Origin: Actinomycetota bacterium
GTDB lineage: Bacteria > Actinomycetota > Thermoleophilia > Gaiellales > Gaiellaceae
Direction: 5' to 3'
NCBI GenBank assembly: GCA_013816245.1
Contig: JACDEU010000006.1
Span: forward strand, 1-64,000
Length of the DNA stretch: 64,000 nucleotides
Part shown: piece after piece, positions 1 through 64,000 of the stretch
Numbering within the stretch: the first letter of the stretch is position 1
How the letters are laid out: the number at the start of each line of letters is the position of its first letter
The notes under the pieces: model-generated
What the model saw: only the letters and a program-made list of their open reading frames with translations
What the model was told of the DNA's origin: nothing
The model's database searches: none
Made by a program: the position numbers and the translations under genes

Positions 1-900
1 ACTAACAACCGTGCCGGCGATGACGCCGCCTTGGTCGCCGCCGCCGCGAAGGGCACCCGGCGGGATTAGGGCAACGTAGAAGCCCTCACTAGTCCTGACC
101 CAGCGGCTCGACGGCAGTTCCTCTCGGTCAATCCACATCGCTCGGACGCGCTGGCCGCGATGAATGGGATCGGTCGGGATGAAGAACTGGCCGTCTTCTT
201 GGCAGTAGGAGCGGCCAGGGCCGCTTGAGGAATAGACCCGTGCGCCAACATCTACTTGCACCTCGAAGCGCGTCCGGACGGCCGTGCCGTCGTGGTAGAA
301 GAGCTGGCCGCGCACGCCGTGCTGGTCGAGACCGAGACCGGCTTGACCCATCTCGTAGCGATCGGTTTCGCTGAGGTCGGTCGGACGCGGGACGACCAGC
401 TCAAGATCGCGTTGCGGACTGAGAAGGCCAGCGATCTTCCAGTTAGCCTTGACCGGCATCTGCTCAACCTCGACGCGCTCGATCCAGTCCTCGGGCCACA
501 TGAAGCTGACCCGTCCCTCGTAGTCCGTTTGCAAGACGAGATCGCCGCCACGGCGGTTGTAGAGAACAACTTCTTTACGGGCGACTGGTCGCCCATCCGG
601 GTACTTCAGAGTCAGCGTTCGCTCAATGCCCGGCGCGTGCGTCTCTAGGCTGCCTTTACGTAGATCTTCGGATGGCAGCTCGACGGTGACAACATCATCG
701 AGCCCGCGTAGAGAGATGTCGCGCTTTACCGCGCGCTTCTCGACCGAGACGACGTTGATCCAGTAGTCGTCCCAGTCGAAAAACAGCCGGCCGTCGTAGT
801 CGGTTTCGCCCTTAATCTCGCGACCACCGTTGCCTTCGATCTTGACTTCCTTCTTGGTCGCTGGGCGGCCATCGGGATAGAGAAGCAGCAGCACTGACAT
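1..900 (-). CDS. Triple-module Ig-like protein, partial (C-terminus off the window)
   Basis: An uninterrupted minus-strand frame starts at ATG 898-900 and runs 300 codons to base 1 without a stop, so the C-terminus is missing. I do not recognise the family. The sequence contains three related modules of about 85-95 residues: residues 4-79, 95-172 and 198-282. Modules 1 and 2 share YPDGRP near their start, then KEV, TDYxGR, FxW, W-I, V-x-VE and VK; module 3 keeps a weaker YHDGTAV and an EDGQFFIP strand. The alternation suggests beta-sandwich (Ig or carboxypeptidase-regulatory-like) folds. There is no signal peptide. It is divergent from the pilin-like gene at 1132, with an 18-bp palindrome between them. 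The open frame is certain; the fold is inferred. Confidence 0.7.
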   Translation of the reverse strand, partial: MSVLLLLYPDGRPATKKEVKIEGNGGREIKGETDYDGRLFFDWDDYWINVVSVEKRAVKRDISLRGLDDVVTVELPSEDLRKGSLETHAPGIERTLTLKYPDGRPVARKEVVLYNRRGGDLVLQTDYEGRVSFMWPEDWIERVEVEQMPVKANWKIAGLLSPQRDLELVVPRPTDLSETDRYEMGQAGLGLDQHGVRGQLFYHDGTAVRTRFEVQVDVGARVYSSSGPGRSYCQEDGQFFIPTDPIHRGQRVRAMWIDREELPSSRWVRTSEGFYVALIPPGALRGGGDQGGVIAGTVVS

Positions 901-939
901 AGGGCGACGGTAAGTCCGGCCGAAGGGGCTTGCTGGCTA

Positions 940-957
940 TTCGCTTACGTAAGCGAA
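940..957. promoter_or_regulatory. 18-bp perfect palindrome, candidate operator
   Basis: TTCGCTTACGTAAGCGAA is a perfect 18-bp palindrome. It lies 40 bases upstream of the minus-strand ATG at 900 and about 175 bases upstream of the pilin-like gene at 1132, so it is placed to serve a divergent promoter region. It has no T-tract and is not terminator-like. A dimeric repressor site is the simplest reading; the bound protein is unknown. Confidence 0.5.
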
Positions 958-1131
958 AAGGCCTTAGACCCTCAAAAACGGCCTTATCGTCGAGAGACGA
1001 TGAGACCACACCACTTCCATAACGGGGCTGTTCTGCGAGGCAATGGGGCAGTCCATGGCCGGACACGGTGCGCCCCCACTTGGTCGCGTCACAACTGGCA
1101 CGCGGGTCTCGCCGAAGCAACAGGAAGGGCG

Positions 1132-1581
1132 ATGGATCTCGGGGTTCAGGCAGGTTCCCGCAAGGGCCGCGCGCTGACGATTGCCGTCATCGGCAGTACC
1201 GTCAGCTTGCGTGCTACGAACGCCGTGGCCGCAGGCAGCGTCAGCGACTGCAAACAAGGCGCGACCGGCGGCATCGTCAGCCTCTTTCAGAACATCGGCA
1301 TTCTGCTGTACGTGATCGGCGGCGTTGTTGCCCTGGTCGCCTTTGCCGGCGCGGCCGTGATGTTCATGTTCTCCGGCGGCAATGAGGGTCGCGCCGAGAA
1401 AGGAATGCGCTGGGCCAAGAACACGGTCTGGGGCCTGGTCTTGCTGGCCGGCGGGTTCTTTATCCGCTCCGTTGTCGTTGATTTCGCCGCCAACTCCCAC
1501 ACCGTCGTCGCCGGCAAGGCGATGGGTGAAGGTGCCGACGCGCTCTTGACCAACTGTGGCCAGATCGGAGGGAGCAAGTGA
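1132..1581 (+). CDS. T4SS pilin-like (VirB2/TrbC-type) membrane protein
   Basis: 149 residues from ATG 1132; an upstream in-frame ATG at 1000 gives an improbable N-terminus. AGGAAGG lies just before the chosen start. The protein has a basic N-terminus, a hydrophobic signal-like stretch (about 12-33) ending in small residues, a long hydrophobic segment (about 44-80) ending FMFSGGNEG, and a second one (about 97-120). Two membrane segments around a short basic loop in a small exported protein are the plan of type IV secretion pilins, and the FSGGNEGRxEKG stretch resembles the actinobacterial T4SS-pilin family. The next gene overlaps it as TGATG, so the two are translationally coupled. A conjugation or surface-pilus role is inferred. 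Confidence 0.6.
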   Translation: MDLGVQAGSRKGRALTIAVIGSTVSLRATNAVAAGSVSDCKQGATGGIVSLFQNIGILLYVIGGVVALVAFAGAAVMFMFSGGNEGRAEKGMRWAKNTVWGLVLLAGGFFIRSVVVDFAANSHTVVAGKAMGEGADALLTNCGQIGGSK

Positions 1582-2045
1582 TGGATGGCCCCGACATCAA
1601 TGGTCTTCTTGGACGCGCGCGTGAAGATGACGCGCTCACACCGGAGCTACCCGAGCGTCGCCGTCGAAGCGTCGGGCCACGCCGTGACATTGGTGTGCCG
1701 TCAATGGCGCCGGCAGAGAGCGCGCCATTGGTTGAGCAGCCGCCGGCGACACCGCAGCTTCACGACTTCGGCTCCATTGAGCTTGACGACCTAGATGTGT
1801 CTCCCCTGAATGCGCCTGACCGCGAGCACGTCCGCGCACGACTGGCCTCCCCGCCTGAGATGGCCCCGCCCGAGCCAGGTCCGGAAGGCGCAAAGTTCTG
1901 GAGCCCCCGCGTTCCGGTGGGGACGATCACGCTGCACGGCGTCGAGATTCCAGTCGAGGCTGACGGACGGCCGATCCTCGAACCGCTCGATGGCCGAGAC
2001 TTCGGGCCAGGATCGCTCTCGCGCCTGGTTGAGCACTTCGAGTAG
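1581..2045 (+). CDS. Unknown protein coupled to the pilin-like gene
   Basis: 154 residues from ATG 1581, overlapping the previous stop as TGATG; GTG 1578 is an alternative. GGAGGGAG upstream serves as the ribosome site inside the previous gene. The N-terminal two thirds is charged, proline-rich and probably disordered, with DIN and LLGRAREDD near the start. A short ordered C-terminal piece (about 110-150) reads like a beta hairpin followed by LVEHFE. There is no membrane segment and no known domain. Tight coupling to a pilin-like gene suggests a cytoplasmic partner in the same apparatus, which is inference. Confidence 0.5.
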   Translation: MDGPDINGLLGRAREDDALTPELPERRRRSVGPRRDIGVPSMAPAESAPLVEQPPATPQLHDFGSIELDDLDVSPLNAPDREHVRARLASPPEMAPPEPGPEGAKFWSPRVPVGTITLHGVEIPVEADGRPILEPLDGRDFGPGSLSRLVEHFE

Positions 2046-2072
2046 CGAGACGACTGCGACGGTGCAGCGGCC

Positions 2073-3212
2073 CTATTTGCCGGGGTCTTCGTTGTTGCCG
2101 AGATCTCCGGGGTCGGGCGACGGATCGTTGGTCGGCTCGGGCGAAGGTTCAGGTGTCGCCGGCGAACGATGAGGCAAGACGGCTTCTGCGCCGGTCTTTG
2201 CGGGCGGAGCCATCGCGGGCGCAGGCTTGGGTTCGGCAGGCGGCATCGCGTCGAACACGGCCGACTCCGTGGGGCTTTCGATGTAAGACGGCGACGTTGC
2301 GGTGCCAGCGTTTGTGCTCTCCGCTTCCATGGCTCGCACCGGCTCGGCAGCATCTGTGACGACCTCGATGTCATCGCCGAGCTGCGGGTTGCGCGCCTCC
2401 TCGATGTCCTGCATATCAGGGTGAAAGTCGGCGCTCGGTGCATTGCCATCGAGTTCGATGGCATCTGGGGCAATCGTGTAGCTCGGCGGCGCCTTTACTT
2501 TTTGTTGGCGGTCGTTGATGTCGCCTTCGCCGCCAGCCGCTTGTTCGCGTTGCGTCGCTGTCTGCACGTCGGGATGATCCAGTCTTTGCCTCTCGTCGTG
2601 CTGTTCCTGATCAAGCCTCGGAGTCGAGTCATTCGATGCTTCCGTTCTTCCGACGACGAAAGTTAGCTCTCCTGTGTCGTCAAGTCTCCGTAGTGAGTGT
2701 TCGATCGTCTCGGGCTCGGGATCGTCGAGCCAGCGACCGTAGGTTCTATCCGTCGCCACATCCTTGTCGAGCTTCTCCAACTGCTGCTGAACAGCCTCGG
2801 CCGTTGGCGCAATTTTTCGATCTCGCAAGTGTTTGGCAATGTATTCGCGGTGGGCCACATCGAGTTCTTCGTGCTCTAGGGGCGACTCTAGAGTGCGTTG
2901 TCGAAGACGGAAGTGGATGTGAGTCAAGAACAGCTCGCGATCCGCTTGGCCTTCTTGAATCTCATCATCCGTTCGAGAAGCTCTTTGGAGCAGAGCTACC
3001 GCTGGCGCCAAGGGCCGAGAGAGAAGTTTTCCCATGCGTGTGTCCTCGAAGTATCTGCCAGCCTTGACAGCCGGGTCATAAATGGCCTTCTCAACGGCCT
3101 CTCCAATAACATCTAGCTTCTTTTGGCGCCTTAGCTCTTCACGGAACCAGAACTCAGCCCGCTCATCGTTGATAACAAAGTCGCGGGCAATCGACGCTTT
3201 GGTGGCGGCCAT
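2073..3212 (-). CDS. Unknown helical protein with long acidic, proline-rich tail
   Basis: 379 residues from ATG 3212, which starts one base beyond the upstream gene's stop; a longer start at 3257 would overlap that gene. Residues 1-170 are charged and helical (KASIARDFVIND, then several amphipathic helices). From about 190 onward the sequence is acidic and low in complexity, and it ends in repeats of P, E, D and N. No enzyme motif is visible. It is transcribed with 3214-3675. The plan fits an element-encoded scaffold or mobilisation accessory protein, but nothing specific supports that. Confidence 0.5.
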   Translation of the reverse strand: MAATKASIARDFVINDERAEFWFREELRRQKKLDVIGEAVEKAIYDPAVKAGRYFEDTRMGKLLSRPLAPAVALLQRASRTDDEIQEGQADRELFLTHIHFRLRQRTLESPLEHEELDVAHREYIAKHLRDRKIAPTAEAVQQQLEKLDKDVATDRTYGRWLDDPEPETIEHSLRRLDDTGELTFVVGRTEASNDSTPRLDQEQHDERQRLDHPDVQTATQREQAAGGEGDINDRQQKVKAPPSYTIAPDAIELDGNAPSADFHPDMQDIEEARNPQLGDDIEVVTDAAEPVRAMEAESTNAGTATSPSYIESPTESAVFDAMPPAEPKPAPAMAPPAKTGAEAVLPHRSPATPEPSPEPTNDPSPDPGDLGNNEDPGK

Positions 3213-3213
3213 C

Positions 3214-3675
3214 TCAAGCCGCCGGCGGAGCGAGTTCGCCGGCGCCGTGCAGTTCAAGCCATCGCCGGACGGGCTCTTTGTTCATCCTCTGCCAGATTCG
3301 TGCAGGAGCTGGCAGCCTTGTCAGTTTCTCTTGAAAGTCAGCAGCCGATTGGACGTTCAGTAGGAAGGAGAACCCAACACTCAACAACCCAGCAACGGAA
3401 AGCACCTGCGACAAGACAGCCTCCTCATCAGGTTCAGCCGCGCTTTCTCGCATGAGAAGCTCCATCGTCACCGAACCTCTGGCGAGGTTCGTGACAACAA
3501 TGTGACTGAAGTCATTAAGCCGCGCATAGAAGCCGGCCTGAACTTCGGGAGACTGCTTCAGCACGTATGGCGCTTCAGCTACGAAGTCTATGTAGTAGCC
3601 GTAAGCGTCCCCAATGAGGTTCCCCAGCTCATCACTTAACTGATCCTGAAGAGGAGCAAGTTCGAGAGTAGACAT
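3214..3675 (-). CDS. Unknown soluble helical protein of the integrated element
   Basis: 153 residues from ATG 3675. It is a mixed-charge, leucine-rich helical protein. A hydrophobic stretch at about 88-105 (VLSVAGLLSVGFSFLLNV) could be a buried helix or a single membrane segment. It ends one base before the start of the 2073-3212 gene, so the two form an operon. No family recognised. Confidence 0.45.
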   Translation of the reverse strand: MSTLELAPLQDQLSDELGNLIGDAYGYYIDFVAEAPYVLKQSPEVQAGFYARLNDFSHIVVTNLARGSVTMELLMRESAAEPDEEAVLSQVLSVAGLLSVGFSFLLNVQSAADFQEKLTRLPAPARIWQRMNKEPVRRWLELHGAGELAPPAA

Positions 3676-3719
3676 ACCACCACTATCGCCCCACCAAGGC
3701 GGGCACGCCGGGATTTCGC

Positions 3720-4748
3720 TTAGCGGCGCCTCTGCCTCTTCCGCGCCTCGACCAGCATCGCCCCAAAGCCGCCGTGTCGTTGCAGCGAGCTCAGCGGTGG
3801 CAAGTCTTCATCCGCACGCGCTTTCTGCTGGTAGAGCCGCTGCGTCAGGCGCTCACTAGCCGAGAGCTCCGCGAGCAGACGAACGAGCGCGTCGAGACAC
3901 TCCTGGTGTGTCCAGCGGTGTCGCCGGCGCCTAACCGGCTCGAAACTGGCGCCGAGCTCGACCGGCTTTGAGTAGTCGGGGCGCTGCTCGCGCGGCACCA
4001 GTCCGGTCGGCGTCCATTTGCCCCAGTCGTCTCTCGAGACGCGCAGTTGGGCTACGTAGTCACCCCAGCGCCCGGACTTCTTCGCCAGCGAAAAACCGTT
4101 GGCCCTAGCGAAAATTTCTAGCTCGTGCTGGGTCGGCAATGCCCCCAGGCTCTCTAGGGCCAGCTCTAGGGCTTGCACTATGGGGACGCCTTGATGCGTC
4201 GGCTTGTTACGGGGCCTGGGGTCGAGCCCAGCGATTTTTAGGGCCGCATCCCAACTGCCAGCAACCCGGACGATCTGGCCTTCCGTTGGCAGCAAGGGCG
4301 CGCTGCGATGGCCGCGCCGAAGGCTGGCCCTTTCGAACATCCGCGTGCGCTCTTCAAGGTAGTCCGCCGGCAGCAGCGTCTTCTTGCCAAGGCGTAGAGC
4401 AACCGTCCTTAGCGCCGCCTTGACCACGCTGGCATCAAAGAACTCTTCTTCCCCGTCGCCCAGGTGCTGCCCGAGGCTGATGTCTTTATCACGGGTCGGA
4501 TCGGTCGCTAGGGCAAGCACGTCCCGCCAGGGCATCTTGAGGCGTACTGCTGTCTGCTTGCCGCTTGGCGCATCGGCGTAGCCGCTCCTAGTACGGGCGT
4601 AGTCGTATTCGCGCTGCGAGATCTGGCCCGGCGCCGTTGGGCTAGCGACCACGGCCACTGCCCCAACAACATCAAGCAAGGTGCGCAGGTCGTAGCGGGC
4701 CTCGTAGCGGCCGGTCTTTGTCCGCTCGTTGTAGCTCACCTGACTCAA
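3720..4748 (-). CDS. Protein of tandem homing-endonuclease-associated repeats
   Basis: 342 residues from TTG 4748 (GTG 4739 is an alternative). Several helical units resemble the homing-endonuclease-associated repeat (HNH_repeat, PF18780). The clearest is at about 125-175, with LPTEGQIVRVAGSWDAALK followed by IAGLDPR; others lie at about 40-80, 190-250 and 275-340 (LSSLQRHGGFGAML). In known proteins these units accompany HNH nucleases and bind DNA. No HNH or GIY-YIG catalytic motif is present here. It is probably a DNA-binding protein of the element, possibly a regulator. The family call is from recognition and was not checked against a profile. Confidence 0.6.
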   Translation of the reverse strand: MSQVSYNERTKTGRYEARYDLRTLLDVVGAVAVVASPTAPGQISQREYDYARTRSGYADAPSGKQTAVRLKMPWRDVLALATDPTRDKDISLGQHLGDGEEEFFDASVVKAALRTVALRLGKKTLLPADYLEERTRMFERASLRRGHRSAPLLPTEGQIVRVAGSWDAALKIAGLDPRPRNKPTHQGVPIVQALELALESLGALPTQHELEIFARANGFSLAKKSGRWGDYVAQLRVSRDDWGKWTPTGLVPREQRPDYSKPVELGASFEPVRRRRHRWTHQECLDALVRLLAELSASERLTQRLYQQKARADEDLPPLSSLQRHGGFGAMLVEARKRQRRR

Positions 4749-4885
4749 GCTATTTGGCCCATCGGCCAGGGCCGGCGCGGCCCTAATTGCACAAATCCAG
4801 CGAACTCACTCAAAGGAGTGATCTTTAGGCCACACCCCTATCAACACTCCATTGCCAGAAAGGACGCCCTAGCTTCGATCTACTA

Positions 4886-5578
4886 ATGCCCGTCCAGCGC
4901 ATCAGCCCACCGCTTCACCTTCCCGGCGCCACTGAGTTCTCTGCCGACCGAGATGTGCTGAGTGCGCTTTGGCTAGTCAAGACGCTGAAGCAGACCAAGT
5001 GGCTCTACCGCGACCTCGAAGCAGCGACGCTGCTTGATAAGAACTGGGGCCGGCGCAAGGAGCCCGGCAGTTGGGCACTGGCTTACCTGGCCTTCGTTGT
5101 CTCTGACTGCCGGGCCGCTGTTGAGAAGTGGTGGGCCGAGGCGCCGATTGAACTCTGGCGGGAGTGCGGCTTCGCCCGGCGCCCGAGTTACCAGACGACC
5201 TATGAGCGGTTCGTCGAGCTCGAGTGCGTCGCTGACGAGTTCGCCAAGGTCGCTAGCAAGCTCATCCAACACTGCAAGAAGCACGAGTCACAGATTGGCG
5301 CGCACGTCCATATTGACGGCACCGAGGCTGAGACTCACGCCGCGCCCGTTCATGACTGTCAGCCGGGTGAGGGTTGCCAGTGGGGCGGGGCTAAGCCCAG
5401 TCGCACGGCCAAGCGGCCTCGGCGGGTCTCAACGGATGTTGTTCGTGCCGAGCGCCAGAGAGACGCCGACGATGTTCCTAACGAGACCCCGAACATCGGT
5501 GAGGCTGACGAAGTAAAAGAGATGCCTGATGGACGATTGCGCTTCCGTATTGGACCAGCACTGGTATCGCACGCTTGA
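4886..5578 (+). CDS. DDE transposase, N-terminal half (frameshifted)
   Basis: 230 residues from ATG 4886. It is the N-terminal half of an IS4/IS1182-like DDE transposase. The first catalytic acid is D144 in HVHIDGTEAETHA. The frame ends at 5578 with a tail (PALVSHA) that looks like out-of-frame noise. The family continues in the +1 frame from about 5545. Either a one-base change broke the gene or a +1 frameshift joins the halves. No clear terminal inverted repeats were found by eye. Confidence 0.7.
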   Translation: MPVQRISPPLHLPGATEFSADRDVLSALWLVKTLKQTKWLYRDLEAATLLDKNWGRRKEPGSWALAYLAFVVSDCRAAVEKWWAEAPIELWRECGFARRPSYQTTYERFVELECVADEFAKVASKLIQHCKKHESQIGAHVHIDGTEAETHAAPVHDCQPGEGCQWGGAKPSRTAKRPRRVSTDVVRAERQRDADDVPNETPNIGEADEVKEMPDGRLRFRIGPALVSHA

Positions 5579-6515
5579 CGCCACTGCCGGCTTTCGGGCC
5601 TATATGGGAGCACGTGGTGCGCGCCGATTTTGGCACGGCTACTACAACATCAAGAGCATTGACCACTACACCGGAGCACCGCTTGCCATAGGCATTTACT
5701 CGGCGTCGAAGAACGAACACACCTGTTATCCAGACCTGTTTGAGCGCCTGCAACGGAACATTGGGGGCAACCCGGAGAGCATCGTTGCTGATAAGGGCTT
5801 CTCGATTGAAGCCGTCTTCGCGCACAACACGAATAACGGCGTGGCCTCGGTTATTCCCTGGCGCAAGGGCAAAGGGCGCTTGCAGCGCCAGGACTTTGAC
5901 ACGCACGACAGGCACGGCATCCCGCGCTGCAAGCACTGCGGCGCTGAGTGTGAGTTCATCCGCTTCCGCGTCGAGAAGGGCGGCCCTCGTCTTTGGTTTC
6001 GTTGTCTGAACCAGGCCAATAGAACGCCGGCGGCTTGCGCGCGTATTCAGTCGATCACTTGTAAGACCGACTACCGGCTGTTGCTGCCGCTTTGGCGCAC
6101 CGAGCCCATCTACCACGAGCTCGCTAGCAGTCACTCGCAGTACGAGCGAGTTCATCGCCATTGGCGCGAGCGTTACTTGGTTGCCGGTGACAATCTGGCG
6201 ACCCGCCCGAAGCGCCGGGGGATTGGCTGCCAGGAGCTACGCGCCCAGGCGGCACTGCTCGCTGAGTGGCTGCGCATCTCTTGGCGTGAAGGTTGGCTTG
6301 GCAGCGCGAGACGCAACAAGAAGTCGCCGGCGCGCTACGCCTCCTTTGGCGTTACTGGCAGCCGGGGCCTTAAGAAGTTCCGCATCAAGGCTGGCCTTCG
6401 TGTTCCGTACGGCCAGCAGGCCGCATTGCTTGGCCTTGGCGAAGCAACGCCGCCCTCTCGTCGCGTTGCTGCACCACCGGGTGACCCGCCCGACTACGGC
6501 GGCGTCCCCTTCTAG
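5529..6515 (+). CDS. DDE transposase, C-terminal half (+1 frame)
   Basis: The C-terminal half of the element's transposase, in the +1 frame relative to 4886-5578. True family sequence begins near HWYRTLDATAG. It contains the second catalytic acid (IVADKGF, D88 of this frame), the RHGIPRCKHCG segment with later cysteines that may form a zinc ribbon, and LLLPLWRT. The ATG at 5529 is unlikely to be a natural start, because the residues before HWYRT are not family-like. Reading R-I-G from the first frame and then skipping one base gives a continuous protein of about 550 residues. Confidence 0.7.
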   Translation: MDDCASVLDQHWYRTLDATAGFRAYMGARGARRFWHGYYNIKSIDHYTGAPLAIGIYSASKNEHTCYPDLFERLQRNIGGNPESIVADKGFSIEAVFAHNTNNGVASVIPWRKGKGRLQRQDFDTHDRHGIPRCKHCGAECEFIRFRVEKGGPRLWFRCLNQANRTPAACARIQSITCKTDYRLLLPLWRTEPIYHELASSHSQYERVHRHWRERYLVAGDNLATRPKRRGIGCQELRAQAALLAEWLRISWREGWLGSARRNKKSPARYASFGVTGSRGLKKFRIKAGLRVPYGQQAALLGLGEATPPSRRVAAPPGDPPDYGGVPF

Positions 6516-6536
6516 TCGTCAGAAGGCGCCGGCGAC

Positions 6537-6605
6537 CTAACCAACATCGAGCGAACAGGCTCCGCGACAAGCGGGGCCTCAGCTTGTTCTCAGAGCGCCG
6601 GTTAG
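6537..6605. other. Nested stem-loop downstream of the transposase
   Basis: Outer arms CTAACC (6537-6542) and GGTTAG (6600-6605) enclose a strong hairpin, GGCTCCGC (6558-6565), loop GACAA, GCGGGGCC (6571-6578), with one G-T pair. It lies 21 bases after the transposase stop. It has no T-tract, so it could be an element end or a factor-dependent terminator. Confidence 0.4.
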
Positions 6606-6641
6606 TCGTTCCTTCGGGGCGAATTTGCCTGCAAAAGCGGT

Positions 6642-6655
6642 TCGAACCGGCGACC
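6642..6655. repeat. 14-bp copy of the tRNA-Ala T-arm (att-like)
   Basis: TCGAACCGGCGACC at 6642-6655 is repeated exactly at 6748-6761, inside the T-arm and variable region of tRNA-Ala(CGC). The copy lies on the element side, 3' of the tRNA. It may be an attachment-site remnant or a leftover tRNA fragment. The identity is short, and conserved T-arm sequence recurs by chance in tRNA genes. Confidence 0.35.
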
Positions 6656-6729
6656 GCCAGCAAGTGTCGTCGAGATGCTCTGCTGCCGGGTGAAATTTCG
6701 GCTAATCCAGAGGTCTTGCCGAAACACTC

Positions 6730-6805
<76 letters not shown>

Positions 6806-6835
6806 GCGGTCGGGGAAGTGTAGCTTCCGGTTTCC

Positions 6836-7471
6836 GTGGAGACGAATCGTGTCGAGGCCTTCAGCGACGGCGTTTTCGCCATCGCGATCACGCTCCTGAT
6901 TCTCACCGTGGGGATCGACCGCTCGCCGCGCGGCGACCTCGGCGGCTACCTGACCGGGCTCTGGCCCGCGTATCTCGCTTACACCGCCAGCTTCTTGACG
7001 ATCGGGATCATGTGGATCAACCATCACCTGATCTTCCGGCAGTTCGCGCGGGCCGACGGGCCGATGATGATCCTGAACCTGCTCCTCTTGATGCTGATCG
7101 CCTTCTTGCCGTTCCCGACGCGCGTCGTCGCGGAGTTCGCGCGCTCGGGCGCCGACCGCCGGGATGCAGCACTGCTCTACGGGCTGACGACGACGATCAC
7201 CGCGATCTGCTTCATCGCGCTGTGGCTATACGGATCGCGCCGGCTCTTGCATCCGGACGCCGATCCGCGTGTCGTCAGCGGCATCACGAGGAGCTACTTG
7301 CCCGGGATGCCGGTCTACGGGGCGGCAACGCTCCTCGCGTTCGTCAGCGCCACGGCGAGCCTGGTCATATTCGGCCTGATCGCCATCTTCTACGCACTCG
7401 CGGCTGCATTGTTCTCGCGAACGCCCTCGACCGTCGAGCGCACGGCTGCTTCGGGCGACCCACCGCTGTAA
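6836..7471 (+). CDS. TMEM175-family potassium channel protein
   Basis: 211 residues from GTG 6836. The N-terminus METNRVEAFSDGVFAIAIT carries the TMEM175/DUF1211 signature RxxxFSDGVFAIAIT that lines the pore. About six membrane helices follow, with MWINHH in the third. The length matches bacterial TMEM175 monomers, which in other species form K+-selective leak channels. Its last 82 bases overlap the end of the RuBisCO-like gene on the other strand. The family call is strong; physiology here is inferred. Confidence 0.85.
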   Translation: METNRVEAFSDGVFAIAITLLILTVGIDRSPRGDLGGYLTGLWPAYLAYTASFLTIGIMWINHHLIFRQFARADGPMMILNLLLLMLIAFLPFPTRVVAEFARSGADRRDAALLYGLTTTITAICFIALWLYGSRRLLHPDADPRVVSGITRSYLPGMPVYGAATLLAFVSATASLVIFGLIAIFYALAAALFSRTPSTVERTAASGDPPL

Positions 7472-8412
7472 GCCGCGGAGCCGAGCAGCACCATCACGCC
7501 GGACCTCGTTCCTGCAGCCATTACTTGCTCAGCAGCGTTGTCCGGCCCGACGCCGCCGCCGAGCACGGCAACACAGCGTTTCGCGCTACCACGGTGACAC
7601 GCGGCGATCTCGGCGCGCACTTCCTCCGGAGTGTCGTACACCGTCCCCGTGAACGATCCCACCTGCACGAAGTCGGCGCCGCAGAGTCGCGTGAGCTCTG
7701 CGATCACGTCGGGAGCAACACCGATGGTGCGACTCCTTGCCCACAGTGCCGCACCGACGCGGTGGGCGAAGATCGGCACGCCGAGCTCCGCTTCGCGTAG
7801 CGCGCGGACGGAGTCGAGGCCCTGTGCGAAAGCGTTCACCATCACCGCTCCCGCACCCAACTCGACGACGCGGGCGGCGCGCTCGAGCAGCGAGTCGATC
7901 GGGCCCGTCACGTTCGCCGCATAGCGAACGCTGCCCGGCAACACGGCCGCGACTGCGGAGACCCGCGCCTCCAGCGGGCACCACTGCGGATCGCCGAGGA
8001 GCTCGTCGTCCTTGATCAGGTCGGCGCCCCCGGCGGCCAGTTGCTCGGCCGTCGCGGCCACCTCCGCAGGCGACAGACCGAGCGATGGCTTCACGATCGC
8101 GCCGACGAGCACCTTCTCCGGCGCGTCGAATGCCGGCCCAGGTAAAAGACCCGTGGGCCATTCCACTCCGATGAGGCGGCAACGCGTGAACACGGCGGCG
8201 TCGGCCCACTCGCCCGCGAGCAGAGAGGAGACGAGCAGCGTGACATCTCCGTCGAAGTTGGTGACCGGAAACTCCAGCACGAAGCACCCGTCCTGCTCGC
8301 CGACGACATGGGCGCGCACGTGCTCCGGCCCGTCGGCGCGCCCGACGGACTCGATCAGCGCGAGCGTCTCCGCCGCCTTGGGCGGGTCGATCTCGTAGAT
8401 GGCCCGAAGCAC
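7390..8412 (-). CDS. RuBisCO-like protein (form IV)
   Basis: 340 residues from GTG 8412; a frame extension to 8571 lacks family-like sequence. An N-terminal domain of about 105 residues is followed by a TIM barrel. KPSLGLS (Lys 108) and KDDE (134-137) match the RuBisCO catalytic lysine and metal-binding Lys/Asp/Glu, and AHR is kept. The loop-6 lysine position reads GSFTGTVYDTP without the usual Lys, so it is probably not a carboxylase. Form IV proteins act in sulfur salvage or unknown isomerase reactions, and no salvage neighbours are present. The start overlaps the divergent AlkZ-like gene by 14 bases; the end overlaps TMEM175. Confidence 0.85.
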   Translation of the reverse strand: MLRAIYEIDPPKAAETLALIESVGRADGPEHVRAHVVGEQDGCFVLEFPVTNFDGDVTLLVSSLLAGEWADAAVFTRCRLIGVEWPTGLLPGPAFDAPEKVLVGAIVKPSLGLSPAEVAATAEQLAAGGADLIKDDELLGDPQWCPLEARVSAVAAVLPGSVRYAANVTGPIDSLLERAARVVELGAGAVMVNAFAQGLDSVRALREAELGVPIFAHRVGAALWARSRTIGVAPDVIAELTRLCGADFVQVGSFTGTVYDTPEEVRAEIAACHRGSAKRCVAVLGGGVGPDNAAEQVMAAGTRSGVMVLLGSAAYSGGSPEAAVRSTVEGVRENNAAASA

Positions 8413-9457
8413 CGCCGCCAACGCTAAAGAGGAACGCGTCCTCACGCTGCGCGAGCTGAACCGCGCGCTGCTCGAGCGGCAGCTGCTGCTGAAGCGCAGG
8501 AAGCTCGGCGTCCAGCAGGCCGTCGAGCGTCTGTGCGCGCTGCAGGCCCAGTACTCGCTCTCGCCGTACATCGCGCTCTGGTCGCGGCTGACCGGCTTTC
8601 GCAGAGATCAGCTCACGCGAGCGCTCGAAGAGCGGGAGGTCGTCAAGTCGACGCTCTTTCGGATCACGCTGCACATCACGAGCGCGCGCGACTACCCGTA
8701 CTACGCGGCCGCCTTTCTTCCGGCCGCGCAGGAGATGACAGCGCGCGTGACGCCCGAGCAGATCGCGAAGCTGTCACGCAGGGTGCACGCAGCCGCGAAG
8801 AAGCCGCTCACGCACAAACAGCTCGAGGCGCTCGCCGCGGAAGAGATGGGCGGACGCTGGCGCACGCGCACGCTCGCACCGCTCGTGCATCTGCCGCCGA
8901 GCGGAACATGGCGCTTCTGGGGTCGCCCGGAACTGCTCAGCATGCAGACCTGGCTCGGCGTCGACCTTCCCGATCGCGAAGAGGGCGCCGAGCGGATTGT
9001 GGAGCGCCATCTCGCCGCGTTCGGACCGGCGACACAACAGGATCTCCTTCGCTTCGCGGGCGTCCGCGTCGGCGATCTTCGTCCCGGTCTCGAAAGGCTG
9101 GAGCTTCGGATCTTTCGCGACGAGCGTGGGCGCAAGCTTCTCGATCTCCCGCGTGCTCCTCTGCCGGACGGCGAAACGCCGGCGCCGATCCGGTTCCTGC
9201 CGAAATGGGACTCGTCGATCCTCGCGTACGCACCGCCTGAGCGAACGCGGATCCTGCCGGAGAAGTTCCGCAGCACAGTGATCAGAAAGAACGGCGACGT
9301 TCTGCCGACCGTGCTGGTCGACGGCTTCGTCGCTGCTACGTGGAACATCGACCGGAAGCGTGGCCTCGCGATCGAGCCGCTCCGGCGGCTGACGAAGGCG
9401 GAGCGCGCGGAGATCGACGAAGTGGGCGAGCGCCTCGTCGCGTTCTTCGCCGACTAG
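8399..9457 (+). CDS. AlkZ-like winged-helix DNA glycosylase (HTH_42)
   Basis: 352 residues from ATG 8399. It belongs to the winged-helix family HTH_42 (PF06224, formerly DUF1006), to which the crosslink-repair glycosylases AlkZ and AlkX/YcaQ belong. LCALQAQ contains a Q-x-Q pair (Q49, Q51) matching the catalytic motif of AlkZ. Winged-helix units follow, then the conserved WDSS and FVAATW segments. It is followed tail to tail by NucS, so two DNA-repair genes meet here. The upstream half of its promoter must lie inside the RuBisCO-like gene. Confidence 0.8.
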   Translation: MARSTAANAKEERVLTLRELNRALLERQLLLKRRKLGVQQAVERLCALQAQYSLSPYIALWSRLTGFRRDQLTRALEEREVVKSTLFRITLHITSARDYPYYAAAFLPAAQEMTARVTPEQIAKLSRRVHAAAKKPLTHKQLEALAAEEMGGRWRTRTLAPLVHLPPSGTWRFWGRPELLSMQTWLGVDLPDREEGAERIVERHLAAFGPATQQDLLRFAGVRVGDLRPGLERLELRIFRDERGRKLLDLPRAPLPDGETPAPIRFLPKWDSSILAYAPPERTRILPEKFRSTVIRKNGDVLPTVLVDGFVAATWNIDRKRGLAIEPLRRLTKAERAEIDEVGERLVAFFAD

Positions 9458-10116
9458 GCGGAGAAGAGCGTTAGATCAGGCTCTCGCTGGCCGCGCAGCA
9501 CTGCGAGGTCGATCTCGACGCAGTCGATGCCACGAGACTCCGCCAGCGTGCGCGCCTGAGGTTTGATGGCCTGCGCGGCAAGGATGCCGCGGCAGCCGTC
9601 GAGCTCGATTCGCTCGAGGTAGCGGGAGAGCTGCTCGACGGCGTCGATCGTGCCGACCCGCTTGATCTCGACGGCCACCCAGTCGCCGCTCTCGTCACGG
9701 CACATAAGATCGACCGGCCCGATGTCGGTGGGCCATTCGCGCCGGACGAGCCGGAGCTTCGCGCCCAGCGCGTCCGGTCGTGCGGCAAGCTCTTCCTGCA
9801 GGTGGCGCTCGACGCCGTCCTTCTGGAGCGCCACCGACTCGCCCATGTCGTGGGTCACGTCACTCAGAACCTCGGCGATTCGGATCTCGAGCCGGTCTTC
9901 CGACTTCCCCGCCCCCTTGCGCACGACGATGAGTCCGTCCTCGTCTTCGACCATGGTCGGAGGGGTCATCCAGTTCAAAGGTCTGTAACCGCCCGCGTCG
10001 TCGTGCACCAAGACCGAGCCGTCCGCTTTGAACATCAGCAGTCGAACCGCCTCCGGTAGCCGGGCCGTTAGGCGGCCGGTATAGAGAACCTCGCAGCGTG
10101 CAACGACCAGACGCAT
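9454..10116 (-). CDS. nucS: Mismatch-specific endonuclease NucS (EndoMS)
   Basis: 220 residues from ATG 10116. It has an N-terminal dimerisation/DNA-binding domain and a C-terminal restriction-endonuclease-like domain. The PD-(D/E)xK site is visible as D136 in GPVDLMCRD and E150-x-K152 in VEIKR. NucS cuts both strands at G-T, G-G and T-T mismatches and replaces MutS/MutL in most Actinomycetota. Full length. It overlaps the convergent AlkZ-like gene by four bases. A short inverted repeat lies just upstream of its start. Confidence 0.93.
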   Translation of the reverse strand: MRLVVARCEVLYTGRLTARLPEAVRLLMFKADGSVLVHDDAGGYRPLNWMTPPTMVEDEDGLIVVRKGAGKSEDRLEIRIAEVLSDVTHDMGESVALQKDGVERHLQEELAARPDALGAKLRLVRREWPTDIGPVDLMCRDESGDWVAVEIKRVGTIDAVEQLSRYLERIELDGCRGILAAQAIKPQARTLAESRGIDCVEIDLAVLRGQREPDLTLFSA

Positions 10117-10120
10117 CGCG

Positions 10121-10138
10121 ACGGACCGTACTGTCCGT
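10121..10138. promoter_or_regulatory. Inverted repeat upstream of nucS
   Basis: ACGGAC (10121-10126) and GTCCGT (10133-10138) form a 6-bp inverted repeat five bases upstream of the nucS start on the minus strand. It could be an operator or a leader hairpin. Short, so only suggestive. Confidence 0.25.
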
Positions 10139-10164
10139 TTCGGACGTGTTCGCGGTCGCGATGC

Positions 10165-10620
10165 CTACCTAGGCGTGAGGTGAGCCAGCGGATGATCGGA
10201 GGGCATGGGCAGCGTTTCGGTGTTCTGGGCCGAAACGATTTGAAGGTTCCCGCCGCGATCCCGAACCACCCACGACCAGATGCCGTGTCGCGGGTCAGTC
10301 GTCGACTCGACACCGCTCTTGCCGTGGCCCGTCATTCGCCACTTCACGTGAAGAACGAAGACCTCCGGCACGACCACTTTGAGCGCCGCGAGTTGAATGT
10401 CCATGACGCTTCCTTTGAAGCTCGTCAGGTGAAGAATCGCGTGATTCTCCTGTATCTCGTCACGTCCTCGCCACCACCAGCCGCCTACGTTGACGAAATC
10501 CGCGTCGGCGGCGAAGCAGGCGGCGAAGCGCTCCATGTCGTGAGAGTTCCACGCGGTCTCGACTTCCACGATCAGCGCCACTGCTCGAGCGTCACTCACG
10601 CCGCAGATCGTAGACCGCAT
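10165..10620 (-). CDS. SgcJ/EcaC-type SnoaL-like (NTF2 fold) protein
   Basis: 151 residues from ATG 10620; a GTG eight codons in is also possible. The pattern VETAWNSHDMERFAACFAAD, then DFVNVGGWWWRGRDEI and a C-terminal QIVSAQNT strand is the SgcJ/EcaC branch of the NTF2-like superfamily (DUF4440/SnoaL). Members are small cone-shaped enzymes or binding proteins with varied, mostly unknown substrates. No signal peptide. No operon partner. Confidence 0.75.
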   Translation of the reverse strand: MRSTICGVSDARAVALIVEVETAWNSHDMERFAACFAADADFVNVGGWWWRGRDEIQENHAILHLTSFKGSVMDIQLAALKVVVPEVFVLHVKWRMTGHGKSGVESTTDPRHGIWSWVVRDRGGNLQIVSAQNTETLPMPSDHPLAHLTPR

Positions 10621-10721
10621 TCACCGCATCAAGCGGGCGGAAGTCAGCAAGCCTCAGTTCAGCCGCTCATGAGCGTCGAAATCGTCGTGAACTCATCAAC
10701 AAGGGAACCGGCCTCCACCCG

Positions 10722-10865
10722 TCACCCCTCCGGGCGGAGCATTGTCCGACTCCAGTTCAGCGGCTTGTACCCGCCGGCGTCGTCGTGGACGAGCACCGAG
10801 CAGTCGCCCTTGAAGACGAGAAGCCGCACCGCCTCCGGGAAAGTGGCGGTCAGACGTCCCGTGTA
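10722..10865 (-). pseudogene. nucS N-terminal remnant
   Basis: The minus strand encodes 47 residues, closed by TGA, that match the NucS N-terminus: [18 protein letters not shown], then [16 protein letters not shown]. An in-frame TAG lies just upstream and no start codon is present. The rest of nucS is missing. The intact copy is only about 600 bases away in the same orientation, so this is a partial duplication or the scar of an older allele. Confidence 0.85.
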
Positions 10866-10874
10866 GGTAGCCGC

Positions 10875-11147
10875 CTACTGGAAACGCAGCGCTCGTAGAT
10901 CAGGAGCCGCCCTGCGTAGCGGCATCCTCGGGTTATTCGTCGGCGCATCTGTAGCCGTGCGCAGGGGACCGCCGATGCTGCTGATGCGCATGCTCATCGC
11001 GTTCACCGTTTTCGCCGCCGCGACGACTGCCAAGAGCACCAGAAGGACCACGCCGGTCGACGCCGTCAAGCGCTCATTGCCCTCCGTCCCACCACGCAAT
11101 AACCGTGCCTCGCGCACCACATCAGTGGAGCACAGGCAGCTAAACAA
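10875..11147 (-). CDS. Doubtful small membrane ORF
   Basis: 90-residue frame with one hydrophobic stretch (LTASTGVVLLVLLAVVAAA) resembling the first helix of small actinobacterial integral membrane proteins, followed by sequence with no family character. It ends 10 bases before the nucS remnant. It may be another gene fragment. The remaining sequence between 10621 and 11156 holds nothing else I can name. Confidence 0.25.
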   Translation of the reverse strand: MFSCLCSTDVVREARLLRGGTEGNERLTASTGVVLLVLLAVVAAAKTVNAMSMRISSIGGPLRTATDAPTNNPRMPLRRAAPDLRALRFQ

Positions 11148-11156
11148 ATGAGAGCC

Positions 11157-11813
11157 CTAGGTGCGCTCGACCCGCGAACCGCCGACGATCGCGTCGCGGC
11201 CGTCGTCGAAGCGGACCCATGCCTTGCCGCCGCCGTCGTAGTCCGGCGACCAGACGATCAGCGTCGCGTCTTCGCCCGCGACCCGGACGCTGTCCGTTCC
11301 TTCCAGCTCCACCCCACGCCAAACTCGGACGAACGGGTTCTGCTCCCACTCCCGTCCGATCGTCGTCTCGTCGGTGTGACCGGGCAGGACGCGCGTCTGC
11401 GGGGGCAGGCGCATCAGAACGTTCATCACGGACTGGCGCACCTGCTCGAAGTTCCCGCCGCCGACGGAGTCCTTGAAAAGGGTGTCTCCGGTGAAGACCG
11501 CTTCGCCGTTGACGACGAACGCGACCATGTCGTCCGAGTGCCCGGGGGTCGACAGCGCCTCGACGCGCAAAGCGCCGATCTTGACCGCGTCCGTCTTGAC
11601 CGGGAGGCCGAGCTCGCCCTCGTGCTCCACGTGGTCGGCGTGCGAATGGGTTCGGAGCACGGCCTGGGGCTCGACCTGCCACTTCTCGGCCGCGGCCTGG
11701 AGCGGCTCCAGCGGCGCGCCGGAATCCACGTAGAACGCGGCGCCACCCTCCTCGTCCGCGACCAGATAGGCATTCGAGAGGTATTTCGGGTGGAGGCTCC
11801 GTTCGACGAGCAC
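11157..11813 (-). CDS. MBL-fold metallo-hydrolase (glyoxalase II-like)
   Basis: 218 residues from ATG 11813. The zinc signature HSHADH is at 56-61, with later ligands in TPGHSDD, FTGDTLF and PGHTDET. This is the hydroxyacylglutathione hydrolase / persulfide dioxygenase branch of the metallo-beta-lactamase fold. The C-terminal segment (about 165-218) is a beta-rich extension not typical of glyoxalase II. Substrate unknown. It is divergent from pspA, with 43 bases between starts. Confidence 0.82.
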   Translation of the reverse strand: MLVERSLHPKYLSNAYLVADEEGGAAFYVDSGAPLEPLQAAAEKWQVEPQAVLRTHSHADHVEHEGELGLPVKTDAVKIGALRVEALSTPGHSDDMVAFVVNGEAVFTGDTLFKDSVGGGNFEQVRQSVMNVLMRLPPQTRVLPGHTDETTIGREWEQNPFVRVWRGVELEGTDSVRVAGEDATLIVWSPDYDGGGKAWVRFDDGRDAIVGGSRVERT

Positions 11814-11856
11814 GGCGGTACGCTACCGGCACACCTGCGACGAGGAGGATTTGAAG

Positions 11857-12582
11857 ATGGGTCTGCTGTCCCGAGCCGGCGAGATCATCAGGGCGAAGTT
11901 CAACTCCCTGCTCAACCGAGCTGAGAACCCGAACGAGACGCTCGACTACTCCTACGAGAAGCAGCTCACCTCGCTGCAGAACGTCAAGCGGGGCGTCGCG
12001 GACGTCGTGACAGCGAAGAAGCGCCTCGAGCTCCAGACGCAGCAGCTGGAGCAGAACGTCCTCAAGCTCGACACGCAGGCCCGCCAGGCGGTGGCGGCCG
12101 GCCGCGAGGACCTCGCGCGGCAGGCGCTCGAGCGGAAGTCCGGGATCCAGCAGCAGCTGCAGGATCTCGACACGCAGGTGAAGCAGCTCGCAGACCAGCA
12201 GCAGAAGCTCGTCGACAGCCAGAAGCAACTCGAGACGAAGGTCGAGCAGTTCCGCTCGCAGAAGGAAGTCATCAAGGCGCAGTACTCCGCAGCCGAGGCA
12301 CAGGTGCGGATCGGTGAGGCGGCGACCGGGATCGGGCGCGAGATGGACAACACCGGTCTCGCGATTCAGCGCGCGAAGGATAAGACGGAGCAGATGCAGG
12401 CGCGCGCGTCGGCGATCGACGAGCTCGTCTCCTCGGGAGATCTCCAGGAGCTCGGCTCGGACAAGACGCAGCTCGACCGTGAGCTCACGCAACTCGCCTC
12501 GCAGCAGCAGGTCGACAAGGAGCTTGAGCAGCTCAAGGCCGAAGTCGGCTCAGGCGGAGAGAGTAAGGAGCTCGAAGGCTAG
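11857..12582 (+). CDS. pspA: PspA/IM30 (ESCRT-III-like) membrane-stress protein
   Basis: 241 residues from ATG 11857, chosen over TTG 11851 because GAGGAGG at 11839-11847 sits at proper spacing. The protein is almost wholly alpha-helical coiled coil, with long runs of Q, K and E, and begins with the amphipathic helix GLLSRAGEIIRAKFNSLL that binds membranes. PspA polymerises on damaged membranes to limit proton leak. The C-terminus is short. The functional partner PspAB with HtpX is 10 kb away at 22.6-24.1 kb. Confidence 0.9.
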   Translation: MGLLSRAGEIIRAKFNSLLNRAENPNETLDYSYEKQLTSLQNVKRGVADVVTAKKRLELQTQQLEQNVLKLDTQARQAVAAGREDLARQALERKSGIQQQLQDLDTQVKQLADQQQKLVDSQKQLETKVEQFRSQKEVIKAQYSAAEAQVRIGEAATGIGREMDNTGLAIQRAKDKTEQMQARASAIDELVSSGDLQELGSDKTQLDRELTQLASQQQVDKELEQLKAEVGSGGESKELEG

Positions 12583-12595
12583 TTGCAAAGGATAA

Positions 12596-12614
12596 TCTGG
12601 GCTCTTTCCCCAGA
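12596..12614 (+). terminator. Weak hairpin after pspA
   Basis: TCTGGG (12596-12601), loop CTCTTTC, CCCAGA (12609-12614), 13 bases after the pspA stop. Six pairs and no T-tract; a weak terminator at best. Confidence 0.3.
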
Positions 12615-12675
12615 CTCGACGATCACCTGACACGTAACCGTTCGCAGGCCCCATCCTCGGCGTACCTGTAATGCA

Positions 12676-13353
12676 ATGGGACACGCCAAGGGCAGCGCTC
12701 GTCGCGCGAACCCGGGTCGAGCATCGAGAGGGGTCAGCATCTTCCTTCGCGAGGCGGCGACGGCTATGAGCCCGGTTATCGAGCGCGCAGTCGTGCTCGA
12801 GCGAAGCGCTGCCCGCGAACGTTCGCTCGTGGGTGCAAGCGAACGTCGGCTGGGTCGGCTCGCGTTCGACCTGCATGACGGTGCGCTTCAGAACATTGCG
12901 GCGCTCGGGACGGATCTCTTCCTCATGCAAAAACAGCTCTGCGAGATCGTGCCGGAGCCATTCAAGCCCGGGGACATGACCCCTTCGCAGAAGATCGCCC
13001 TGATCCGAGTCGTTCAGGAGGCATTGACGAACATCCGGGAACACGCAAATGCCACGCAGGTCCGGATCACGATCAGGGAGCGAGGCGGTCATGTGGACGC
13101 GCGGATCGAGGACGACGGGGCTGGGTTCCACGTCGCGCGCACCTTGCTCGACAGCGCACAGCGTGGACGCCTCGGTCTGGTCGGTGGTAGCGAGCGCATC
13201 CGACTACTCGGCGGCAAGTTCGACGTGCGGAGCAAGCCCGGCGGCCCGACGATCGTGTCACTGAGCCTGCCGCGCTGGCGTCCATTGGGCATCGAGCGGC
13301 CCCAGGACGACGCGGTAGTCCCCGCCGCCGCGGCAGCTTCGGAGCTCCGCTAG
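12676..13353 (+). CDS. NarL-type sensor histidine kinase core, shortened
   Basis: 225 residues from ATG 12676; ATG 12766 is the alternative. A HisKA_3 phosphoacceptor helix is clear (RLAFDLHDGALQ), and the HATPase has the N box (QEALTNIREHA), G1 (DDGAGF) and G2 (GRLGLVGGSERI). There is no sensor or membrane domain. The distance from the phosphoacceptor His to the N box is only about 55 residues, roughly half that of typical family members, so the second dimerisation helix appears deleted. Activity is doubtful. A broken response regulator lies 4.5 kb downstream. Confidence 0.7.
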   Translation: MGHAKGSARRANPGRASRGVSIFLREAATAMSPVIERAVVLERSAARERSLVGASERRLGRLAFDLHDGALQNIAALGTDLFLMQKQLCEIVPEPFKPGDMTPSQKIALIRVVQEALTNIREHANATQVRITIRERGGHVDARIEDDGAGFHVARTLLDSAQRGRLGLVGGSERIRLLGGKFDVRSKPGGPTIVSLSLPRWRPLGIERPQDDAVVPAAAAASELR

Positions 13354-13374
13354 CCGCTCCGTCGAAAGAAGGAC

Positions 13375-14187
13375 CTACTTGCCATTACCGTTCCCGTGAG
13401 GGTTGCCATGATCGCCGCTCTGCCCAGGAGGTCCTGAGGACTCGTCGTTTTGACTCACCCCGGGCGTGGCCGCCGAGCCGTTTCCGTGGTTGTCCGGTTT
13501 TGGACCGTTTCCATGCTTGTCCGGTTTTGCCGGCTTTGCCTTGTCTTTCGCCGGTTCGTGATGCGCGGGTGGAACCGCAGGAATCGCCGGTGTCGCCGGC
13601 CTCGGTGCTGGCGGCCGTGCGGGCCTGGCCCGCACCGCCGGGGTCGCACGACCGCGATGCGGCTTTGCCGGTCGAATCTTGTGAGGCTTGGAGCTTCTTC
13701 CCGGGCGCGAGAGCACGGGCACAGGCGCGGGCATCGGACCTGAACTTGCAGGTTGCGGCTGCGAGGTGGCCGGGCCGCGGGACGGTCCCGTTCCGGGTGA
13801 CGCCACGGGCGGAGAGGATCCACCGAGAGCGGGCTGCTGGCCAGGACCTGACGGCTGCCCAGGAGCCGGCTGGGACGGCTGGCTGCCCGGCGCCGTCGAT
13901 CCACCCGCCGGACTTTCACCAGGACCGGAAGTCGGGAGCGGCCCGAGCGCGACAGACGTGAACCCACCCGGGATGCCAAAGATCGGGGAGTCCGGAAGCG
14001 GGCTTGCCGACCGGCTTCGGGGGAAGACCAGAGCGGGCACGCTTCGCGACTGGGCGCCTGGGAGGGCGAGCCCCCGAGTAGGCCCGTCTTCGTGCACGGC
14101 GAGCGCCTGGGTCCAGAGTTGGACCGATGCGACGGCGCCGGCGGCAACAGCCGCGACATAGCTGCCGCCGAGAACGAATCGTCTCAC
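13375..14187 (-). CDS. Secreted Pro/Gly/Ser-rich low-complexity protein
   Basis: 270 residues. The N-terminus MRRFVLGGSYVAAVAAGAV is a signal peptide or anchor. From about 60 onward the chain is almost entirely P, G, S, A and Q, followed by a basic proline-rich segment (PAKPH and RPARPP) and an HGNGPKPDNHGNG tail. No folded domain is evident. It is likely an extended cell-wall or surface protein. It has no obvious operon partner. Long compositional frames on the other strand are shadows. Confidence 0.6.
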   Translation of the reverse strand: MRRFVLGGSYVAAVAAGAVASVQLWTQALAVHEDGPTRGLALPGAQSRSVPALVFPRSRSASPLPDSPIFGIPGGFTSVALGPLPTSGPGESPAGGSTAPGSQPSQPAPGQPSGPGQQPALGGSSPPVASPGTGPSRGPATSQPQPASSGPMPAPVPVLSRPGRSSKPHKIRPAKPHRGRATPAVRARPARPPAPRPATPAIPAVPPAHHEPAKDKAKPAKPDKHGNGPKPDNHGNGSAATPGVSQNDESSGPPGQSGDHGNPHGNGNGK

Positions 14188-14225
14188 CCGGGCAGTATCG
14201 CGACGGCGCCGGACACGCGCCGCCC

Positions 14226-15878
14226 CTAGGGTTTCTCCGGGCCGACCGCGACCACCCGGTCCTTGCCCTGGCGCTTCGCGCTGTAGAGAGCCAGATCGGC
14301 AGCTGTCATCAACTCGTCGGCGCCGCGCGCCTCCGGGAATGCCGCAACGCCGAAGCTCGCGGTGATGCGCACCTCGTGCTGACCGATCGAAACGACGAGA
14401 TCCGCCACTGCCGCCCGCAGATTCTCTGCGAGACCCTCGGCGCCCGCAGCATCCGTCTCCGGCAAGAGAATCGCGAACTCCTCCCCGCCCAGCCTGGCGC
14501 CGAGGTCGACGCCGCGGATCCGTCCGAGCAGGGTTTCGGCGAAGGCGCGCAGGACCTCGTCGCCCGCCTGATGCCCGAAGCGGTCGTTGACGCGCTTGAA
14601 GTCGTCGATGTCGACGACGATCAGCGCGAGCGCGTTCCCGAAACGTTCGGCGCGCTGCAGTTCGGTCGCGAGCGCTTCCCTGAAGAAACGCCGATTCGAG
14701 AGACCGGTCAGATCGTCGGTTACGGCCTGTCGCTTCACGATCCCGTGCAGCCTCGCGTTGTCGAGGGCGACTGCCGCCTGGGCGACGAGCGAGTGGGCCA
14801 GTGCGACCGTGCGATCGTCGAAACCGGTCGGCTCAGGGTGCAGGATGAGAGCAAGCGACTCCCCACCCGCCTCCGAGCTTGCGAGCTCGAGCCGTAAGGG
14901 CTGGCCCGTGCGCTCGAAGCTGCCCTCGCGCGCCACCTCGTCCCCACCCCGGGTTGCCACGCCCGCCGCCGCACCGGTCGCTTCCATCGACGCGTGCAGG
15001 ATCACCGGAAGTAGCCGATCCGGATCATGTGTCGATTCCAGCGCGTCGCCCACGAGACCAAGAACCTGCCGCACGTCGCGCCGTCTCGGCGCCCGCCGTA
15101 AGCGTCTGCCAGAGACCGAGTAGATGCCACGCGCCGCGAACGCGAGCGTCGCCAGAGAGATCAGGCTCGCAAGGATCAACCAGAGCGTTCGCTTTCCTGT
15201 GCCCTCACCGATCCCAGCGCGCGGAGCCGCTGCCGCGAGAACGATCCGAGTGGGTGCGTCGACGACCCGCTCGGCGAAGATGCGGTAGCGCCGCCCGCTG
15301 ATCCTGATGTCGGACGCCCTGCCTACCGGAATGGCCGCAGCCCCAACGCCTGTGCGTACGAGCAGGCGGTCGGGAGGCTCGACACGGCCGGCGGCACCCA
15401 TACGGTCGAGCAGGGCTCGATTCAAGAGGATCGCCGCGACCACCCGCCCGATCGACTTCCCGCGCGCCATTACCCGAACAGCCCGCGTCACGGCTCCCAC
15501 GGGAACGGATCCGGCCAGGAGCTCCGTGCCCGCATACACGGCGAGGTCGGCCCGCCCACGCACGAGGCGCTCGGCGGCGCCCCGATCTCGCCGCCGCACC
15601 GCTCGTTGTAGGGAAGGTGAGGCCGCGAGCGATCCGGCCCGAGCGTCTGCGGCCCCTACGCGGGCGCTGAAGCTGGCCGCTGCGGCACGAACCTCGCTGG
15701 ACAATCGCGCATCGGCCCGGTCGAGATCGCTTGTTCCAAGGGCAAAAGCGACCGCCCAGGCAGCGACCAGCAACGCCAGAAGCGCGCCCAGCAACAACAG
15801 ACCTGACACCGCAGCCCCGCTCCCCAGCGGGCGAAAAGACAAGAACCCGATCCTCGCGGCATAGGATCTATCGATCAT
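14226..15878 (-). CDS. Membrane diguanylate cyclase (GAF-GGDEF)
   Basis: 550 residues from ATG 15878; ATG 15920 would overlap the divergent gene. Order: a membrane helix near the N-terminus, an extracytoplasmic region of about 180 residues, a second helix (LWLILASLISLATLAFAA), a GAF-like domain, then GGDEF. The active site reads ARLGGEEFAILLP, and the product-inhibition I-site RxxD (RGVD) lies exactly five residues before GGEEF. It is therefore predicted to make cyclic di-GMP and to be feedback inhibited. It is divergent from an HD-GYP phosphodiesterase only 23 bases away. Confidence 0.9.
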   Translation of the reverse strand: MIDRSYAARIGFLSFRPLGSGAAVSGLLLLGALLALLVAAWAVAFALGTSDLDRADARLSSEVRAAAASFSARVGAADARAGSLAASPSLQRAVRRRDRGAAERLVRGRADLAVYAGTELLAGSVPVGAVTRAVRVMARGKSIGRVVAAILLNRALLDRMGAAGRVEPPDRLLVRTGVGAAAIPVGRASDIRISGRRYRIFAERVVDAPTRIVLAAAAPRAGIGEGTGKRTLWLILASLISLATLAFAARGIYSVSGRRLRRAPRRRDVRQVLGLVGDALESTHDPDRLLPVILHASMEATGAAAGVATRGGDEVAREGSFERTGQPLRLELASSEAGGESLALILHPEPTGFDDRTVALAHSLVAQAAVALDNARLHGIVKRQAVTDDLTGLSNRRFFREALATELQRAERFGNALALIVVDIDDFKRVNDRFGHQAGDEVLRAFAETLLGRIRGVDLGARLGGEEFAILLPETDAAGAEGLAENLRAAVADLVVSIGQHEVRITASFGVAAFPEARGADELMTAADLALYSAKRQGKDRVVAVGPEKP

Positions 15879-15892
15879 CCCCCGAAAGGGGG
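15879..15892. promoter_or_regulatory. CCCCC-GAAA-GGGGG hairpin between divergent c-di-GMP genes
   Basis: CCCCC (15879-15883), loop GAAA, GGGGG (15888-15892) lies exactly between the start codons of the GGDEF gene (15878, minus) and the HD-GYP gene (15902, plus). The GGGGGAG arm also serves as the ribosome site for the plus gene. Both promoters must lie inside the opposite coding region. Confidence 0.45.
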
Positions 15893-15901
15893 AGTCCGCC
15901 A

Positions 15902-16498
15902 GTGAATGCCGCCGTCGCAAAACTCCGTGAGCTCGAGGCTCCCGCGGAAGCCCATAGCCTCATGCGGCTTGCCGGCCTGATCGAGCGCCTGGAGCTCAAG
16001 GAGGGTTACGAGGGCGAGCACACGGCCCGGGTCAGCGCGCTTGCCGTGGCCATCGCTGCTGAGCTCGGCCTGAGCGGCGCAGACTGTCGAAGAATCGAGT
16101 TGGGGGCGCTTCTTCACGACGTTGGCAAGCTGCGCGTTCCCGACCGCGTCCTCACGAAGCGCGGACATCTCGACGAGAGCGAGTGGGCAACGATCCGATC
16201 TCATGCGGCTCTCGGGGAACGGTTGCTGATCCACGTTCTCGATCTTCCCGAAGTTCTGGCAATCGTACGCTCGCATCATGAACGCTGGGACGGCCACGGG
16301 TACCCGGACGGAAGCGAGGGCGAAGACATCCCTCTCGCGGCACGCGTCGTCGCTGTCGCGGATGCCTTCCAGGCCATGACGGAGCCACGGCCCTACCGTA
16401 AGCCACGGACGCGTGCCGCGGCGCTGCGTGAGATCGTCTCGCAGGCGGGGAGGCAGTTCGACCCGGCCTGCGTGGAAGCGCTGCGCGCCGCCGTCTGA
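15902..16498 (+). CDS. HD-GYP cyclic di-GMP phosphodiesterase
   Basis: 198 residues from GTG 15902, preceded by GGGGGAG. The HD motif HDVGK is at 72-76 and the GYP signature HHERWDGHGYPDG at 125-137, so the metal and substrate residues of HD-GYP phosphodiesterases are present. There is no receiver or sensor domain, only about 35 N-terminal residues. It is predicted to degrade cyclic di-GMP, opposing the divergent GGDEF gene. Confidence 0.88.
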   Translation: MNAAVAKLRELEAPAEAHSLMRLAGLIERLELKEGYEGEHTARVSALAVAIAAELGLSGADCRRIELGALLHDVGKLRVPDRVLTKRGHLDESEWATIRSHAALGERLLIHVLDLPEVLAIVRSHHERWDGHGYPDGSEGEDIPLAARVVAVADAFQAMTEPRPYRKPRTRAAALREIVSQAGRQFDPACVEALRAAV

Positions 16499-16663
16499 CG
16501 GTAGGAAACTGAGCGCCGCACGTCGAAGCAACAAGACGCGGCGGTGCGTTCCCAAGTTCGACGGTTGCAGGATGCACCGCCGCCTAGCCTGGAGCTTCGA
16601 TTGGAGTTGCGCTGCGGCGTAGCTCCGCTGCCGGATTCCTTGTCGCCGGGGCCGACGTGAGAA

Positions 16664-16736
16664 GGGCAGGCCCTCCGGGGAGACCGCGTCGGGCAACTGC
16701 GGCAAGGCCCCAACGCGGATAAGGGAGGGCCTACCC
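16664..16736 (+). ncRNA. Candidate structured RNA, 73 nt
   Basis: Three nested helices. Outer: GGGCAGGCCCTCC (16664-16676) with GGAGGGCCTACCC (16724-16736), 12 of 13 pairs. Then an asymmetric internal loop GGGGAGA / ATAAG. Middle: CCGCGT (16684-16689) with ACGCGG (16713-16718). Inner: GGGC (16691-16694) with GCCC (16707-16710), loop AACTGCGGCAAG. No reliable reading frame covers it. I compared it from memory with c-di-GMP, c-di-AMP, SAM, TPP, glycine and ZTP riboswitch cores and found no match. Strand is uncertain. It sits 166 bases after the HD-GYP gene in a 394-base gap with no gene. Confidence 0.35.
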
Positions 16737-16790
16737 GGGAATAAATGCTCGCAGCCCGACCGGAGATCACGTCCCGTCGCTCTGAGCTGG

Positions 16791-16817
16791 AGCGTTTCCT
16801 GTAGTCAAGGAAGCGCT
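16791..16817 (+). terminator. 10-bp stem-loop
   Basis: AGCGTTTCCT (16791-16800), loop GTAGTCA, AGGAAGCGCT (16808-16817), ten pairs with one G-T. No T-run follows. It lies between the structured element and the broken sensor gene and could terminate transcription from either side. Confidence 0.35.
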
Positions 16818-16892
16818 TGCGCCGCGGGGTTGGTGAGGTACTCGGCCTGCTCTAGTTCGACGATGGTCTCCCACCGGCTGTCGATGAGCCGC

Positions 16893-17779
16893 TTACAGAG
16901 CCGAATGCGTGACGACTACGGCGCGACCGTCGTGGCTGGTGCGCTGTGCCTCGACCCCGTACCAGCGAGCTCTCTCGCCGAGATTCTTTGAGAGCGTGGC
17001 CGCCGGATCAGCGGCCGCCTGCTCTCCCCGCAGCACTGCGTCGGCCAGGCGCCAGTGTGCGTGTGCCTTGAGCCGTTCGGCGAGTTCGCGTGCGCCGGTT
17101 TGCGTCGCGCGAACGCCGCGACGACGGAGCCCGCGCCGAGCCAAAGCAGTAGCTCGTCGCCGGACCGACCCGCCCGTCGGGTAAACCCGACCGCTGCCAC
17201 GACGTAAAGGACGGCTATGACCATCTGGGCACCGACGATGAAACCGTTCCCCGCCAGCAAGCCGGGCAATTTCACCGGATTTCGCGAAGGGTCGATTCCA
17301 ATCGGCAAACGCTTGACGAGGAAGCCGATGACGACGACCATCGCGAGCAGGCTCACTCCCATCGCAGTCACCAAGATGCGCGTCGCCCGCATGTGGTCTC
17401 GAAGCGGAATCGAAGGAACAACTGCAGCCGCGGCTAAAACGCCGCTGCGACGGCGCCCCCGCATATGGTCGTCCAAGTCGAGAACGGATGCGGGTCGGTC
17501 CAGACGGCCGCCGGGATCACCGCGAACAGAAAAGCTCGTCAAGGTCAGCACGGCAAGAGCGGCGAAGAAGAGCAGGTCGTCGAGTCGCCGCGTTGCTGCA
17601 GACGCCCCCAGAAGGATCGTGGTCAGGAAGGCAATGACGGTTGCCGTCGTCTCGAGCATCGCGTGCAACGGGACACTGCGATACGCGAAGTGAAGTGAAG
17701 TGACCGTGATGACGAGGTCGGTCATTCCGCCCCCGACGAGAGCTGCGAGCAGGGTCACTGAGCGGGGCCTGAGCCTCAT
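16893..17779 (-). pseudogene. Broken multi-helix membrane sensor (histidine kinase-type)
   Basis: The minus frame from ATG 17779 starts like the 7-helix sensor domains of Thermoleophilia histidine kinases (TRRLDDLLFFAALAVL). It leaves its frame near 17530: the family-like LFAVIPAAVWTDPHPFSTW lies in another frame, and the original frame resumes at LAAAAVVPSIPL. A third break follows AGSVVAAFAR. The last stretch, in yet another frame to 16893, reads RARWYGVEAQRTSHDGRA. The kinase domains are missing. Several independent breaks and a truncation argue for real decay. Confidence 0.7.
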
Positions 17780-17871
17780 GCGAGCAATCGTCCCTTTCAG
17801 GCGACGCCGCGTGACCTGGCGAATTGTCTAGCTAGGCCGCCCGGCCGGTCAGGCGCTGCGAAAGAGGTCGA

Positions 17872-18503
17872 GTGCCTCTCTGCGCGTCTGAACCTGGAGC
17901 TTTGGTCGAAGGAACGAAGCAGGCACTCGACCACGCGGGTGGCTTCGAGGTGGTCGGCGAAGCCTCGAACGGGGCGCAGGTTCTGCCGCTGGTCAGGCGG
18001 TTAAAGCCGGATCTCGTTCTCCTCGACCTCCGGATGCCGCAGATGGACGGGCTCAGTTGCCTCTCGAAGATCCGCAAGGAATTCCCCGACATGAAGGTGG
18101 CGATCCTCTCGGCGACGCAGGATCCTTCCTCCATCGAGACGGCGTTGAAGCGCGGCGCGAACGCCTACATCATGAAGACGGTCAACCCGGAAGACCTCGC
18201 GGCCGCGTTACGCCAGACGGTGGAGGGAACCGTCTTCACCACCGCCGGAGTCTCGGATGATCACGGTCAGAGGCGGCCAAAGCGGCTGGGCTAACGGAGC
18301 GTGAGGTCGGGATTCTCCGAGCCGTCGCGCGCGGCCTCTCGAACGAGGCGATCGCCAAGGAGCTCTGGGTCGCCGAACAGACGGTCAAGTTTCACCTCAC
18401 GAACATCTACCGCAAGCTCGAGGTCTCGAACAGGACCGAAGCGGCGCGCTATGCCTTCGAGCAAGGGCTCGTCGAGCACGGCGTCGACGGCCACCCGCTC
18501 TAG
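17872..18503 (+). pseudogene. NarL/FixJ response regulator, frameshifted
   Basis: The first frame encodes a receiver domain (FEVVGEASNGAQ, phosphoacceptor Asp in LVLLDLRMPQMDG, Lys in AYIMKTVNPEDL) and ends at TAA 18294. The LuxR-type helix-turn-helix continues in the -1 frame from about 18273 (GLTEREVGILRAVARGLS, AEQTVKFHLTNIYRKL) to TAG 18503. A one-base deletion near 18255-18275 explains this. The receiver N-terminus also lacks the conserved acidic pair (CASEPGALVEG where VDDHxLVxEG is expected), so the gene is damaged twice. Confidence 0.8.
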
Positions 18504-19704
18504 GCGGGCACGGGTTCCTCCGCAGCCACGGCTTCGGGTCCGCGCGTCAACAAGTAGGCACCGCAGGCTGCCACCGTGACGCTCATCAGCACGACGGTCA
18601 CCCGGTAGTCGATCACGGTCGCGAGCGCAGCGCCGACTGCGATCGAAACCGTCTGCGGCGTGCCGACCAGGGTCTCCGCGGCGCCGGCGACACGTCCCTG
18701 CAGCCTCGCAGGCGAACGCAGCTGGATCGCTGTCGCAAAGCCGACGATGAACCACGCGATGCCCGCTCCCGCAACCGCGATTCCCACGAGCACAAGCAGG
18801 AGACTCGAGGAGACAAAGCTCAGCTCACCGAAGGCGAAGAGTCCCATGCCGAACCCGACGAGCTTCACGTCGCCGATTCGGCGCAAGACGCGAGCAGCCG
18901 TCACTCCGCCGGCGATCGCGCCGACTCCCTGCAGAGAGCTCAAGACGCCGAAGAACGACGTCGACCGGTGCAACCCCTGGTCGAGAACGGCGAAGATCAC
19001 CGTTTCCGAGAAGCCGACGAAGAGCAGGCAGAAACCGGTCGCGACGACGATCTGACGAAGAGGCAAAGTGCGGGCGATGTGGCGGGCTCCGGCCAGGAGC
19101 TCCTCCACGAAGTGATGCTCCGCCCGCGCGAAGCGAGGCTCGTCGACCTTGAGCGACAGAAGCGCGAACACCACCGCGACGAAGCTGACCGAGTCGAGCA
19201 CCGCGACGGCCCCGCCGCCGAACGAGACGTAGATCCCGGCGCCGACCAGCGGCGCGATCAGGCGGAGCCCTTCTCGAACGGTCTGGAACAAACCATTCGC
19301 CTCGCCGAGCAGGTCGCGCGGCAGGATCACGGTCATGAACGCCGACCGCGCGGCGGCGGCGAGCGTGCCGGCGGCGCCGTAAAACGCCGCAACCGCGTAG
19401 ATGATCCAGGCGTCGCTGCGATCGTGGACGAACAGAAGCGACAGGACCATGACCGACTCGACCGAGTAGGTGGCGATCATCACCTTGCGCCGCGACAACC
19501 GGTCGACCAGGAGGCCGGCCAAGGGCGAGAGCAGCGAAGGAAGCGCGAGCGCGAAGAAGACGAGGCCGGCAGCCGAGTTGCTGTCCGTCAGATCCTTCAT
19601 CCAGACGCCGAGTGCGATGAAGATCGCCCAGTCGCCGAACACGGACACACCGACCACCCGAAGAGAAAGACGCGGGCGTCCCTGATCCGCAACAGCTCGC
19701 GCAT
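18500..19704 (-). pseudogene. MFS transporter, frame break at the N-terminus
   Basis: About 400 residues if read from ATG 19704 (MRELLRIRDARVFLFGWS). The frame must change near 19650 to continue as VSVFGDWAIFIALGVW. The site contains GGTGTGTCC, where one extra TG would explain the break. From GTG 19657 the remaining 385-residue frame is open and covers nearly all twelve helices, so a shortened product is possible. It is a drug/metabolite-efflux-like major facilitator. Its ATG overlaps the previous gene's stop as TGATG. Last gene of the RHH-DUF4097 operon. Confidence 0.75.
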
Positions 19705-21024
19705 CAGGTCTTCGACTGCTCGAGTGTGAGCGCGGCCGCGTCGGCCAGGAGCGAATCGACGAGGACGTCGTCGCCCTCGATGGGCTCCGGCATGTCGCCG
19801 ATCGAGCGGACCGGCGAGAACAGCACCGGCAGGAACGGCAAACAGCAGCCGATTCCGCCGATGATCAGCGTCTCCTTCAGGCCGAGCCACGTGCCAAGTG
19901 CTCCGCCGAGCAGTGCCCCGAGCGGGATCGTTCCCCAGACGATGAACCGCATCACGGAGTTCATCCGGCCCTGGATTCGTCCCGGCGTGATCGTCTGGCG
20001 CAGGCTGACCTGCGTCACGTTGTAGAGCACGTTCGTGAAGGCGCCGACGAGCATCGCGGGGCCGAGGACGGCAAGCGCCGCAGTCCCATGAGGCGCGAAT
20101 GCCGCGACGAGGAACATCGGCCCGCCGAGCACCGAGGCCGCGATGATCGTCCGCCCCACCCCGAGCCACCTGGAGATGCGGCCCGACGTGAACGCCGCCA
20201 GCAGCGCTCCGACGTTCGAGATCGTGAAGGCAAGACCGATGACGGCCGGACGCAGGTCGAGGACGCGCACCGCATAGACCAGCAGCACCGCAGACCAGAG
20301 GCTCCCGAAGAAGTTGAAGGTCGCGGTGCACGCGGCGATGTTCTTCAGGTACGGATGGCCGAAGACGTAGCGCAGACCTTCGGCGATCTCGTCGCGCATG
20401 CGCTGCGATACACCTGCTTCACGCCTCGGCGGTGGCTCGGCCTTGCGGATCCGGAAGATGAGGAGCGCCGAGCCGAGGAAGCTCACGGCGTCGAAGACGA
20501 TCGCGACGGGCGCGCTCAGCAGGTCGACGATGAGCCCGGCAAGGCCGGGACCACCGAGTTGCGCGCGAGCGGCTGATCTCGAGCTTCGAGTTCCCCTCGA
20601 CGAGCTGGTGGCGATCGACGAGCGCGGGCAGATACGCCTGGTAGGCGACGTCGAAGAAGACGGTCGCGATCCCGACGAGAAAGCCGACTGCGAAGAGCTG
20701 CCAGATCGTCAGGGCGTCGAACGCGTACGCAACGGGAATCGAGATCAGCAACGCCGCGCGGGCGAGATCGCCGAGGACGAGGATCGGTCGCCGGGGCAGC
20801 CGGTCGACCCACACGCCCGCCGGCAGGCTCACGAGGACGAACGGGAGAAACTCGACAACGTTCAGCGCCGCGACCTCGAACACCGACGCGTGCAGCACGA
20901 TCACTGCTGTGAGCGGCAACGCGAGCGCGCTGAACTGCGTCCCGAACTGACTGACGGTCTCCGCCGACCAGAGCTTCAGAAAATCCGAGTGCTGCCAGAG
21001 ACCCCGTTCTGGCCGGAGGTTCAC
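19704..21024 (-). pseudogene. Second MFS transporter, frameshifted mid-gene
   Basis: The N-terminal half (201-residue frame from ATG 21024, beginning MNLRPERGLWQHSDFLKLW) is in frame until EISRS near 20565. The family sequence then continues in another frame as QLGGPGLAGLIVDLLSAPVA and on to TGA 19704. A loss of two bases in TCGCGCGCAA would account for it. Joined, the protein is a complete major facilitator of about 440 residues. Its ATG overlaps the DUF4097 stop as ATGA. Broken like its downstream paralogue. Confidence 0.8.
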
Positions 21025-21893
21025 GAGTGCTCGCTGAGCTCCAGCGCGGGCGCCCGCTCGATGAGCACGTCACCAGACACGGTCTTCGCAAACACCTCGA
21101 CGAGCGGGCTGTCGGGAGCGGGTTCCTGCGCGGGCGCGTCTCCGAGCTCGAGCTCCGAGCTCGTCGAGCCGCTCACCGTGTTCGCGTCGACGAAGACGCG
21201 GGCGCCGCTCCGAATGCCGACGGTCACGTCGCCGGAGATCGCCTTCAACTCGATGCGTCCTTTCAACACCGCTTCGTAACGCTGGTCACCGGAGACGGTG
21301 TTGGCGCCGATGGAGGCTCGCGCATCACGAACGTGCACGTCGCCCGAGACGAGCTGGGCCCGAAGGTCGCCGCCCACGGAGTCCACGTGGAGGTCACCGG
21401 ACACGCTCTGCACCTCGAGCGACGCGTGCGCGCGGCCCAGATGCACGTCGCCGCTCGCCGTCTTGATGCGAGCTGTTCCGCGGGCCTCCTCGAGCTGGAG
21501 ATCGCCAGAGGCCGTCTTGATCTCGACGCCGCCGTACTCCCCATGCGCCCTGAGATCGGCAGACTTCGTGCGGACGTCCAGGTCTGCACCCTTGGGACAG
21601 ATGACGCGCAGGCGAACGTCGGGCCCGCCGAACCGGATGTCCGGGCCTCGGCTGAGTGAGATGAAGATTCCCTGGCGCGACTTCGCCTCGACGACCACCT
21701 CGTGCCCGTCGCCGCGCTTGATCAGCTCGATGCGGGAGTTGTCGACGAGGTCACGGACGGCATCGTTGTTCGAGATCGCCTCGAGCTCGATGCTCGTCTG
21801 GTCCGTGTTGGACGTCTCGATCTCGATCTCGCCGGCAGGGATCTCGAGGTTGAGCAGCAGGGGTCCCGGAGTTGAATAGGTCTCGGTCCGCAT
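21021..21893 (-). CDS. DUF4097 beta-helix repeat protein
   Basis: 290 residues from ATG 21893, overlapping the upstream stop as TGATG. From about 105 on it is made of short beta repeats with the pattern SGDxxxxxxxG (TASGDLQLEEARG, TASGDVHLGRAHA, SVSGDLHVDSVGG and so on), the DUF4097 signature of a right-handed beta helix. There is no signal peptide or membrane segment, so it is probably cytoplasmic, unlike the many anchored family members. Fourth-last gene product of a five-gene operon between a small protein and two MFS genes. Function unknown. Confidence 0.85.
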   Translation of the reverse strand: MRTETYSTPGPLLLNLEIPAGEIEIETSNTDQTSIELEAISNNDAVRDLVDNSRIELIKRGDGHEVVVEAKSRQGIFISLSRGPDIRFGGPDVRLRVICPKGADLDVRTKSADLRAHGEYGGVEIKTASGDLQLEEARGTARIKTASGDVHLGRAHASLEVQSVSGDLHVDSVGGDLRAQLVSGDVHVRDARASIGANTVSGDQRYEAVLKGRIELKAISGDVTVGIRSGARVFVDANTVSGSTSSELELGDAPAQEPAPDSPLVEVFAKTVSGDVLIERAPALELSEHS

Positions 21894-22066
21894 CAGATGA
21901 TGTAGCGGCCCGCGTTGAAGTGTTGGATGTCGCCGCGAATTACGTCGCGGGCGTGAATCGTCTTCTCGTAGGAGACGCGCACCGGCTTTTCGTCGCGGAG
22001 CTTGTTCGCTTCGCGGCGCGGAATCAGCGCCAGTGCCAGTCCGAATGGGAGAGGAAGGACGTGCAT
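21893..22066 (-). CDS. Small protein of the RHH-DUF4097 operon
   Basis: 57 residues from ATG 22066, preceded by AAAGGAG at good spacing; a TTG at 22081 would overlap the previous gene. The N-terminus MHVLPLPFGLALALIP has one short hydrophobic run, followed by a charged segment (RREANKLRDEKPVRVSYEK). Its TGA overlaps the ATG of the DUF4097 gene. No family recognised. Tight coupling on both sides makes it a real gene. Confidence 0.65.
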   Translation of the reverse strand: MHVLPLPFGLALALIPRREANKLRDEKPVRVSYEKTIHARDVIRGDIQHFNAGRYII

Positions 22067-22077
22067 CGTCGCTCCTT

Positions 22078-22530
22078 TCAACTTTGGCCGTAGCCAGTCA
22101 TGCGGCGTCCACCGGGGTGGTTGCGCCGCTTTGGGTCCGCACTGCGTATGATCTGCTGCAGCAGCCAGGTGTTCGCCGAAACGCCGGCTTCCTGGGCGGC
22201 ACCGTCGACGATCGTCTTGAGCGTCTCGGGCAGTCGCAGCGTGATCCGCGCGGTGAGGTCTTCGAGCCCCGATGGCGGTGGCGCGCCGGGATCTGGGATG
22301 TAGACGAGCTCGGGCTCTCCGGCCGACACGCGCACTTCCACGTGTCCGTCGGGAAGCTGGTTCGTGAGCTCCGCGGCGGCCTCGCCGAGGGCATCCATCA
22401 GCCGGAGTCGGAGGGATGACTCGAGAGCTGTTGCGATCCGGCGTGCGGCTTCGGCAACCGCCTCGTCGCCGATCCCGGCGACGTTGGCCAGATCCTGTTG
22501 AAGTGCCTCGACATAGGCCGCCACGTCCAT
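22078..22530 (-). CDS. Ribbon-helix-helix regulator (HicB/Arc-like C-terminus)
   Basis: 150 residues from ATG 22530 (GTG 22539 is possible). The C-terminal region (about 90-130) reads LTARITLRLPETLKTIVDGAAQEAGVSANTWLLQQII, a beta strand and two helices of the ribbon-helix-helix fold as in HicB and Arc repressors. The N-terminal 90 residues are helical and acidic. It heads a five-gene operon, and two perfect palindromes with TGTCA cores lie directly upstream, so it is probably an autorepressor of the operon. Confidence 0.75.
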   Translation of the reverse strand: MDVAAYVEALQQDLANVAGIGDEAVAEAARRIATALESSLRLRLMDALGEAAAELTNQLPDGHVEVRVSAGEPELVYIPDPGAPPPSGLEDLTARITLRLPETLKTIVDGAAQEAGVSANTWLLQQIIRSADPKRRNHPGGRRMTGYGQS

Positions 22531-22541
22531 GGACGGCACTA

Positions 22542-22560
22542 TGACATCAATGTGATGTCA
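22542..22560. promoter_or_regulatory. Palindromic operator 1 (TGACATCA-ATG-TGATGTCA)
   Basis: Perfect 8-bp inverted repeat with a 3-base spacer, 11 bases upstream of the RHH gene's ATG. Cores are TGACA/TGTCA. It is placed to overlap the promoter of the minus-strand operon. Further single TGTCA or GTCA copies lie between it and operator 2. Confidence 0.65.
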
Positions 22561-22588
22561 CGTCAAGCCTGAAATGGTGTCACCGACG

Positions 22589-22601
22589 TGTCATGATGAC
22601 A
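22589..22601. promoter_or_regulatory. Palindromic operator 2 (TGTCAT-G-ATGACA)
   Basis: A second perfect inverted repeat with the same TGTCA core, 29 bases from operator 1. Between them lie GTCACGTCA and GGTGTCACC half-sites. Arrays of short half-sites are typical for ribbon-helix-helix repressors. Confidence 0.6.
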
Positions 22602-22630
22602 AATAACGCAAATTGCGGGGAAACGCGCGG

Positions 22631-23200
22631 CTAGAGCGGCGCATCGAAGACCCCGAACCAGCGCGAAAGGTCCTCCTCGATGGGGAGCTCCTTCTCGAGC
22701 TTTGCCTTCAGCCCGAGCTCTTCCGCGTTGTCCCGCTCTTTGCCCTCCGCCGCGGGGACGAAGGGCCAGAAGGCGCCTCGCTTGTAGCCGTAGACCCAGT
22801 AGACGGGCCCTTTGCCGCCCTCGAACTTGAAGACGGCCGCGAGCAGCTGGCCCCCGAAGCCGGCCTCCTCCAGTCCCTGCGCGACGGCATGCACGCCGGT
22901 CACCTGGTCTTCCAGGTCTGAGTCCCGGACGATGATCCACGTGTAGCCAAACGTGTCCTCGCGGCGTTCGAGCTTCGAGCCGGACTCTGCGGCAACCCGC
23001 TCGAGCAGCTGTTGCAGGTCGTTCTCCGCGCGCACGAAATCGCCGGACGAGAGCGGCTTGAAGACAACCCCTCCCGTGCCGGCCGTCCGCAGTCCGAGCT
23101 CGGTCTCGAGCGTGACCGCCGCGGTGGTCAAGGCGAACAGGCGGTCCCGTGCCGGCCCTGCGAGCTTCTTCTTGCCGAAGAGGACGTCTCGGAGCCCCAA
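22631..23200 (-). CDS. pspAB: PspA-associated protein PspAB
   Basis: 189 residues from ATG 23200 (MGLRDVLFGKKKLAGPARDRLF). The full-length actinobacterial PspAB family pattern is present, including GYTWIIVRDSDLEDQV and the C-terminal YGYKRGAFWPFVP and DLSRWFGV. It follows htpX with only 9 bases between, the usual htpX-pspAB pairing. It acts with PspA and HtpX in envelope stress. Biochemical role unknown. Confidence 0.85.
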   Translation of the reverse strand: MGLRDVLFGKKKLAGPARDRLFALTTAAVTLETELGLRTAGTGGVVFKPLSSGDFVRAENDLQQLLERVAAESGSKLERREDTFGYTWIIVRDSDLEDQVTGVHAVAQGLEEAGFGGQLLAAVFKFEGGKGPVYWVYGYKRGAFWPFVPAAEGKERDNAEELGLKAKLEKELPIEEDLSRWFGVFDAPL

Positions 23201-23209
23201 CGCGGGGGA

Positions 23210-24124
23210 TCAGGCGACCGGTCGGCCCATTTCGCGGGCGATCTCCGCGAGGGCCGCAAGGCGCTTCTCGAGCGGCGGGTGCGTCGTGAACAGGCCGGCG
23301 ACGGACGTCTTGACGCTGGCGGGGACGATGAAGAAGGCGTTCATGCTCTCGACCTCGCGCAGATCGCGCTGCGGGATCCGGAACATCTCGCTCGAGATCT
23401 TCTGTAGGGCGCTCATCAGATGCTCGGGCGCGCCGGTGATGAGCGCAGAGCCTCTGTCCGCCGCAAACTCGCGGTAGCGCGAGATCGCGAGGATGAGGAT
23501 CTTGCTGAGGAAGTACGTCACCACGGAGACGAGCAACACGATCAGCCAGACCGGAACCTGGTTGTTGTCGCGGCCGCGGCCGCCGCCGCCGAACATCCCG
23601 CCGTACAGCCCGAACCGGGTCAGCACGCCGGCGAGCATTGCGAAGAAGCTCGCGATCGTCATGATGAGGACGTCGCGGTTCCCGATGTGCGACAGCTCGT
23701 GCGCGATCACGCCCTCGACCTCTCTCGGCTCGAGGCGCTGCCAGAGGCCGCGCGTCACCGCCACCGCCGCATGCTTCGGGCTCCGGCCGGTCGCGAAGGC
23801 ATTCGGGACGTCGGTGTCGATGATCGCGAGGCGCGGTTTCGGCAGATCGGCCAGGGCGCAGAGCCGCTCGACCATGTCGTGCAGCTCGGGCGCCTGGTCA
23901 CGCTCGACGATCTTGGCTCCGGACGCCGCCAGGGCCAGCTTGTCGGACGTGAAGTACTGGAAGAACGCGATCCCGACGACGATCAGGATCATCGGGACGA
24001 GCCCGACGCTCAGAACCTGGAAAAGGACGACCGCAAAGACGACGTACAGCAGTCCGAGCAATGAGCCCGTGACGAGCATTCGGAGGGTCAGACCGGCGTC
24101 GCGACCGTAAGACCTGCGTTTCAT
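23210..24124 (-). CDS. htpX: Membrane zinc protease HtpX
   Basis: 304 residues from ATG 24124. Two N-terminal membrane helices (about 15-60), the zinc motif HELSH at 142-146 followed by GNRD, two more helices, the third zinc ligand in REFAADRGSA, and a C-terminal THPPLEKRL. An M48 peptidase of the inner membrane that degrades damaged membrane proteins. Operon with pspAB. Divergent from the 24155 gene. Confidence 0.95.
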   Translation of the reverse strand: MKRRSYGRDAGLTLRMLVTGSLLGLLYVVFAVVLFQVLSVGLVPMILIVVGIAFFQYFTSDKLALAASGAKIVERDQAPELHDMVERLCALADLPKPRLAIIDTDVPNAFATGRSPKHAAVAVTRGLWQRLEPREVEGVIAHELSHIGNRDVLIMTIASFFAMLAGVLTRFGLYGGMFGGGGRGRDNNQVPVWLIVLLVSVVTYFLSKILILAISRYREFAADRGSALITGAPEHLMSALQKISSEMFRIPQRDLREVESMNAFFIVPASVKTSVAGLFTTHPPLEKRLAALAEIAREMGRPVA

Positions 24125-24154
24125 CGAGAATCGCTCTCCTTGGAGGCGAGGTTG

Positions 24155-26026
24155 ATGCGACGAATCGTAGCCACGGGGATCGTGGCTGCGGGGTTCCTAG
24201 GCGCCGGCGCCACGGCGCAGGCACGCCCGACGATCTATGTCGTCGAGGCTGGAAGCTCCATCGACGCGGACCGGCTGGCGCTCGGCCTCTACGTGCCGGG
24301 TGCCGGTGGGACGGTCAGCCGTGCGGCCACGATCGCCTCGCTCCGGCGGGGCGAGGTCGAGAACGCCGCGCTAGGTGGCCGGCCGAGCGGAAAGATCCTG
24401 GCCGACGTGGCCTTCGGCATGCCCGAGCTCCCGGCCGGGCCGGCGGCTCTCGTCACTCTTCCGCCGCCCGGCACCCAGCCGAATACCAAGCGCTACCTCG
24501 TGGCGATCATCGGCGCGGGTTACCACGGCATCCTCACGTCGGACTCGACACGGATCCGGGGCCTCGTGGCGGTCGCAGACATCGCGCCTACGCTCGTCGC
24601 ACTCGAAGCAGGACGTTCGCCGCCGATCCAGTCGAAGCCGGACGCCGATGTGCAGGAGAATCTGCGTCAGCTCGATACGCGGCTGACGCGCGTTCACCAC
24701 GACCGCGGTTGGGTGACAGTCGTCGTGGTGTTCACGACACTGTTGCTCGTCGCCCTTGCACCGGGCGCAGCAGTTCTCGCCGGTGCGGCGGCGATCACCG
24801 CGTCGCTGCTGCTTTCCTCCGCCGGAGCTACGCGGCTGTCGGTCGTTCTCGGCGCAATAGCCGTGCTGACGGCAGTTCTCGCGGTTGGAGGCTCGCTCCG
24901 CCGGCGTTTCGTTCCACTTGTCGTCGCCGGCTTCCTCGCAGCACTCACGGTGGTGCTCGCGGTCGATCCGGAATTGAACTCACTGGCCGTGCTCGGCGCG
25001 CGGCCCGACGGCGGCGGACGCTTCTACGGGATCGGCAACCAGGTCGAGACGTTGCTCTTGCCGCCTGTCCTCGTCGCCGGTGCGATCGCCGGCACTCGCT
25101 GGCTCGTTCCGCTCGCGGCGCTCGCGCTCGCCACGATCGGTTGGAGCAAGACCGGCGCCGATGGCGGCGGTGTTCTCGTCTTCGCCGCCGCTCTGGGCGT
25201 GCTCGGCTTACGTCTGCGCGGGCTGGCGCTCACACCGCGCCGGCTTGCCGTCGTCGCGGTCGCAGTGATCGTCGTTGCGCTCGCATTCGTCGGCCTGGAC
25301 GCTGCGCTCGGCGGCTCGTCTCACGTCACGCGCGCAGTCGGCACGGGCCCCGACTCCCTGCTCGGCGACATCGGCCACCGCCTCCATCTGTCCTGGGCAT
25401 CGGCGACCGACCACTGGTATCGCATCGTCATCTTCCTCGGCTGCCTCGCAGTCCTCGTGTTGATGGGCACGATCGGACCGCGACGGGCGACGGTCGACGC
25501 GATGCTCGCGGGCCTGGTCGTCTCGTTGCTCGTCAACGACACACCTGTAGACGTCATCGGTCTCGGGGCGCTCGGCTGCTTGGCTCTCGTCCGTTGGGAG
25601 TCAGTAGACTCGCGCGCGATGCGCCGGGGAGCCATGACCGCCGCCTTCGCGCTGGCCGTGCTGGCGCTCGCGGGCTGCGGCAAAGAGGGTGTCGCCAAGC
25701 CGTTGGCCGACACGGTCGTCGGAACCGTCCAGGTAGCTGCGCCCGGCAAGGCGATCTTCGTTGCTCAAGGCTGCGGGTCCTGCCACATGTTCAAGCTCGC
25801 AGGCCCGGACGCTCAGGGAAACATCGGCCCCGATCTCGACAAGCTCGCGACGTACGCGAAGACGGCGAACAAGCCGCTACCGCAGTTCGTCCACGACTCG
25901 ATCGTCAACCCCGACAAGTACGTCGAGAAGGGCTACCCGAAGGGCGTCATGCCGAAGTCCTACGCCGACTTGCCCACGGCCGACCTGCAGGCCCTCGTCG
26001 ACTTCCTGACGAAGCCGCAGGGCTGA
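24155..26026 (+). CDS. Multi-helix membrane protein fused in frame to cytochrome c
   Basis: 623 residues from ATG 24155, chosen because GGAGG lies at 24142-24146. A signal peptide, an extracytoplasmic domain of about 180 residues (IYVVEAGSSIDADRLALGLYVPG; perhaps alkaline-phosphatase-like) and about ten membrane helices extend to VRWESVDSRA. Without any stop the frame continues as MRRGAMTAAFALAVLALAGC, a lipoprotein signal, then a cytochrome c domain with CGSCH and an axial Met in GVMPKSY. Either a true fusion or two genes sharing a frame, with internal initiation at 25619 or 25634. The out-of-frame TAG at the junction hints that a separate stop was lost. Confidence 0.75.
   Translation: MRRIVATGIVAAGFLGAGATAQARPTIYVVEAGSSIDADRLALGLYVPGAGGTVSRAATIASLRRGEVENAALGGRPSGKILADVAFGMPELPAGPAALVTLPPPGTQPNTKRYLVAIIGAGYHGILTSDSTRIRGLVAVADIAPTLVALEAGRSPPIQSKPDADVQENLRQLDTRLTRVHHDRGWVTVVVVFTTLLLVALAPGAAVLAGAAAITASLLLSSAGATRLSVVLGAIAVLTAVLAVGGSLRRRFVPLVVAGFLAALTVVLAVDPELNSLAVLGARPDGGGRFYGIGNQVETLLLPPVLVAGAIAGTRWLVPLAALALATIGWSKTGADGGGVLVFAAALGVLGLRLRGLALTPRRLAVVAVAVIVVALAFVGLDAALGGSSHVTRAVGTGPDSLLGDIGHRLHLSWASATDHWYRIVIFLGCLAVLVLMGTIGPRRATVDAMLAGLVVSLLVNDTPVDVIGLGALGCLALVRWESVDSRAMRRGAMTAAFALAVLALAGCGKEGVAKPLADTVVGTVQVAAPGKAIFVAQGCGSCHMFKLAGPDAQGNIGPDLDKLATYAKTANKPLPQFVHDSIVNPDKYVEKGYPKGVMPKSYADLPTADLQALVDFLTKPQG
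25619..26026 (+). CDS. Cytochrome c lipoprotein (internal start within the fusion)
   Basis: Alternative reading of the 3' part of 24155-26026: 135 residues from ATG 25619 (or ATG 25634, preceded by CCGGGGAG). It has a lipobox LALAGC, then a single class-I-like cytochrome c domain with the heme motif CGSCH and a distal Met. As an independent lipoprotein it would be attached outside the membrane and carry one electron. Confidence 0.55.
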   Translation: MRRGAMTAAFALAVLALAGCGKEGVAKPLADTVVGTVQVAAPGKAIFVAQGCGSCHMFKLAGPDAQGNIGPDLDKLATYAKTANKPLPQFVHDSIVNPDKYVEKGYPKGVMPKSYADLPTADLQALVDFLTKPQG

Positions 26027-26850
26027 ACCTCCCGCAGGACTTCCCGCGCGAGCTCGACGCGGTCGCCTGCGATCTCGACCGCACGCTGATCTCCGAAGAC
26101 ACGGTCTTGCGCCCGCGCACGCGCGCTGCGATCACGCGCACGCTGGAGGCCGGCATTCATGTGATCCTCGTTACGGGGCGCATGTTCCAGTCGGTACGCC
26201 GCTACGCCCTGGAAGCGGGAATCGAGGATCCGGTCGTCTGCTACCAGGGTGCTGTCGTCGCCGACCCCACCAGCGGACGCTGGCTGCGACACGTGCCCAT
26301 TCCTCTCGAGCTGGCGCGTGAGACGATCGCCGCCCTGAACGAGGAGGGCTTCGGACTCAACTGTTACGTCGACGACGAGTTGTACGTCGCGGAGGTGACC
26401 CCTGAGGCAAAGCGGTACGCCGACTTCCAGCACCTCGAGCTCCACGCCGCGGGCAATCTGCTCGACTGGCTCGACAGGCCGCCGACGAAGCTGGTCGTCA
26501 TCGACGACCCCCAGGTGCTGGACGATCTCAAGCAGCGAATGCTCGAACGCTTCGCCGGCCGCCTCTACATCTCCAAGTCGCTGGCGTACTTCCTCGAGTT
26601 CGCCTCGCCCGAGGTCACGAAGGCTGCTGGCCTCGACTTCCTCTCGGGAGAGCTCGGCTTCACCCGCGAGCGAACGGTCGCGTTCGGCGACGGCGAGAAC
26701 GACATCGAGCTCGTCGACTGGGCGGGCTACGGCGTCGCCGTCGAGAACGCGGACGACCGCGTGAAGGCGACCGCCGACTTCATCTGCCCGCCGGTGAACG
26801 AGGAGGGAGTGGCTCAGGTGCTCGAGGCCTACCTAGACTCCCGCCAATGA
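26023..26850 (+). CDS. Cof-type HAD phosphatase
   Basis: About 275 residues. HAD motifs: DLDRT (motif I), VTGR (motif II), Lys in PEVTKAAGLDFL (motif III), GDGENDIELVDWAGYGVAVENA (motif IV, split here as GDGEND then ELVDWAG). Cof/IIB cap type. No ATG, GTG or TTG precedes motif I in frame; the only candidate is CTG 26023, which overlaps the previous stop as CTGA. It is followed by serS with an ATGA overlap. Substrate unknown, probably a sugar phosphate or nucleotide. Confidence 0.82.
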   Translation: MNLPQDFPRELDAVACDLDRTLISEDTVLRPRTRAAITRTLEAGIHVILVTGRMFQSVRRYALEAGIEDPVVCYQGAVVADPTSGRWLRHVPIPLELARETIAALNEEGFGLNCYVDDELYVAEVTPEAKRYADFQHLELHAAGNLLDWLDRPPTKLVVIDDPQVLDDLKQRMLERFAGRLYISKSLAYFLEFASPEVTKAAGLDFLSGELGFTRERTVAFGDGENDIELVDWAGYGVAVENADDRVKATADFICPPVNEEGVAQVLEAYLDSRQ

Positions 26851-28088
26851 TCGATCTCCGCGCAGCCCGAAACGACCCGGAGGGCTTCCGGGCCGCACTC
26901 GCGCGGAAAGGCGCGGCCGATCTCTTCGACGAGCTCCTGGCGGCGGATCAGGCAGTCCGTGAGATCCAGCCCCGGGTGGAAGAGCTGCGCGCGGCGCGCA
27001 AGGTCAAGGGAAAGCCGACGCCGGAGCAGCTCGCCGAACTCGAGCGGATCAAGGAGGAGCTGCAGTCGCTCGAGCAGCAACTCGCGGCCGCGGAGGCTCG
27101 CCGCAAGGAACTGCTCGGCCGTGTGCCGAATCCGCCGGACGAGGCGACGCCGGACGGCTCCACGGATGAGGATGCTGTCGAGATCCGCCGCTGGGGCGAT
27201 CCGCCGTCGTTCGACTTTCCCGTCCGCGACCATCTCGAGCTGGCGGCCGGCGGGATCGACCTCGAACGCGCCGCGAAGGTGTCCGGCTCGCGTTTCGCGT
27301 ATCGCCTCGGCGATGTCGCACTGCTCGAGCTCGCGCTCTACCGGTTCTCACTCGACCGGCTCGGGAGCCGCGGCTTCACTCCCGTGCTGCCACCCGTGCT
27401 CGTGCGTGAAGAGGCAATGCACGGAACTGGGTTTTTCCCGACTGACGAGGTGAACATCTACGCGGTCGAACGTGACGAGCTCTTCCTGGTCGGCACCTCC
27501 GAGGTTCCGCTCGCCGCCATGCACGGCGGGGAGATCCTGGATGCCGACGAGCTACCTTTGCGCTACGCCGGTTATTCGACGTGCTTCCGCCGCGAGGCGG
27601 GCGCGGCAGGCAAGGACACGCGCGGCATGTTCCGAGTACACCAGTTCGACAAGGTGGAGATGTTCGTCTTCACACGGCCCGAGTGGTCGCGCGAAGAACA
27701 CGAGCGGCTGCTAGCGATCGAGGAGGAGCTGGTGCAGGAGCTCGAGCTGCCGTATCGCGTCGTCAACGTCGCGGCCGGCGACCTGGGCGCGTCAGCCGCG
27801 AAGAAGTACGACATCGAAGCCTGGTTCCCCTCGCAAGCCCGTTACCGGGAGATCACGTCCACTTCCAATACGACGGACTATCAGTCGCGCCGCCTCGAGA
27901 TTCGCCACCGCCGCGACGAGAAGCAGCTGGAGCCGGTGCACACGCTGAACGGAACCGCGGTGACCGGCCGCGCGATGCTGGCAATCATGGAGAACTTCCA
28001 GGAAGACGACGGCAGCGTTTCCGTACCGGAAGCGCTGCACGAGCTCGGCGCGCCGCGGAAGCTCGGCGCCGAGCGCACGCGGGCCTGA
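26847..28088 (+). CDS. serS: Seryl-tRNA synthetase
   Basis: 413 residues from ATG 26847 (MIDLRAARNDPEGFRAAL). An N-terminal coiled-coil arm (about 30-100) that binds the long variable arm of tRNA-Ser, then the class II catalytic core: motif 2 in TCFRREAGAAGKDTRGMFR and HQFDKVEMF, and motif 3 in LNGTAVTGRAMLAIMEN. Full length. It overlaps the HAD gene as ATGA. Four tRNA-Ser genes lie within the next 20 kb. Confidence 0.96.
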   Translation: MIDLRAARNDPEGFRAALARKGAADLFDELLAADQAVREIQPRVEELRAARKVKGKPTPEQLAELERIKEELQSLEQQLAAAEARRKELLGRVPNPPDEATPDGSTDEDAVEIRRWGDPPSFDFPVRDHLELAAGGIDLERAAKVSGSRFAYRLGDVALLELALYRFSLDRLGSRGFTPVLPPVLVREEAMHGTGFFPTDEVNIYAVERDELFLVGTSEVPLAAMHGGEILDADELPLRYAGYSTCFRREAGAAGKDTRGMFRVHQFDKVEMFVFTRPEWSREEHERLLAIEEELVQELELPYRVVNVAAGDLGASAAKKYDIEAWFPSQARYREITSTSNTTDYQSRRLEIRHRRDEKQLEPVHTLNGTAVTGRAMLAIMENFQEDDGSVSVPEALHELGAPRKLGAERTRA

Positions 28089-28152
28089 TCGACCGGAGAG
28101 ATGGGCCGTTCGGCCCATTGCGGGGCCTCGGGACCCTTGCCATGCTCGTCCT

Positions 28153-28452
28153 ATGGTGACAGGTGTCAAATGGACAGCGCTTGGTCGCAGGATCTCCGTC
28201 ATCCTGGCGGTGGTGCTCGCGGCGTTTGCAGCCGCGACGAGCTCACCGGCGCAGCCCTTGGCACAGACGCCGGCGACAGTGCTGAAGTCATGCAGCGGAA
28301 GTTTCACGCATGCCGTCATCGGCGGCGTGGAGAAATGTCTACGCGCGGGAGAATTCTGCGTGCGTCGCTCCGACTCGCAATACCGCCGCTACGGGTACCG
28401 CTGCATTCGCTTCTACGCGAACGTCCAGCGCTATCGCCTGACGCACGCATGA
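28153..28452 (+). CDS. Small secreted four-cysteine protein
   Basis: 99 residues from ATG 28153. The signal peptide (about 12-35, ending SSPAQP) is followed by about 55 residues with four cysteines: SCSGSFTHAVIGGVEKCL, GEFCVRR, and RRYGYRCIRFY. The pattern is common in secreted proteins of this class and probably forms two disulfides. Function unknown. It overlaps the next start as ATGA. Confidence 0.7.
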   Translation: MVTGVKWTALGRRISVILAVVLAAFAAATSSPAQPLAQTPATVLKSCSGSFTHAVIGGVEKCLRAGEFCVRRSDSQYRRYGYRCIRFYANVQRYRLTHA

Positions 28453-28700
28453 GCTGGGGTTATCGCCGATCGCGGCGGATCGCGCCGGGCGTGCGGCTCA
28501 ACCTCGGCAAGCGTGGGGTCGGCATGAGCGTCGGCCCACGTCACGCGAAGATCAGCGCGAGCACGAGCGGACTGCGGGAGCTCTACTTGTCGCTGCTCGG
28601 CTCTTCTTCCGCAAGCGGCTTTAGCCCGGCGACAAAGCTACGCTGTCGTGCACGGCGGGGTGCCGGAGCGGCCGAACGGGGCAGTCTTGAAAACTGCTGA
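28449..28700 (+). CDS. DUF4236 small protein running into tRNA-Ser
   Basis: 83 residues from ATG 28449. The N-terminal half is a clear DUF4236 domain: MSWGYRRSRRIAPGVRLNLG, KRGVGMSVGPRHAKIS. The frame stays open into the tRNA-Ser(TGA) gene and stops at TGA 28698-28700, so about 16 C-terminal codons lie inside the tRNA. The natural stop may have been lost, or the overlap is tolerated. Confidence 0.7.
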   Translation: MSWGYRRSRRIAPGVRLNLGKRGVGMSVGPRHAKISASTSGLRELYLSLLGSSSASGFSPATKLRCRARRGAGAAERGSLENC

Positions 28701-28742
28701 CCGTCGCAAGGCGGTCCGTGGGTTCAAATCCCACCCCCGCCG
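28654..28742 (+). tRNA. tRNA-Ser(TGA)
   Basis: 89-nt tRNA with long variable arm. Acceptor GGCGGGG/CCCCGCC, discriminator G. Anticodon loop CTTGAAA in stem GCAGT/ACTGC gives TGA. T-arm GTGGGTTCAAATCCCAC. No encoded CCA. Confidence 0.95.
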
Positions 28743-29203
28743 CTCAACTAAGCGGAAGCCCGCTCCGAGGGCTCGACCTCGCGCCAGTGCGTCACGAATC
28801 CACAAGCAACATCGAGGTTAGCTCTCGTCACGCCCACCTAGTCGCGTCGATGCCGACGACCAGCTCGCTCGAAGATCAGGGCGAGGAAGCCCGAAAAGGC
28901 AATCCCACCCAACACGCCCCACACTCTTCTCCCCCTCTCACTTGGGAATGACCGGCCAGACAAGTACCCCCTCCTCTGACCAGCCGGGCATCCCCCGACA
29001 GCAGCTTGTTCTCCGCGTTCGCGGCGAAGAAACCTGAATACGCCAGGGCACGCTCTCGCGCGCGCCATCCTCACTTCAGTGAGCGAGGACACGAATCTGG
29101 AATCACCAGACCAGTCGGTCTGAAGTCGGTCTACCCGGCCTCGCTTCGGCGGGGCCACTTTCGTTTCGGGGGGTTGCTCCCGCCTACGCCCGGCGCCCTG
29201 ACG
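28743..29203. other. 461-base gap without a supported gene
   Basis: No frame here has family character. It contains a 6-bp hairpin CAGACC-AGTC-GGTCTG at 29107-29122 and the terminator-like hairpin at 29137-29156. Composition is normal for the genome. Nothing else seen. Confidence 0.5.
29137..29171 (+). terminator. Terminator-like hairpin, plus strand
   Basis: GGCCTCGC (29137-29144), loop TTCG, GCGGGGCC (29149-29156), one G-T pair, followed by ACTTTCGTTT. It fits an intrinsic terminator for plus-strand transcription from the tRNA-Ser region. Confidence 0.5.
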
Positions 29204-30406
29204 CTATGCGACCTCGGTCTCGCTGGGCCAGGCCAGCGTCACCACGATCCCGAGCACGAGAAGGTTGCGGATGATCATGGCCGCGACCTCGGCCCCGCCC
29301 AGGTCGTACTTCAGCGTCTCCCAGTGACGAGGGAAGACGAGCGCGGTGATCAGCAGGCGGCGGCGAGTTGTGCCGTTGCGTAGGCACCTCGGATGCTCGG
29401 CACTACAGAACCAGCGGCACGAGCCAGAGCAGGTACTGCGGCGAGAAGACCTTTCCGAAAGCGAGTGTGGCGGCGATCACGGCTGCCGAGGCCACCACGA
29501 GCGAGCCGGCGTCGCGCGAAGATCGCGCGAAACGTACCCAGAGGACGAGTAGCACGACCAACAGGATCCCGGCGCTGGCATCGCCGATCAGATCGGCGGT
29601 GTGGAACGCGAAGTCGTAGTACACCGACTGGTCTGGTAGATGAAAGCCGAAAAAGCTGTGCGCCGCGGCCAACAGCGAGCCGCCGAGACTTTCCACTTCG
29701 AGTGGCCGCAGAAACTGCGCGTCGAGACTCGCCTTGACACCGCCGGGGGAGAGGACGACGAATGGCGCGTAGGCGAACGCGACGACGGCGAGCGGGATTG
29801 CCGTTACCGCTAACGCGATACGACCGCCGGCGCGGCGTGCTGCGTAGACCGCAACGAGCGGGGGAGCACGGCCGGGTAGAGCTTCGTCGCGATCGCGATT
29901 CCGAGTAGGACGGCACCGATGCCCCAGCGGACCTGGACGAAGTAGACCAGGACACCGACCGTCAATGCGGCAGGCACGACGTCGAACCGCGTCAACGCCA
30001 CCGAGCCCAAGATCGCGATCAGTACGACCGTCGCGGCCACGGCGGCGACTCCCCGATTTGCGTCCTCCTGCTGCAGCCTCCTGACGCCGACAACCAGGGC
30101 GGCGATGGCGAGGACCATCAAGGCTTTGAAGACCAGGCGATATGCCTCAGGGGTCGAGGTGAGTACCGCCGGTGCCACGAAGAGTGGGAGCGCGCCCGGC
30201 GGATACTCGATCGAGATGTCGCGATACGGCACTGCACCGCCCGCTATGGCCTCGCCGTAATGACGGTAGAGCCCAACATCAGTGTCCTCGATCGTCACGA
30301 ACCCGACCGTGATCGCAACCTCGAGGAGCACGACGAACAGCACTGACATCGCTATCCCGAAAGCAACCGGCCGCGTGCGCGACCAGACCACGAAGCTGGT
30401 GAGCAC
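29204..30406 (-). pseudogene. GT87/DUF2029-like membrane glycosyltransferase, broken
   Basis: Family-like segments follow each other in three frames. From ATG 30406: LYRHYGEAIAGGAVPYRDIS, EYPPGALPLF and ATKLYPAVLP. Then, after a break near 29870: AGGRIALAVTAIPL, SLLAAAHSFFGFH and AFGKVFSPQYLLWLVPLVL. Then two more shifts near 29400 and 29355 to LITALVFPRHWETLKYDLGG, ending at TAG 29204. The D-x-E and YPP segments fit the mannosyltransferase-like GT87/DUF2029 family with about ten helices. Three frame breaks make it non-functional unless the assembly is wrong. Confidence 0.75.
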
Positions 30407-30416
30407 TCCGCCGCCT

Positions 30417-30743
30417 CTACTTGTCCAGCTGAATCGCGACGTCCGCCGCTTCGCCCTCTTTCTCCACGATCACGTGATCCTTCGCCTGCTCGACGACCGA
30501 TTCGATCTCGGGCATTGCGTGGCCTTTGGCCACCACGAAGCGGGTGGAGACCGCGCGAACGTGCTCGTACTCGGCGGAGGTGAGGACGACTCTCTCCGCA
30601 CACTCCGGATCGGAGCACTCGCACAGGAAGTCGTACGTCGCGTCCTTCTGGCCGAAGGTGTCGGAAATCTCACGGATGCGCTCGTTCACATCCCTGAAGA
30701 GCGCCTCGTTCATCGCGAGACGTTGTTCCTGTTCTTTCTCCAC
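30417..30743 (-). CDS. Conserved small protein with CxC-x4-C motif
   Basis: 108 residues from ATG 30743. The pattern NEALFRDVNERIREISDTFG, FLCECSDPECAERVVLTSAE, then FVVAKGHAMPEIESVVE and VIVEKEGEAADVA is one I associate with a Thermoleophilia family of unknown function. The three cysteines could bind metal. Cytoplasmic. It lies 10 bases from the start of the broken glycosyltransferase gene and follows the DnaJ-like gene. Confidence 0.65.
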   Translation of the reverse strand: MEKEQEQRLAMNEALFRDVNERIREISDTFGQKDATYDFLCECSDPECAERVVLTSAEYEHVRAVSTRFVVAKGHAMPEIESVVEQAKDHVIVEKEGEAADVAIQLDK

Positions 30744-30756
30744 GGACGAACTCTAG

Positions 30757-31539
30757 CTAGTGGACGACGTACAACACGAGCGTCGCCACGGCAACCAGCA
30801 GGAGAACGAACGCCGCATACCGGATGACACGCGGGTCGCGTGGTGGCGGGAGGACGTTGACCCGCACCAGCAGGTCGCCCGGGATCGATCCAGCGCCGGC
30901 GTCATTGCCGTCGCCTCCCACCCGGAGCTGGGCGCCGTCCTCGACGCCCGGTGGGACAAGAAGACGGATCCGGCGCTCCGCGGAAACGGTGCCGTCGCCT
31001 CCACACTGCGAGCACGCCTCAGCAACACATGCGGGGCACGGCTCTATCTGCAGCAGGTTCGCGACGTCGAGGTGCGAGATCGTGCGCTTCCGGCCGGTGC
31101 CGCCGCAGGAATCGCACTCGGGATCGGGCATTCCGACCGAGCCGCCCCCCATGCAGGCCTTGCAGCGCACCGCGGCTTCGTAGTGGACGATCCGCCGCGT
31201 CCCCTCCACGGCCTCGAACTTCCGTAGCTCGATCGCGAGGTGGACATTCTCACCGCGGGCCGCGGCCGCCGGGCGGGCCTCCCAGAGCGCGTCGTCGAAG
31301 CCCTGGTTACCGCGGCCGCGGTAGCCGTAACGGTCGTAGAGCAAACGGGCCTCGCGCTTGGAGAGAACGGCATAGGCCTCGGCCAGCTCGCGGAACCTGG
31401 CCTCGGCATCGGGAGCGTCGGCGACGTCGGGATGCCACTCGCGGGCCAGGCCGTGGAAGGCGCGCTTGATCGCGTCCTCGTCCGCGTCTCGCGGCAGGCC
31501 CAGGACCTCGTAGTAGTCCCTTTTCGCAACCACGGCCAT
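30757..31539 (-). CDS. DnaJ-like co-chaperone with C-terminal membrane anchor
   Basis: 260 residues from ATG 31539. J domain (about 7-72) with HPD at 36-38. The zinc region has CKACMGGG, CDSCGGTG, CPAC followed by VAEA, and CSQCGGDG, so the third of four CxxCxGxG repeats has lost its GxG. A shortened substrate-binding domain (RIRLLVPPGVEDGAQLRV) follows, then a hydrophobic C-terminal helix (YAAFVLLLVAVATLVLYVV). Shorter than normal DnaJ (about 375) and apparently tail-anchored. Probably recruits DnaK to the membrane. Confidence 0.8.
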   Translation of the reverse strand: MAVVAKRDYYEVLGLPRDADEDAIKRAFHGLAREWHPDVADAPDAEARFRELAEAYAVLSKREARLLYDRYGYRGRGNQGFDDALWEARPAAAARGENVHLAIELRKFEAVEGTRRIVHYEAAVRCKACMGGGSVGMPDPECDSCGGTGRKRTISHLDVANLLQIEPCPACVAEACSQCGGDGTVSAERRIRLLVPPGVEDGAQLRVGGDGNDAGAGSIPGDLLVRVNVLPPPRDPRVIRYAAFVLLLVAVATLVLYVVH

Positions 31540-31602
31540 CCTGGGATTCTGTCTTACCGCGCAGACGCCGCAACCATTCCGCCCGCGGCGAGTTGTTGAG
31601 GT

Positions 31603-32003
31603 ATGCGGGCTGTGGCGGGAATGGCGGTATTGCTGGGGGCCGGTCTCCTGGGCGGAGACGCCCTGGCCGACGCGGTGCCCGTGCCCATTTCCGTGCCGAG
31701 CGTGACCGTGCCGGCTCCGCCGGCCGTGCCGCTGCCCGCGATCCCGAAGCTCCCCGCCCCGGTCCAGCCTGCTCCGGCTCCCGGCAGGCCGCGACGCCGG
31801 CTTCCATCGTGCCTTCCCCGGTCACCGCGGCCTCCTCGACGGTGGGCTCGATCCTCGGCAGCTCGACCGGGCAGTCCTCATCGCTGCCACGCACGGCATT
31901 CGCCGGCTCGAGTTCGGATCTCCTCGCCCGCCACCGGGTGGAGATTGCCGGGCTGGGCGCAGCGGCGTTCCTCGCGGTCGTGATCGCCTTTCTCGTCGGC
32001 TGA
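31603..32003 (+). pseudogene. Secreted Pro/Val-rich anchored protein, frameshifted
   Basis: The first frame from ATG 31603 has a signal peptide (MRAVAGMAVLLGAGLLGG) and a proline/valine-rich stretch to about 31785. The rest of the protein (TPASIVPSPVTAASSTVGS, then a C-terminal helix AGLGAAAFLAVVIAFLVG) is in another frame ending at 32003. Together they make a typical small surface protein with a C-terminal membrane anchor. One base change in the GGCTCCCGGCAGG region would restore it. Confidence 0.55.
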
Positions 32004-32022
32004 ACCGCTTCGCCGGGAATCG

Positions 32023-32052
32023 GAAGGGCGGGCAACCCCGCCCTTCTTCATT
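32023..32052. terminator. Bidirectional intrinsic terminator
   Basis: GAAGGGCGGG (32023-32032), loop CAAC, CCCGCCCTTC (32037-32046), ten perfect pairs, followed by TTCATTCC. It lies between convergent genes ending at 32003 and 32055. Confidence 0.75.
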
Positions 32053-32054
32053 CC

Positions 32055-33095
32055 TTAGGCGCCCCACCAAAAGCTGGCGGCGATGACGACGTACAGGCCG
32101 ATCAGGATTGCGCCTTCCTCCCAGGTGCTCTCGCCGTCGTAGACGACGAGCGCGGCGATGCCGGCGGCCATCAGCAGCGCGATCGCGAGCAGCGTCGGGA
32201 AGGCGAGCGTCAGCGTCGTGGCGAAGAAAAGGCTCGCGAAAACGAGGACCGGTGTCAGGAACAGCGCGATCTGCAGCGAAGAATTGACGATCACGGAGAC
32301 AGCGAACTCGGCTCTGTTCCGCATGGCGAACTGGACGCCCACGACGTTTTCCACGGCGTTGCCTGCGATCGCCACGACGACCAGCCCCGCGAAGGCCTCG
32401 CTCATGCCGAGCGTCTCCGTCGCCGGACGCAGCGCGCTGACGAACCAGTCGCTCACGAATGCGGCGGCGATCCCCGCTGACGCGAGCACGACCACCGTCG
32501 TCAGCAGAGTCCAACGGGCAGGCTCGACACTTGCGGACTCCCCACCCGCAAGGAAGTAGGGCAGCGTCAGGAAGAACAGCACGAGTAGCACGCCCGCGCA
32601 GATGAGGCTGAGGGACTTCGAATGTGTAGCGGCGGGCGCGTGAAACGCGTTCGCCAGCGTTGGCAGCGCCAGAATCGCCGCCGCCATTGCGGTCAGCGTC
32701 GCGATCATCCGTGCTCGTGGCGAGTCGAACTTCTGCGTCCCGTGGCGCAGCCCGCCGGCGACGAAAGCAATTCCGAGCACGAGCACACTGTTGGCGATGA
32801 TCGACCCGACGAGCGCCGCCTGCACGACGCGGATCAATCCTTCCCGGATCGCGAAGAGCGCGATGAACAACTCCGGCAGATTCCCGAGCGCGCTCTGGAT
32901 CACGCTCGCCACGGATGAGCCCACGCGGCTGCCGAGCTGCTCGGTCGCGCCGCCGACGAGCCGGGCGAGAACCGCGATCGCGAACGCGGCCAGCGCAAAC
33001 GTCAGCACGGGCGTGGCAGCGGCGAAGTGGGCCACACCCGCGACGGCAAGAAGCACCCCCGCCACGGCGAGCTCGATCACGTCCCGGCGCGTCAC
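32055..33095 (-). CDS. Ca2+/H+ antiporter (CaCA family)
   Basis: 346 residues from GTG 33095 (GTG 33080 possible); the longer frame upstream is not family-like. About eleven helices with the two conserved alpha repeats: SVASVIQSALGNLPELFIAL and AIAGNAVENVVGVQFAM, each with the acidic GN-x-x-E ion site, and VIVNSSLQIALFLTPVLV in the second half. This is the ChaA/Cax plan for exporting Ca2+ in exchange for protons. It is divergent from the flavin reductase gene, with 18 bases between. Confidence 0.85.
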   Translation of the reverse strand: MTRRDVIELAVAGVLLAVAGVAHFAAATPVLTFALAAFAIAVLARLVGGATEQLGSRVGSSVASVIQSALGNLPELFIALFAIREGLIRVVQAALVGSIIANSVLVLGIAFVAGGLRHGTQKFDSPRARMIATLTAMAAAILALPTLANAFHAPAATHSKSLSLICAGVLLVLFFLTLPYFLAGGESASVEPARWTLLTTVVVLASAGIAAAFVSDWFVSALRPATETLGMSEAFAGLVVVAIAGNAVENVVGVQFAMRNRAEFAVSVIVNSSLQIALFLTPVLVFASLFFATTLTLAFPTLLAIALLMAAGIAALVVYDGESTWEEGAILIGLYVVIAASFWWGA

Positions 33096-33113
33096 GTCCC
33101 TATCATCGACCCC

Positions 33114-33584
33114 ATGACAGGTGAAGAGCTGCGGGAAGTGATGCGCCGCTTCCCGGCGCCGGTCGCCGTCGTGACCACGGAGGTGGACGGCGAACGGTTC
33201 GGGCTCACGGTCGGCTCGCTCGTCTCGCTGTCGCTCGCACCTCCGCTCGTCGGCATCTCGATCGGGAAGGATTCGTCCTCGCACGAGCCGCTGCGGCAGG
33301 CGGCCGGCTGGACAGCCAGCCTGCTGGCCGGCTCGCAGCAGACCGTCGCGCAACACTTCGCCCGTCGAGGGATTCCGCCGGTCGCACTGTGGAACGGAGT
33401 GGACGTGCGCGAGGGCACACGGGGGCCACTGGTAGTGGGCGCGCTCGCCTGGCTCGAGTGCCGCACCGTCTCGCAACACGATGCCGGCGACCACACGATC
33501 TTCGTCGGGGAGGTGGAGTCGACCGAGCGCGGCGCGACGGGGCCGGGGCTCGTGTACCGCGACGGCGGCTTCCTGCCCGCGTGA
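33114..33584 (+). CDS. Flavin reductase-like FMN-binding protein
   Basis: 156 residues from ATG 33114. The split-barrel flavin-reductase pattern is complete: FPAPVAVVTTEVDGERFGLT, VGSLVSLSLAPPLVGISI, and W-TASLLAG with a late DHTIFVGEV. Partner reductase of two-component monooxygenases or a stand-alone FMN reductase. It overlaps the next start as GTGA. Confidence 0.82.
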   Translation: MTGEELREVMRRFPAPVAVVTTEVDGERFGLTVGSLVSLSLAPPLVGISIGKDSSSHEPLRQAAGWTASLLAGSQQTVAQHFARRGIPPVALWNGVDVREGTRGPLVVGALAWLECRTVSQHDAGDHTIFVGEVESTERGATGPGLVYRDGGFLPA

Positions 33585-34258
33585 TCGAGGCAGTCGTCTT
33601 CGATCTCGACGGGGTCATCGTCGACAGCGAGGAAGCGTGGGACGAGGTACGGGAAAGGCTCGCACGCGAAAGAGGTGGGCGCTGGAGCGAGCGGGCGCAG
33701 GCCGACATGATGGGAATGAGCTCGATCGAATGGTCCCGCTATATGCACGACGTCGTCGGTCTGCCCGAGCCGCCGAAAGAGATCAACCGTGAGGTCGTGC
33801 GGCATATGCTCGACAGGTACTCGCGCGATCTGCCGTTGATCGACGGCGCGGTCGATGCTGTGAAGCGCCTGGCTGAGCACTGGCCGCTCGGCGTCGCGTC
33901 GTCGTCGAACCGCGAACTGATCGACCGCGTGCTCGAGGTCTCCGGGCTGACGTCTTACTTCCAGGCGACGGTCTCGTCCGAGGAGGTCGCGCGCGGCAAG
34001 CCTGCGCCGGATGTCTATCTCGAAGCCGCGCGGCGACTCGGCGCCGAGCCGGCACGCTCCGTTGCGATCGAGGACTCTGCCAACGGGATTCGCTCCGCCC
34101 ATGCCGCAGGTATGCATGTCGTCGCGATTCCCAATCGCGCCTTCGCGCCGCCGGCAGACGTTCTCACGCAGGCGGAAGTCGTGCTGCACTCGATCGAAGA
34201 GCTCGATCCCGAGATCGTCAGGGAGGCGGAGCGCCCTTCGATTCCCAGTAACGGTTGA
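33581..34258 (+). CDS. HAD hydrolase, beta-phosphoglucomutase-like
   Basis: 225 residues from GTG 33581. HAD motifs: DLDGVIVDSE (I), ASSSN (II), Lys in GKPAPDVYL (III), IEDSANG (IV). A helical cap (about 15-80) fits subfamily IA phosphatases and phosphomutases. Its start overlaps the flavin reductase stop. The last 41 bases overlap the convergent DUF4234 gene. Confidence 0.82.
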   Translation: MIEAVVFDLDGVIVDSEEAWDEVRERLARERGGRWSERAQADMMGMSSIEWSRYMHDVVGLPEPPKEINREVVRHMLDRYSRDLPLIDGAVDAVKRLAEHWPLGVASSSNRELIDRVLEVSGLTSYFQATVSSEEVARGKPAPDVYLEAARRLGAEPARSVAIEDSANGIRSAHAAGMHVVAIPNRAFAPPADVLTQAEVVLHSIEELDPEIVREAERPSIPSNG

Positions 34259-34598
34259 GCGCGCCCTGCACCTTGACGAACCAGACGATGTTTCCGATCA
34301 GCGGCAGCAGGACCCAGAGCCCGGTCAGCCCCCGCACGGGGCTCTTCTGCCTGTCGAGGTCCTCGTACATGTACCGGACCTCGGACGGAACGACGAAGAA
34401 GGTGATGGGTGAGATCAGGATGTAGATCACGAGCCCGATCACGCCGCCGACGCCGTTGCCGGAGTAGCGCTTGATCTCCTCGTGTGTCTTGTAGGTCCAG
34501 ACGAGCGTGTAGATGCCGAGGGTCAGGATCGCCCAGAGGATCGAGAGCCCGATGGAACGCGTCTGCCCGACCGGCCCGCGCTGTCGTTCTGCCGCCAT
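34218..34598 (-). CDS. DUF4234 membrane protein
   Basis: 126 residues from ATG 34598 (GTG 34607 possible). DUF4234 pattern SIGLSILWAILTLGIYTLVW, then THEEIKRYSG, and three to four membrane helices in all. Such domains often accompany envelope functions, but no role is known. It runs tail to tail with the HAD gene, overlapping by 41 bases. Confidence 0.75.
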   Translation of the reverse strand: MAAERQRGPVGQTRSIGLSILWAILTLGIYTLVWTYKTHEEIKRYSGNGVGGVIGLVIYILISPITFFVVPSEVRYMYEDLDRQKSPVRGLTGLWVLLPLIGNIVWFVKVQGALNRYWESKGAPPP

Positions 34599-34619
34599 CG
34601 CCGTCACGTGCCGGTCATC

Positions 34620-35260
34620 TCATGCACGCCAGATGAGATTCATCCCGTCCCGGACCGTCAGTAGAACGTTTTCGACCCGTTCGTCGTTGATCACGTGGTC
34701 GTTGAATGACTTGATCGCCAGCGTGTTCTCGTCATCGTCGTCCTCGACGACACGACCGGACCAGAGCGTGTTGTCGACGACCATCAGGCCGTCGTCGGCG
34801 AGCAAGGACAATGTCGCCTCGTAGTAGTTCAGGTAGTTCGGCTTGTCCGCGTCGATGAAGACGAGGTCGAACGGGCCGTCGAGTTGTGCGATCGTCTCGA
34901 GTCCGGAGCCGAGCCGGTAGTCGATTCGGTCCGCGACGCCCGCTTCCTCGGCATAACGGCGCGCGATCGTCGTCGTCTCCTCGTTGACGTCGCAGGTGAT
35001 GATGCGCCCGCCCGTCGGCAGTGCGAGCGCCATCGAGATCGACGAGTAGCCGGTGAACGTGCCGAGCTCGAGCACGCGCCTCGCACGCAGTGTTCGGACG
35101 AGCGTCCCGAGGAAGCGGCCCTCGAGACGACCGACCATCATCTGCGGGGCGGTGGTCTTCTCGTGCGTCTCGGCCGCCAGGCGCTCGAACAGCTCTCCGT
35201 CCGGGGACGTGTGCTCCTCCGCGTACTGCTCGACCCGAGGGTCGACGATGAAGCTCATTC
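34620..35260 (-). CDS. SAM-dependent O-methyltransferase (class I, CCoAOMT-like)
   Basis: 213 residues from ATG 35260, overlapping the fabF stop as ATGA. SAM motif ELGTFTGYSSISMALALP, acidic strand ITCDVNEE, then FIDADKPNYLNYYE and DNTLWSGRV, the metal-binding signature of the caffeoyl-CoA/catechol O-methyltransferase family. Full length. Coupling to fabF suggests shared expression rather than pathway membership. Confidence 0.88.
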
Positions 35261-36484
35261 GACGCGCCCGAGCAAGACGCAGCCGTTGTGGCCACCGAGG
35301 CCCATCGCGTTCGAGAGCGCCACGTCGAGCTTCGCCTGCCGCGCCTCGTTCGGCACGTAGTCCAGGTCGCAGTCCGGGTCGGGGTGGCGGTAGTTGATCG
35401 TGGGAGGGATCACTCCATCGTGCAGCGCGAGTGCGCACATCATCGCCTCGATCGCCCCCGCCGCGCCGAAGGTATGGCCCATCATCGATTTGGTCGAGGA
35501 GATGGCGAGCTCGTAGGCATGGTCGCCGAAGACGGCCTTGATCGCCTTCGTCTCGGCGAGATCTCCGAGCGGCGTCGAGGTGCCGTGCGCGTTGATGTAG
35601 CCGACCCGCTCCGGCTCGACGCCTGAACGGCGGAGCGCGGCACGCATCATGTCCGCGACACCGGTGGCCTCTGGCTCGGGCTGCGCCATGTGGTGGGCAT
35701 CGTTCGAGGCGCCGTAACCCAGCACCTCCGCGTAGACGCGGGCGCCGCGGGCCTGGGCTGCTTCGAGCTCCTCAAGAACGAAGACGCAGGCACCCTCGCC
35801 CATCACGAACCCCGCCCGCGTCGCGTCGAACGGACGCGAGGCATGCGGCGGATCGTCGTTCTCGACCGCAAGGCCGCGCATGGCGGTGAACCCGGCGAGG
35901 ATGAGCGGGTGCATGCAGGCCTCGCCCCCGCCGGCAAGGACGGCGTCCGCGTCTCCGCGCTTGATCAGCTCAGCCGCCTCCCCGATCGCGTGCGAGCCTG
36001 TGGCGCAGGCCGAGACCACCGCATAGTTCGGGCCCTTGATCCCGAGCGAGATCGCGAGCTGGCCGCTGGCGGAGTCGACGAGGACGTTCGGCAGGAAATT
36101 CGGCGAGACCCGGTTCGGGCCGCGGCTGAGGCGGATCTCTTCCTGCTCGAGGATTCCGCTCACACCGCCGATCGCCGTGCCGAAGACGATGCCGACCCGA
36201 GCCGGATCGAAGCCGTTCAGACCGGAGTCGCGGAGCGCCTCGCGCGCCGCCCCGAGGGCGAGGAGCACGTTCCGCTCGAGCTTTCGCACCTCCTTCGGCG
36301 AGGCGACCTGGCTCGCATCGAAGTCCTTGACCTCGGCCGCGACGCGCACAGGGGCGTCACCGGGGTCGAACGAGCGGATCCAGTCGATGCCGCTCTCCCC
36401 GGTGGTCGCCGCCCGCCACGTGGACGCCACGTCGTTTCCGAGCGGCGTGACCGCACCGAGACCTGTGACGGCGACCTTCCTCAT
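35255..36484 (-). CDS. fabF: Beta-ketoacyl-ACP synthase II
   Basis: 409 residues from ATG 36484. The Cys-His-His triad is complete: C160 in VSACATGSH, His in NAHGTSTPLGD, His in SMMGHTFGAAGA. The KASII pattern VTGLGAVTPLG opens the protein. It extends acyl-ACP in fatty-acid synthesis. No acpP or fabD neighbour is present, so it is a stand-alone copy paired with a methyltransferase. Confidence 0.93.
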   Translation of the reverse strand: MRKVAVTGLGAVTPLGNDVASTWRAATTGESGIDWIRSFDPGDAPVRVAAEVKDFDASQVASPKEVRKLERNVLLALGAAREALRDSGLNGFDPARVGIVFGTAIGGVSGILEQEEIRLSRGPNRVSPNFLPNVLVDSASGQLAISLGIKGPNYAVVSACATGSHAIGEAAELIKRGDADAVLAGGGEACMHPLILAGFTAMRGLAVENDDPPHASRPFDATRAGFVMGEGACVFVLEELEAAQARGARVYAEVLGYGASNDAHHMAQPEPEATGVADMMRAALRRSGVEPERVGYINAHGTSTPLGDLAETKAIKAVFGDHAYELAISSTKSMMGHTFGAAGAIEAMMCALALHDGVIPPTINYRHPDPDCDLDYVPNEARQAKLDVALSNAMGLGGHNGCVLLGRVE

Positions 36485-36608
36485 CGCGTGAGCTTAGACA
36501 GCGGGTTGCTGCGTGAGGTTACGAATCCGTAGGTTTCGGGCAGAAATCCGCTCGTTCCTAGCAAAGGGCCAAGTCCTCGCCCTTCCGAACTACTTGGAGG
36601 TACGCGAG

Positions 36609-36911
36609 ATGTCAGTGGCCAACCCCACGCTGGGCGAGCAACCTCGGCTCGTCTTCTTCCACTCGCCGGTCTCGGGCAACTGTCGGCGCGTGGAGGGATT
36701 TCTAGCGCAAGTGCTGCAGCGGCGACGCAACCACGGAACGTTCGACGTGGTGCGCGTTTCCGAGGAAGAGCGCCCGGACCTGCTCGAGCGCTTCAAGATC
36801 GAAACTCTGCCGACGCTCGTCGTCGTCCAGAACAAGGCCGTGAAGGGCCGCCTCGAACGGCCGCGCGGCTGCCGGGACATCGAGGGCTTCCTCGCTCCCT
36901 GGCTCCACTGA
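36609..36911 (+). CDS. Thioredoxin-fold protein lacking CxxC
   Basis: 100 residues from ATG 36609, preceded by GGAGG at 36596-36600; a longer frame to 36513 is not needed. The pattern LVFFHSPVSGNCRRVEGFL, DVVRVSEEERPDLLERF, KIETLPTLVVV (cis-Pro) is a thioredoxin fold. The active-site position reads SPVSGNC, so only one cysteine remains and dithiol exchange is not expected. Perhaps a redox sensor or chaperone. Confidence 0.75.
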   Translation: MSVANPTLGEQPRLVFFHSPVSGNCRRVEGFLAQVLQRRRNHGTFDVVRVSEEERPDLLERFKIETLPTLVVVQNKAVKGRLERPRGCRDIEGFLAPWLH

Positions 36912-36914
36912 TCC

Positions 36915-36953
36915 AAAAAGCCACGGCCCGGTGTCAGACACCGGGCCCGTGGC
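36915..36953. terminator. Strong bidirectional terminator
   Basis: Minus-strand reading: GCCACGGGCCCGGTGT (36953-36938), loop CTG, ACACCGGGCCGTGGC (36934-36920) with a one-base bulge, then TTTTT (36919-36915). It terminates the DUF892 fusion gene and can stop the thioredoxin-like gene from the other side. Its core GGTGTCAGACACC belongs to a dispersed palindrome family. Confidence 0.8.
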
Positions 36954-36962
36954 CCCAAGTGA

Positions 36963-37724
36963 CTAGACGGTGATGCCCTCCTCCTGGAGGGAGAGCTCGG
37001 CAAACTTGTCCCAGTTCTGCTCGATCAGCTTCGCCATCGCGCGCTCGTCCTCGATGATCTCCTGAGCGGCGGTCGCGGTCTCCTCGTCGCCCGCCTTCTG
37101 CGCGATGCGGCGTAGCAGCTCGTAGCTTGCGATCTCGAGGTGCTCCGTCGCATAGCCGTCGCGTGCGTTTCGGCCGGCTTTCTCACCGCGCACGAGATCG
37201 AGGGGCAGCTTGGCGAGCGCGCCGATCACGCCGCCGATCTGCTTCACGGTCGACGGCGACGCATCGTGAGCCTCGAGGCGCTCGACCATGCGGTCGGCAT
37301 GACCCTGCGTCTGCATCTTGTGATGCTCGAGCGCGTCGAGGATCTCCGGGTCGTCGGTCGTCGAGATCATGCCGTCGAGCATGCGCAGAACGTTCTGCTC
37401 CATCGCATGCGCTTCGTCGATGTGCTTGAGCAGCTGTTCCTTCAACTGTGCCACGTCATCCAACCTCCTCATCTTGAATTGACCGAGCTCGCGGCCGAGC
37501 AGCGTGGAGCGTCCGAGGTAGCTCCCGTTCTGCGGCTCGAGCTTGTCCACGAACATGCTCAACGGGTAGTGGAGCTCCCGCCCACGCACCTCGAACGGCA
37601 GGCCCGGCACGTGCGGAAACTCCGTCGTCCCACGCGTTCCGTGGATGCGCTTTACGCATCCATGCAGCGGCGGCAGCGCGCCAGAGACACGCTCAACCTT
37701 CCAGACCCCATCGAGCTCACCCAC
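36963..37724 (-). CDS. Fusion: small beta domain plus DUF892 ferritin-like domain
   Basis: 253 residues from GTG 37724; the longer frame would overlap the ligase gene. N-terminal about 85 residues (GELDGVWKVERVSGALPPL through YLGRSTLLGRELGQFKM) form a compact beta domain usually found as a separate small protein. The C-terminal 160 residues are the YciE/YciF DUF892 ferritin-like four-helix domain (LKEQLLKHIDEAHAMEQNVL, DALEHHKMQTQGHADR, DERAMAKLIEQNWD) with E/H ligands for a di-iron site. Divergent from a DNA ligase gene. Function of the fusion unknown. Confidence 0.75.
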   Translation of the reverse strand: MGELDGVWKVERVSGALPPLHGCVKRIHGTRGTTEFPHVPGLPFEVRGRELHYPLSMFVDKLEPQNGSYLGRSTLLGRELGQFKMRRLDDVAQLKEQLLKHIDEAHAMEQNVLRMLDGMISTTDDPEILDALEHHKMQTQGHADRMVERLEAHDASPSTVKQIGGVIGALAKLPLDLVRGEKAGRNARDGYATEHLEIASYELLRRIAQKAGDEETATAAQEIIEDERAMAKLIEQNWDKFAELSLQEEGITV

Positions 37725-37758
37725 GTCAGTAGGGTTCCGCCCGGTGCCTGGACCAAAC

Positions 37759-38751
37759 GTGCCCTTTCCACCGATGGAAGCCCAGCTCGTCAAGGAGCTT
37801 CCCGACACCGACGGCTGGCAGTTCGAGCCGAAATGGGATGGTTTCCGGGGTGTGCTGGAGAACGACGGCGGCGAGCTCGCCCTCTGGTCTCGTAACGGCC
37901 GGCCGCTACTGCGCTATTTCCCGGAGCTGCGTCCCCTGGGTGACCTCTTGCCGCCTCACTCGGCCTTGGACGGGGAGATCGTGATCGCGCGTGATGGCGT
38001 CCTCGACTTCGACTCCATGCAGATGCGCCTCCACCCGGCGGAGTCGCGCGTGCGCAAGTTGTCGGCGGAGATCCCGGCCGACTTCATCGTCTTCGACCTT
38101 CTGCTCTGGGACGGCAAACCGATCCACGAGCAGCGGCTCGAGGAGCGCCGAGCCGAGCTCGAGCGAATCGGCCAGGGCTTCCACCTCTCCCCGACGACGA
38201 GCGATGCGAAGGACGCGCAGAAGTGGCTCGACAGTTTCGAGGCAGCCGGTCTCGACGGTGTGATCGCGAAGAAGCTCGGTCTCCCATATCTCCCGGGCTC
38301 CCGTGACGGCGTCCTCAAGGTGAAGCCGCACAAGACAGCCGACTGCGTGATCGTCGGCGTGCGCTGGAAGGAAAAGCCGACGCGGATCGCGACGCTTCTG
38401 CTCGGCCTCTACAGCGAGGAGAAGAAGATCGACTACGTGGGGTCGGCCGCGGTCGCGGCCAGTCGACACGAGGAGATCTTCGACCGAATCGAGCCGTTTT
38501 TGAAGGATGCGCCGGATCGCGGTTTCTCGGAGCCCAACCGCTGGGGCACGGGTGAGCTGCAGGAGTCGGCCGTGCGACCGGAGCTCGTGGCCGAGGTGCG
38601 CTACGACAAGGTGCAGGGCAACCGGTTCCGCCACGGATCGCGCTTCATCCGCTTCCGCGACGACAAGGACGCGGATCAGTGCACGTGGCGCGAGGTCAGA
38701 CCGGCCCGCCGCAAGGACGATCCGACTTTCGAAAGTCTGCTCGCGAGCTAG
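37759..38751 (+). CDS. ATP-dependent DNA ligase (LigD ligase domain / LigC-like)
   Basis: 330 residues from GTG 37759 (GTG 37744 and ATG 37774 possible). Nucleotidyltransferase motif I EPKWDGFRG with the adenylated lysine, motif III ALDGEIV, motif IV GLDGVIAKK, motif V VLKVKP, then an OB-fold domain. It seals nicks in repair or NHEJ. The LigD polymerase domain is a separate gene just beyond, convergent. No ku gene in the window. Confidence 0.88.
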   Translation: MPFPPMEAQLVKELPDTDGWQFEPKWDGFRGVLENDGGELALWSRNGRPLLRYFPELRPLGDLLPPHSALDGEIVIARDGVLDFDSMQMRLHPAESRVRKLSAEIPADFIVFDLLLWDGKPIHEQRLEERRAELERIGQGFHLSPTTSDAKDAQKWLDSFEAAGLDGVIAKKLGLPYLPGSRDGVLKVKPHKTADCVIVGVRWKEKPTRIATLLLGLYSEEKKIDYVGSAAVAASRHEEIFDRIEPFLKDAPDRGFSEPNRWGTGELQESAVRPELVAEVRYDKVQGNRFRHGSRFIRFRDDKDADQCTWREVRPARRKDDPTFESLLAS

Positions 38752-38874
38752 AGCTAAAGCTAAAGCTGGCCGCGGACGCCGGCATTCCGGTCGGCCGGAC
38801 CCAAAACATTCAGCCGCGCCATTCGCCCGTGAGGAGCGTGAGGGTGGCGAGGGTCACTGCGACTACGGAGGGCA
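38752..38874. other. Short spacer with AGCTAA direct repeats
   Basis: 123 bases between the convergent ligase and polymerase genes. It starts with GCTAGAGCTAAAGCTAAAGC, a small direct repeat. No terminator hairpin of strength was found. Confidence 0.4.
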
Positions 38875-39792
38875 CTAGTGCTCCTTTCGTTGAATTGCCG
38901 GGGGGTCGATCCCGAAGAGCTCGAAGAGTTCTCCCAGGTCGGGACGATGACGCCAGATGTCCGCCGTGAGATCGCCCACGTCCGCGATGCGGTCGCGCAT
39001 CGTCTTGACCGTGAAGTCGGCGGGATCGACGTCCGCGACCTCGTCCCAGCGGAGCGGCGCCGAGACGCGCGCGTCCGACCTGGGGCGGACCGAGTACGCG
39101 GTCGCGATTGTCCGGTCCCGGGTGTTCTGGCCGAAGTCGACGAACACGCCGCGCCGGTCGGCGACCCGCCACGTGGTCGTCGCCACCTCCTGGTCGCCGA
39201 TCCGCCGCTCGACCTCTTCGGCAAGCGCTTTGGCGAAACGGCGAACTTCAGGGAACAAGACGTCGGGTTTGATCGGGGCGAGGATGTGCAGGCCGGTAGC
39301 GCCCGAGGTCTTCGGATAGGCGGCGAGACCAAGCTCGTCCATCACCTCGCGCACGACGAGTGCGATCTGGCGGACATAAGGCCACTGGCCGTCGGTCGTG
39401 GGATCGAGGTCGATCAGCAGATAGTCGGGCCGCTCGATGTCGTCCACCCGGGAGTGCCAGGTGTGCAGCTCGATACACCCGAGGTTGACGACCCAGGCGA
39501 GGGCAGCCGCGTTGTCCAGCACGGCGAAGACAGTCGAGTGGCCGCTCGGGAACTCGACGTACTGTTCTCCGACGTACTCCGGATGTGAGGGCACTCGCTT
39601 CTGGTGGAAGAAGTTGCCTTCCACACCGTTCGGATAGCGGACCATGTGGAAAGGCCTCTGGCGCAGGTGCGGCAAAGCGCAGGCAGCGAAGTCGACGTAG
39701 TACTGGACAAGGTCACCCTTCGTCAGGCCGGCCCTCGGGAAGAAGATCTTGTCCGGGTTCGTTATGGAGACGTCATGGCCGCCAACCTGCAT
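38875..39792 (-). CDS. LigD-type DNA primase/polymerase (PolDom)
   Basis: 305 residues from ATG 39792 (MQVGGHDVSITNPDKIFFP); the frame extends to 40125 but is not family-like there. Archaeo-eukaryotic primase fold: FYHMVR-like PFHMVRYPNG, catalytic acids in LLIDLDP, then KTSGATGLHILAPI. Such proteins fill gaps and add ribonucleotides in NHEJ. Together with the adjacent ligase it makes a split LigD. The nuclease domain and Ku are not in this window. Confidence 0.88.
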   Translation of the reverse strand: MQVGGHDVSITNPDKIFFPRAGLTKGDLVQYYVDFAACALPHLRQRPFHMVRYPNGVEGNFFHQKRVPSHPEYVGEQYVEFPSGHSTVFAVLDNAAALAWVVNLGCIELHTWHSRVDDIERPDYLLIDLDPTTDGQWPYVRQIALVVREVMDELGLAAYPKTSGATGLHILAPIKPDVLFPEVRRFAKALAEEVERRIGDQEVATTTWRVADRRGVFVDFGQNTRDRTIATAYSVRPRSDARVSAPLRWDEVADVDPADFTVKTMRDRIADVGDLTADIWRHRPDLGELFELFGIDPPAIQRKEH

Positions 39793-39825
39793 GGAGTGAA
39801 GTATCGGCGTGTTAGGGTCGCCTGC

Positions 39826-40710
39826 GTGCGCCGAGCCCCCGCGATCGTCCTCGTCGTCGTCCTCTCTATCCTCGCCGCCGGCTGCGGCGGGTCGAGCAAC
39901 AAGAGCTCCGCCGGAGGGACCGGGACGACCGCCGCCTCGTGCGCCAAGGCCGACCTCAACCTTGTCGAGCCGGGCACGCTCACGATCGGCACCTCCAACC
40001 CCGCCTTTCCACCGTGGTACGGCGGCGCAGAGAAGGCGCCGTGGAAGGTGAGCGACCCTCGATCGGGCAAGGGGTACGAGAGCGCGGTGGCCTACGCCGT
40101 CGCGAAGAAGCTCGGCTTCACGCATGCCGAGGTCGAGTGGAAAGTCGTGCCGTTCAACCTGTCATTTGCACCCGGGCCAAAGAAGTTCGATTTCGACATC
40201 AACCAGATTTCGTACAAGCCCATCCGAGCCAAGGCAGTCGACTTCAGCGACTCCTACTACGCGGTGAACCAGGCGCTCGTCGTCGTGAACGGTACGCCGA
40301 TTGCCAGCGCAGGTTCAATCGCTGCGCTCAAGCCTTACAAGCTTGCGGTTCAGCTCGGCACAACGAGCTACGACTACATCGTCGACAACATCAAGCCGTC
40401 GAAAAAGCCTGCCGTGTTCGACACCAACGACGCAGCGGTCGCCGCGCTCAAGAACAAGCAGATCGATGGGCTCGTGGTCGACTTCCCGACCGCCCTGTAT
40501 GTGTCCGCTGTCCAGGTTCCGAACTCCAAAGTCCTCGGTCGATTCCCGACGGTGGGTACACAAGAGCACTTCGGGCTTGTCTTCGAGAAGGGTAATTCGC
40601 TTGGCTCATGCGTCAACGAGGCCCTTTCGAAGCTGCAGGACGATGGTACATTGCAGCGTTTCCAGGATGAGTGGATCACGAAGGCCGGCGGCGCACCCGT
40701 CCTGAAGTAG
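39826..40710 (+). CDS. Amino-acid ABC transporter substrate-binding lipoprotein
   Basis: 294 residues from GTG 39826. Signal and lipobox: IVLVVVLSILAAGCGG, then a Ser/Gly-rich linker. SBP family 3 fold: LTIGTSNPAFPPWYGG, GYESAVAYAVAKKLGF, FDFDINQISYKPIRAKAVDF. Binds an amino acid or related solute outside the membrane. First gene of a three-gene operon with permease and ATPase. Confidence 0.88.
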   Translation: MRRAPAIVLVVVLSILAAGCGGSSNKSSAGGTGTTAASCAKADLNLVEPGTLTIGTSNPAFPPWYGGAEKAPWKVSDPRSGKGYESAVAYAVAKKLGFTHAEVEWKVVPFNLSFAPGPKKFDFDINQISYKPIRAKAVDFSDSYYAVNQALVVVNGTPIASAGSIAALKPYKLAVQLGTTSYDYIVDNIKPSKKPAVFDTNDAAVAALKNKQIDGLVVDFPTALYVSAVQVPNSKVLGRFPTVGTQEHFGLVFEKGNSLGSCVNEALSKLQDDGTLQRFQDEWITKAGGAPVLK

Positions 40711-40750
40711 CCCGCTGAACGAGAACCGCGGCTCGCGAATCCTCGGCAGT

Positions 40751-41557
40751 GTGACTGCCGGCTCCGAGGGGCGCCGCGCCGTAACGGTCGCGATCCTAAG
40801 CACGATCGTCTTCTTCACGCTGGTTGGGATAGCAATCACGCACGCGCCCGGCTGGCCCGAGGTGAGGCGCACGTTCTTCGACTGGGGCGAGTTCAAGGCC
40901 TCGATACCGGAGATCGCGCGCGCGTTTCTGTTGAACGTCAAGATCTTCGCGATCGCCGAGGCGTTCATCCTCGTCCTCGCGCTCGCACTGGCGGTCATTC
41001 GTAGCCTGCCCGGGCCCGTGTTCTTCCCGATGCGCATGCTCGGCATCGCCTATGCGGATTTCTTTCGCGGCGTGCCGACAATCCTCGTGATCGCTTTGCT
41101 CGGCTTCGGCGCTCCGGCGCTGCAACTCAGCTGGGTGCCGCTGTCGACGACGTTCTGGGGGATCGTCGCGCTCGTGCTGGTCTACACCGCCTATGTCTCG
41201 GAGGTGTACCGCGCCGGGATCGAGTCGGTGCACCCGAGTCAGGACGCCGCAGCGCGCTCGCTCGGGTTGTCGCACTGGCAGTCGCTGCGGAAGGTCGTCC
41301 TGCCTCAGGCAGTGCGGCGTGTGATCCCGCCGCTTCTGAACGACTTCATCGGCCTGCAGAAGGACACGGCGCTGGTCGGGTTCCTCGGCTCGGTCGAGGC
41401 GTTCAAGCAGTCCCAGATCGACGCGGCAGCGACGTTCAACTACACGCCGTTCGTGGCGGCCGCGGTTCTCTTCGTCGCGCTCACGATCCCGCTTGCGCGC
41501 TTCACGGACTGGCTCGTGCTGCGTGATCGACGCCGGCGACAGGCGACAGGCGTCTGA
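40751..41557 (+). CDS. Amino-acid ABC transporter permease
   Basis: 268 residues from GTG 40751. His/Glu/Gln/Arg-opine permease family: about five or six helices, the YADFFRGVPTILVIALLGF segment, and the EAA coupling loop (AARSLGLSHWQSLRKVVLP). A longer N-terminus than usual (about 60 residues before the core). Its stop overlaps the ATPase start as TGATG. Confidence 0.9.
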   Translation: MTAGSEGRRAVTVAILSTIVFFTLVGIAITHAPGWPEVRRTFFDWGEFKASIPEIARAFLLNVKIFAIAEAFILVLALALAVIRSLPGPVFFPMRMLGIAYADFFRGVPTILVIALLGFGAPALQLSWVPLSTTFWGIVALVLVYTAYVSEVYRAGIESVHPSQDAAARSLGLSHWQSLRKVVLPQAVRRVIPPLLNDFIGLQKDTALVGFLGSVEAFKQSQIDAAATFNYTPFVAAAVLFVALTIPLARFTDWLVLRDRRRRQATGV

Positions 41558-42303
41558 TGAGCGAAGCGCTCGTCGTCGACGGTCTGCACAAGTCCTTCGG
41601 GACGCTCGAGGTTCTGCGCGGAGTGGACCTCGCCGTCGCCGAGCATGAAGTCGTCTGCCTGATCGGCGCCTCCGGCTCCGGAAAGTCGACGCTGTTGCGA
41701 TGCGTCAACCTGCTAGAGCCGATCGACCAGGGCAGGATCGTCGTCGAGGGTGAGGAGATCACGGCGCCCGGCGTCAACGTGAACCGCATCCGCCGCCGCA
41801 TCGGCATCGTCTTCCAGGCGTACAACCTCTTCCCGCACATGAGCGTCCTGCGTAACGTCACGCTCGCACCGACCCTCGCGCTCGGCACTTCCCGCGTGCA
41901 GGCAGAGGCCGAGGCGAAGGAGCTGCTCTCCCGCTTCGGGCTCGCTGACAAGCGGAACGATTATCCGGACAGTCTTTCGGGTGGCCAGCAGCAGCGGGTG
42001 GCAATCGTGAGAGCGCTCGCGATGCGGCCCGACCTGATGCTGCTCGACGAGGTGACGAGCGCTCTCGATCCGGAGCTCGTCGCCGAGGTGCTCGAGGTGA
42101 TCCGAGAGCTTGCAGCCGGTGGGATGACGATGCTGATCGCGACCCACGAGATGGGCTTCGCGCGGGACATCGCCAACCGCATCTGCTTTCTCGACGAGGG
42201 CGTGATCCTGGAGCAAGGCCCTCCGGAGCAAATGCTCACCGAGCCGAAGGAGCCAAGAACGCAGCAGTTCCTGCAACGCATCATCAACGCGGGGCGGCTG
42301 TAG
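41557..42303 (+). CDS. Amino-acid ABC transporter ATP-binding protein
   Basis: 248 residues from ATG 41557. Walker A GASGSGKST, Q loop FQAYNLFPHM, signature LSGGQQQR, Walker B LMLLDEVTSALDP, switch His in IATHEMGFA. GlnQ/HisP type, powering the import of the substrate bound by the lipoprotein upstream. All motifs intact. Confidence 0.94.
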   Translation: MSEALVVDGLHKSFGTLEVLRGVDLAVAEHEVVCLIGASGSGKSTLLRCVNLLEPIDQGRIVVEGEEITAPGVNVNRIRRRIGIVFQAYNLFPHMSVLRNVTLAPTLALGTSRVQAEAEAKELLSRFGLADKRNDYPDSLSGGQQQRVAIVRALAMRPDLMLLDEVTSALDPELVAEVLEVIRELAAGGMTMLIATHEMGFARDIANRICFLDEGVILEQGPPEQMLTEPKEPRTQQFLQRIINAGRL

Positions 42304-42313
42304 CGTTACGGGG

Positions 42314-42607
42314 ATGCAGGAACCGGACACCCGCCGCATCGATCTTTCGCTCGAGCCGCTGGATGACTTCGTGGTCGTCCAACCTTCCGACGAGGAGTCC
42401 GAGACGAACCTCGGGCTGATCCTCCCCGCGTCCGCAGAGGCCGACTGCCGCACCGGAGTTCTCACCGCGGTCGGAGGCGAAGTGACCGGAGTCGAGCCCG
42501 GAGACAAGGTCCTGTTCCCGAGCGAGGCCGGCTACGAGGTGCGACTCGCCGGCAACGCGGTCCGAGTCATGCGCCGCAGCGAGCTCATCGCCCGCGTCCA
42601 CGACTAG
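42314..42607 (+). CDS. GroES/Cpn10-like co-chaperonin, orphan
   Basis: 97 residues from ATG 42314. The GroES fold pattern is clear: LEPLDDFVVVQPSDEESETNLGLILP, then GEVTGVEPGDKVLFP and VRVMRRSELIARV. The mobile loop region (EESETNLGLIL) is present but weaker than in canonical GroES. No groEL lies nearby. It follows an ABC operon by 10 bases and may be transcribed with it. Perhaps a specialised second GroES. Confidence 0.78.
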   Translation: MQEPDTRRIDLSLEPLDDFVVVQPSDEESETNLGLILPASAEADCRTGVLTAVGGEVTGVEPGDKVLFPSEAGYEVRLAGNAVRVMRRSELIARVHD

Positions 42608-42609
42608 GC

Positions 42610-43626
42610 CTAAGTCACGTGGGCGCGGGTGACGTCGGCAGGTGACGCGCAGCCGAGGAGCGCAAGCCCGAGCTCGACCTCCTTGCGCAGCAACTCGAGG
42701 ACTCGCGTCACGCCCTGCTCCCCGTCGACGGCGAGGCCCCACAGCATTGCGCGGCCGATGAGCACGGCTCTTGCGCCGAGCGCGAGCGCCTTGAGAACGT
42801 CGGTGCCGCGACGGACGCCGCCGTCGAGCAACACCTCGGCGCGGCCGTCGACCGCGGCGACGACCTCCTCGAGCGCGTCGAGTGACGCCTGCACGCCGTC
42901 GAGCTGCCGTCCACCGTGGTTCGAGACGACGATCGCTGCAGCACCGTGCGCGAATGCGAGCTCTGCGTCCTCCGCGGTGAGGATCCCCTTGACGATGACC
43001 GGCAGGCCGTACCCGGCAAGCCATTCGAGGTCGCGCCAGCTGAAACCGGCGTCGAACTTCGCGGAAAAGATGTCGCCCACGACGGTCAGGTGCTCGGGAA
43101 TCTTGAAGTCGATGCGAATGTCGCGCTCGCGCCGGCCTAGATAGGGGGCGTCGACCGTGAGCACGAGCGCGGAAAAATCGTTTTCCACCGCTTCGGCGAT
43201 CAGCTCCTCGGTCTTCGAGCGATCACCGAAGACGTAGACCTGGAACCAGCGCGCCGCACCCGGCACCGCAGCGGAAACTTCCTCCGGTCGCGTCGTCGCT
43301 GCGGTCGAGAGACACATGATCGTTCGCGCCGCCGCCGCCGCTCGCGCGGTCGCGAGCTCTCCGTCCGGGTGAGCCATGCGCTGCATCGCAAGCGGCGCGA
43401 TCAGGATCGGCAAGCCGATCTCCGTCCCGAGGACAGTGGTTGCCGTCGTCACCGATTGAACGTCGACGAGCACGCGCGGCCGCAGCTTGCGCCGCTCGAA
43501 CGCGGCCAGGTTGTCACGCATCGTGACCTCGTCGCCCGCCCCGCCGGCGAAGTAGGCGTGCGCGTTCTCGTCGAGCTTTTCCTCGGCGAGCTGCTCGTAC
43601 TCCCAGACGTTCACCGGCTGCGGCAC
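42610..43626 (-). CDS. FMN-dependent alpha-hydroxy-acid dehydrogenase/oxidase
   Basis: 338 residues from GTG 43626 (GTG 43614 possible); an upstream frame runs into tRNA-Ser. TIM barrel with FMN contacts LIAPLAMQRMAHPDGE, VLTVDAPYLGRRERDIR, IVKGILTAEDAELA, and the catalytic SNHGGRQLDG, then VLLDGGVRRGTDVLKALALG. Lactate, glycolate or mandelate type. Electron acceptor cannot be told. It runs tail to tail with the GroES-like gene. Confidence 0.88.
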   Translation of the reverse strand: MPQPVNVWEYEQLAEEKLDENAHAYFAGGAGDEVTMRDNLAAFERRKLRPRVLVDVQSVTTATTVLGTEIGLPILIAPLAMQRMAHPDGELATARAAAAARTIMCLSTAATTRPEEVSAAVPGAARWFQVYVFGDRSKTEELIAEAVENDFSALVLTVDAPYLGRRERDIRIDFKIPEHLTVVGDIFSAKFDAGFSWRDLEWLAGYGLPVIVKGILTAEDAELAFAHGAAAIVVSNHGGRQLDGVQASLDALEEVVAAVDGRAEVLLDGGVRRGTDVLKALALGARAVLIGRAMLWGLAVDGEQGVTRVLELLRKEVELGLALLGCASPADVTRAHVT

Positions 43627-43681
43627 CGGACGAGCGTATCCGGGCGCCCGGAGAGGGTGGGCGCTACCCTTGCGTACCCGC

Positions 43682-43770
43682 GGAGGGGTGGCAGAGCGGT
43701 CGAATGCGGCGGTCTCGAAAACCGTTTCGGGCTCTTGGGTCCGACGAGGGTTCAAATCCCTCCCCCTCCG
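43682..43770 (+). tRNA. tRNA-Ser(CGA)
   Basis: 89-nt tRNA with a long variable arm. Acceptor GGAGGGG/CCCCTCC, discriminator G. Anticodon stem CGGTC with loop CTCGAAA gives CGA. T-arm GAGGGTTCAAATCCCTC. No encoded CCA. Confidence 0.95.
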
Positions 43771-43920
43771 TTAACTTGGCCGAATGCCCCTCTGAACCTA
43801 GAGTGGCATTCCAGCCTTGAACGCTCGTCCGCTGCAGCCAAGCGCTCTCTGATCAGAATAGAATCGACAGTTGGTTCCGCTGGAGTTCTGTTGTCACACT
43901 CTCATGACTGAGGAGGCCAG

Positions 43921-44640
43921 ATGAGCAGGTTTAAATTGCCGCCACGCACCCCCGATCGGACTGCGAAGATCGATCCTCCAGAGGCCTTGGAGGATCACGA
44001 CAGCGGCCCCTCACTCGTGGCGACTTACCTCGCGACCGTTTCGGACCCGCCCCGGGAATCCGGGCCGAGCAGCCGAGCCGTAGAGGCGACTGATTTCGAC
44101 CGGCTCGGTGACCACGTTAGTTCGGTACTCAGCGCGGCGCAAGAGGCCGCCCTCCGCATTCGAGAGGAGGCTCGGAAGGAGGCCGAGACCCTCCGCGAAC
44201 AAGCGCAGCAGGAGGCGATGGCATGCGCAGAGGAGGCGCGCGAGGAGGCTGACGCCTCAACGGCTGAGGCGCTCCGGCTCCGGTCTGATGCGCGTCAATG
44301 GGCGGAGCAAGCACGTACAGCAGCGGAGAACTATGCGGCCGATCGTCAGTCCGGAGCTGAAGCTGAGGCCCAACAGATTCTTTCGGCAGCCGAACGGCAA
44401 GCCGCCTCTTACAGCGACGACGCACAACGTCGATATCAGGCGCTCAAAATGGATACTTCGCTGGCCGAGGATCACCTCCGCGAGCTCGCCTCCGGGCTGC
44501 ATGATCTCGCAGTTCGGCTCGACAACCTCTTGTCGACGCCTCCGGGCGAGGAAGAAAGTGACCGACCCGCAGCGGACGACGATTCACTCATCGACGCGTT
44601 GGGGCCGCAACATGCCCAGAACGAGGAATCAGCCACGTAA
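43921..44640 (+). CDS. DivIVA-like coiled-coil protein
   Basis: 239 residues from ATG 43921, preceded by GAGGAGG. A disordered N-terminus (1-60), then TDFDRLGDHVSSVLSAAQEAALRIREEA, and a long alanine- and glutamate-rich coiled coil (about 75-205) like the DivIVA or ATP-synthase-b type. Acidic tail. Probably a cytoplasmic scaffold for polar growth or division. The next ORF overlaps its end by 29 bases. Confidence 0.7.
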   Translation: MSRFKLPPRTPDRTAKIDPPEALEDHDSGPSLVATYLATVSDPPRESGPSSRAVEATDFDRLGDHVSSVLSAAQEAALRIREEARKEAETLREQAQQEAMACAEEAREEADASTAEALRLRSDARQWAEQARTAAENYAADRQSGAEAEAQQILSAAERQAASYSDDAQRRYQALKMDTSLAEDHLRELASGLHDLAVRLDNLLSTPPGEEESDRPAADDDSLIDALGPQHAQNEESAT

Positions 44641-45007
44641 CGGGAGGTCACGCAGTTGGGCATGGTTCACTCGCCCGTGGCACTCTCCATCCCAAAACCC
44701 GTCCACCGGAAACACGCCCCCTGCAGATGCTGAGGTCGCCGCTGCGCTTGATCGTCTGCTCGAGCCGCTCGAGAGCCTGCGGCAAAAGGGTTTTCAAAAC
44801 GAAGCCGTTCAGACCACGCGAGCCGAGATTGCACACACTCGGCCGCCCGTACGACACGGGCGGCGTTGGTCCTTGGCTGTCGTCGTCAGACGCATCCGCT
44901 ATAGCGACCTTTCGCCGTACCGACAGATACGAGGCGCGTTTGGCTGGGCCTTGGTCTGGATCGCGCTGATCGCGATTCTCTGGCTCGTTTTCACCCAGCT
45001 GTCTTAG
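44612..45007 (+). CDS. Small protein with C-terminal membrane helix
   Basis: 131 residues if started at ATG 44612, which lies inside the preceding gene; the first 35 residues look unnatural, so the real start may be later or the frame damaged. The middle (EVAAALDRLLEPLESLRQKG) is an amphipathic helix. The C-terminus (GWALVWIALIAILWLVFTQL) is a membrane helix. Possibly a membrane partner of the coiled-coil protein upstream. Confidence 0.45.
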   Translation: MPRTRNQPRNGRSRSWAWFTRPWHSPSQNPSTGNTPPADAEVAAALDRLLEPLESLRQKGFQNEAVQTTRAEIAHTRPPVRHGRRWSLAVVVRRIRYSDLSPYRQIRGAFGWALVWIALIAILWLVFTQLS

Positions 45008-45074
45008 TCGACGAGCGTTGCCCCCACTGCCGCTACCTTCGATGGGCTCCTCGGATCTGGCGAGTCGAAGGGCA

Positions 45075-45374
45075 CTAGCTCAGCGCGATGATGATCACTC
45101 CGACCGAGAGCGCAAGTCCACCGGCGACGATCATTACCGATCGCCGACGAGCAAGCAGGTCCGCAGCCCGTAGGCCGGGAGTCGCAGCCTTAGGGACTGC
45201 AGCGAGGCCGAGCAGTAGCACTGCGAGACCGAGCGCAGCGATCCCAGCCGTACTCTTGCCGAGTTCCTTGACAACGTCCTCCAGTGCTAGCCCAGTGAAA
45301 TCCACGCCGAGAACATGGTTCGATTTCGGAGACGAGCGCGACGCGGTAGCCGATTTCGCCTCGACGGGCGTCAC
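45075..45374 (-). CDS. Small two-helix membrane protein
   Basis: 99 residues from GTG 45374. A short polar N-terminus with VDFTGLALEDVVKELGKSTAG, then two hydrophobic helices (AALGLAVLLLGLAAVP and VMIVAGGLALSVGVIIIAL). It starts 9 bases after the stop of the TTLP-repeat surface protein, so the two form an operon. Function unknown. Confidence 0.55.
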   Translation of the reverse strand: MTPVEAKSATASRSSPKSNHVLGVDFTGLALEDVVKELGKSTAGIAALGLAVLLLGLAAVPKAATPGLRAADLLARRRSVMIVAGGLALSVGVIIIALS

Positions 45375-45382
45375 GCCGAAAC

Positions 45383-46267
45383 TCAGAAAGGACGAGAACG
45401 ATGTGGTCGCTCCGCAGACATTGCGCTTTCTCGCGCTGCCACAGCCGCTGGCGATCTGACGACGGAACCGAAGACAGCAATGGTCACACGGAGCAAACTC
45501 CCGCGTCTGGTGCGAAGCCCGATCTGATACGTACCGACCTGGAGCCGCTTCCCGTGAACGCGACCGTTGAAGCGGAACCGGTTGATGCCGGCGTGGCCGC
45601 GCACTGCAAACGAACCGACGACTCGACAGAGCGGGAAAATCTCGACCACGGTGAACCGAACCCGGCGCGCGTGTCGAAGGCTGAACACGAGAAGTATCGA
45701 GCGTCGCGCCTCTGGCCCGTGCCAGACGAGAGCGTGTTGGGAGCTACGGAGGCCGGTAACCTCTGTAGCCGCGTCGCTCGGGTCAGATGCCGAAGCGGTG
45801 AACAGACTGGCGGACGCCGAGCCAGGTGTCGCCGTGTCGTTTCCGCCAGACGGGAATGAGCCTGCGTTCTGCATTGACGGGAGAACCGCTCCGAGACTTG
45901 TCGACGTCGAGACCGACGATGTTGGCGAGGTGGTCGTGATCTTCGGCAAGGTCGTGCTCACCTGAAGCGTCGTCGTTACCTTCGGAAGCGTCGTCGTTAC
46001 CTTCGGAAGCGTGGTACTGATCGGAAGCGTGGTACTGACTGGCAGCGTCGTCGTGACCGGCAGCGTCGTCGTGACCTTCGGCAGGGTTGTGCTGACCGGA
46101 AGCGTGGTCGTGAGCTTTGGCAGGGTTGTGCTGACCGGCAGGGTGGTCGTCAGCGTCGGGAGCCCGGTCGTTAGGCTCAGCGTGGGTCCTGACGACCGCC
46201 CGGCTAGAGCCGTGCTGGCAAGAAAGCCCAGCAGGAGAAGAGTCGTGAGAGTGGCCGCAGGCCTCAC
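45383..46267 (-). CDS. Secreted Thr/Pro repeat protein with C-terminal domain
   Basis: 294 residues from ATG 46267. Signal peptide (AATLTTLLLLGFLASTALAG), then about 12 tandem units of six or seven residues alternating PVSTTL and PK(L/V/I)TTTL (residues about 35-113), a Ser-rich linker, and a beta-rich C-terminal domain (about 180-280: RRSILLVFSLRHARRVRFTV, AGINRFRFNGRVHGKRL, GTYQIGLRTRRGS). Thr/Pro repeats suggest an O-glycosylated stalk lifting the C-terminal domain off the cell. Family of that domain unknown. Confidence 0.7.
   Translation of the reverse strand: MRPAATLTTLLLLGFLASTALAGRSSGPTLSLTTGLPTLTTTLPVSTTLPKLTTTLPVSTTLPKVTTTLPVTTTLPVSTTLPISTTLPKVTTTLPKVTTTLQVSTTLPKITTTSPTSSVSTSTSLGAVLPSMQNAGSFPSGGNDTATPGSASASLFTASASDPSDAATEVTGLRSSQHALVWHGPEARRSILLVFSLRHARRVRFTVVEIFPLCRVVGSFAVRGHAGINRFRFNGRVHGKRLQVGTYQIGLRTRRGSLLRVTIAVFGSVVRSPAAVAARESAMSAERPHRSRPF
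45925..46165 (-). repeat. Tandem DNA repeats encoding TTLP units
   Basis: About 12 copies of an 18- or 21-base unit within the surface protein gene, with near-identical stretches such as ACGACGCTTCCG. The in-frame units keep the reading frame, so copy number can change without breaking the gene. Confidence 0.7.
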
Positions 46268-46446
46268 AACTCAACCAGTACCCCAACTGGCCGTCGCACA
46301 ATCTCGTTTCCGCACGACCGGGAGGAAAGCGGGCTGTTGGAAGGGTTATGTGCGCGGCGCCAGCATCGGTAAATGTCCCCCAACCCGGATCCTCAGTCGC
46401 CAGGCTGACATGATCGCGAAAACCGCTCGACAGAATGGAAGGTGCC

Positions 46447-46749
46447 ATGGGCGTGAAACTCCACCGTTGTTCCAACCTCTGGCTCAAGGTGAAGGCTCAC
46501 CCGTGCTGGAAAGTGCAGAAGGCACTCGACGACCTGGGCATCGAGTACGAGGTCGTTCCGGGGCCGTGGCCAAGCCGGAAGAAGCGAGACGCCGTGCTGG
46601 CAGGCACCGGCCAAACGTCGTATCCCGCGATCCAGTTCGAGGACGGGAGGTGGTATCGCGAGCAATCCAAGGACATGGAGCACACCATCCGGGAGGGCCG
46701 GTTGATGACAAAAAATGTCCGCCCGGCGAACGATTCGAATCCCTCCTAA
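46447..46749 (+). CDS. Glutaredoxin/GST-N-like thioredoxin-fold protein
   Basis: 100 residues from ATG 46447. VKLHRCSNLWLKVKAHPCWKV, LDDLGIEYEVVPGPW, TSYPAIQFEDGRWYRE: the glutathione-S-transferase N-terminal / glutaredoxin fold with cis-Pro in SYPAI. A cysteine in HPCWKV is at a plausible active-site helix position. No GST C-terminal domain. Function in an organism without glutathione is unclear. Confidence 0.72.
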   Translation: MGVKLHRCSNLWLKVKAHPCWKVQKALDDLGIEYEVVPGPWPSRKKRDAVLAGTGQTSYPAIQFEDGRWYREQSKDMEHTIREGRLMTKNVRPANDSNPS

Positions 46750-46808
46750 GCCTCGCGCGAACCGAAGCACCGCCCTTCCCGACTACGGTAGGCGGCTGAA
46801 GAGCGGGG

Positions 46809-47747
46809 TCAGCCCCGAACGCGTGCTCCGTGGAGCAGCAGACCGATGATCCCTTGCTCGCTTGAAGTGGCGTCCTTGCGCAGGAGTTCGTCGATCTGAA
46901 CGCCGACGAGGAAGATGATCGACGCCGTATAGAGGTACGCCGCGAGGACGAGGAAGACGGTCAAGGCGCCGCTCGCCGACTTGAAGTTCGCGAGGGCGCT
47001 GACGTACCAGTCGAAGATCAGCGCTTCGACGATCCAGGCGGCGACGACGACGGCCGAACCGGCGCTCGACCACCGCGCCCGTCGGCGCTCGGCCGGGCCG
47101 TAGTGGACGAGCAGCCCTACTCCGACGCCGAGCGCGATAACAGCAAACGGCCAGCGGAGCACCAGGAGGAGCGTGTGCGTGACACCGTGATCAGCGATTC
47201 GCGGCGCCACCGTGACCCCGAGCACCGCCAGCACAACGGCGACGGCAACACCGAGTGCGAGCGCAAACGAGATGCCCCAGCGTCGGAGGAAGGGCCGCTG
47301 CTCCTCCGCCTCGTAGATGAGGTTCATGCCGCTCATGCAGGCGCGCACGAGCCCGGAGCCGTACCAGAGCAGTGCAGTGCCTGCGAGGGCAGGCAGTGCG
47401 AGTCCTCCGTCTCTCAGGACCTTCCCGACCGCGGTGTTGATCGCCGTAAAGGCAGTCGGCGTGAGCTGACGGGAGATGCCGTCTGCAAGCGTGTTCGTCC
47501 AGACATCCGCGAGCCCCAACATCTTGAGCAGGGCGATGCCAAAGAGCGCGAGAGGGACGAGCGCCTTCAGGATCTGGAACGAAATTGCGCTCGCGCTGTT
47601 CAGGATCTGGTGCCGCGAGAAGAGATTGATCCAGAGCCGCACGACGGCAGCGGCGCGTTGCGGGAGCGACTGCCGGGTTGAGGTACGTTGCCGGCTCCGG
47701 CCCGTGGTCTTGGTCGCAGCAATGCTCACAGCCTTTCCTCGAACCAA
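46809..47747 (-). CDS. YihY/BrkB-family membrane protein
   Basis: 312 residues. After a polar N-terminus the YihY/UPF0761 pattern begins (LWINLFSRHQILNSASAISFQ) and six helices follow, ending ARVRG. Often called a virulence factor or RNase BN by old annotation, but the true role is probably envelope transport. Start uncertain (GTG or ATG between 47747 and 47720). Confidence 0.8.
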   Translation of the reverse strand: MVRGKAVSIAATKTTGRSRQRTSTRQSLPQRAAAVVRLWINLFSRHQILNSASAISFQILKALVPLALFGIALLKMLGLADVWTNTLADGISRQLTPTAFTAINTAVGKVLRDGGLALPALAGTALLWYGSGLVRACMSGMNLIYEAEEQRPFLRRWGISFALALGVAVAVVLAVLGVTVAPRIADHGVTHTLLLVLRWPFAVIALGVGVGLLVHYGPAERRRARWSSAGSAVVVAAWIVEALIFDWYVSALANFKSASGALTVFLVLAAYLYTASIIFLVGVQIDELLRKDATSSEQGIIGLLLHGARVRG

Positions 47748-47765
47748 GGTCTGAAACGAGAGGTG

Positions 47766-47815
47766 AGCGCTACAGCCTGAGCGCGCGAAGGCGTGACCGC
47801 GCTCGCTGTAGCGCT
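47766..47815. promoter_or_regulatory. Long hairpin upstream of the BrkB-like gene
   Basis: AGCGCTACAGC (47766-47776) pairs perfectly with GCTGTAGCGCT (47805-47815). Inside it GAGCGCG (47779-47785) pairs with CGCGCTC (47798-47804), loop of 12. Eighteen pairs in total, 18 bases before the minus-strand start region. Either a leader structure or an operator. Confidence 0.5.
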
Positions 47816-47850
47816 ACAACCGCTCGACACTCCACCGAAGAAGGGGGCCT

Positions 47851-47875
47851 GCGGGGGAAACACGGTTTCCCCCGC
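47851..47875 (-). terminator. Terminator of the minus-strand tRNA-Ser pair
   Basis: GCGGGGGAAAC (47851-47861), loop ACG, GTTTCCCCCGC (47865-47875), eleven perfect pairs, seven bases beyond the 3' end of tRNA-Ser(GGA), followed on the minus strand by a CCCCCTTCTTC run. Confidence 0.7.
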
Positions 47876-47881
47876 GTTATG

Positions 47882-47970
47882 CGGAGAGGGCGGGATTTGA
47901 ACCCGCGACGCACCTTTCAGCACGTACGCGATTTCCAGTCGCGCTCCTTAGGCCACTCGGACACCTCTCC
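47882..47970 (-). tRNA. tRNA-Ser(GGA)
   Basis: 89 nt on the minus strand. Acceptor GGAGAGG/CCTCTCC, discriminator G. Anticodon stem GCGAC-like with loop CTGGAAA gives GGA. Long variable arm. T-arm GCGGGTTCAAATCCCGC. Confidence 0.95.
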
Positions 47971-47981
47971 GTGCTGCGAAA

Positions 47982-48072
47982 CGGAGAAGGAGGGATTCGA
48001 ACCCTCGATGGAGGCATTCACCCCCATAACGCCTTAGCAGGGCGCCGCCTTCAGCCACTCGGCCACTTCTCC
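47982..48072 (-). tRNA. tRNA-Ser(GCT)
   Basis: 91 nt on the minus strand. Acceptor GGAGAAG with CTTCTCC, discriminator G. Anticodon loop CTGCTAA in stem CGCC gives GCT. Long variable arm. T-arm GAGGGTTCGAATCCCTC. Eleven bases upstream of tRNA-Ser(GGA), so probably one transcript. Confidence 0.95.
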
Positions 48073-48108
48073 GCGGTCGGGCGCAGGATAGCCGACCCAC
48101 TTTCGGAT

Positions 48109-48122
48109 CCCCCTTCGGGGGG
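48109..48122. other. CCCCC-TTCG-GGGGG hairpin
   Basis: Five C-G pairs closed by a stable TTCG loop, 37 bases upstream of tRNA-Ser(GCT) on its strand. Probably a terminator or barrier between the cupredoxin gene and the tRNAs. Confidence 0.4.
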
Positions 48123-48186
48123 AGGAATGCACCCACCCGAACACGAAAATGAGCTTGCCGGCTCCCCCTCATACCCCCGGCAACCT

Positions 48187-48225
48187 GAAACCCGTCTGCG
48201 GCTACCCGAGGCGGGTTTCGCCTTT
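48187..48225. terminator. Hairpin at the end of the cupredoxin gene
   Basis: GAAACCCGTCT (48187-48197) with AGGCGGGTTTC (48209-48219), eleven pairs with one G-T, loop of 11, followed on the plus strand by GCCTTTCT. It lies right after the cupredoxin stop (48226 on the minus strand). Confidence 0.55.
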
Positions 48226-48834
48226 CTAGGACACAGTCACCGTCTGCTTCATGCCGGCCTGTTCGTGGCCGGGAATTGTGCAGTAGAGCTCGTACTTTCC
48301 GGGCTTAAGCGTGATCTTCAGGTCGTCGGTCTGCCCAGGCCCGATCTCCTTGGTCTTGTCGCCCACCCCCTTGATCGCCAGGTCGTGGGGGATCTTGCCG
48401 TCGTTCTTCGCCTCGAAGGTGATTTCGCCGGCCTTGAAGTTCGTCGAGCCGAGCGCGATCTTGAACTCGGTCTCGGTCACCGGAACCTTGGTCTCCTCCG
48501 GTTTTGCCTCCGCTGTGGTCTCCGCCTTGGTCGTGGTCTCCGCGGTCGTCGTCTCGGCGGCCGTCGTCGTCTGCTCCGCGGTGGTGGTCTCGGCCGCGGT
48601 CGTCTCTGCCGCAGCCGCCTCCCCGTGCTTGTCCTCTGAGCCGAAGACCTCGACCGCCGTGAGCATCCCGAAGAAGAAGACGAACGCGACGACGATGAAG
48701 GCCAGCAAGCCCCGGCCCGGATAGTCCGACCGGAAGCGCGGGAGCAGGAACGACGAGGCGAGGGCGAAGACGATGAAGACGAGCGCGGTGACCCCGAGCC
48801 CGACCTCGTGACCCGTGGACAGGGCGAGCGGCAC
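48226..48834 (-). CDS. Membrane-anchored cupredoxin
   Basis: 202 residues. Two N-terminal membrane helices (VGLGVTALVFIVFALASSFL and LLAFIVVAFVFFFGMLTAV), a low-complexity linker of repeated AETTTAE units (about 75-115), and a C-terminal plastocyanin-like domain (about 120-202). Copper ligands are all present: His in IPHDLAI, Cys, His and Met in YELYCTIPGHEQAGM. It is an electron carrier on the outer face, possibly serving a terminal oxidase. No oxidase genes nearby. Confidence 0.85.
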   Translation of the reverse strand: MPLALSTGHEVGLGVTALVFIVFALASSFLLPRFRSDYPGRGLLAFIVVAFVFFFGMLTAVEVFGSEDKHGEAAAAETTAAETTTAEQTTTAAETTTAETTTKAETTAEAKPEETKVPVTETEFKIALGSTNFKAGEITFEAKNDGKIPHDLAIKGVGDKTKEIGPGQTDDLKITLKPGKYELYCTIPGHEQAGMKQTVTVS

Positions 48835-48843
48835 GCGCGGATA

Positions 48844-49902
48844 CTACGCAGCCGAAAGCAGTCGGCGCTCCTCCCTACGGCGATGCGCCCGCGTCCCCCA
48901 GAGGGCCGCGACAGCGAGCACGATCAGCGGGCTCAGGACGATCAGCAGGAAGAGGAGGACGGCGCCTGCGCCGGCGAGGAACGAGCCCGCATCGCGTGCG
49001 GCGCGCTCGATCCGGCCCATGCCACCCTTCTTCGCTGCAGCCTGCTGCGCGGTGAGGGTGAGCGAGATCCGGGAGAGGCTCGCTTCGCGCAGCGTCGCCT
49101 TGGCCGAGCCGGTCACGCGCGCGAGCTCCTGCTTCGCCGCGTCCCGCTGCAACTCGAGCCGCAGCCGCACGTCAGCCGGCAGCGAAGAGCTCTTGAGCGC
49201 CTCGGCGATGCGAGCAAGCGAGAGCTTCAGCTGGACGATCCGCCGGCGCTGGCTCTGCACGACCTGGTCGAGATCCCGAATCGAGAGATGCTGCTCGGTC
49301 ACCGTGCCGAGCTTCGACAGACGGAAGTACGCGTCCTGGACACGCGCGACCGGGATGCGAAGGACGAGATCGGAACGACCGTCTCCCCCGCTCGTCGACT
49401 CGTCGACCGACGCGACGAAGCCGCCGTACGAATGCGCGAGCTGCGTCGCTTCGGCAGTGCGGTCGTGCAACGTGTCGACGTCCTTGACCCGGACAGTCAA
49501 GGAGGCCTGGTAGTCCTGGAAGCGACCGGGCGTCGGGGCCGGCACGCTCGTCCACGCGGGGTGCGGAGCCAGCCCCGCACCCGAGTCAGAAGTGCTGCCA
49601 CCCTCGCCTGGCGTGGCATAAGTCAGTTGGGTGGCCGCCCGATTGTCCGAGCCACCCGAGTTGAGCACACCGTGAATCACCGCGGCGCTCACGAGACCGA
49701 GCACGCAAACCGGCGCGAGCACGAGCAGTGACCGCCGCCATGAAAGCGCAGGAAGCAGGTCCCGCAGCGTGCGCGCTGGAACCGGTTCGCCGAATGAGCG
49801 AACGTGGTCACGCACATGGTCCGGAGCCGTAGTGGGAAGCGCCCGCAGGTCACGCACGAGCTCCTCGAACTCGCGCTCGAAATCAACGTCAGTCGCGGGC
49901 AT
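48844..49902 (-). CDS. DUF4349 protein with anti-sigma-like N-terminus
   Basis: 352 residues from ATG 49902. The N-terminal about 60 residues (FEREFEELVRDLRALPTTAP) resemble the cytoplasmic part of anti-sigma factors. A membrane helix (LLVLAPVCVLGLVSAAVI), then the DUF4349 coiled-coil domain (TVRVKDVDTLHDRTAEATQLA, GGFVASVDES, LVLRIPVARVQDAYFRLSKLG), and a second helix near the C-terminus. It overlaps the ECF sigma gene by 14 bases, so it is probably its membrane anti-sigma factor. Confidence 0.8.
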   Translation of the reverse strand: MPATDVDFEREFEELVRDLRALPTTAPDHVRDHVRSFGEPVPARTLRDLLPALSWRRSLLVLAPVCVLGLVSAAVIHGVLNSGGSDNRAATQLTYATPGEGGSTSDSGAGLAPHPAWTSVPAPTPGRFQDYQASLTVRVKDVDTLHDRTAEATQLAHSYGGFVASVDESTSGGDGRSDLVLRIPVARVQDAYFRLSKLGTVTEQHLSIRDLDQVVQSQRRRIVQLKLSLARIAEALKSSSLPADVRLRLELQRDAAKQELARVTGSAKATLREASLSRISLTLTAQQAAAKKGGMGRIERAARDAGSFLAGAGAVLLFLLIVLSPLIVLAVAALWGTRAHRRREERRLLSAA

Positions 49903-50419
49903 CTTGCATCAACTCCTCGAGTCGTTTCAGCGCCCGACTCAGGCGAGTCGAGCAGGCGGTAGTACTGATCCCGAGCACACGGGCGGTGGTCGGCCCGTCG
50001 AGCTCGAGTAGAACCCGGAGCGCGACCACCTCACGCTCGGCTGCCGAGAGCCGGCTGAGCGCCGCCTCGAGCGGACCGGGCCCGAGCGCGATCTCCTCCG
50101 CGTCGGGGAGGTCGCGTGCGTAGCGCTCCTCCCTGCGACGGCGCCGTTCCTCGGAACGAAAATGATCGAGGGCGGTCGTCCGGGCGATCCCGCAGAGCCA
50201 CGCACGCGCGGTGCCCCGGCGCGGGTCGAATCGACGCCAGACGCGAAATGCCTTCTCGAAAGTCTCTCCTGTGAGGTCTTCTGCCACCGTGCGGTTTCCC
50301 GTGAGGAAGAGGAGGTAGCGATGGACGGCGTCGAGCTCGGATTCGGCGACCACCGAGAAGGTCGGACGCTCGAGCCGCAGCGCAGGCCACGAGGTTGTCA
50401 CCGCGTTCACGACTTTCAT
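49889..50419 (-). CDS. ECF sigma-70 factor
   Basis: 176 residues from ATG 50419. Region 2 (LDAVHRYLLFLTGNRTVAEDLTGETFEKAF, given in part) and region 4 (LSAAEREVVALRVLLELDG, TTARVLGISTTACSTRLSRA) are intact. Overlaps the DUF4349 gene by 14 bases. A perfect 7-bp inverted repeat lies 22 bases upstream of the start. Likely autoregulated and held by the DUF4349 protein. Confidence 0.88.
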   Translation of the reverse strand: MKVVNAVTTSWPALRLERPTFSVVAESELDAVHRYLLFLTGNRTVAEDLTGETFEKAFRVWRRFDPRRGTARAWLCGIARTTALDHFRSEERRRRREERYARDLPDAEEIALGPGPLEAALSRLSAAEREVVALRVLLELDGPTTARVLGISTTACSTRLSRALKRLEELMQDARD

Positions 50420-50440
50420 ACGCCGCGGCAGGCCCGGATC

Positions 50441-50460
50441 GTCACACCCTGAAGTGTGAC
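50441..50460. promoter_or_regulatory. Inverted repeat upstream of the sigma gene
   Basis: GTCACAC (50441-50447), spacer CCTGAA, GTGTGAC (50454-50460), perfect 7-bp arms. It lies at the position of the sigma operon's promoter and could be an operator. Confidence 0.45.
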
Positions 50461-50736
50461 TCAGCAGGGACCGGTCGTGGGCGTGCCGCTCGGACCGGTG
50501 AAGTGCTGCACAGTGCCGCCGACTTCCGCCTGCAGGCAGTACGACGCGGCGTCAGCACGCATGACCGTCACGCCAAAGGCCGGAGGAAGCGCTGCTCCTG
50601 CATACGTCGCGTTGAGGGATGCCGGCGTTTCCCTCGATCGAGGGATGGGCGCGTCACCCGCGCCGCCCGTCCCAAAGTGAGCGCGCCGATCGCGCGCAAG
50701 AAAGTAAAGACTGAGGCATCTCACAGGGCGGAGCAC
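50461..50736 (-). pseudogene. Type IV pilin C-terminal remnant
   Basis: The last about 50 residues (LNATYAGAALPPAFGVTV, ADAASYCLQAEVGGTVQH, GPSGTPTTGPC) look like the C-terminus of an actinobacterial type IV pilin-like protein: one disulfide loop and a final Cys. The N-terminal half, where the prepilin helix should be, is unrelated. No start or leader peptide. Probably a truncated gene. Confidence 0.45.
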
Positions 50737-50747
50737 CTTCCATGGTC

Positions 50748-50791
50748 GAGCCCCGGTACAGGCCGCAAGTCACCGGGGCTCGTTTTCTTCT
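50748..50791 (+). terminator. Intrinsic terminator without an upstream plus-strand gene
   Basis: GAGCCCCGGT (50748-50757), loop of 14, ACCGGGGCTC (50772-50781), ten perfect pairs, then GTTTTCTTCT. A textbook plus-strand terminator. No plus-strand gene is recognisable between 50420 and here, so an untranslated RNA may end at this site. Confidence 0.65.
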
Positions 50792-50895
50792 CGCTCCGGC
50801 CCAGGACCCAAGCGAAGGGTTCAGCGCGAGAAACCTGAAGAACAGGTGACGGTACGGTGGTTTCCAGAAATGGCGTCGCAAGGGGGTAGCTCAGG

Positions 50896-51608
50896 TTGAC
50901 CGTCCATGGTCTGAAGACGGCGGAAGACGAGTACGCGAGAGTTGAGCGGTTCGTCGAGGCACTTCTCCCGAAAGACCGCGTGTTGAAGGTGCTGTCCGCA
51001 GAGGCCGGTGAAGGACGCTTTGCGATACGGCCGCCGGCGTACGTCGTGGGTGCCGACGTCGTGCAAGCCGAGCGCGGCGTCCGGGCTGGAGCCGACGAGC
51101 ATCGGGTGCTCGATCTCGACCACCTGCAGCTCGAGGCGGAGGAGTATGACTTCGTGCTCTGCGTCAACGTCCTGGAGCACGTGCGCAATCCACTGGCCGT
51201 GGTTGACAGCCTTTGCCCGCACTGAAAGACGGTGGGATTCTCGTGATCTTCGTGCCGAACGTGGCGTCGCTCAAGGGTCTGTCCGTGCGCGCCACACCCT
51301 GGGCGTTCCACCGCTGGTTCTACCGCCGTGTCTTGAGCGTGCGCCCGGACCGCCAGCCGGTTCGGGCCTTCCACTCCTTCAGCCTGCGGCCCTCCTCGTT
51401 GGTGGCACACGCCGAGGCGACTGGTTGGAGAGTTAGGTACTTCGATCTTTACGAGGGTCCTGTGCAGCGTTCGGTTCGTGAACGGTTTGGCATCGTCGGT
51501 TGGCGCTGGAAAATCGTGACGAACCTGACCCGGATCACGACGTTCGGTCTGCTGACGGCCGAGGAGACGGGTCTGATCGCCGTGCTGGGGAAGGGTGGCG
51601 TGGAGTAG
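50896..51608 (+). pseudogene. SAM-dependent methyltransferase, frameshifted
   Basis: The first frame (from GTG or ATG near 50896) gives a class I methyltransferase N-half: RVLKVLSAEAGEGRFA (damaged motif I), VGADVVQ, then VLDLDHLQLEAEEYDFVLCV and NVLEHVRNPLAVVDSL. It stops at TGA 51225. The C-half continues in another frame as LPALKDGGILVIFVPNVASL to TAG 51608. A single-base change near 51213 explains it. Ubiquinone/sugar O-methyltransferase type (Methyltransf_11/23). Confidence 0.75.
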
Positions 51609-51662
51609 TCGATGGCGCTGCTCGATTTGCGCCGTTCGAGCCGATTCGGCAGTCTCCCCTCA

Positions 51663-52208
51663 ATGGTTTCTGAATCGCGACCCGAGCCAACCGAGCAGGG
51701 CCTCGTCTCCCGAGGCGCGGGCTGGTTCGTCCTCAATGCCCGCGACGCGAGGTGGTACCACGGCCCGGGACGCACCGCCTTCTGCGACCTCGAGGGCGAC
51801 CAGAACTTCGCGCAGTTGGGGATCAACATCAACGTCCTCGACCCGGGCGTGCCGATGGCGATGTATCACTGGGAGGCAGACCAGGAGGATTTCCTCGTGC
51901 TCGCGGGCGAAGCGCTGCTGATCATCGAGGGCGAGGAGCGTCCGCTGCGCCAGTGGGACTTCGTGCACTGTCCTGCGAAGACGAAGCACACGATCCTCGG
52001 AGCGGGCGACAGGCCTTGCGTGGTGCTCGCGGTCGGCGCGCGAGTCTTCTCCGTGGACAGCCCGGACTGGGGCGGCTACACCGTCGACGAAGTGGCCCTC
52101 CGCCACGACGCGGGTGTTGAGCAGGACACGATTGACCCGAAGGAGGCGTACGCGCGATTCACGAAGCGCGAGCCAGGCCCTTACCGCGAGGGCTGGCTTC
52201 CGGACTAG
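51663..52208 (+). CDS. Cupin-domain protein A
   Basis: 181 residues from ATG 51663 (an upstream frame to 51612 is less natural). Cupin fold: YHWEADQEDFLVLAGEALLI (motif 1), RPLRQWDFVHCPAKTKHTILG (motif 2, split: RPLRQWDFVHCP then KTKHTILGAG). Metal-binding His/Glu are in place. It is paralogous to 52661-53203 on the other strand; both start with a GWFVLN segment. Enzymatic role unknown. Confidence 0.8.
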   Translation: MVSESRPEPTEQGLVSRGAGWFVLNARDARWYHGPGRTAFCDLEGDQNFAQLGININVLDPGVPMAMYHWEADQEDFLVLAGEALLIIEGEERPLRQWDFVHCPAKTKHTILGAGDRPCVVLAVGARVFSVDSPDWGGYTVDEVALRHDAGVEQDTIDPKEAYARFTKREPGPYREGWLPD

Positions 52209-52219
52209 ACAGGCCGCTG

Positions 52220-52600
52220 CTGGCCGACCAGCAAGACGTGCCTGCAGGTCGAGCGGAGCGAAGCGGAGACGGAGGAAGCCAAACCCGTAGCGCCCGAGTC
52301 GGCCGCGTCGCCGTGCGATCACGGAGTAGTAGGGGGCGCCGATAGCCGGCAGGAAGATGACCTGCGCGAGCGCGTAGAAGGGGAAGACGAGCATCCAGGG
52401 CGAGAGGCCTGGGTATTCGAGATCGCGGTCACGAAGATGTACGGGGCGATGACGAGCGGCATGGTGTGGATCAGCTCGTGCAGGCTGATCATCGACCACC
52501 ACTTGAAGTACAGAGACACCCAGATCGCGGCGAAGTAATACGCGGTGAGCACCGAGAGTTGTCCCTCTCGGTTGCGGCGTTTCACCAGCGGAGGCGAGCT
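52220..52600 (-). pseudogene. C-terminal remnant of a membrane glycosyltransferase
   Basis: From GTG 52585: REGQLSVLTAYYFAAIWVSL, YFKWWSMISLHELIHTMPLV, IAPYIFVTAISNT. After a frame break near 52420 it continues LSPWMLVFPFYALAQVIFLP, then GRLGRYGFGFLRLRF. This is the C-terminal membrane end of a GT2-type (cellulose/hyaluronan synthase-like) glycosyltransferase as seen in related genomes. The catalytic part is missing. It sits between two paralogous cupin genes. Confidence 0.6.
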
Positions 52601-52660
52601 TGCGGCGAACCCCCGGGGCCAATCATCGGACGGGGAGTTCCGTCTTGGATAACTCGACGG

Positions 52661-53203
52661 CTATTCGGGAAGCCAGCCGGCGCGGTAAGCGGTCGGCTCT
52701 CGGCTCGGGACCGAGGCGTACGCTTCGTCCCCGTCGTTCGTGTCCTCTACGACGCTCGCGCCGTGACGCTTCGCGGCCTCGTCGACCGTGAAGCCGAGCG
52801 TGTCGCGTTCGCGTGCGCCGACTGCGATGAGGAGACACGGACTGCTTCCCGCCCCGACGATCACGTGCTTCGTGTTCGGCGGGCAATGCGCGAAGTCCCA
52901 GGCGCGCAGCTGTCGCTCCTCGCCTTCGACGATCAGGACTGCTTCGCCGCGGACGACGAGGAAGTCCTCCTGATCGCCCTCCCAGTGGTACATGGACATC
53001 GGTTCGCCGGGCCCGAGCACGAACGGATTGACGCCGAGCTGCTCGAATCCCCGCGCGCCTTCGAAATCGTCAGCGACGATGCAGACGGCTCCGCGACCGT
53101 CGACATGACGCCACTCGGCATCCCGCATGTTGAGGACGAACCATCCCTCCCGCATCGGGGCGAGCCCGTGCTCGGTCTGCTCGAATGTCGATTCGGGAAC
53201 CAT
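52661..53203 (-). CDS. Cupin-domain protein B
   Basis: 180 residues from ATG 53203; a longer frame to 53389 overlaps the next gene. Same plan as cupin A: EGWFVLNMRDAEW, MYHWEGDQEDFLVVRGEAVL, LRAWDFAHCPPNTKHVIVG, and the same AYRAGWLPE ending. So the two are a diverged duplicate pair in inverted orientation around a glycosyltransferase remnant. Confidence 0.8.
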   Translation of the reverse strand: MVPESTFEQTEHGLAPMREGWFVLNMRDAEWRHVDGRGAVCIVADDFEGARGFEQLGVNPFVLGPGEPMSMYHWEGDQEDFLVVRGEAVLIVEGEERQLRAWDFAHCPPNTKHVIVGAGSSPCLLIAVGARERDTLGFTVDEAAKRHGASVVEDTNDGDEAYASVPSREPTAYRAGWLPE

Positions 53204-53267
53204 GAGCTCGAAGCATGCCGTAAAAGAGCTCTTTCCTCGGACAAATACCGCGAGGCTGGCTTTGGGA

Positions 53268-53582
53268 CTAGATGCCGGAGCGTGGCAGGGCGTTCCGCCC
53301 GTCGAGCCGAATCGTCCACGGATCGATCGTGTCGACCCGGAGATGCGTCTCGCTCCACGGATCGCGTGCGAGGGTCGCCCGGATCGCATCCTCCGACTCG
53401 GCCTCGACGATGTGAACCACCCGATCCTCGTCGGCGAGGGGCCCGCCCAGGACGATGAAGCCAGCGTCGACCAGGCCGTCCATGAAGGAGGCGTGCGCGG
53501 CCCAGTCGGACTGCTCCTCCATCGGCCGCGACGAGTCCCACTGAGCGCCGGAGCGGCGGACCACGACGAGGAACATCCCCAC
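53268..53582 (-). CDS. YciI-like dimeric ferredoxin-fold protein
   Basis: 104 residues from ATG 53582. FLVVVRRSGAQWD, HASFMDGLVDAGFIVLGGPL and ESEDAIRATLARDPWSE form the YCII (dimeric alpha-beta barrel) pattern, with the conserved His and Asp. Function unknown; some relatives are chlorinated-compound dehydrochlorinases or act with sigma factors. Confidence 0.8.
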   Translation of the reverse strand: MGMFLVVVRRSGAQWDSSRPMEEQSDWAAHASFMDGLVDAGFIVLGGPLADEDRVVHIVEAESEDAIRATLARDPWSETHLRVDTIDPWTIRLDGRNALPRSGI

Positions 53583-53635
53583 GCTCGCGTTCTAGCATGC
53601 TCATACCCGGCCCCGTTCGATACGGGCGCGTCTTT

Positions 53636-53646
53636 GGGTCTGACCC
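53636..53646. repeat. GGGTCTGACCC palindrome
   Basis: Perfect palindrome with a central T, one member of a dispersed family (others at 36931 and 60872). Between 53583 and 53697 I see nothing else. Confidence 0.4.
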
Positions 53647-53697
53647 GAAGAAGGTGGCCGAAGCGGACGACTGTGGAAACGGGAGTTACGCACCTGT

Positions 53698-54045
53698 GTG
53701 TGCCGTCATGCGGCCAACTTCAGGAATCCGAGGCGCAGGGGCGGTGTAAGAGTGGCGATGAAGCGACTCTTGTGCGTGCAACAGGTGGTTCCCACCGCGA
53801 GCACCCGTGGGCTTACTGGCACAAGCAAGGACTCGTCATTCGCGCAACGGGGCAAATCCGTCACGGTGACCGTCCCGAAAAACTGCCGTAAGCGTGCAGC
53901 CATCACCTGGGGGAACAGCGGCGGCCCCGTTAGCTCACTCCGGATCGAAGGCTGCAGGCCGGCGTCGGCGAATGTCGGCTATGCCTTTGCCGGCGAGTTT
54001 CTCCTCCGCTCCCGTCATCCTGCCTCCCCCTCATCTTCGGAGTAA
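53698..54045 (+). pseudogene. Doubtful fragment of a secreted protein
   Basis: A 115-residue frame whose second half (SVTVTVPKNCRKRAAITWG, VSSLRIEGCRPA, then GYAFAGEFLLRS) resembles a domain of secreted Thermoleophilia proteins. The N-terminus is unnatural, and the frame stops just before tRNA-Val. Probably a truncated remnant. Confidence 0.3.
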
Positions 54046-54117
54046 TGGGCGCACCTGGGATCGAACCAGGGACCTCCCGCGTGTGAAGCGGGCGCTCTCC
54101 CGCTGAGCTATGCGCCC
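54046..54117 (-). tRNA. tRNA-Val(CAC)
   Basis: 72 nt on the minus strand. Acceptor GGGCGCA/TGCGCCC, discriminator A. Anticodon stem CCCGC/GCGGG with loop TTCACAC gives CAC. T-arm CCTGGTTCGATCCCAGG. No encoded CCA. Confidence 0.93.
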
Positions 54118-54152
54118 GGAGCAGACGAGGATAGCCCAACAGCAATCGCCGC

Positions 54153-54175
54153 CACTGCCGGCTTTGCCGGCGGTG
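54153..54175. other. Stem-loop between tRNA-Val and the SRP RNA
   Basis: CACTGCCGGC (54153-54162), loop TTT, GCCGGCGGTG (54166-54175), ten pairs with one G-T. It lies downstream of the SRP RNA on its strand. No T-tract. Confidence 0.4.
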
Positions 54176-54255
54176 ACCACTGCGGCCCCGAATCGACACG
54201 GATCCTCGGAAAGTCATCATGGCTCGCGCAGCAAGCCGGACTTTTCGAGGCTAAA

Positions 54256-54331
54256 CCGCGGCGCCTGGAAGGAATGCTTAGCGCTGCTGCCTCCCGGCCC
54301 TGACGCGGTTCACACACTTCCACCGCCGCGG
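54256..54331 (-). ncRNA. ffs: Bacterial SRP RNA (4.5S type)
   Basis: The minus strand carries the SRP RNA core: GTGAACCGCGTCAGG, then GCCGGGAGGCAGCAGCG, with a GGGA tetraloop and the symmetric loop bound by Ffh. Flanks pair as a long hairpin: CCGCGGCG (54331-54324) with CGCCGCGG (54263-54256) and TGGAAG with CTTCCA. About 76 nt core; true ends may lie a few bases out. It occupies the gap between tRNA-Val and the metallopeptidase gene. Confidence 0.88.
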
Positions 54332-54439
54332 CGCGACGATGGTAGCAGCGCGGTAGAGGCGGCTGAAGACTCTTCGATGTGCGCCGCGGCTGGACACCAC
54401 CGAGTTTGCCGACACGCGCTGGAGGCAAAAGAGGTGCAA

Positions 54440-55330
54440 GTGCGTTTTCGCCGTAACGCTCCGCTCGATACAGGGCAGGTTCGCGATGCCCGCGGCCGCG
54501 GCGTGGGCGCGGCCGTAGGTGGCGGCGGCCTCGGCCTTGTCGGCCTGATCATCTACATCCTGATCTCAGTCCTCTCGAACGGCGGCGGTGCTGCCGGCCT
54601 CCCCCCTCAACTCGCGCCGCTCGACGGCCAGCAGATCGGACAGGCCGACACACCAGGCGAGATCGACCAGAACTGCAAGACGGGGCAGGACGCGAACGAG
54701 CGGACGGACTGCCGCATCGTCGCTGTCGTCAACAGCGTGCAGAAGTTCTGGGCCGGCGTGTTCCAGCGGAGCAACCGCCAGTACGAGAACTCGAAGACAG
54801 TCTTCTTCACGGGCCAGACCGACACGGGGTGTGGCACCGCAGACTCCCAGGTCGGCCCTTTCTACTGCCCACGCGACAAACTCGTTTACATCGACCTCGG
54901 TTTCTTCGACGACCTGCAGTCCCGCTTCGGCGTCGGCAATTCCGCGTTCGTGCAGGCCTACGTGATCGCGCACGAGTACGGACATCACGTCCAGGATCAG
55001 CAGGGCAGGCTCGACAAGCTCGGCGGCAATCAAACGGGGCCGGAGAGCCTCTCGGTGCGCACTGAGCTCCAGGCCGACTGCTACGCCGGCGTCTGGGCGG
55101 CTCACGCAGTCGAGACGCAACTCGTGGAGCAGCTGACCCAGGCCGACATCAACGACGGCCTCGACGCGGCAGCCGCGATCGGGGACGACCGGATCCAGCA
55201 ACAGACCCAGGGCCAGGTGAATCCGGAGACCTGGACGCACGGCTCCTCCGAGCAGCGCCGGCGCTGGTTCTCTCGCGGATACGAGCAGGGCCGCCCGGCC
55301 GTTTGCGACACCTTCACCGGGTCGATCTAG
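54440..55330 (+). CDS. Neutral zinc metallopeptidase (YpfJ family)
   Basis: 296 residues from GTG 54440 (GTG 54434 possible); GAGG lies five bases before. N-terminal RRNAPLDTGQVRDARG, one membrane helix (GLVGLIIYILISVLS), then the peptidase domain with IAHEYGHHVQ (zinc) and ELQADCYAGVWAAHA (third ligand), ending AVCDTF. Full length for the YpfJ/UPF0 zinc-dependent family. Substrate unknown. Confidence 0.87.
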   Translation: MRFRRNAPLDTGQVRDARGRGVGAAVGGGGLGLVGLIIYILISVLSNGGGAAGLPPQLAPLDGQQIGQADTPGEIDQNCKTGQDANERTDCRIVAVVNSVQKFWAGVFQRSNRQYENSKTVFFTGQTDTGCGTADSQVGPFYCPRDKLVYIDLGFFDDLQSRFGVGNSAFVQAYVIAHEYGHHVQDQQGRLDKLGGNQTGPESLSVRTELQADCYAGVWAAHAVETQLVEQLTQADINDGLDAAAAIGDDRIQQQTQGQVNPETWTHGSSEQRRRWFSRGYEQGRPAVCDTFTGSI

Positions 55331-55361
55331 CCTCCGAAACCTCGGTCGCTAAGATCGCTCG

Positions 55362-56948
55362 GTGGCCGCCCTTTACCGGAAGTACCGCCCGCAGGACTTC
55401 GACGAGGTAGTCGGCCAGGAAGCAATCGTCCGGACGCTCAAGAACGCGATCTCGTCCGGGCAGGTGCGCCAGGCCTATCTGTTCGCAGGCCCCCGCGGCA
55501 CCGGTAAGACATCGCTCGCACGCATCCTCGCCAAGGGGCTGAACTGCCTGCAAGGGCCGACGCCGACGCCGGACAAGGTCTGCAATCCCTGCGTCACGAT
55601 CGCGAACGGCAACTCGCTCGACGTGATCGAGATGGATGCCGCGTCTCAGCGGGGGATCGACGATATCCGCGAGATCCGGGAGCGAGTGGTGCTCCAGCCT
55701 GCCGAGGGCCGGTACAAGGTGTACATCCTCGACGAGGCGCACCAGCTCACCGACGCTGCCTGGAATGCGCTCCTGAAGCTGATCGAGGAGCCACCGCCGC
55801 ACCTCGTGTTCGTCTTCTGCACGACCGACCTGTCGAAAGTGCTGCCCACCGTGCGCTCACGCTGCCAGACGTTCGTCTTCGCGCGACCGCGGCTGCCCGA
55901 GCTCGTCCGCCTGCTGCGTCGCGTGGCCGACGGCGAGGAGATCCAGGTGCCTGACCAGGCCCTCGCGCTCGTCGCCCGCGGTGCGCGCGGCTCGTTCCGC
56001 GACGCGGTCTCGACGCTCGACCAGCTCGCATCGGCGACGGAGAAGAACATCACCGTGCAGTCGGTGCTCCAGCTGCTCGGCGCCGTCGAGGAGGAGGCTC
56101 TCTTTCGGCTCTGCGACCTCGTCGTCGACCGCGACACGGCGGGTGCGCTCACGTTCGTGGAGGAGCTGTCGGAGCAAGGACAGGATCTCGGCCGCCTGGT
56201 CGTCGACCTGCTCGAACATCTACGGCATCTCATGCTCGTGCAGCACATGGGTGAGGTACCCGACACGCTGCCCGTCACCGAAGAGACCCGCGAGCGGCTG
56301 CGCGCGCAGGCGAATCAGCTCGGGGAAGCGACGGTGATCCGGCTCGTCGACCTCCTCGCCGTGGCGGTCGAGGACATGCGACAGGGCGGTGACCCTCGCC
56401 TGCCGCTCGAGCTGGCGCTCGTGAAGGTGACCCGCCCCGGAAGCGACCTGTCGCGCGAGTCTCTCTCCTACCGGCTCGAACAGCTCGAGACGAGGGGCCA
56501 CGTCCCGACGGCACCCGTGCCAGGGACAGTCCCTGAGACCCGTCTGGAGCAGGCACCTGTCGAGGCCGTGGCGATGGTCGCGCCGCCTTCGCTCGAGCTC
56601 GAGCAGCTCCAGGAAGCCTGGCTGCGGACGATTCTCCCCGCCGTCGAGGAACGCTCAATCCCCGCAGCGTCCGTGCTGCGCGAAGCTCACCCCGCCGGTC
56701 TGGCGGAAGACACCCTGACCGTCGAGTTTCCCGCGAGCGCTTCGTTCCACCGGCAGCTGGCGGAGGAGCCGAAGAACGCGACGCTCCTTGCCGACGCGCT
56801 CTACGAAGTGACCGGACGGCACCTCGGCCTCGCGTTCGCCGAAGGCGAGGCGCGACACGACGAGCTCGAGATCGACGAGCCCGCCGGCGAGGAAAAGATT
56901 CTGGAGCTCGTGAAAGAGACCCTGGACGCCCACGAACGGGAGGATTGA
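55362..56948 (+). CDS. dnaX: DNA polymerase III gamma/tau subunit
   Basis: 528 residues from GTG 55362. AAA+ clamp loader: YRKYRPQDFDEVVGQE, Walker A GPRGTGKTS, DEAH box in ILDEAHQLT, sensor I and arginine finger (PTVRSRC). The zinc module reads NC-x11-VC-NPC; the usual second cysteine is replaced by Asp. The C-terminal tau part is short. A 15-bp palindrome interrupts the coding region at 56521 without changing the frame. First gene of the dnaX-ybaB-recR cluster. Confidence 0.95.
   Translation: MAALYRKYRPQDFDEVVGQEAIVRTLKNAISSGQVRQAYLFAGPRGTGKTSLARILAKGLNCLQGPTPTPDKVCNPCVTIANGNSLDVIEMDAASQRGIDDIREIRERVVLQPAEGRYKVYILDEAHQLTDAAWNALLKLIEEPPPHLVFVFCTTDLSKVLPTVRSRCQTFVFARPRLPELVRLLRRVADGEEIQVPDQALALVARGARGSFRDAVSTLDQLASATEKNITVQSVLQLLGAVEEEALFRLCDLVVDRDTAGALTFVEELSEQGQDLGRLVVDLLEHLRHLMLVQHMGEVPDTLPVTEETRERLRAQANQLGEATVIRLVDLLAVAVEDMRQGGDPRLPLELALVKVTRPGSDLSRESLSYRLEQLETRGHVPTAPVPGTVPETRLEQAPVEAVAMVAPPSLELEQLQEAWLRTILPAVEERSIPAASVLREAHPAGLAEDTLTVEFPASASFHRQLAEEPKNATLLADALYEVTGRHLGLAFAEGEARHDELEIDEPAGEEKILELVKETLDAHERED
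56521..56535. repeat. CAGGGAC-A-GTCCCTG palindrome inside dnaX
   Basis: A perfect palindrome of 7-bp arms within the variable linker of dnaX (encodes PGTVPE). It resembles the GTCCCT/AGGGAC arms at 60858-60896. A REP-like insertion that kept the frame, or coincidence in a GC-rich linker. Confidence 0.4.
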
Positions 56949-56952
56949 CGCG

Positions 56953-57279
56953 ATGGGCATGGACATGGACAAGTTGCTGCAACAGGTCGGTCAGATGCAG
57001 ACCGAGATGCAGAAAGCGCAGGAGGAGCTCGCGAACGAGACCGTGCAGGCGACCTCGGGCGGTGGAATGGTCACCGTCGTCGCGAACGGTGCGGGCGAGA
57101 TCAAGGAAATCAAGATCGATCCGAAGGCGATCGACCCGAAGGATCCGGAGATGCTCGAGGACATGATCCTCGCCGCTGTCAACGAGGCGGTGCGCTCCGC
57201 GCAGAGCTTGATGGAGTCGAAGCTCGGCGGTCTCGCCGGTGGTCTCGGTGGCCTCGGCCTCCCGGGTCTCGGCGACTGA
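56953..57279 (+). CDS. ybaB: YbaB/EbfC nucleoid-associated protein
   Basis: 108 residues from ATG 56953. Full YbaB pattern: MDKLLQQVGQMQTEMQKAQEEL, TVVANGAGEIKEIKIDPKAI, EMLEDMILAAVNEAVRSAQ. A dimeric DNA-binding protein, classically between dnaX and recR as here. Gly/Leu-rich tail. Confidence 0.93.
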   Translation: MGMDMDKLLQQVGQMQTEMQKAQEELANETVQATSGGGMVTVVANGAGEIKEIKIDPKAIDPKDPEMLEDMILAAVNEAVRSAQSLMESKLGGLAGGLGGLGLPGLGD

Positions 57280-57650
57280 TGCGCGACCGGCTGGGAGCAC
57301 TGGCGCTCTTCGCCGATCTGGACGACGCACAGCTCGAACGGCTGGCCGCGGCGACGTCGGAATTCCATGCGCCCGCGGGCCAGGCACTGATCGAGCGCGG
57401 CAAACCGGGCTCGGGAATCTTTGTCCTCGAACAGGGGCAGGCGAACGTCGAAGCGCCGGAGGGCAAGCGCGAGCTCGGGCCAGGAGACGTCTTCGGCGAG
57501 CGCTCGCTCCTCGGAGACGACATCGAGCGCACGGCACGGGTACGAGCGCAGACAGACGTCCGCTACCTCGCGATCGCCCGGCCCGAGATCGAACGGCTCC
57601 TGGCCGAGGATCCACGCCTCGCGGACAAGTTCCGCGGGCTCTCGGCCTGA
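57279..57650 (+). CDS. Stand-alone cyclic-nucleotide-binding domain
   Basis: 123 residues from ATG 57279, overlapping the ybaB stop as TGATG. Crp/cNMP fold: FADLDDAQLERLAAATSEFH, GSGIFVLEQGQANVE, phosphate-binding cassette FGERSLLGDDIERTARVRA. No DNA-binding domain. Inserted between ybaB and recR. May bind a nucleotide as a regulator of the cluster's proteins. Confidence 0.82.
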   Translation: MRDRLGALALFADLDDAQLERLAAATSEFHAPAGQALIERGKPGSGIFVLEQGQANVEAPEGKRELGPGDVFGERSLLGDDIERTARVRAQTDVRYLAIARPEIERLLAEDPRLADKFRGLSA

Positions 57651-57695
57651 GCCCGGCCACCCCGGCAATCCGGGGCATGTCGGCACAATAGGCTG

Positions 57696-58289
57696 GTGCT
57701 CAGCCCGGCTGTGGAAAACCTCGTCGCCCAACTCTCGCGCCTACCGGGCGTGGGGACGCGCACGGCACACCGGCTCGCGTTCCACCTGCTGCAGCGGCCG
57801 AAGGACGAAGCGCTTGCACTGTCGGCGGCGATCGAGGACGTGAAGAAGCGCGTTCGCTTCTGCAACGAGTGCGGGAACCTGACCGAGGAAGAGGTGTGCG
57901 CCATCTGCCGCGACCAGCGGCGCGACCACACGCTCATCTGCGTCGTCGAGCAACCGGTCGACCTGATCTCCGTCGAGCGGACGAGTGAGTACCGCGGCCT
58001 CTACCACGTGCTCGGCGGTGCGTTGTCACCGCTCGACGGCGTCGAGCCCGAGCATCTGCGCATCGACGAGTTGCTCGGACGCGTCGAGCGAAACGGCGTT
58101 CAGGAAGTCGTCCTCGCAACGAACCCGAACATGACGGGCGAGGCGACGGCGGCATACCTGGCCGACCGCCTGCGTGGCCGTGTGCGCGTGACGCGCCTTG
58201 CGAGCGGCCTCCCCGTTGGCGGTGACCTCGAATATGCAGACGAGGTCACCCTCGGACGCGCGCTCACCGGCAGGCGGGACATGGCATGA
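57696..58289 (+). CDS. recR: Recombination protein RecR
   Basis: 197 residues from GTG 57696. Helix-hairpin-helix ([17 protein letters not shown]), a C4 zinc finger ([16 protein letters not shown]), Toprim ([25 protein letters not shown]). Part of RecFOR. Overlaps lysC as ATGA. Confidence 0.95.
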
Positions 58290-59518
58290 CGACCACCGAC
58301 TACGAAGCCGTTCCCGCAGTCGAGCGCGACGATCCGGCGCTGCACGTCGGCACCGTCGTCATGAAGTTCGGCGGGAGCTCCGTCGCCGATCCGGAGAAAT
58401 TGAAGACCGTTGCGCGCCGGCTCGTCGCCGCACGAGAAGGCGGCTCCCGTGTCGTGGCCGTGCTCTCGGCGATGGGCAGTACGACGGACGAGCTGCTCGA
58501 CCTCGCACATCAGGTCTCCGAGCGGCCCTCGCCGCGCGAGCTCGACATGCTCATCTCGGTGGGGGAGCGCATCTCCTGCGCTCTCGCGGCGATGGCGATC
58601 CACGACCTCGGCCACGAGGCGATCTCACTCACCGGCTCGCAAGCAGGCATTGTCACCGACACGGTGCACGGCAAGGCGAAGATCGTCGACGTGCGTGCCC
58701 GCCGGATCAACGAAGCCCTCGACGCCGGCCGCATCGTGCTCGTCGCCGGGTTCCAGGGCGTCTCCGCCGTCTCCTTCGACGTCACCACGCTCGGCCGGGG
58801 CGGCTCTGACACGACCGCTGTAGCTCTGGCCGCCGCGCTCGGTGCGCTTGTCTGTGAGATCTACACGGACGTCGACGGCGTCTACACCGCGGATCCGAGG
58901 CTCGTGCCGAATGCACGCAGGCTTGCTCTCCTCAGCTACGAAGAGATGCTCGAAATGGCCTCCTCGGGCGCCAGGGTGATGGCAACCCGCTCGATCGAGG
59001 TCGCGCGCAGCCACAATGTGAGGCTCCACGTCCGGCCGACGTTCGGCGAGGCAGAAGGGACGTGGATCCGGGAGGAGGACGAGACGATGCTCGAAAAGGC
59101 ACTGATCTCGGGAGTCGTGCACCAGCGCGAGGAGACGGTCTACCGCGTCGAGGGCGTGACGCCGGCGCGGCTCTTCGGAGCGCTGGCCGAGGCGAGCATC
59201 AACGTCGACACGATCGTGCAGACGAGCGCCGAGATCGTCTTCTCCGCGCCGGTCGAAGACAGGGCCGACGCGAAGCGGGCGCTCGATCTCCTGGGCGTGA
59301 GCTGGACGGCGCGGGAAGACCTCGGCAAGGTGTCGCTCGTAGGCGCCGGAATGAAGAGCCATCCAGGGGTCGCCGCAAAGACGTTCGCGACGCTCGAAGC
59401 GGCAGGAATCGACGCACCGATCGTCTCCACCTCGCCGATCAAGATCGCCTGCCACGTTCCGAGCGCCGACGTCGACCGCGCGGTGCAGGCGCTCCACGAG
59501 GCCTTCGAACTTGGCTGA
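58286..59518 (+). CDS. lysC: Aspartate kinase
   Basis: 410 residues from ATG 58286, a little longer than usual at the N-terminus. KFGGSSV (kinase motif), [31 protein letters not shown], then two ACT domains (about 270-410) for feedback by lysine/threonine. First step of the aspartate pathway. Operon with asd, eight-base overlap. Confidence 0.94.
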
Positions 59519-60449
59519 CGCTTCCCGGATCGGCGTCGTCGGCGCGACGGGAGCCGTCGGCACAGTGACGCTCCAGGTTCTGCGCGAACGTGGCTACGAG
59601 AACGTGCGCGCGTTCGCCTCGGCGCGCTCCGCGGGTCGGCAACTTGGCGAGCTGACGGTCGAAGAGGCGACGCCCGAAGCGCTCGCGGCCGGAGACCTAG
59701 ACCTCTGTTTGTTCTCCGTCGGCACCGCTGCGTCGCGCGAGCTTGTGCCGCACGCCGTCCGCGGCGGTGCGGTCGCGATCGACAAGTCCTCTGCGTACCG
59801 GTTGCAGGAGGGAATCCCGCTCGTCGTCCCCGAGGTGAACGGCGAGCGAGCCCTCGAGCACGACGGCATCATCGCCAACCCAAACTGCTGCACGATCCCG
59901 CTGACGATGGCGCTGAAGCCCTTGCACGAGGCCGCCGGCCTCGCACGCGTGCGCGTGAGCACCTATCAGTCGGTGTCCGGTGCCGGCGCCCAGCGGATGG
60001 AAGAGTTGCGCGCTACCGGACCCGCCGAGACGGATATCGCAATGGACTGGGATTTCGACGGCGACGAATCGGACGAGGAGTCGAAGCTGCGCTCGGAGAC
60101 ACGCAAGATCCTGGAGCTGCCGGAGCTGCCGGTCAGCGCGACGTGCGTACGTGTGCCCGTCATGGTCGGGCACGCAGAAGCAGTCTGGCTCGAGACGGAG
60201 GAAGCGCTTTCGGCGGCGAGCGCGCGCGAGCTCCTCGGACGGGCGTCAGGGGTTCGCGTGCACGAATTCCCGACGACGCATGACGCCGTCGGCACGGACG
60301 ACGTTCTCGTCGGCCGCGTCCGCCGGGATCCGACCGTTGAGAATGGCCTCGTCCTCTTCGTGGTCTGCGACAACTTGCGAAAGGGTGCGGCGCTGAACGC
60401 GATCCAGATCGCAGAACTCGTCCTCGCGCGCCGCGTCGTAACGGCCTGA
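59511..60449 (+). CDS. asd: Aspartate-semialdehyde dehydrogenase
   Basis: 312 residues from TTG 59511, inside the end of lysC. GATGAVGT (NADP), NPNCCTI with the catalytic Cys, then [14 protein letters not shown] and late HTHDAV-like region [16 protein letters not shown]. Second step of the aspartate pathway. Full length though short. Confidence 0.94.
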
Positions 60450-60865
60450 GCGCCTGGCTCTGGCTCCTCGTCGCGCTCGGCGCGTGCCTGGCGCTTTGGT
60501 TGTCGGTTCTCGTCGCGCTGCTTGCACTCGGTCGTCGTACCGAAGCGCGCGAGCTCGCGCGTTTCATTCCGGATTGCATCGTTCTCTTCAAGCGGTTGCT
60601 CGGAGACGACCGAGTGCCGCGACGGGCGAAGCTCGCACTCCTGCTCCTCGTTCCGTATCTCGCGCTGCCGTTCGACCTCGTGCCGGACTTCATCCCGGTC
60701 GCCGGGCAGCTCGACGACGCGATTCTCGTGGCGGCCGCGCTCGCGTATGTTGCCCGCACGGCAGGCCGAGGCGTCGTCGAGGAGCTCTGGCCGGGATCGG
60801 AGGCCGGCTTACGAGTCGCGCTGGCGCTGGTGCCGAAGCCGCCCCGAGCACCGACACGTCCCTAA
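60446..60865 (+). CDS. DUF1232 (YkvA) membrane protein
   Basis: About 139 residues. The DUF1232 core is clear: DRVPRRAKLALLLLVPYLAL, PFDLVPDFIPVAGQLDDAIL. The frame continues upstream as a plausible membrane helix ([18 protein letters not shown]) to CTG 60446, which overlaps the asd stop as CTGA; TTG 60500 is the first conventional start but cuts the helix. Function unknown. Confidence 0.75.
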   Translation: MSAWLWLLVALGACLALWLSVLVALLALGRRTEARELARFIPDCIVLFKRLLGDDRVPRRAKLALLLLVPYLALPFDLVPDFIPVAGQLDDAILVAAALAYVARTAGRGVVEELWPGSEAGLRVALALVPKPPRAPTRP

Positions 60866-60896
60866 CAGCAAGGGTCTGACCCCAGCCGTTAGGGAC
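60858..60896. terminator. Nested palindrome between convergent genes
   Basis: Outer GTCCCTAAC (60858-60866) with GTTAGGGAC (60888-60896), nine perfect pairs; inner GGGTC-T-GACCC (60872-60882). It includes the stop of the DUF1232 gene. Probably a bidirectional terminator built from the dispersed palindrome family. Confidence 0.65.
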
Positions 60897-60906
60897 ACGG
60901 CACGGC

Positions 60907-61533
60907 TCAGGGACCGGGCCGCACCGGGGCAGGTGCCGGGGTGAAGGCTTCCTTCACGACGCGCAGGACCTTCTCGCGCGGGCCTTCCGCGACCGGCACC
61001 AATCCGCCGAACTCCAGGCGCGCGAGCTCCACGGACCCGGCGCGTCGCAGGGTCTGAAACCCGAAGTCCGCAAGAAAGTCCGAAGGAAAGATCGTCTTGT
61101 GCACCTGGAAGCGCTCGTACTGCGACTCGCCTTCCCGGTAGCGGTACGCGAAGGTCTCGAGAGCCTTGGCGCCACGGTCGCGGGCGTCGCCGATCGCAGC
61201 GAGGAACAACGACTGCATCACCCAGGGGCTGGAGGTCTCGACGAGGTACGCGCACGTGACGAGCGCCGCGTCGGCGGAAGCTGGGCCGGCAGGCAGCTCC
61301 GCGGCGCGCGGGAACAGCTCCGCGGGGCCGTACTGCATCGATCCGAGCACGTCGCCGTCTGCGTCGTAGTACACGGTTCCCCACGGCCCCCACTCCGTCT
61401 CCGCCTTCTCGATCCACTTCCGCTTGTCGGTCGTCCGGCCCGTACGCGACTGCCACCAGACGCAGTCATGGCACACGGTCGGCGCATCCTGCAGCGTGAC
61501 GCCGGTGAGACCGGTGACCCGCGGTCCGCTCAC
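60907..61533 (-). CDS. GNAT-family acetyltransferase
   Basis: 208 residues from GTG 61533, overlapping the Asp23 stop. CHDCVWWQSRTGR (putative metal site), GTVYYDADGDVLGSMQYGPA, TCAYLVE, ALETFAYRYREGESQYERF. GNAT fold of a type common in this class (no RGxGxG visible by eye in standard form). Function unknown. Confidence 0.7.
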   Translation of the reverse strand: MSGPRVTGLTGVTLQDAPTVCHDCVWWQSRTGRTTDKRKWIEKAETEWGPWGTVYYDADGDVLGSMQYGPAELFPRAAELPAGPASADAALVTCAYLVETSSPWVMQSLFLAAIGDARDRGAKALETFAYRYREGESQYERFQVHKTIFPSDFLADFGFQTLRRAGSVELARLEFGGLVPVAEGPREKVLRVVKEAFTPAPAPVRPGP

Positions 61534-61820
61534 GCCGGTCCGATCTCGTCCACGATCACGTCGACGGCGTCCGGCTCGACCTTCGCCATCCGGTCGAGGT
61601 ATGCGGCAACCCGGCGCTGCACTTCGCGGCCGACCTCGAGAATCGACGCACCCCACTCGACGGCGAGACGGAGCTCGACCCGTACCCGTCCGTCGTCCTG
61701 TGCGATCCGCACGCCTTTGTGTCTGTGCAGCGCACTCTCGACGAGCCCGCGGACCCCGTCGACCTCCCGCGCAGCGTCCGCGGCATAGCTCGCGAGGATG
61801 TCGTTCGAGATCGTCGCCAT
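61530..61820 (-). CDS. Asp23/Gls24-family envelope stress protein
   Basis: 96 residues from ATG 61820. Asp23 core: ISNDILASYAADAAREVDGV, RVRVELRLAVEWGASILEVG, DRMAKVEPDAVDVIVDEI. Smaller than firmicute Asp23, like other actinobacterial members. GTGA overlap with the acetyltransferase and TGATG overlap with the phosphoesterase, so one operon. Confidence 0.85.
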   Translation of the reverse strand: MATISNDILASYAADAAREVDGVRGLVESALHRHKGVRIAQDDGRVRVELRLAVEWGASILEVGREVQRRVAAYLDRMAKVEPDAVDVIVDEIGPA

Positions 61821-62644
61821 CAGGGGCGTTGTAGCACCAGTTCCGTCGCCTCGGGTCGCGCGAAGAACCGAAACGGGACGAAGGTCGTCCCCAGGCCGGG
61901 AGACACGTGCATCGTCCCGCCAGGCCGCTCGTAGAGACCTGTGGTGTAGCGGGTCCCCGGGTGGGCGAAGCGGAATTTCCGGCCGTGGCCGAGCGGCAGC
62001 GCGATCTGTCCGTCGTGCATGTGGCCGCTGAGCACCAGGTCGAACGCACCCGGCGGCAACAAGCTGAGGACGTAGGGGAAGTGGCAGAGCAGGATCCGTA
62101 GGTCGGCATCCTCGTCGACGAGCTCCCAGGGGCGCGATCGGCCCTGCCAGTAGACGCGCGGATCGACGCCGACGATCTGCACCCGGCGGCCTCGCAGCTC
62201 GACAGTCTCGGCCTCGTCGACGAGCAGCCGCGCCGGCGAGAGATCGGTCAGGCCGGCCGAGCGAGAGAACGGATCACGGCTGTGCTCGACGTCGTGATTG
62301 CCGAGAACGACATACGCCTGACCGAGGCGGGCGAGGTGCTCCCGCAACAGCGTCTCGCCACTCGGACGCGAGACGAGGTCGCCCGTGACGGCCACTAGAT
62401 CGGGCCGCCGCTCTCTGGCCCAGTCCACGGCTCGCTCGGCGGCGACGGCGCCGCGAGAAGGCAAGCCGAAGTGGAAGTCCGAGAGGTGGGCGATTCGCAG
62501 CCCGACGAGCTCCTCTGGTAGCCGCGGCAACACAACGTCGAGCGTTCGCAGCCGCACCCAGCCGGCCTCGAACCAGCCCCAACCGACGGCGGCCCCGGCG
62601 ACGCCGCCCACCACGGTCCCGGCGCGAGACCGAAAGCCGGTCAG
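61820..62644 (-). CDS. Membrane-anchored metallophosphoesterase
   Basis: About 274 residues. Short N-terminal helix (VVGGVAGAAVGWGWFEAG), then calcineurin-like motifs DFHFG (DxH), TGDLVS (GDx), LGNHDVEH (GNHD), CHFP, SGHMHDGQ (GHxH). Start is CTG 62644 (CTGA overlap with the upstream stop) or GTG 62614. YkuE-like, outward- or inward-facing unclear. Substrate perhaps UDP-diacylglucosamine-like or cyclic nucleotide. Confidence 0.85.
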   Translation of the reverse strand: MTGFRSRAGTVVGGVAGAAVGWGWFEAGWVRLRTLDVVLPRLPEELVGLRIAHLSDFHFGLPSRGAVAAERAVDWARERRPDLVAVTGDLVSRPSGETLLREHLARLGQAYVVLGNHDVEHSRDPFSRSAGLTDLSPARLLVDEAETVELRGRRVQIVGVDPRVYWQGRSRPWELVDEDADLRILLCHFPYVLSLLPPGAFDLVLSGHMHDGQIALPLGHGRKFRFAHPGTRYTTGLYERPGGTMHVSPGLGTTFVPFRFFARPEATELVLQRP

Positions 62645-63525
62645 ACTTCGAGCTTCTCGAGTACCGGCGTGACCGGCACGACGTGGCGTTTGAACTTGAG
62701 CTCCGACTCCTCGAGCCCGGCGGCGACACCGACGAGCTGCGAGAGGTGGAGAATCGGCATAGCGAAGTCTTTGCCGGTCGCGGCCTTCAGCTTCGACTGC
62801 CACGCGTCGAGCGAGAGATGACAGAGCGGGCACGGCGTGACGATCGCGTCGGCACCGGCCTCCTTTGCCTGCTCGATCGGCTGGATCAGCTCGCCGAGCG
62901 CAGTCTCCTCGCGCGCCTGGATGATCGGGAAGCCACAGCACTTGACCTTGGCCGGGTAATCGATCGCCGTTCCACCGCAGGCCTCGATGATCCGTTCGAG
63001 CGACCACGGCCGGTCGGGATCCTCGAAGCCGAGCAGCTTCGACGGCCGCAAGATCTGGCAGCCGTAGAACGGTGCGATCTTGAGGCCTTTGAGGCCCTTG
63101 TGGGCCGACTGCTTCAGCAGCTCGTACCCCTCGCCTTCGGCGATTTCCCAGAGCAGGTGCCGAACCTCGACGTTGCCGCTGTACGGCGGAACGCCGACAC
63201 GTTCGAGGTTGTTGCTCACGCGCTCGCGCAGGCCGTCGTCGTTCTTCAGCTGCCAATTCGCCTGCCTGAGATTCAAAGTGCAGACGTTGCACACAGTCAG
63301 GAGCTCGTCGCAGCCGGCGGCCTCTGCGTAAGCCAGGATGCGCGCGTTCAGATGGAGGTAGTAGTCCGGCTCCGCTTCGTGGATGTCACCTGCGCCGCAG
63401 CAGGTCACCGTCTCGAGCTCGACGAGGTCGAGGCCGACCTTGGGAGCGAGCGCTTGGGTCGACGAGTCGAGCTCCTTCGCCGAGAGCGAGGCGAGGCACC
63501 CCTTGTAGTACGCGACCCTTTTCAT
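62641..63525 (-). CDS. Iron-sulfur CCG-domain subunit (SdhE/HdrB-like)
   Basis: 294 residues from ATG 63525. Two CCG domains: CCGAGDIHEAEP and KVKCCGFP; also VCNVCTLN and TPCPLCHLS, fitting a non-cubane 4Fe-4S cluster as in HdrB and the SdhE subunit of type-E succinate dehydrogenase. ATGA overlap with the SdhB-like gene. It probably anchors the complex to the membrane and hands electrons to quinone. Confidence 0.85.
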   Translation of the reverse strand: MKRVAYYKGCLASLSAKELDSSTQALAPKVGLDLVELETVTCCGAGDIHEAEPDYYLHLNARILAYAEAAGCDELLTVCNVCTLNLRQANWQLKNDDGLRERVSNNLERVGVPPYSGNVEVRHLLWEIAEGEGYELLKQSAHKGLKGLKIAPFYGCQILRPSKLLGFEDPDRPWSLERIIEACGGTAIDYPAKVKCCGFPIIQAREETALGELIQPIEQAKEAGADAIVTPCPLCHLSLDAWQSKLKAATGKDFAMPILHLSQLVGVAAGLEESELKFKRHVVPVTPVLEKLEV

Positions 63526-64000
63526 CCTTCTGCAGGAGGCGGCTCAACCCCCGGTTGCACTTCGGGATCGCTCGTCTTCACGCCGGCCTGCTCGGTGAAC
63601 TCGATCCGGCCGAGCGCATGTTCGCCCTGCACGATCCCGAGCGCCCCGTCGCGTCCCTGCTCTTTCACCAGTGAATAGAGCCGGCGCGACTCGTTCACGC
63701 GCTCCGCGACATGCGGTGGGATCGGCGGCGGAACCTTGCCACGCTTCAGGAGGCCGATCGCGAACTTCGTCTGCTTGATCGCCTCGACGATTCCCTGCGT
63801 CTTCGGAACGAGCTCTGTCTCGCGCAGCCAGCCTGTCGTTTTCGCGGAGGTCACGAACCACTTCGCGTGCTTCGCGCCCATGTCGTGGTCGATCCCTTCC
63901 TTGATCGACTCGGCGCCCAGCTTCGCAATCGCGTCGCGCGGATCGACTCCCTTGGGACAGCGCTCATTGCAGAAGTAACAGCGCGTGCAGTCCCAGATGC
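63522..64000 (-). CDS. Succinate dehydrogenase/HdrC-like iron-sulfur subunit, partial
   Basis: The 5' end lies beyond 64000. The visible 158 codons begin IWDCTRCYFCNERCPKGVDP, a 4Fe-4S motif C-x2-C-x2-C-x3-CP, followed by a helical C-terminal region (HDMGAKHAKWFVTSAKTTGW and so on) and a proline-rich end. It is the C-terminal half of SdhB/FrdB or HdrC. With the next gene it makes the electron-transfer part of a type-E-like complex. Confidence 0.82.
   Translation of the reverse strand, partial: IWDCTRCYFCNERCPKGVDPRDAIAKLGAESIKEGIDHDMGAKHAKWFVTSAKTTGWLRETELVPKTQGIVEAIKQTKFAIGLLKRGKVPPPIPPHVAERVNESRRLYSLVKEQGRDGALGIVQGEHALGRIEFTEQAGVKTSDPEVQPGVEPPPAEG

Follow-up and report, generated by a model that had tools for sequence, protein, structure and literature searches.

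Organization of the operon and its products

The locus lies in the 64,000-nucleotide stretch of DNA that was analysed (the window). Gene calls and domain matches bore out the order given in the initial annotation, namely minus-strand genes for a ribbon-helix-helix (RHH) regulator, a 57-aa protein, a DUF4097 (Toastrack) protein and two major facilitator (MFS) proteins (Table 1). End-to-end overlaps had been claimed for these genes and were found at every junction except that between the RHH and small-protein genes, which is an 11-nt gap. Both MFS genes are co-oriented with the operon and overlap at their ends, and the locus thus has the arrangement of an RHH gene adjoining a Toastrack gene and co-directional exporter genes. 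Here, however, both MFS frames are broken, which the initial annotation does not mention. PspAB and HtpX genes lie directly upstream of the operon, and a PspA gene is found ∼10 kb away (11860-12543).

Table 1. Features of the operon and of the region upstream of it (window coordinates)
Feature	Coordinates	Strand	Remarks
RHH regulator	22078..22530	-	ATG start 22530 preferred over GTG 22539
57-aa protein	21893..22066	-	ribosome-binding-like site
DUF4097 / Toastrack protein	21021..21893	-	PF13349, 3e-20
First MFS gene	19704..21024	-	MFS domain; frame broken near 20560-20570; intact in relatives L072, L074, L075
Second MFS gene	18500..19705	-	MFS domain; frame broken near 19650; intact in relatives L072, L075, L076
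Sigma-70-like promoter, TTGACG-17-CATAGT	22538..22566	-	1 found vs 0.1 expected in shuffles
Main operator (predicted), perfect dyad TGACATCA-n3-TGATGTCA	22542..22560		fills promoter spacer; half-sites kept in relatives
Extra half-site, TGGTGTCAC on + strand	22575..22583		22 bp to next half-site
Second dyad, TGTCAT-C-ATGACA	22589..22601		centre 44 bp (4 x 11) from main operator centre

For the RHH gene, the ATG start was preferred because the alternative GTG would overlap the -10 element. The predicted protein consists of N-terminal helices and a beta hairpin, a flexible linker, the RHH segment (∼residues 95-132) and a C-terminal tail, RRMTGYGQS. It combines a strand-helix-helix domain with sequence matches to known RHH proteins: the RHH segment matched the HicB-type family PF05534 below threshold (E 0.001; 19.3 bits against a cut-off of 21), and PDB profile matches were to 6ajm (a DUF1778 protein; 0.0022), VapB26 (0.013) and Arc (0.12). 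The structure model was moderate (pLDDT 74.7); its best fold match, to Arc, was not significant (E 0.41), and the N-terminal part gave no significant fold match in the PDB. The tail, defined as a G followed by Y, F or W near the C terminus, was conserved in 79/79 proteins among the best 80 of 180 named relatives, leaving aside L130, in which no stop precedes the contig end. It is basic and unstructured in the model, and it might contact DNA.

The DUF4097 match exceeds the curated cut-off (73.1 bits against 22.9 for PF13349), and the structure model (pLDDT 92.2) has a beta-helix fold, with Foldseek matches to 4QRK (best; 5.9e-8) and 4OPW (6.5e-4) at modest query TM-scores of 0.23 and 0.31. Both structures are named as Toastrack examples in PMC11237479. 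A sequence search of the PDB gave no match at E 0.01, and the NCBIfam matches to LiaG (NF049997; 43.8 of 285) and LiaX (NF038025; 30 of 350) were weak.

The 57-aa protein had 0 Pfam or NCBIfam family matches. Among relatives the position of the small gene is often kept and its sequence is variable; such a gene followed the RHH gene in 42/77 loci and was not found in 35/77. A second RHH domain was present in 4/32 small proteins tested (E <1e-5), with four more at 0.005-0.009, and only those 4/32 are clearly remnants of the RHH protein; because the window's own copy scored E 9, we make no such claim for it. An ending of the RHH-tail type was seen in 1/42 small proteins of one set and, by eye, in 4/32 (L060, L062, L065 and L067; L065 and L124 are the same contig), and the idea that the tail is common to small proteins generally was dropped since few relatives have it.

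Promoter and predicted operators

Because the ATG lies only 7 nt past the -10 element of the sigma-70-like promoter, the operon mRNA is probably leaderless. In relatives, the commonest distance from TTGAC to the start was 36 nt (22 places in L072-L126 and 7 in L127-L151). Both perfect palindromes described in the initial annotation were found, as was an extra half-site upstream; the TGTCA core attributed to the palindromes is indeed shared, but in opposite orientation in the two. With ≤2 mismatches allowed, the main dyad matched once in the window (shuffles gave an expectation of 0.01) and nowhere else in the 3.16-Mb genome assembly, where four sites were found at 3 mismatches. A regulon beyond the operon was therefore rejected, there being no second genomic dyad site at ≤2 mismatches.

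At least one half-site was present upstream in 54/54 and 24/24 loci of the two sets (78/78 with enough sequence; the 2/80 with <70 nt upstream, L082 and L135, were dropped). Half-sites per locus averaged 2.85 (54 loci) and 3.12 (24 loci), compared with 0.016 and 0.030 in random stretches, counts that are inflated where a site nearly equals its own reverse complement and that rest on a motif picked on the first set. Their spacing in relatives is often 11 bp, and in many relatives they extend to the start codon. A GTCA-n3-TGAC dyad 45-120 nt upstream occurred in 6/8 same-genus relatives (L069, with short upstream sequence, omitted) and in 3/31 others, so that a second dyad restricted to the genus was rejected; in 13 of the 31 non-genus relatives such a dyad lies near the start, amid neighbouring half-sites. 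Because the main operator fills the spacer of the operon's own promoter, we infer that the operon is autorepressed, with the RHH protein as the presumed ligand of the operator.

A suggestive, lineage-confounded co-variation links the recognition strand to the half-sites. With Asn in the recognition strand (5 proteins), C stood at position 6 in 7/9 forward half-sites, as against 2/111 with Thr or Ser; for the last half-site only, the figures were 3/5 and 0/73 (Fisher p 0.00013, kinship ignored). Four of the five Asn proteins are from Streptomyces, and the fifth (L070) comes from a genome that also encodes a Thr copy (L067), the latter having T in its half-sites. An earlier attempt with half-site position 3 was less clean.

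Conservation among relatives

The co-occurrence of RHH and DUF4097 genes, on which the initial annotation had made its proposal depend, was found: the Toastrack gene lay immediately downstream of the RHH gene in 77/80 named loci (best 80 of 180), with contig ends accounting for the remaining 3. The Toastrack alignment contained 60 relatives plus the window, from 61 single full-length matches among the 77 loci, and the RHH alignment 51 of 79 relatives plus the window. Within 500 nt, and counting MFS and Streptomyces-type ABC genes only, the next gene was MFS in 30/80 loci (including L098, a weak call at 2e-6), ABC in 2/80 and neither in 37/80 (including L099, which has an MFS match further on). 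RHH and Toastrack are thus the core of the module and the transporter is optional; because 37/80 loci have no detected MFS or ABC gene next, export is not its constant function.

In the window's family, an RHH gene accompanied DUF4097 in 35/35 genomes (truncated at a contig end in one); a further DUF4097 match in family genome G015 lies on a different contig, for which no RHH was reported. Outside the family, DUF4097 occurred in 6 genomes in which the RHH profile found nothing. The named relatives overlap in many contigs with the other set of relatives compared, so the two are not independent samples. Three of the four Streptomyces regions examined have the order HicB-DUF4097-ABC-ABC, and the remaining one corresponds to Lun1-Lun2 in the lunaemycin cluster. 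Overall, the RHH-Toastrack pair is widespread in actinobacteria.

Possible function of the operon

Our best guess is an envelope-stress or drug-induced export module, and we give roughly even chances to an autorepressed stress/efflux operon in which the Toastrack protein relieves RHH repression and the MFS pair exports a compound. RHH dimers would bind the 11-bp-phased TGATGTCA half-sites over the promoter spacer and keep their own operon low. Under membrane or drug stress, the Toastrack protein would act as a signal adapter, lifting repression by capturing the RHH protein, with the conserved C-terminal tail as the most likely point of contact; the MFS pair, judging from its family, would remove the offending compound, with ABC exporters or none in other lineages. 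The self-sensing resistance or efflux module guessed at in the initial annotation gains support in that a self-regulated operon, with an operator inside its own promoter, is linked to export genes.

Somewhat less probable is that the Toastrack protein is a co-repressor or a PSP/Lia-like envelope-stress scaffold, with the transporters as passengers; the role of the module would then be to monitor membrane integrity, not to export a drug. The loci with neither exporter type detected next, the weak LiaG and LiaX matches and the upstream PspAB/HtpX genes (PspAB in 8/9 same-genus loci, window counted in), with PspA not far off, speak for this, as do the proposal of Toastrack as a sub-membrane assembly platform (PMC11237479) and the strong interaction of the DUF4097 protein YvlB with PspA and LiaH (PMC9239133). 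However, PspAB was found in 0 of the remaining 21 loci compared (flanks of ∼1.5 kb only), gene calls and a profile scan placed no PspA, PspC, LiaI-LiaF-TM or other LiaF-type membrane protein, LiaRS or other two-component gene within the operon, and the MFS genes are co-directional with it and overlap. We regard as doubtful a phylum-wide one-component switch, with the Toastrack protein as a direct anti-repressor acting via the G-aromatic tail of the RHH protein, the exporter (MFS, ABC or none) depending on niche and the small protein as a tuning decoy; such a decoy would be fast-evolving, still an RHH domain in some lineages and bearing the same tail in others.

Decay of the transporter genes into pseudogenes in this genome, leaving the RHH, small and Toastrack proteins as the working unit, we consider unlikely. 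Three frameshifts do fall within 2.3 kb and decay is possible, but identity to intact relatives stays high beyond the breaks (68-73% for the first MFS gene, 63-72% for the second); sequence error is likely because relatives hold intact copies, and the third break, in the convergent response-regulator gene (near 18273-18291), points to error in the draft assembly. Least probable is a toxin-antitoxin locus with the RHH protein as HicB-like antitoxin and the small protein as toxin. The annotation "toxin-antitoxin system HicB family antitoxin" is given to 4 of the 20 listed plasmid homologues, the RHH gene looks autoregulated and a small gene often follows it; yet that gene is missing from many loci and its product is without family match, some small proteins carry a second RHH domain, and the constant partner is Toastrack. 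HicAB itself was rejected, as no HicA match occurred among 9 proteins scanned.

Comparison with known systems

The initial annotation knew of no described system with this composition and held that DUF4097 as a cytoplasmic exporter partner would be new. Neither view is supported, because RHH-Toastrack-transporter operons of Actinobacteria, with an intracellular Toastrack protein, are in print (PMC11237479). Those operons, like the window, join an RHH regulator, a Toastrack protein (described there as intracellular) and transporter genes, but the transporters named are ABC, whereas the window has MFS, a term with 0 occurrences in the main text of that paper; nor did the available text describe the promoter, the operator array or the C-terminal tail seen in the window. 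Literature searches returned no account of the operator array, the RHH tail or the MFS variant among the matches listed. The location of DUF4097 proteins differs between papers, as far as their available text goes: extracellular for LiaG (PMC9239133), an exoprotein in Listeria (PMC6624303) and intracellular for Toastrack (PMC11237479).

As a supporting analogy, DUF4097 proteins elsewhere bind partners (PMC9239133) and lie behind a repressor (PMC6624303). In the Listeria lltR operon, a self-repressed regulator gene precedes a DUF4097 gene, as in the window, and expression rises ∼100-fold in the lltR mutant; unlike the window, the regulator is PadR, a DUF1700 membrane protein intervenes and the available description includes no exporter (PMC6624303). 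LiaG and LiaX share a DUF4097-type domain with the window's protein, but its scores are far under their cut-offs and the operon is without LiaF, LiaS and LiaR. The Lia system serves in membrane-drug sensing.

In three Streptomyces plasmids (L152, L153 and L154), a homologous RHH gene adjoins DUF4097 and exporter genes follow, with the same kind of tail (TGWVR) and half-sites ahead of the start codon; in contrast to the window, the exporter is an ABC ATPase-ABC permease pair and not MFS, the half-sites tend towards TGGYGCCA and no small gene is annotated between RHH and DUF4097. Lun1-Lun2 of the lunaemycin cluster (L155), whose function is given as unknown, likewise has an RHH homologue followed by DUF4097, but a cytochrome P450 comes next, and elsewhere in the cluster a second DUF4097 protein, Lun27, is listed beside Lun25-26, a DrrAB-type pair labelled as drug resistance (PMC9866976, in the portion available). 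The RHH-Toastrack pair is therefore also found within an antibiotic gene cluster, among the genes without assigned function, and may control self-resistance there. Few of the widespread DUF4097 proteins have been characterised, and database entries call some of their RHH partners antitoxins. Toastrack function can be approached directly from three sides, since the partner is fixed, the operator is shared and a tail peptide is conserved. The RHH-Toastrack-transporter composition was already known, and the MFS variant, the operator array and the RHH tail appear to be new.

RHH and Toastrack genes form a conserved pair

The initial annotation would have been refuted had the ribbon-helix-helix (RHH) and DUF4097 (Toastrack) genes not occurred together elsewhere, and this was not the outcome: DUF4097 directly follows RHH in 77 of the 80 named loci (the best 80 of 180), the other three being contig ends, and likewise at 40 of 41 sites read more extensively, with a contig end at the remaining one. 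Among 101 related genomes, the RHH protein is present in 40 and DUF4097 in 46; 39 of the latter also have the RHH gene, and in another, G056, a contig end interrupts it. The RHH profile gave no match in the other six DUF4097 genomes, all outside the window's family. Genome G028, with its RHH gene at a contig end, gave no match in the DUF4097 search of the 101 genomes, and genome G015, of the window's family, has a second DUF4097 match on a separate contig with no RHH reported there. Three contigs (L085, L103, and L145) bear the titles Burkholderiales, Acidobacteriota, and Phenylobacterium; their copies resemble actinobacterial ones, and the contigs are possibly misbinned.

The RHH segment matches HicB weakly (E 0.001, under the cut-off), and a profile built from its relatives weakly matches solved RHH antitoxins and Arc (0.0022 to 0.12). 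In the structural model of the RHH protein (pLDDT 74.7), helices at the N-terminus and a beta hairpin are joined by a disordered linker to the two RHH helices, after which comes a disordered tail. Because this conserved end, with G then Y/F/W in the final six residues of 79/79 proteins, sits on a linker of variable length, the tail reads as a docking peptide. The Toastrack model is confident (pLDDT 92.2) and has 4QRK and 4OPW among its best PDB matches, both Toastrack examples in the available text of PMC11237479. A small intervening gene was detected in 42 of 77 loci, with a ribosome-binding-like stretch (loose pattern) in 41 of the 42; its product varies in sequence and carries a second RHH domain in 4/32 (loci L041, L044, L046, and L063).

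Features of the operon and its surroundings in the window
Feature	Position	Strand	Remark
Promoter TTGACG-17-CATAGT	22566-22538		upstream of RHH gene
Main dyad TGACATCA-n3-TGATGTCA	22560-22542		perfect; occupies promoter spacer
RHH regulator	22530 or 22539 to 22078	minus	HicB-type segment
57-aa protein	22066-21893	minus	between RHH and DUF4097
DUF4097 (Toastrack) protein	21893-21021	minus	domain match 3e-20
First MFS gene	21024-19704	minus	clear MFS domain
Second MFS gene	19705-18500	minus	clear MFS domain
Response-regulator gene	17872-18503		convergent to operon
PspAB and HtpX genes	22631-24124		directly upstream
PspA gene	11860-12543		~10 kb off

An operator lies within the promoter

Because an ATG lies 7 nt downstream of the -10 element, the operon mRNA is probably leaderless, and we infer that GTG 22539 is not the RHH start. 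The main dyad is found a single time in the window at ≤2 mismatches, against an expectation of 0.01, and a single time in the 3.16-Mb, 123-contig source assembly, where four more sites have 3 mismatches. The second dyad sits 44 bp upstream of the main one, equal to four 11-bp turns; one of this type is found 45-120 nt upstream in 6/8 same-genus relatives and 3/31 others.

Relatives were scanned for TGATGTCA with ≤1 mismatch, the count being inflated by variants such as TGACGTCA, which score on both strands. At least one half-site falls within ~70 nt of the start in 54/54 Thermoleophilia-rich loci (L072-L126, the set from which the motif was derived) and 24/24 others (L127-L151), and at least two in 53/54 and 21/24, respectively, compared with means of 0.016 and 0.030 in random stretches of the same loci. 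Distinct half-sites are most often 11 bp apart. In Streptomyces, half-sites shift toward TGGYGCCA alongside an Asn in the RHH strand, a co-shift that fits direct reading of the half-site by RHH and is confounded by kinship.

Transporters are accessory and the MFS frames are broken

The transporter is an accessory part of the module. Counting MFS and ABC genes within 500 nt after Toastrack in the 80 named loci (best 80 of 180), we found MFS in 30 (15 with two consecutive), ABC in 2, and neither in 37; a contig end cut this region in 11. Three of the four Streptomyces regions examined have the order HicB, DUF4097, ABC ATPase, ABC permease. In these regions (L152-L154, 6001 onward), the annotation calls the RHH homologues HicB family antitoxins but shows no toxin alongside, and the name looks misleading. 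In the fourth (L155, 3935-5397), the RHH-Toastrack pair is Lun1-Lun2 of the lunaemycin cluster; the available text of PMC9866976 gives their function as unknown and, in the same cluster, terms a DrrAB pair adjoining another DUF4097 protein drug resistance.

In the window, the first MFS gene shifts frame at ~20560-20570 and the second at ~19650, and the response-regulator gene, whole in relative L032, loses frame at ~18273-18291. Because three breaks fall within 2.3 kb, in adjoining genes of both orientations, sequence error seems likely; the MFS region may alternatively be decaying. The first MFS gene is unbroken in relatives L072, L074, and L075 and the second in L072, L075, and L076, and the window's RHH, DUF4097, PspAB, and HtpX genes are single uninterrupted frames. 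The last two, with PspA, make this a phage-shock neighbourhood; PspAB is near the operon in 8/9 same-genus loci, window included.

Discussion

Gene linkage, an operator inside the promoter, and conservation are the observations on which our model is built. The RHH protein would repress its own operon, Toastrack would signal a membrane or drug stimulus by taking up the RHH protein, and the exporters would act on the inducing compound. We give this model as a whole about an even chance; its stronger form, in which the RHH tail is the Toastrack docking site, is doubtful. Two precedents that fit in part are the DUF4097 protein YvlB, described as strongly interacting with PspA and LiaH (PMC9239133, available text), and the Listeria lltR operon, which couples a repressor with DUF4097 (PMC6624303, available text). 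The same texts call the DUF4097 domain of LiaG extracellular and the Listeria DUF4097 an exoprotein, whereas PMC11237479, as far as available, argues that Toastrack proteins are intracellular.

Our searches of open-licence papers, the available text of PMC11237479 included, found no description of the operator, the RHH tail, or a function for the RHH-Toastrack pair. The initial annotation knew of no described system of this composition, a claim that finds no support: the available text of PMC11237479 describes operons that join Toastrack proteins to transporters, with an RHH regulator added in the actinobacterial ones, and the operon is thus a variant of those described, having MFS genes where the operons in that text have ABC transporters.
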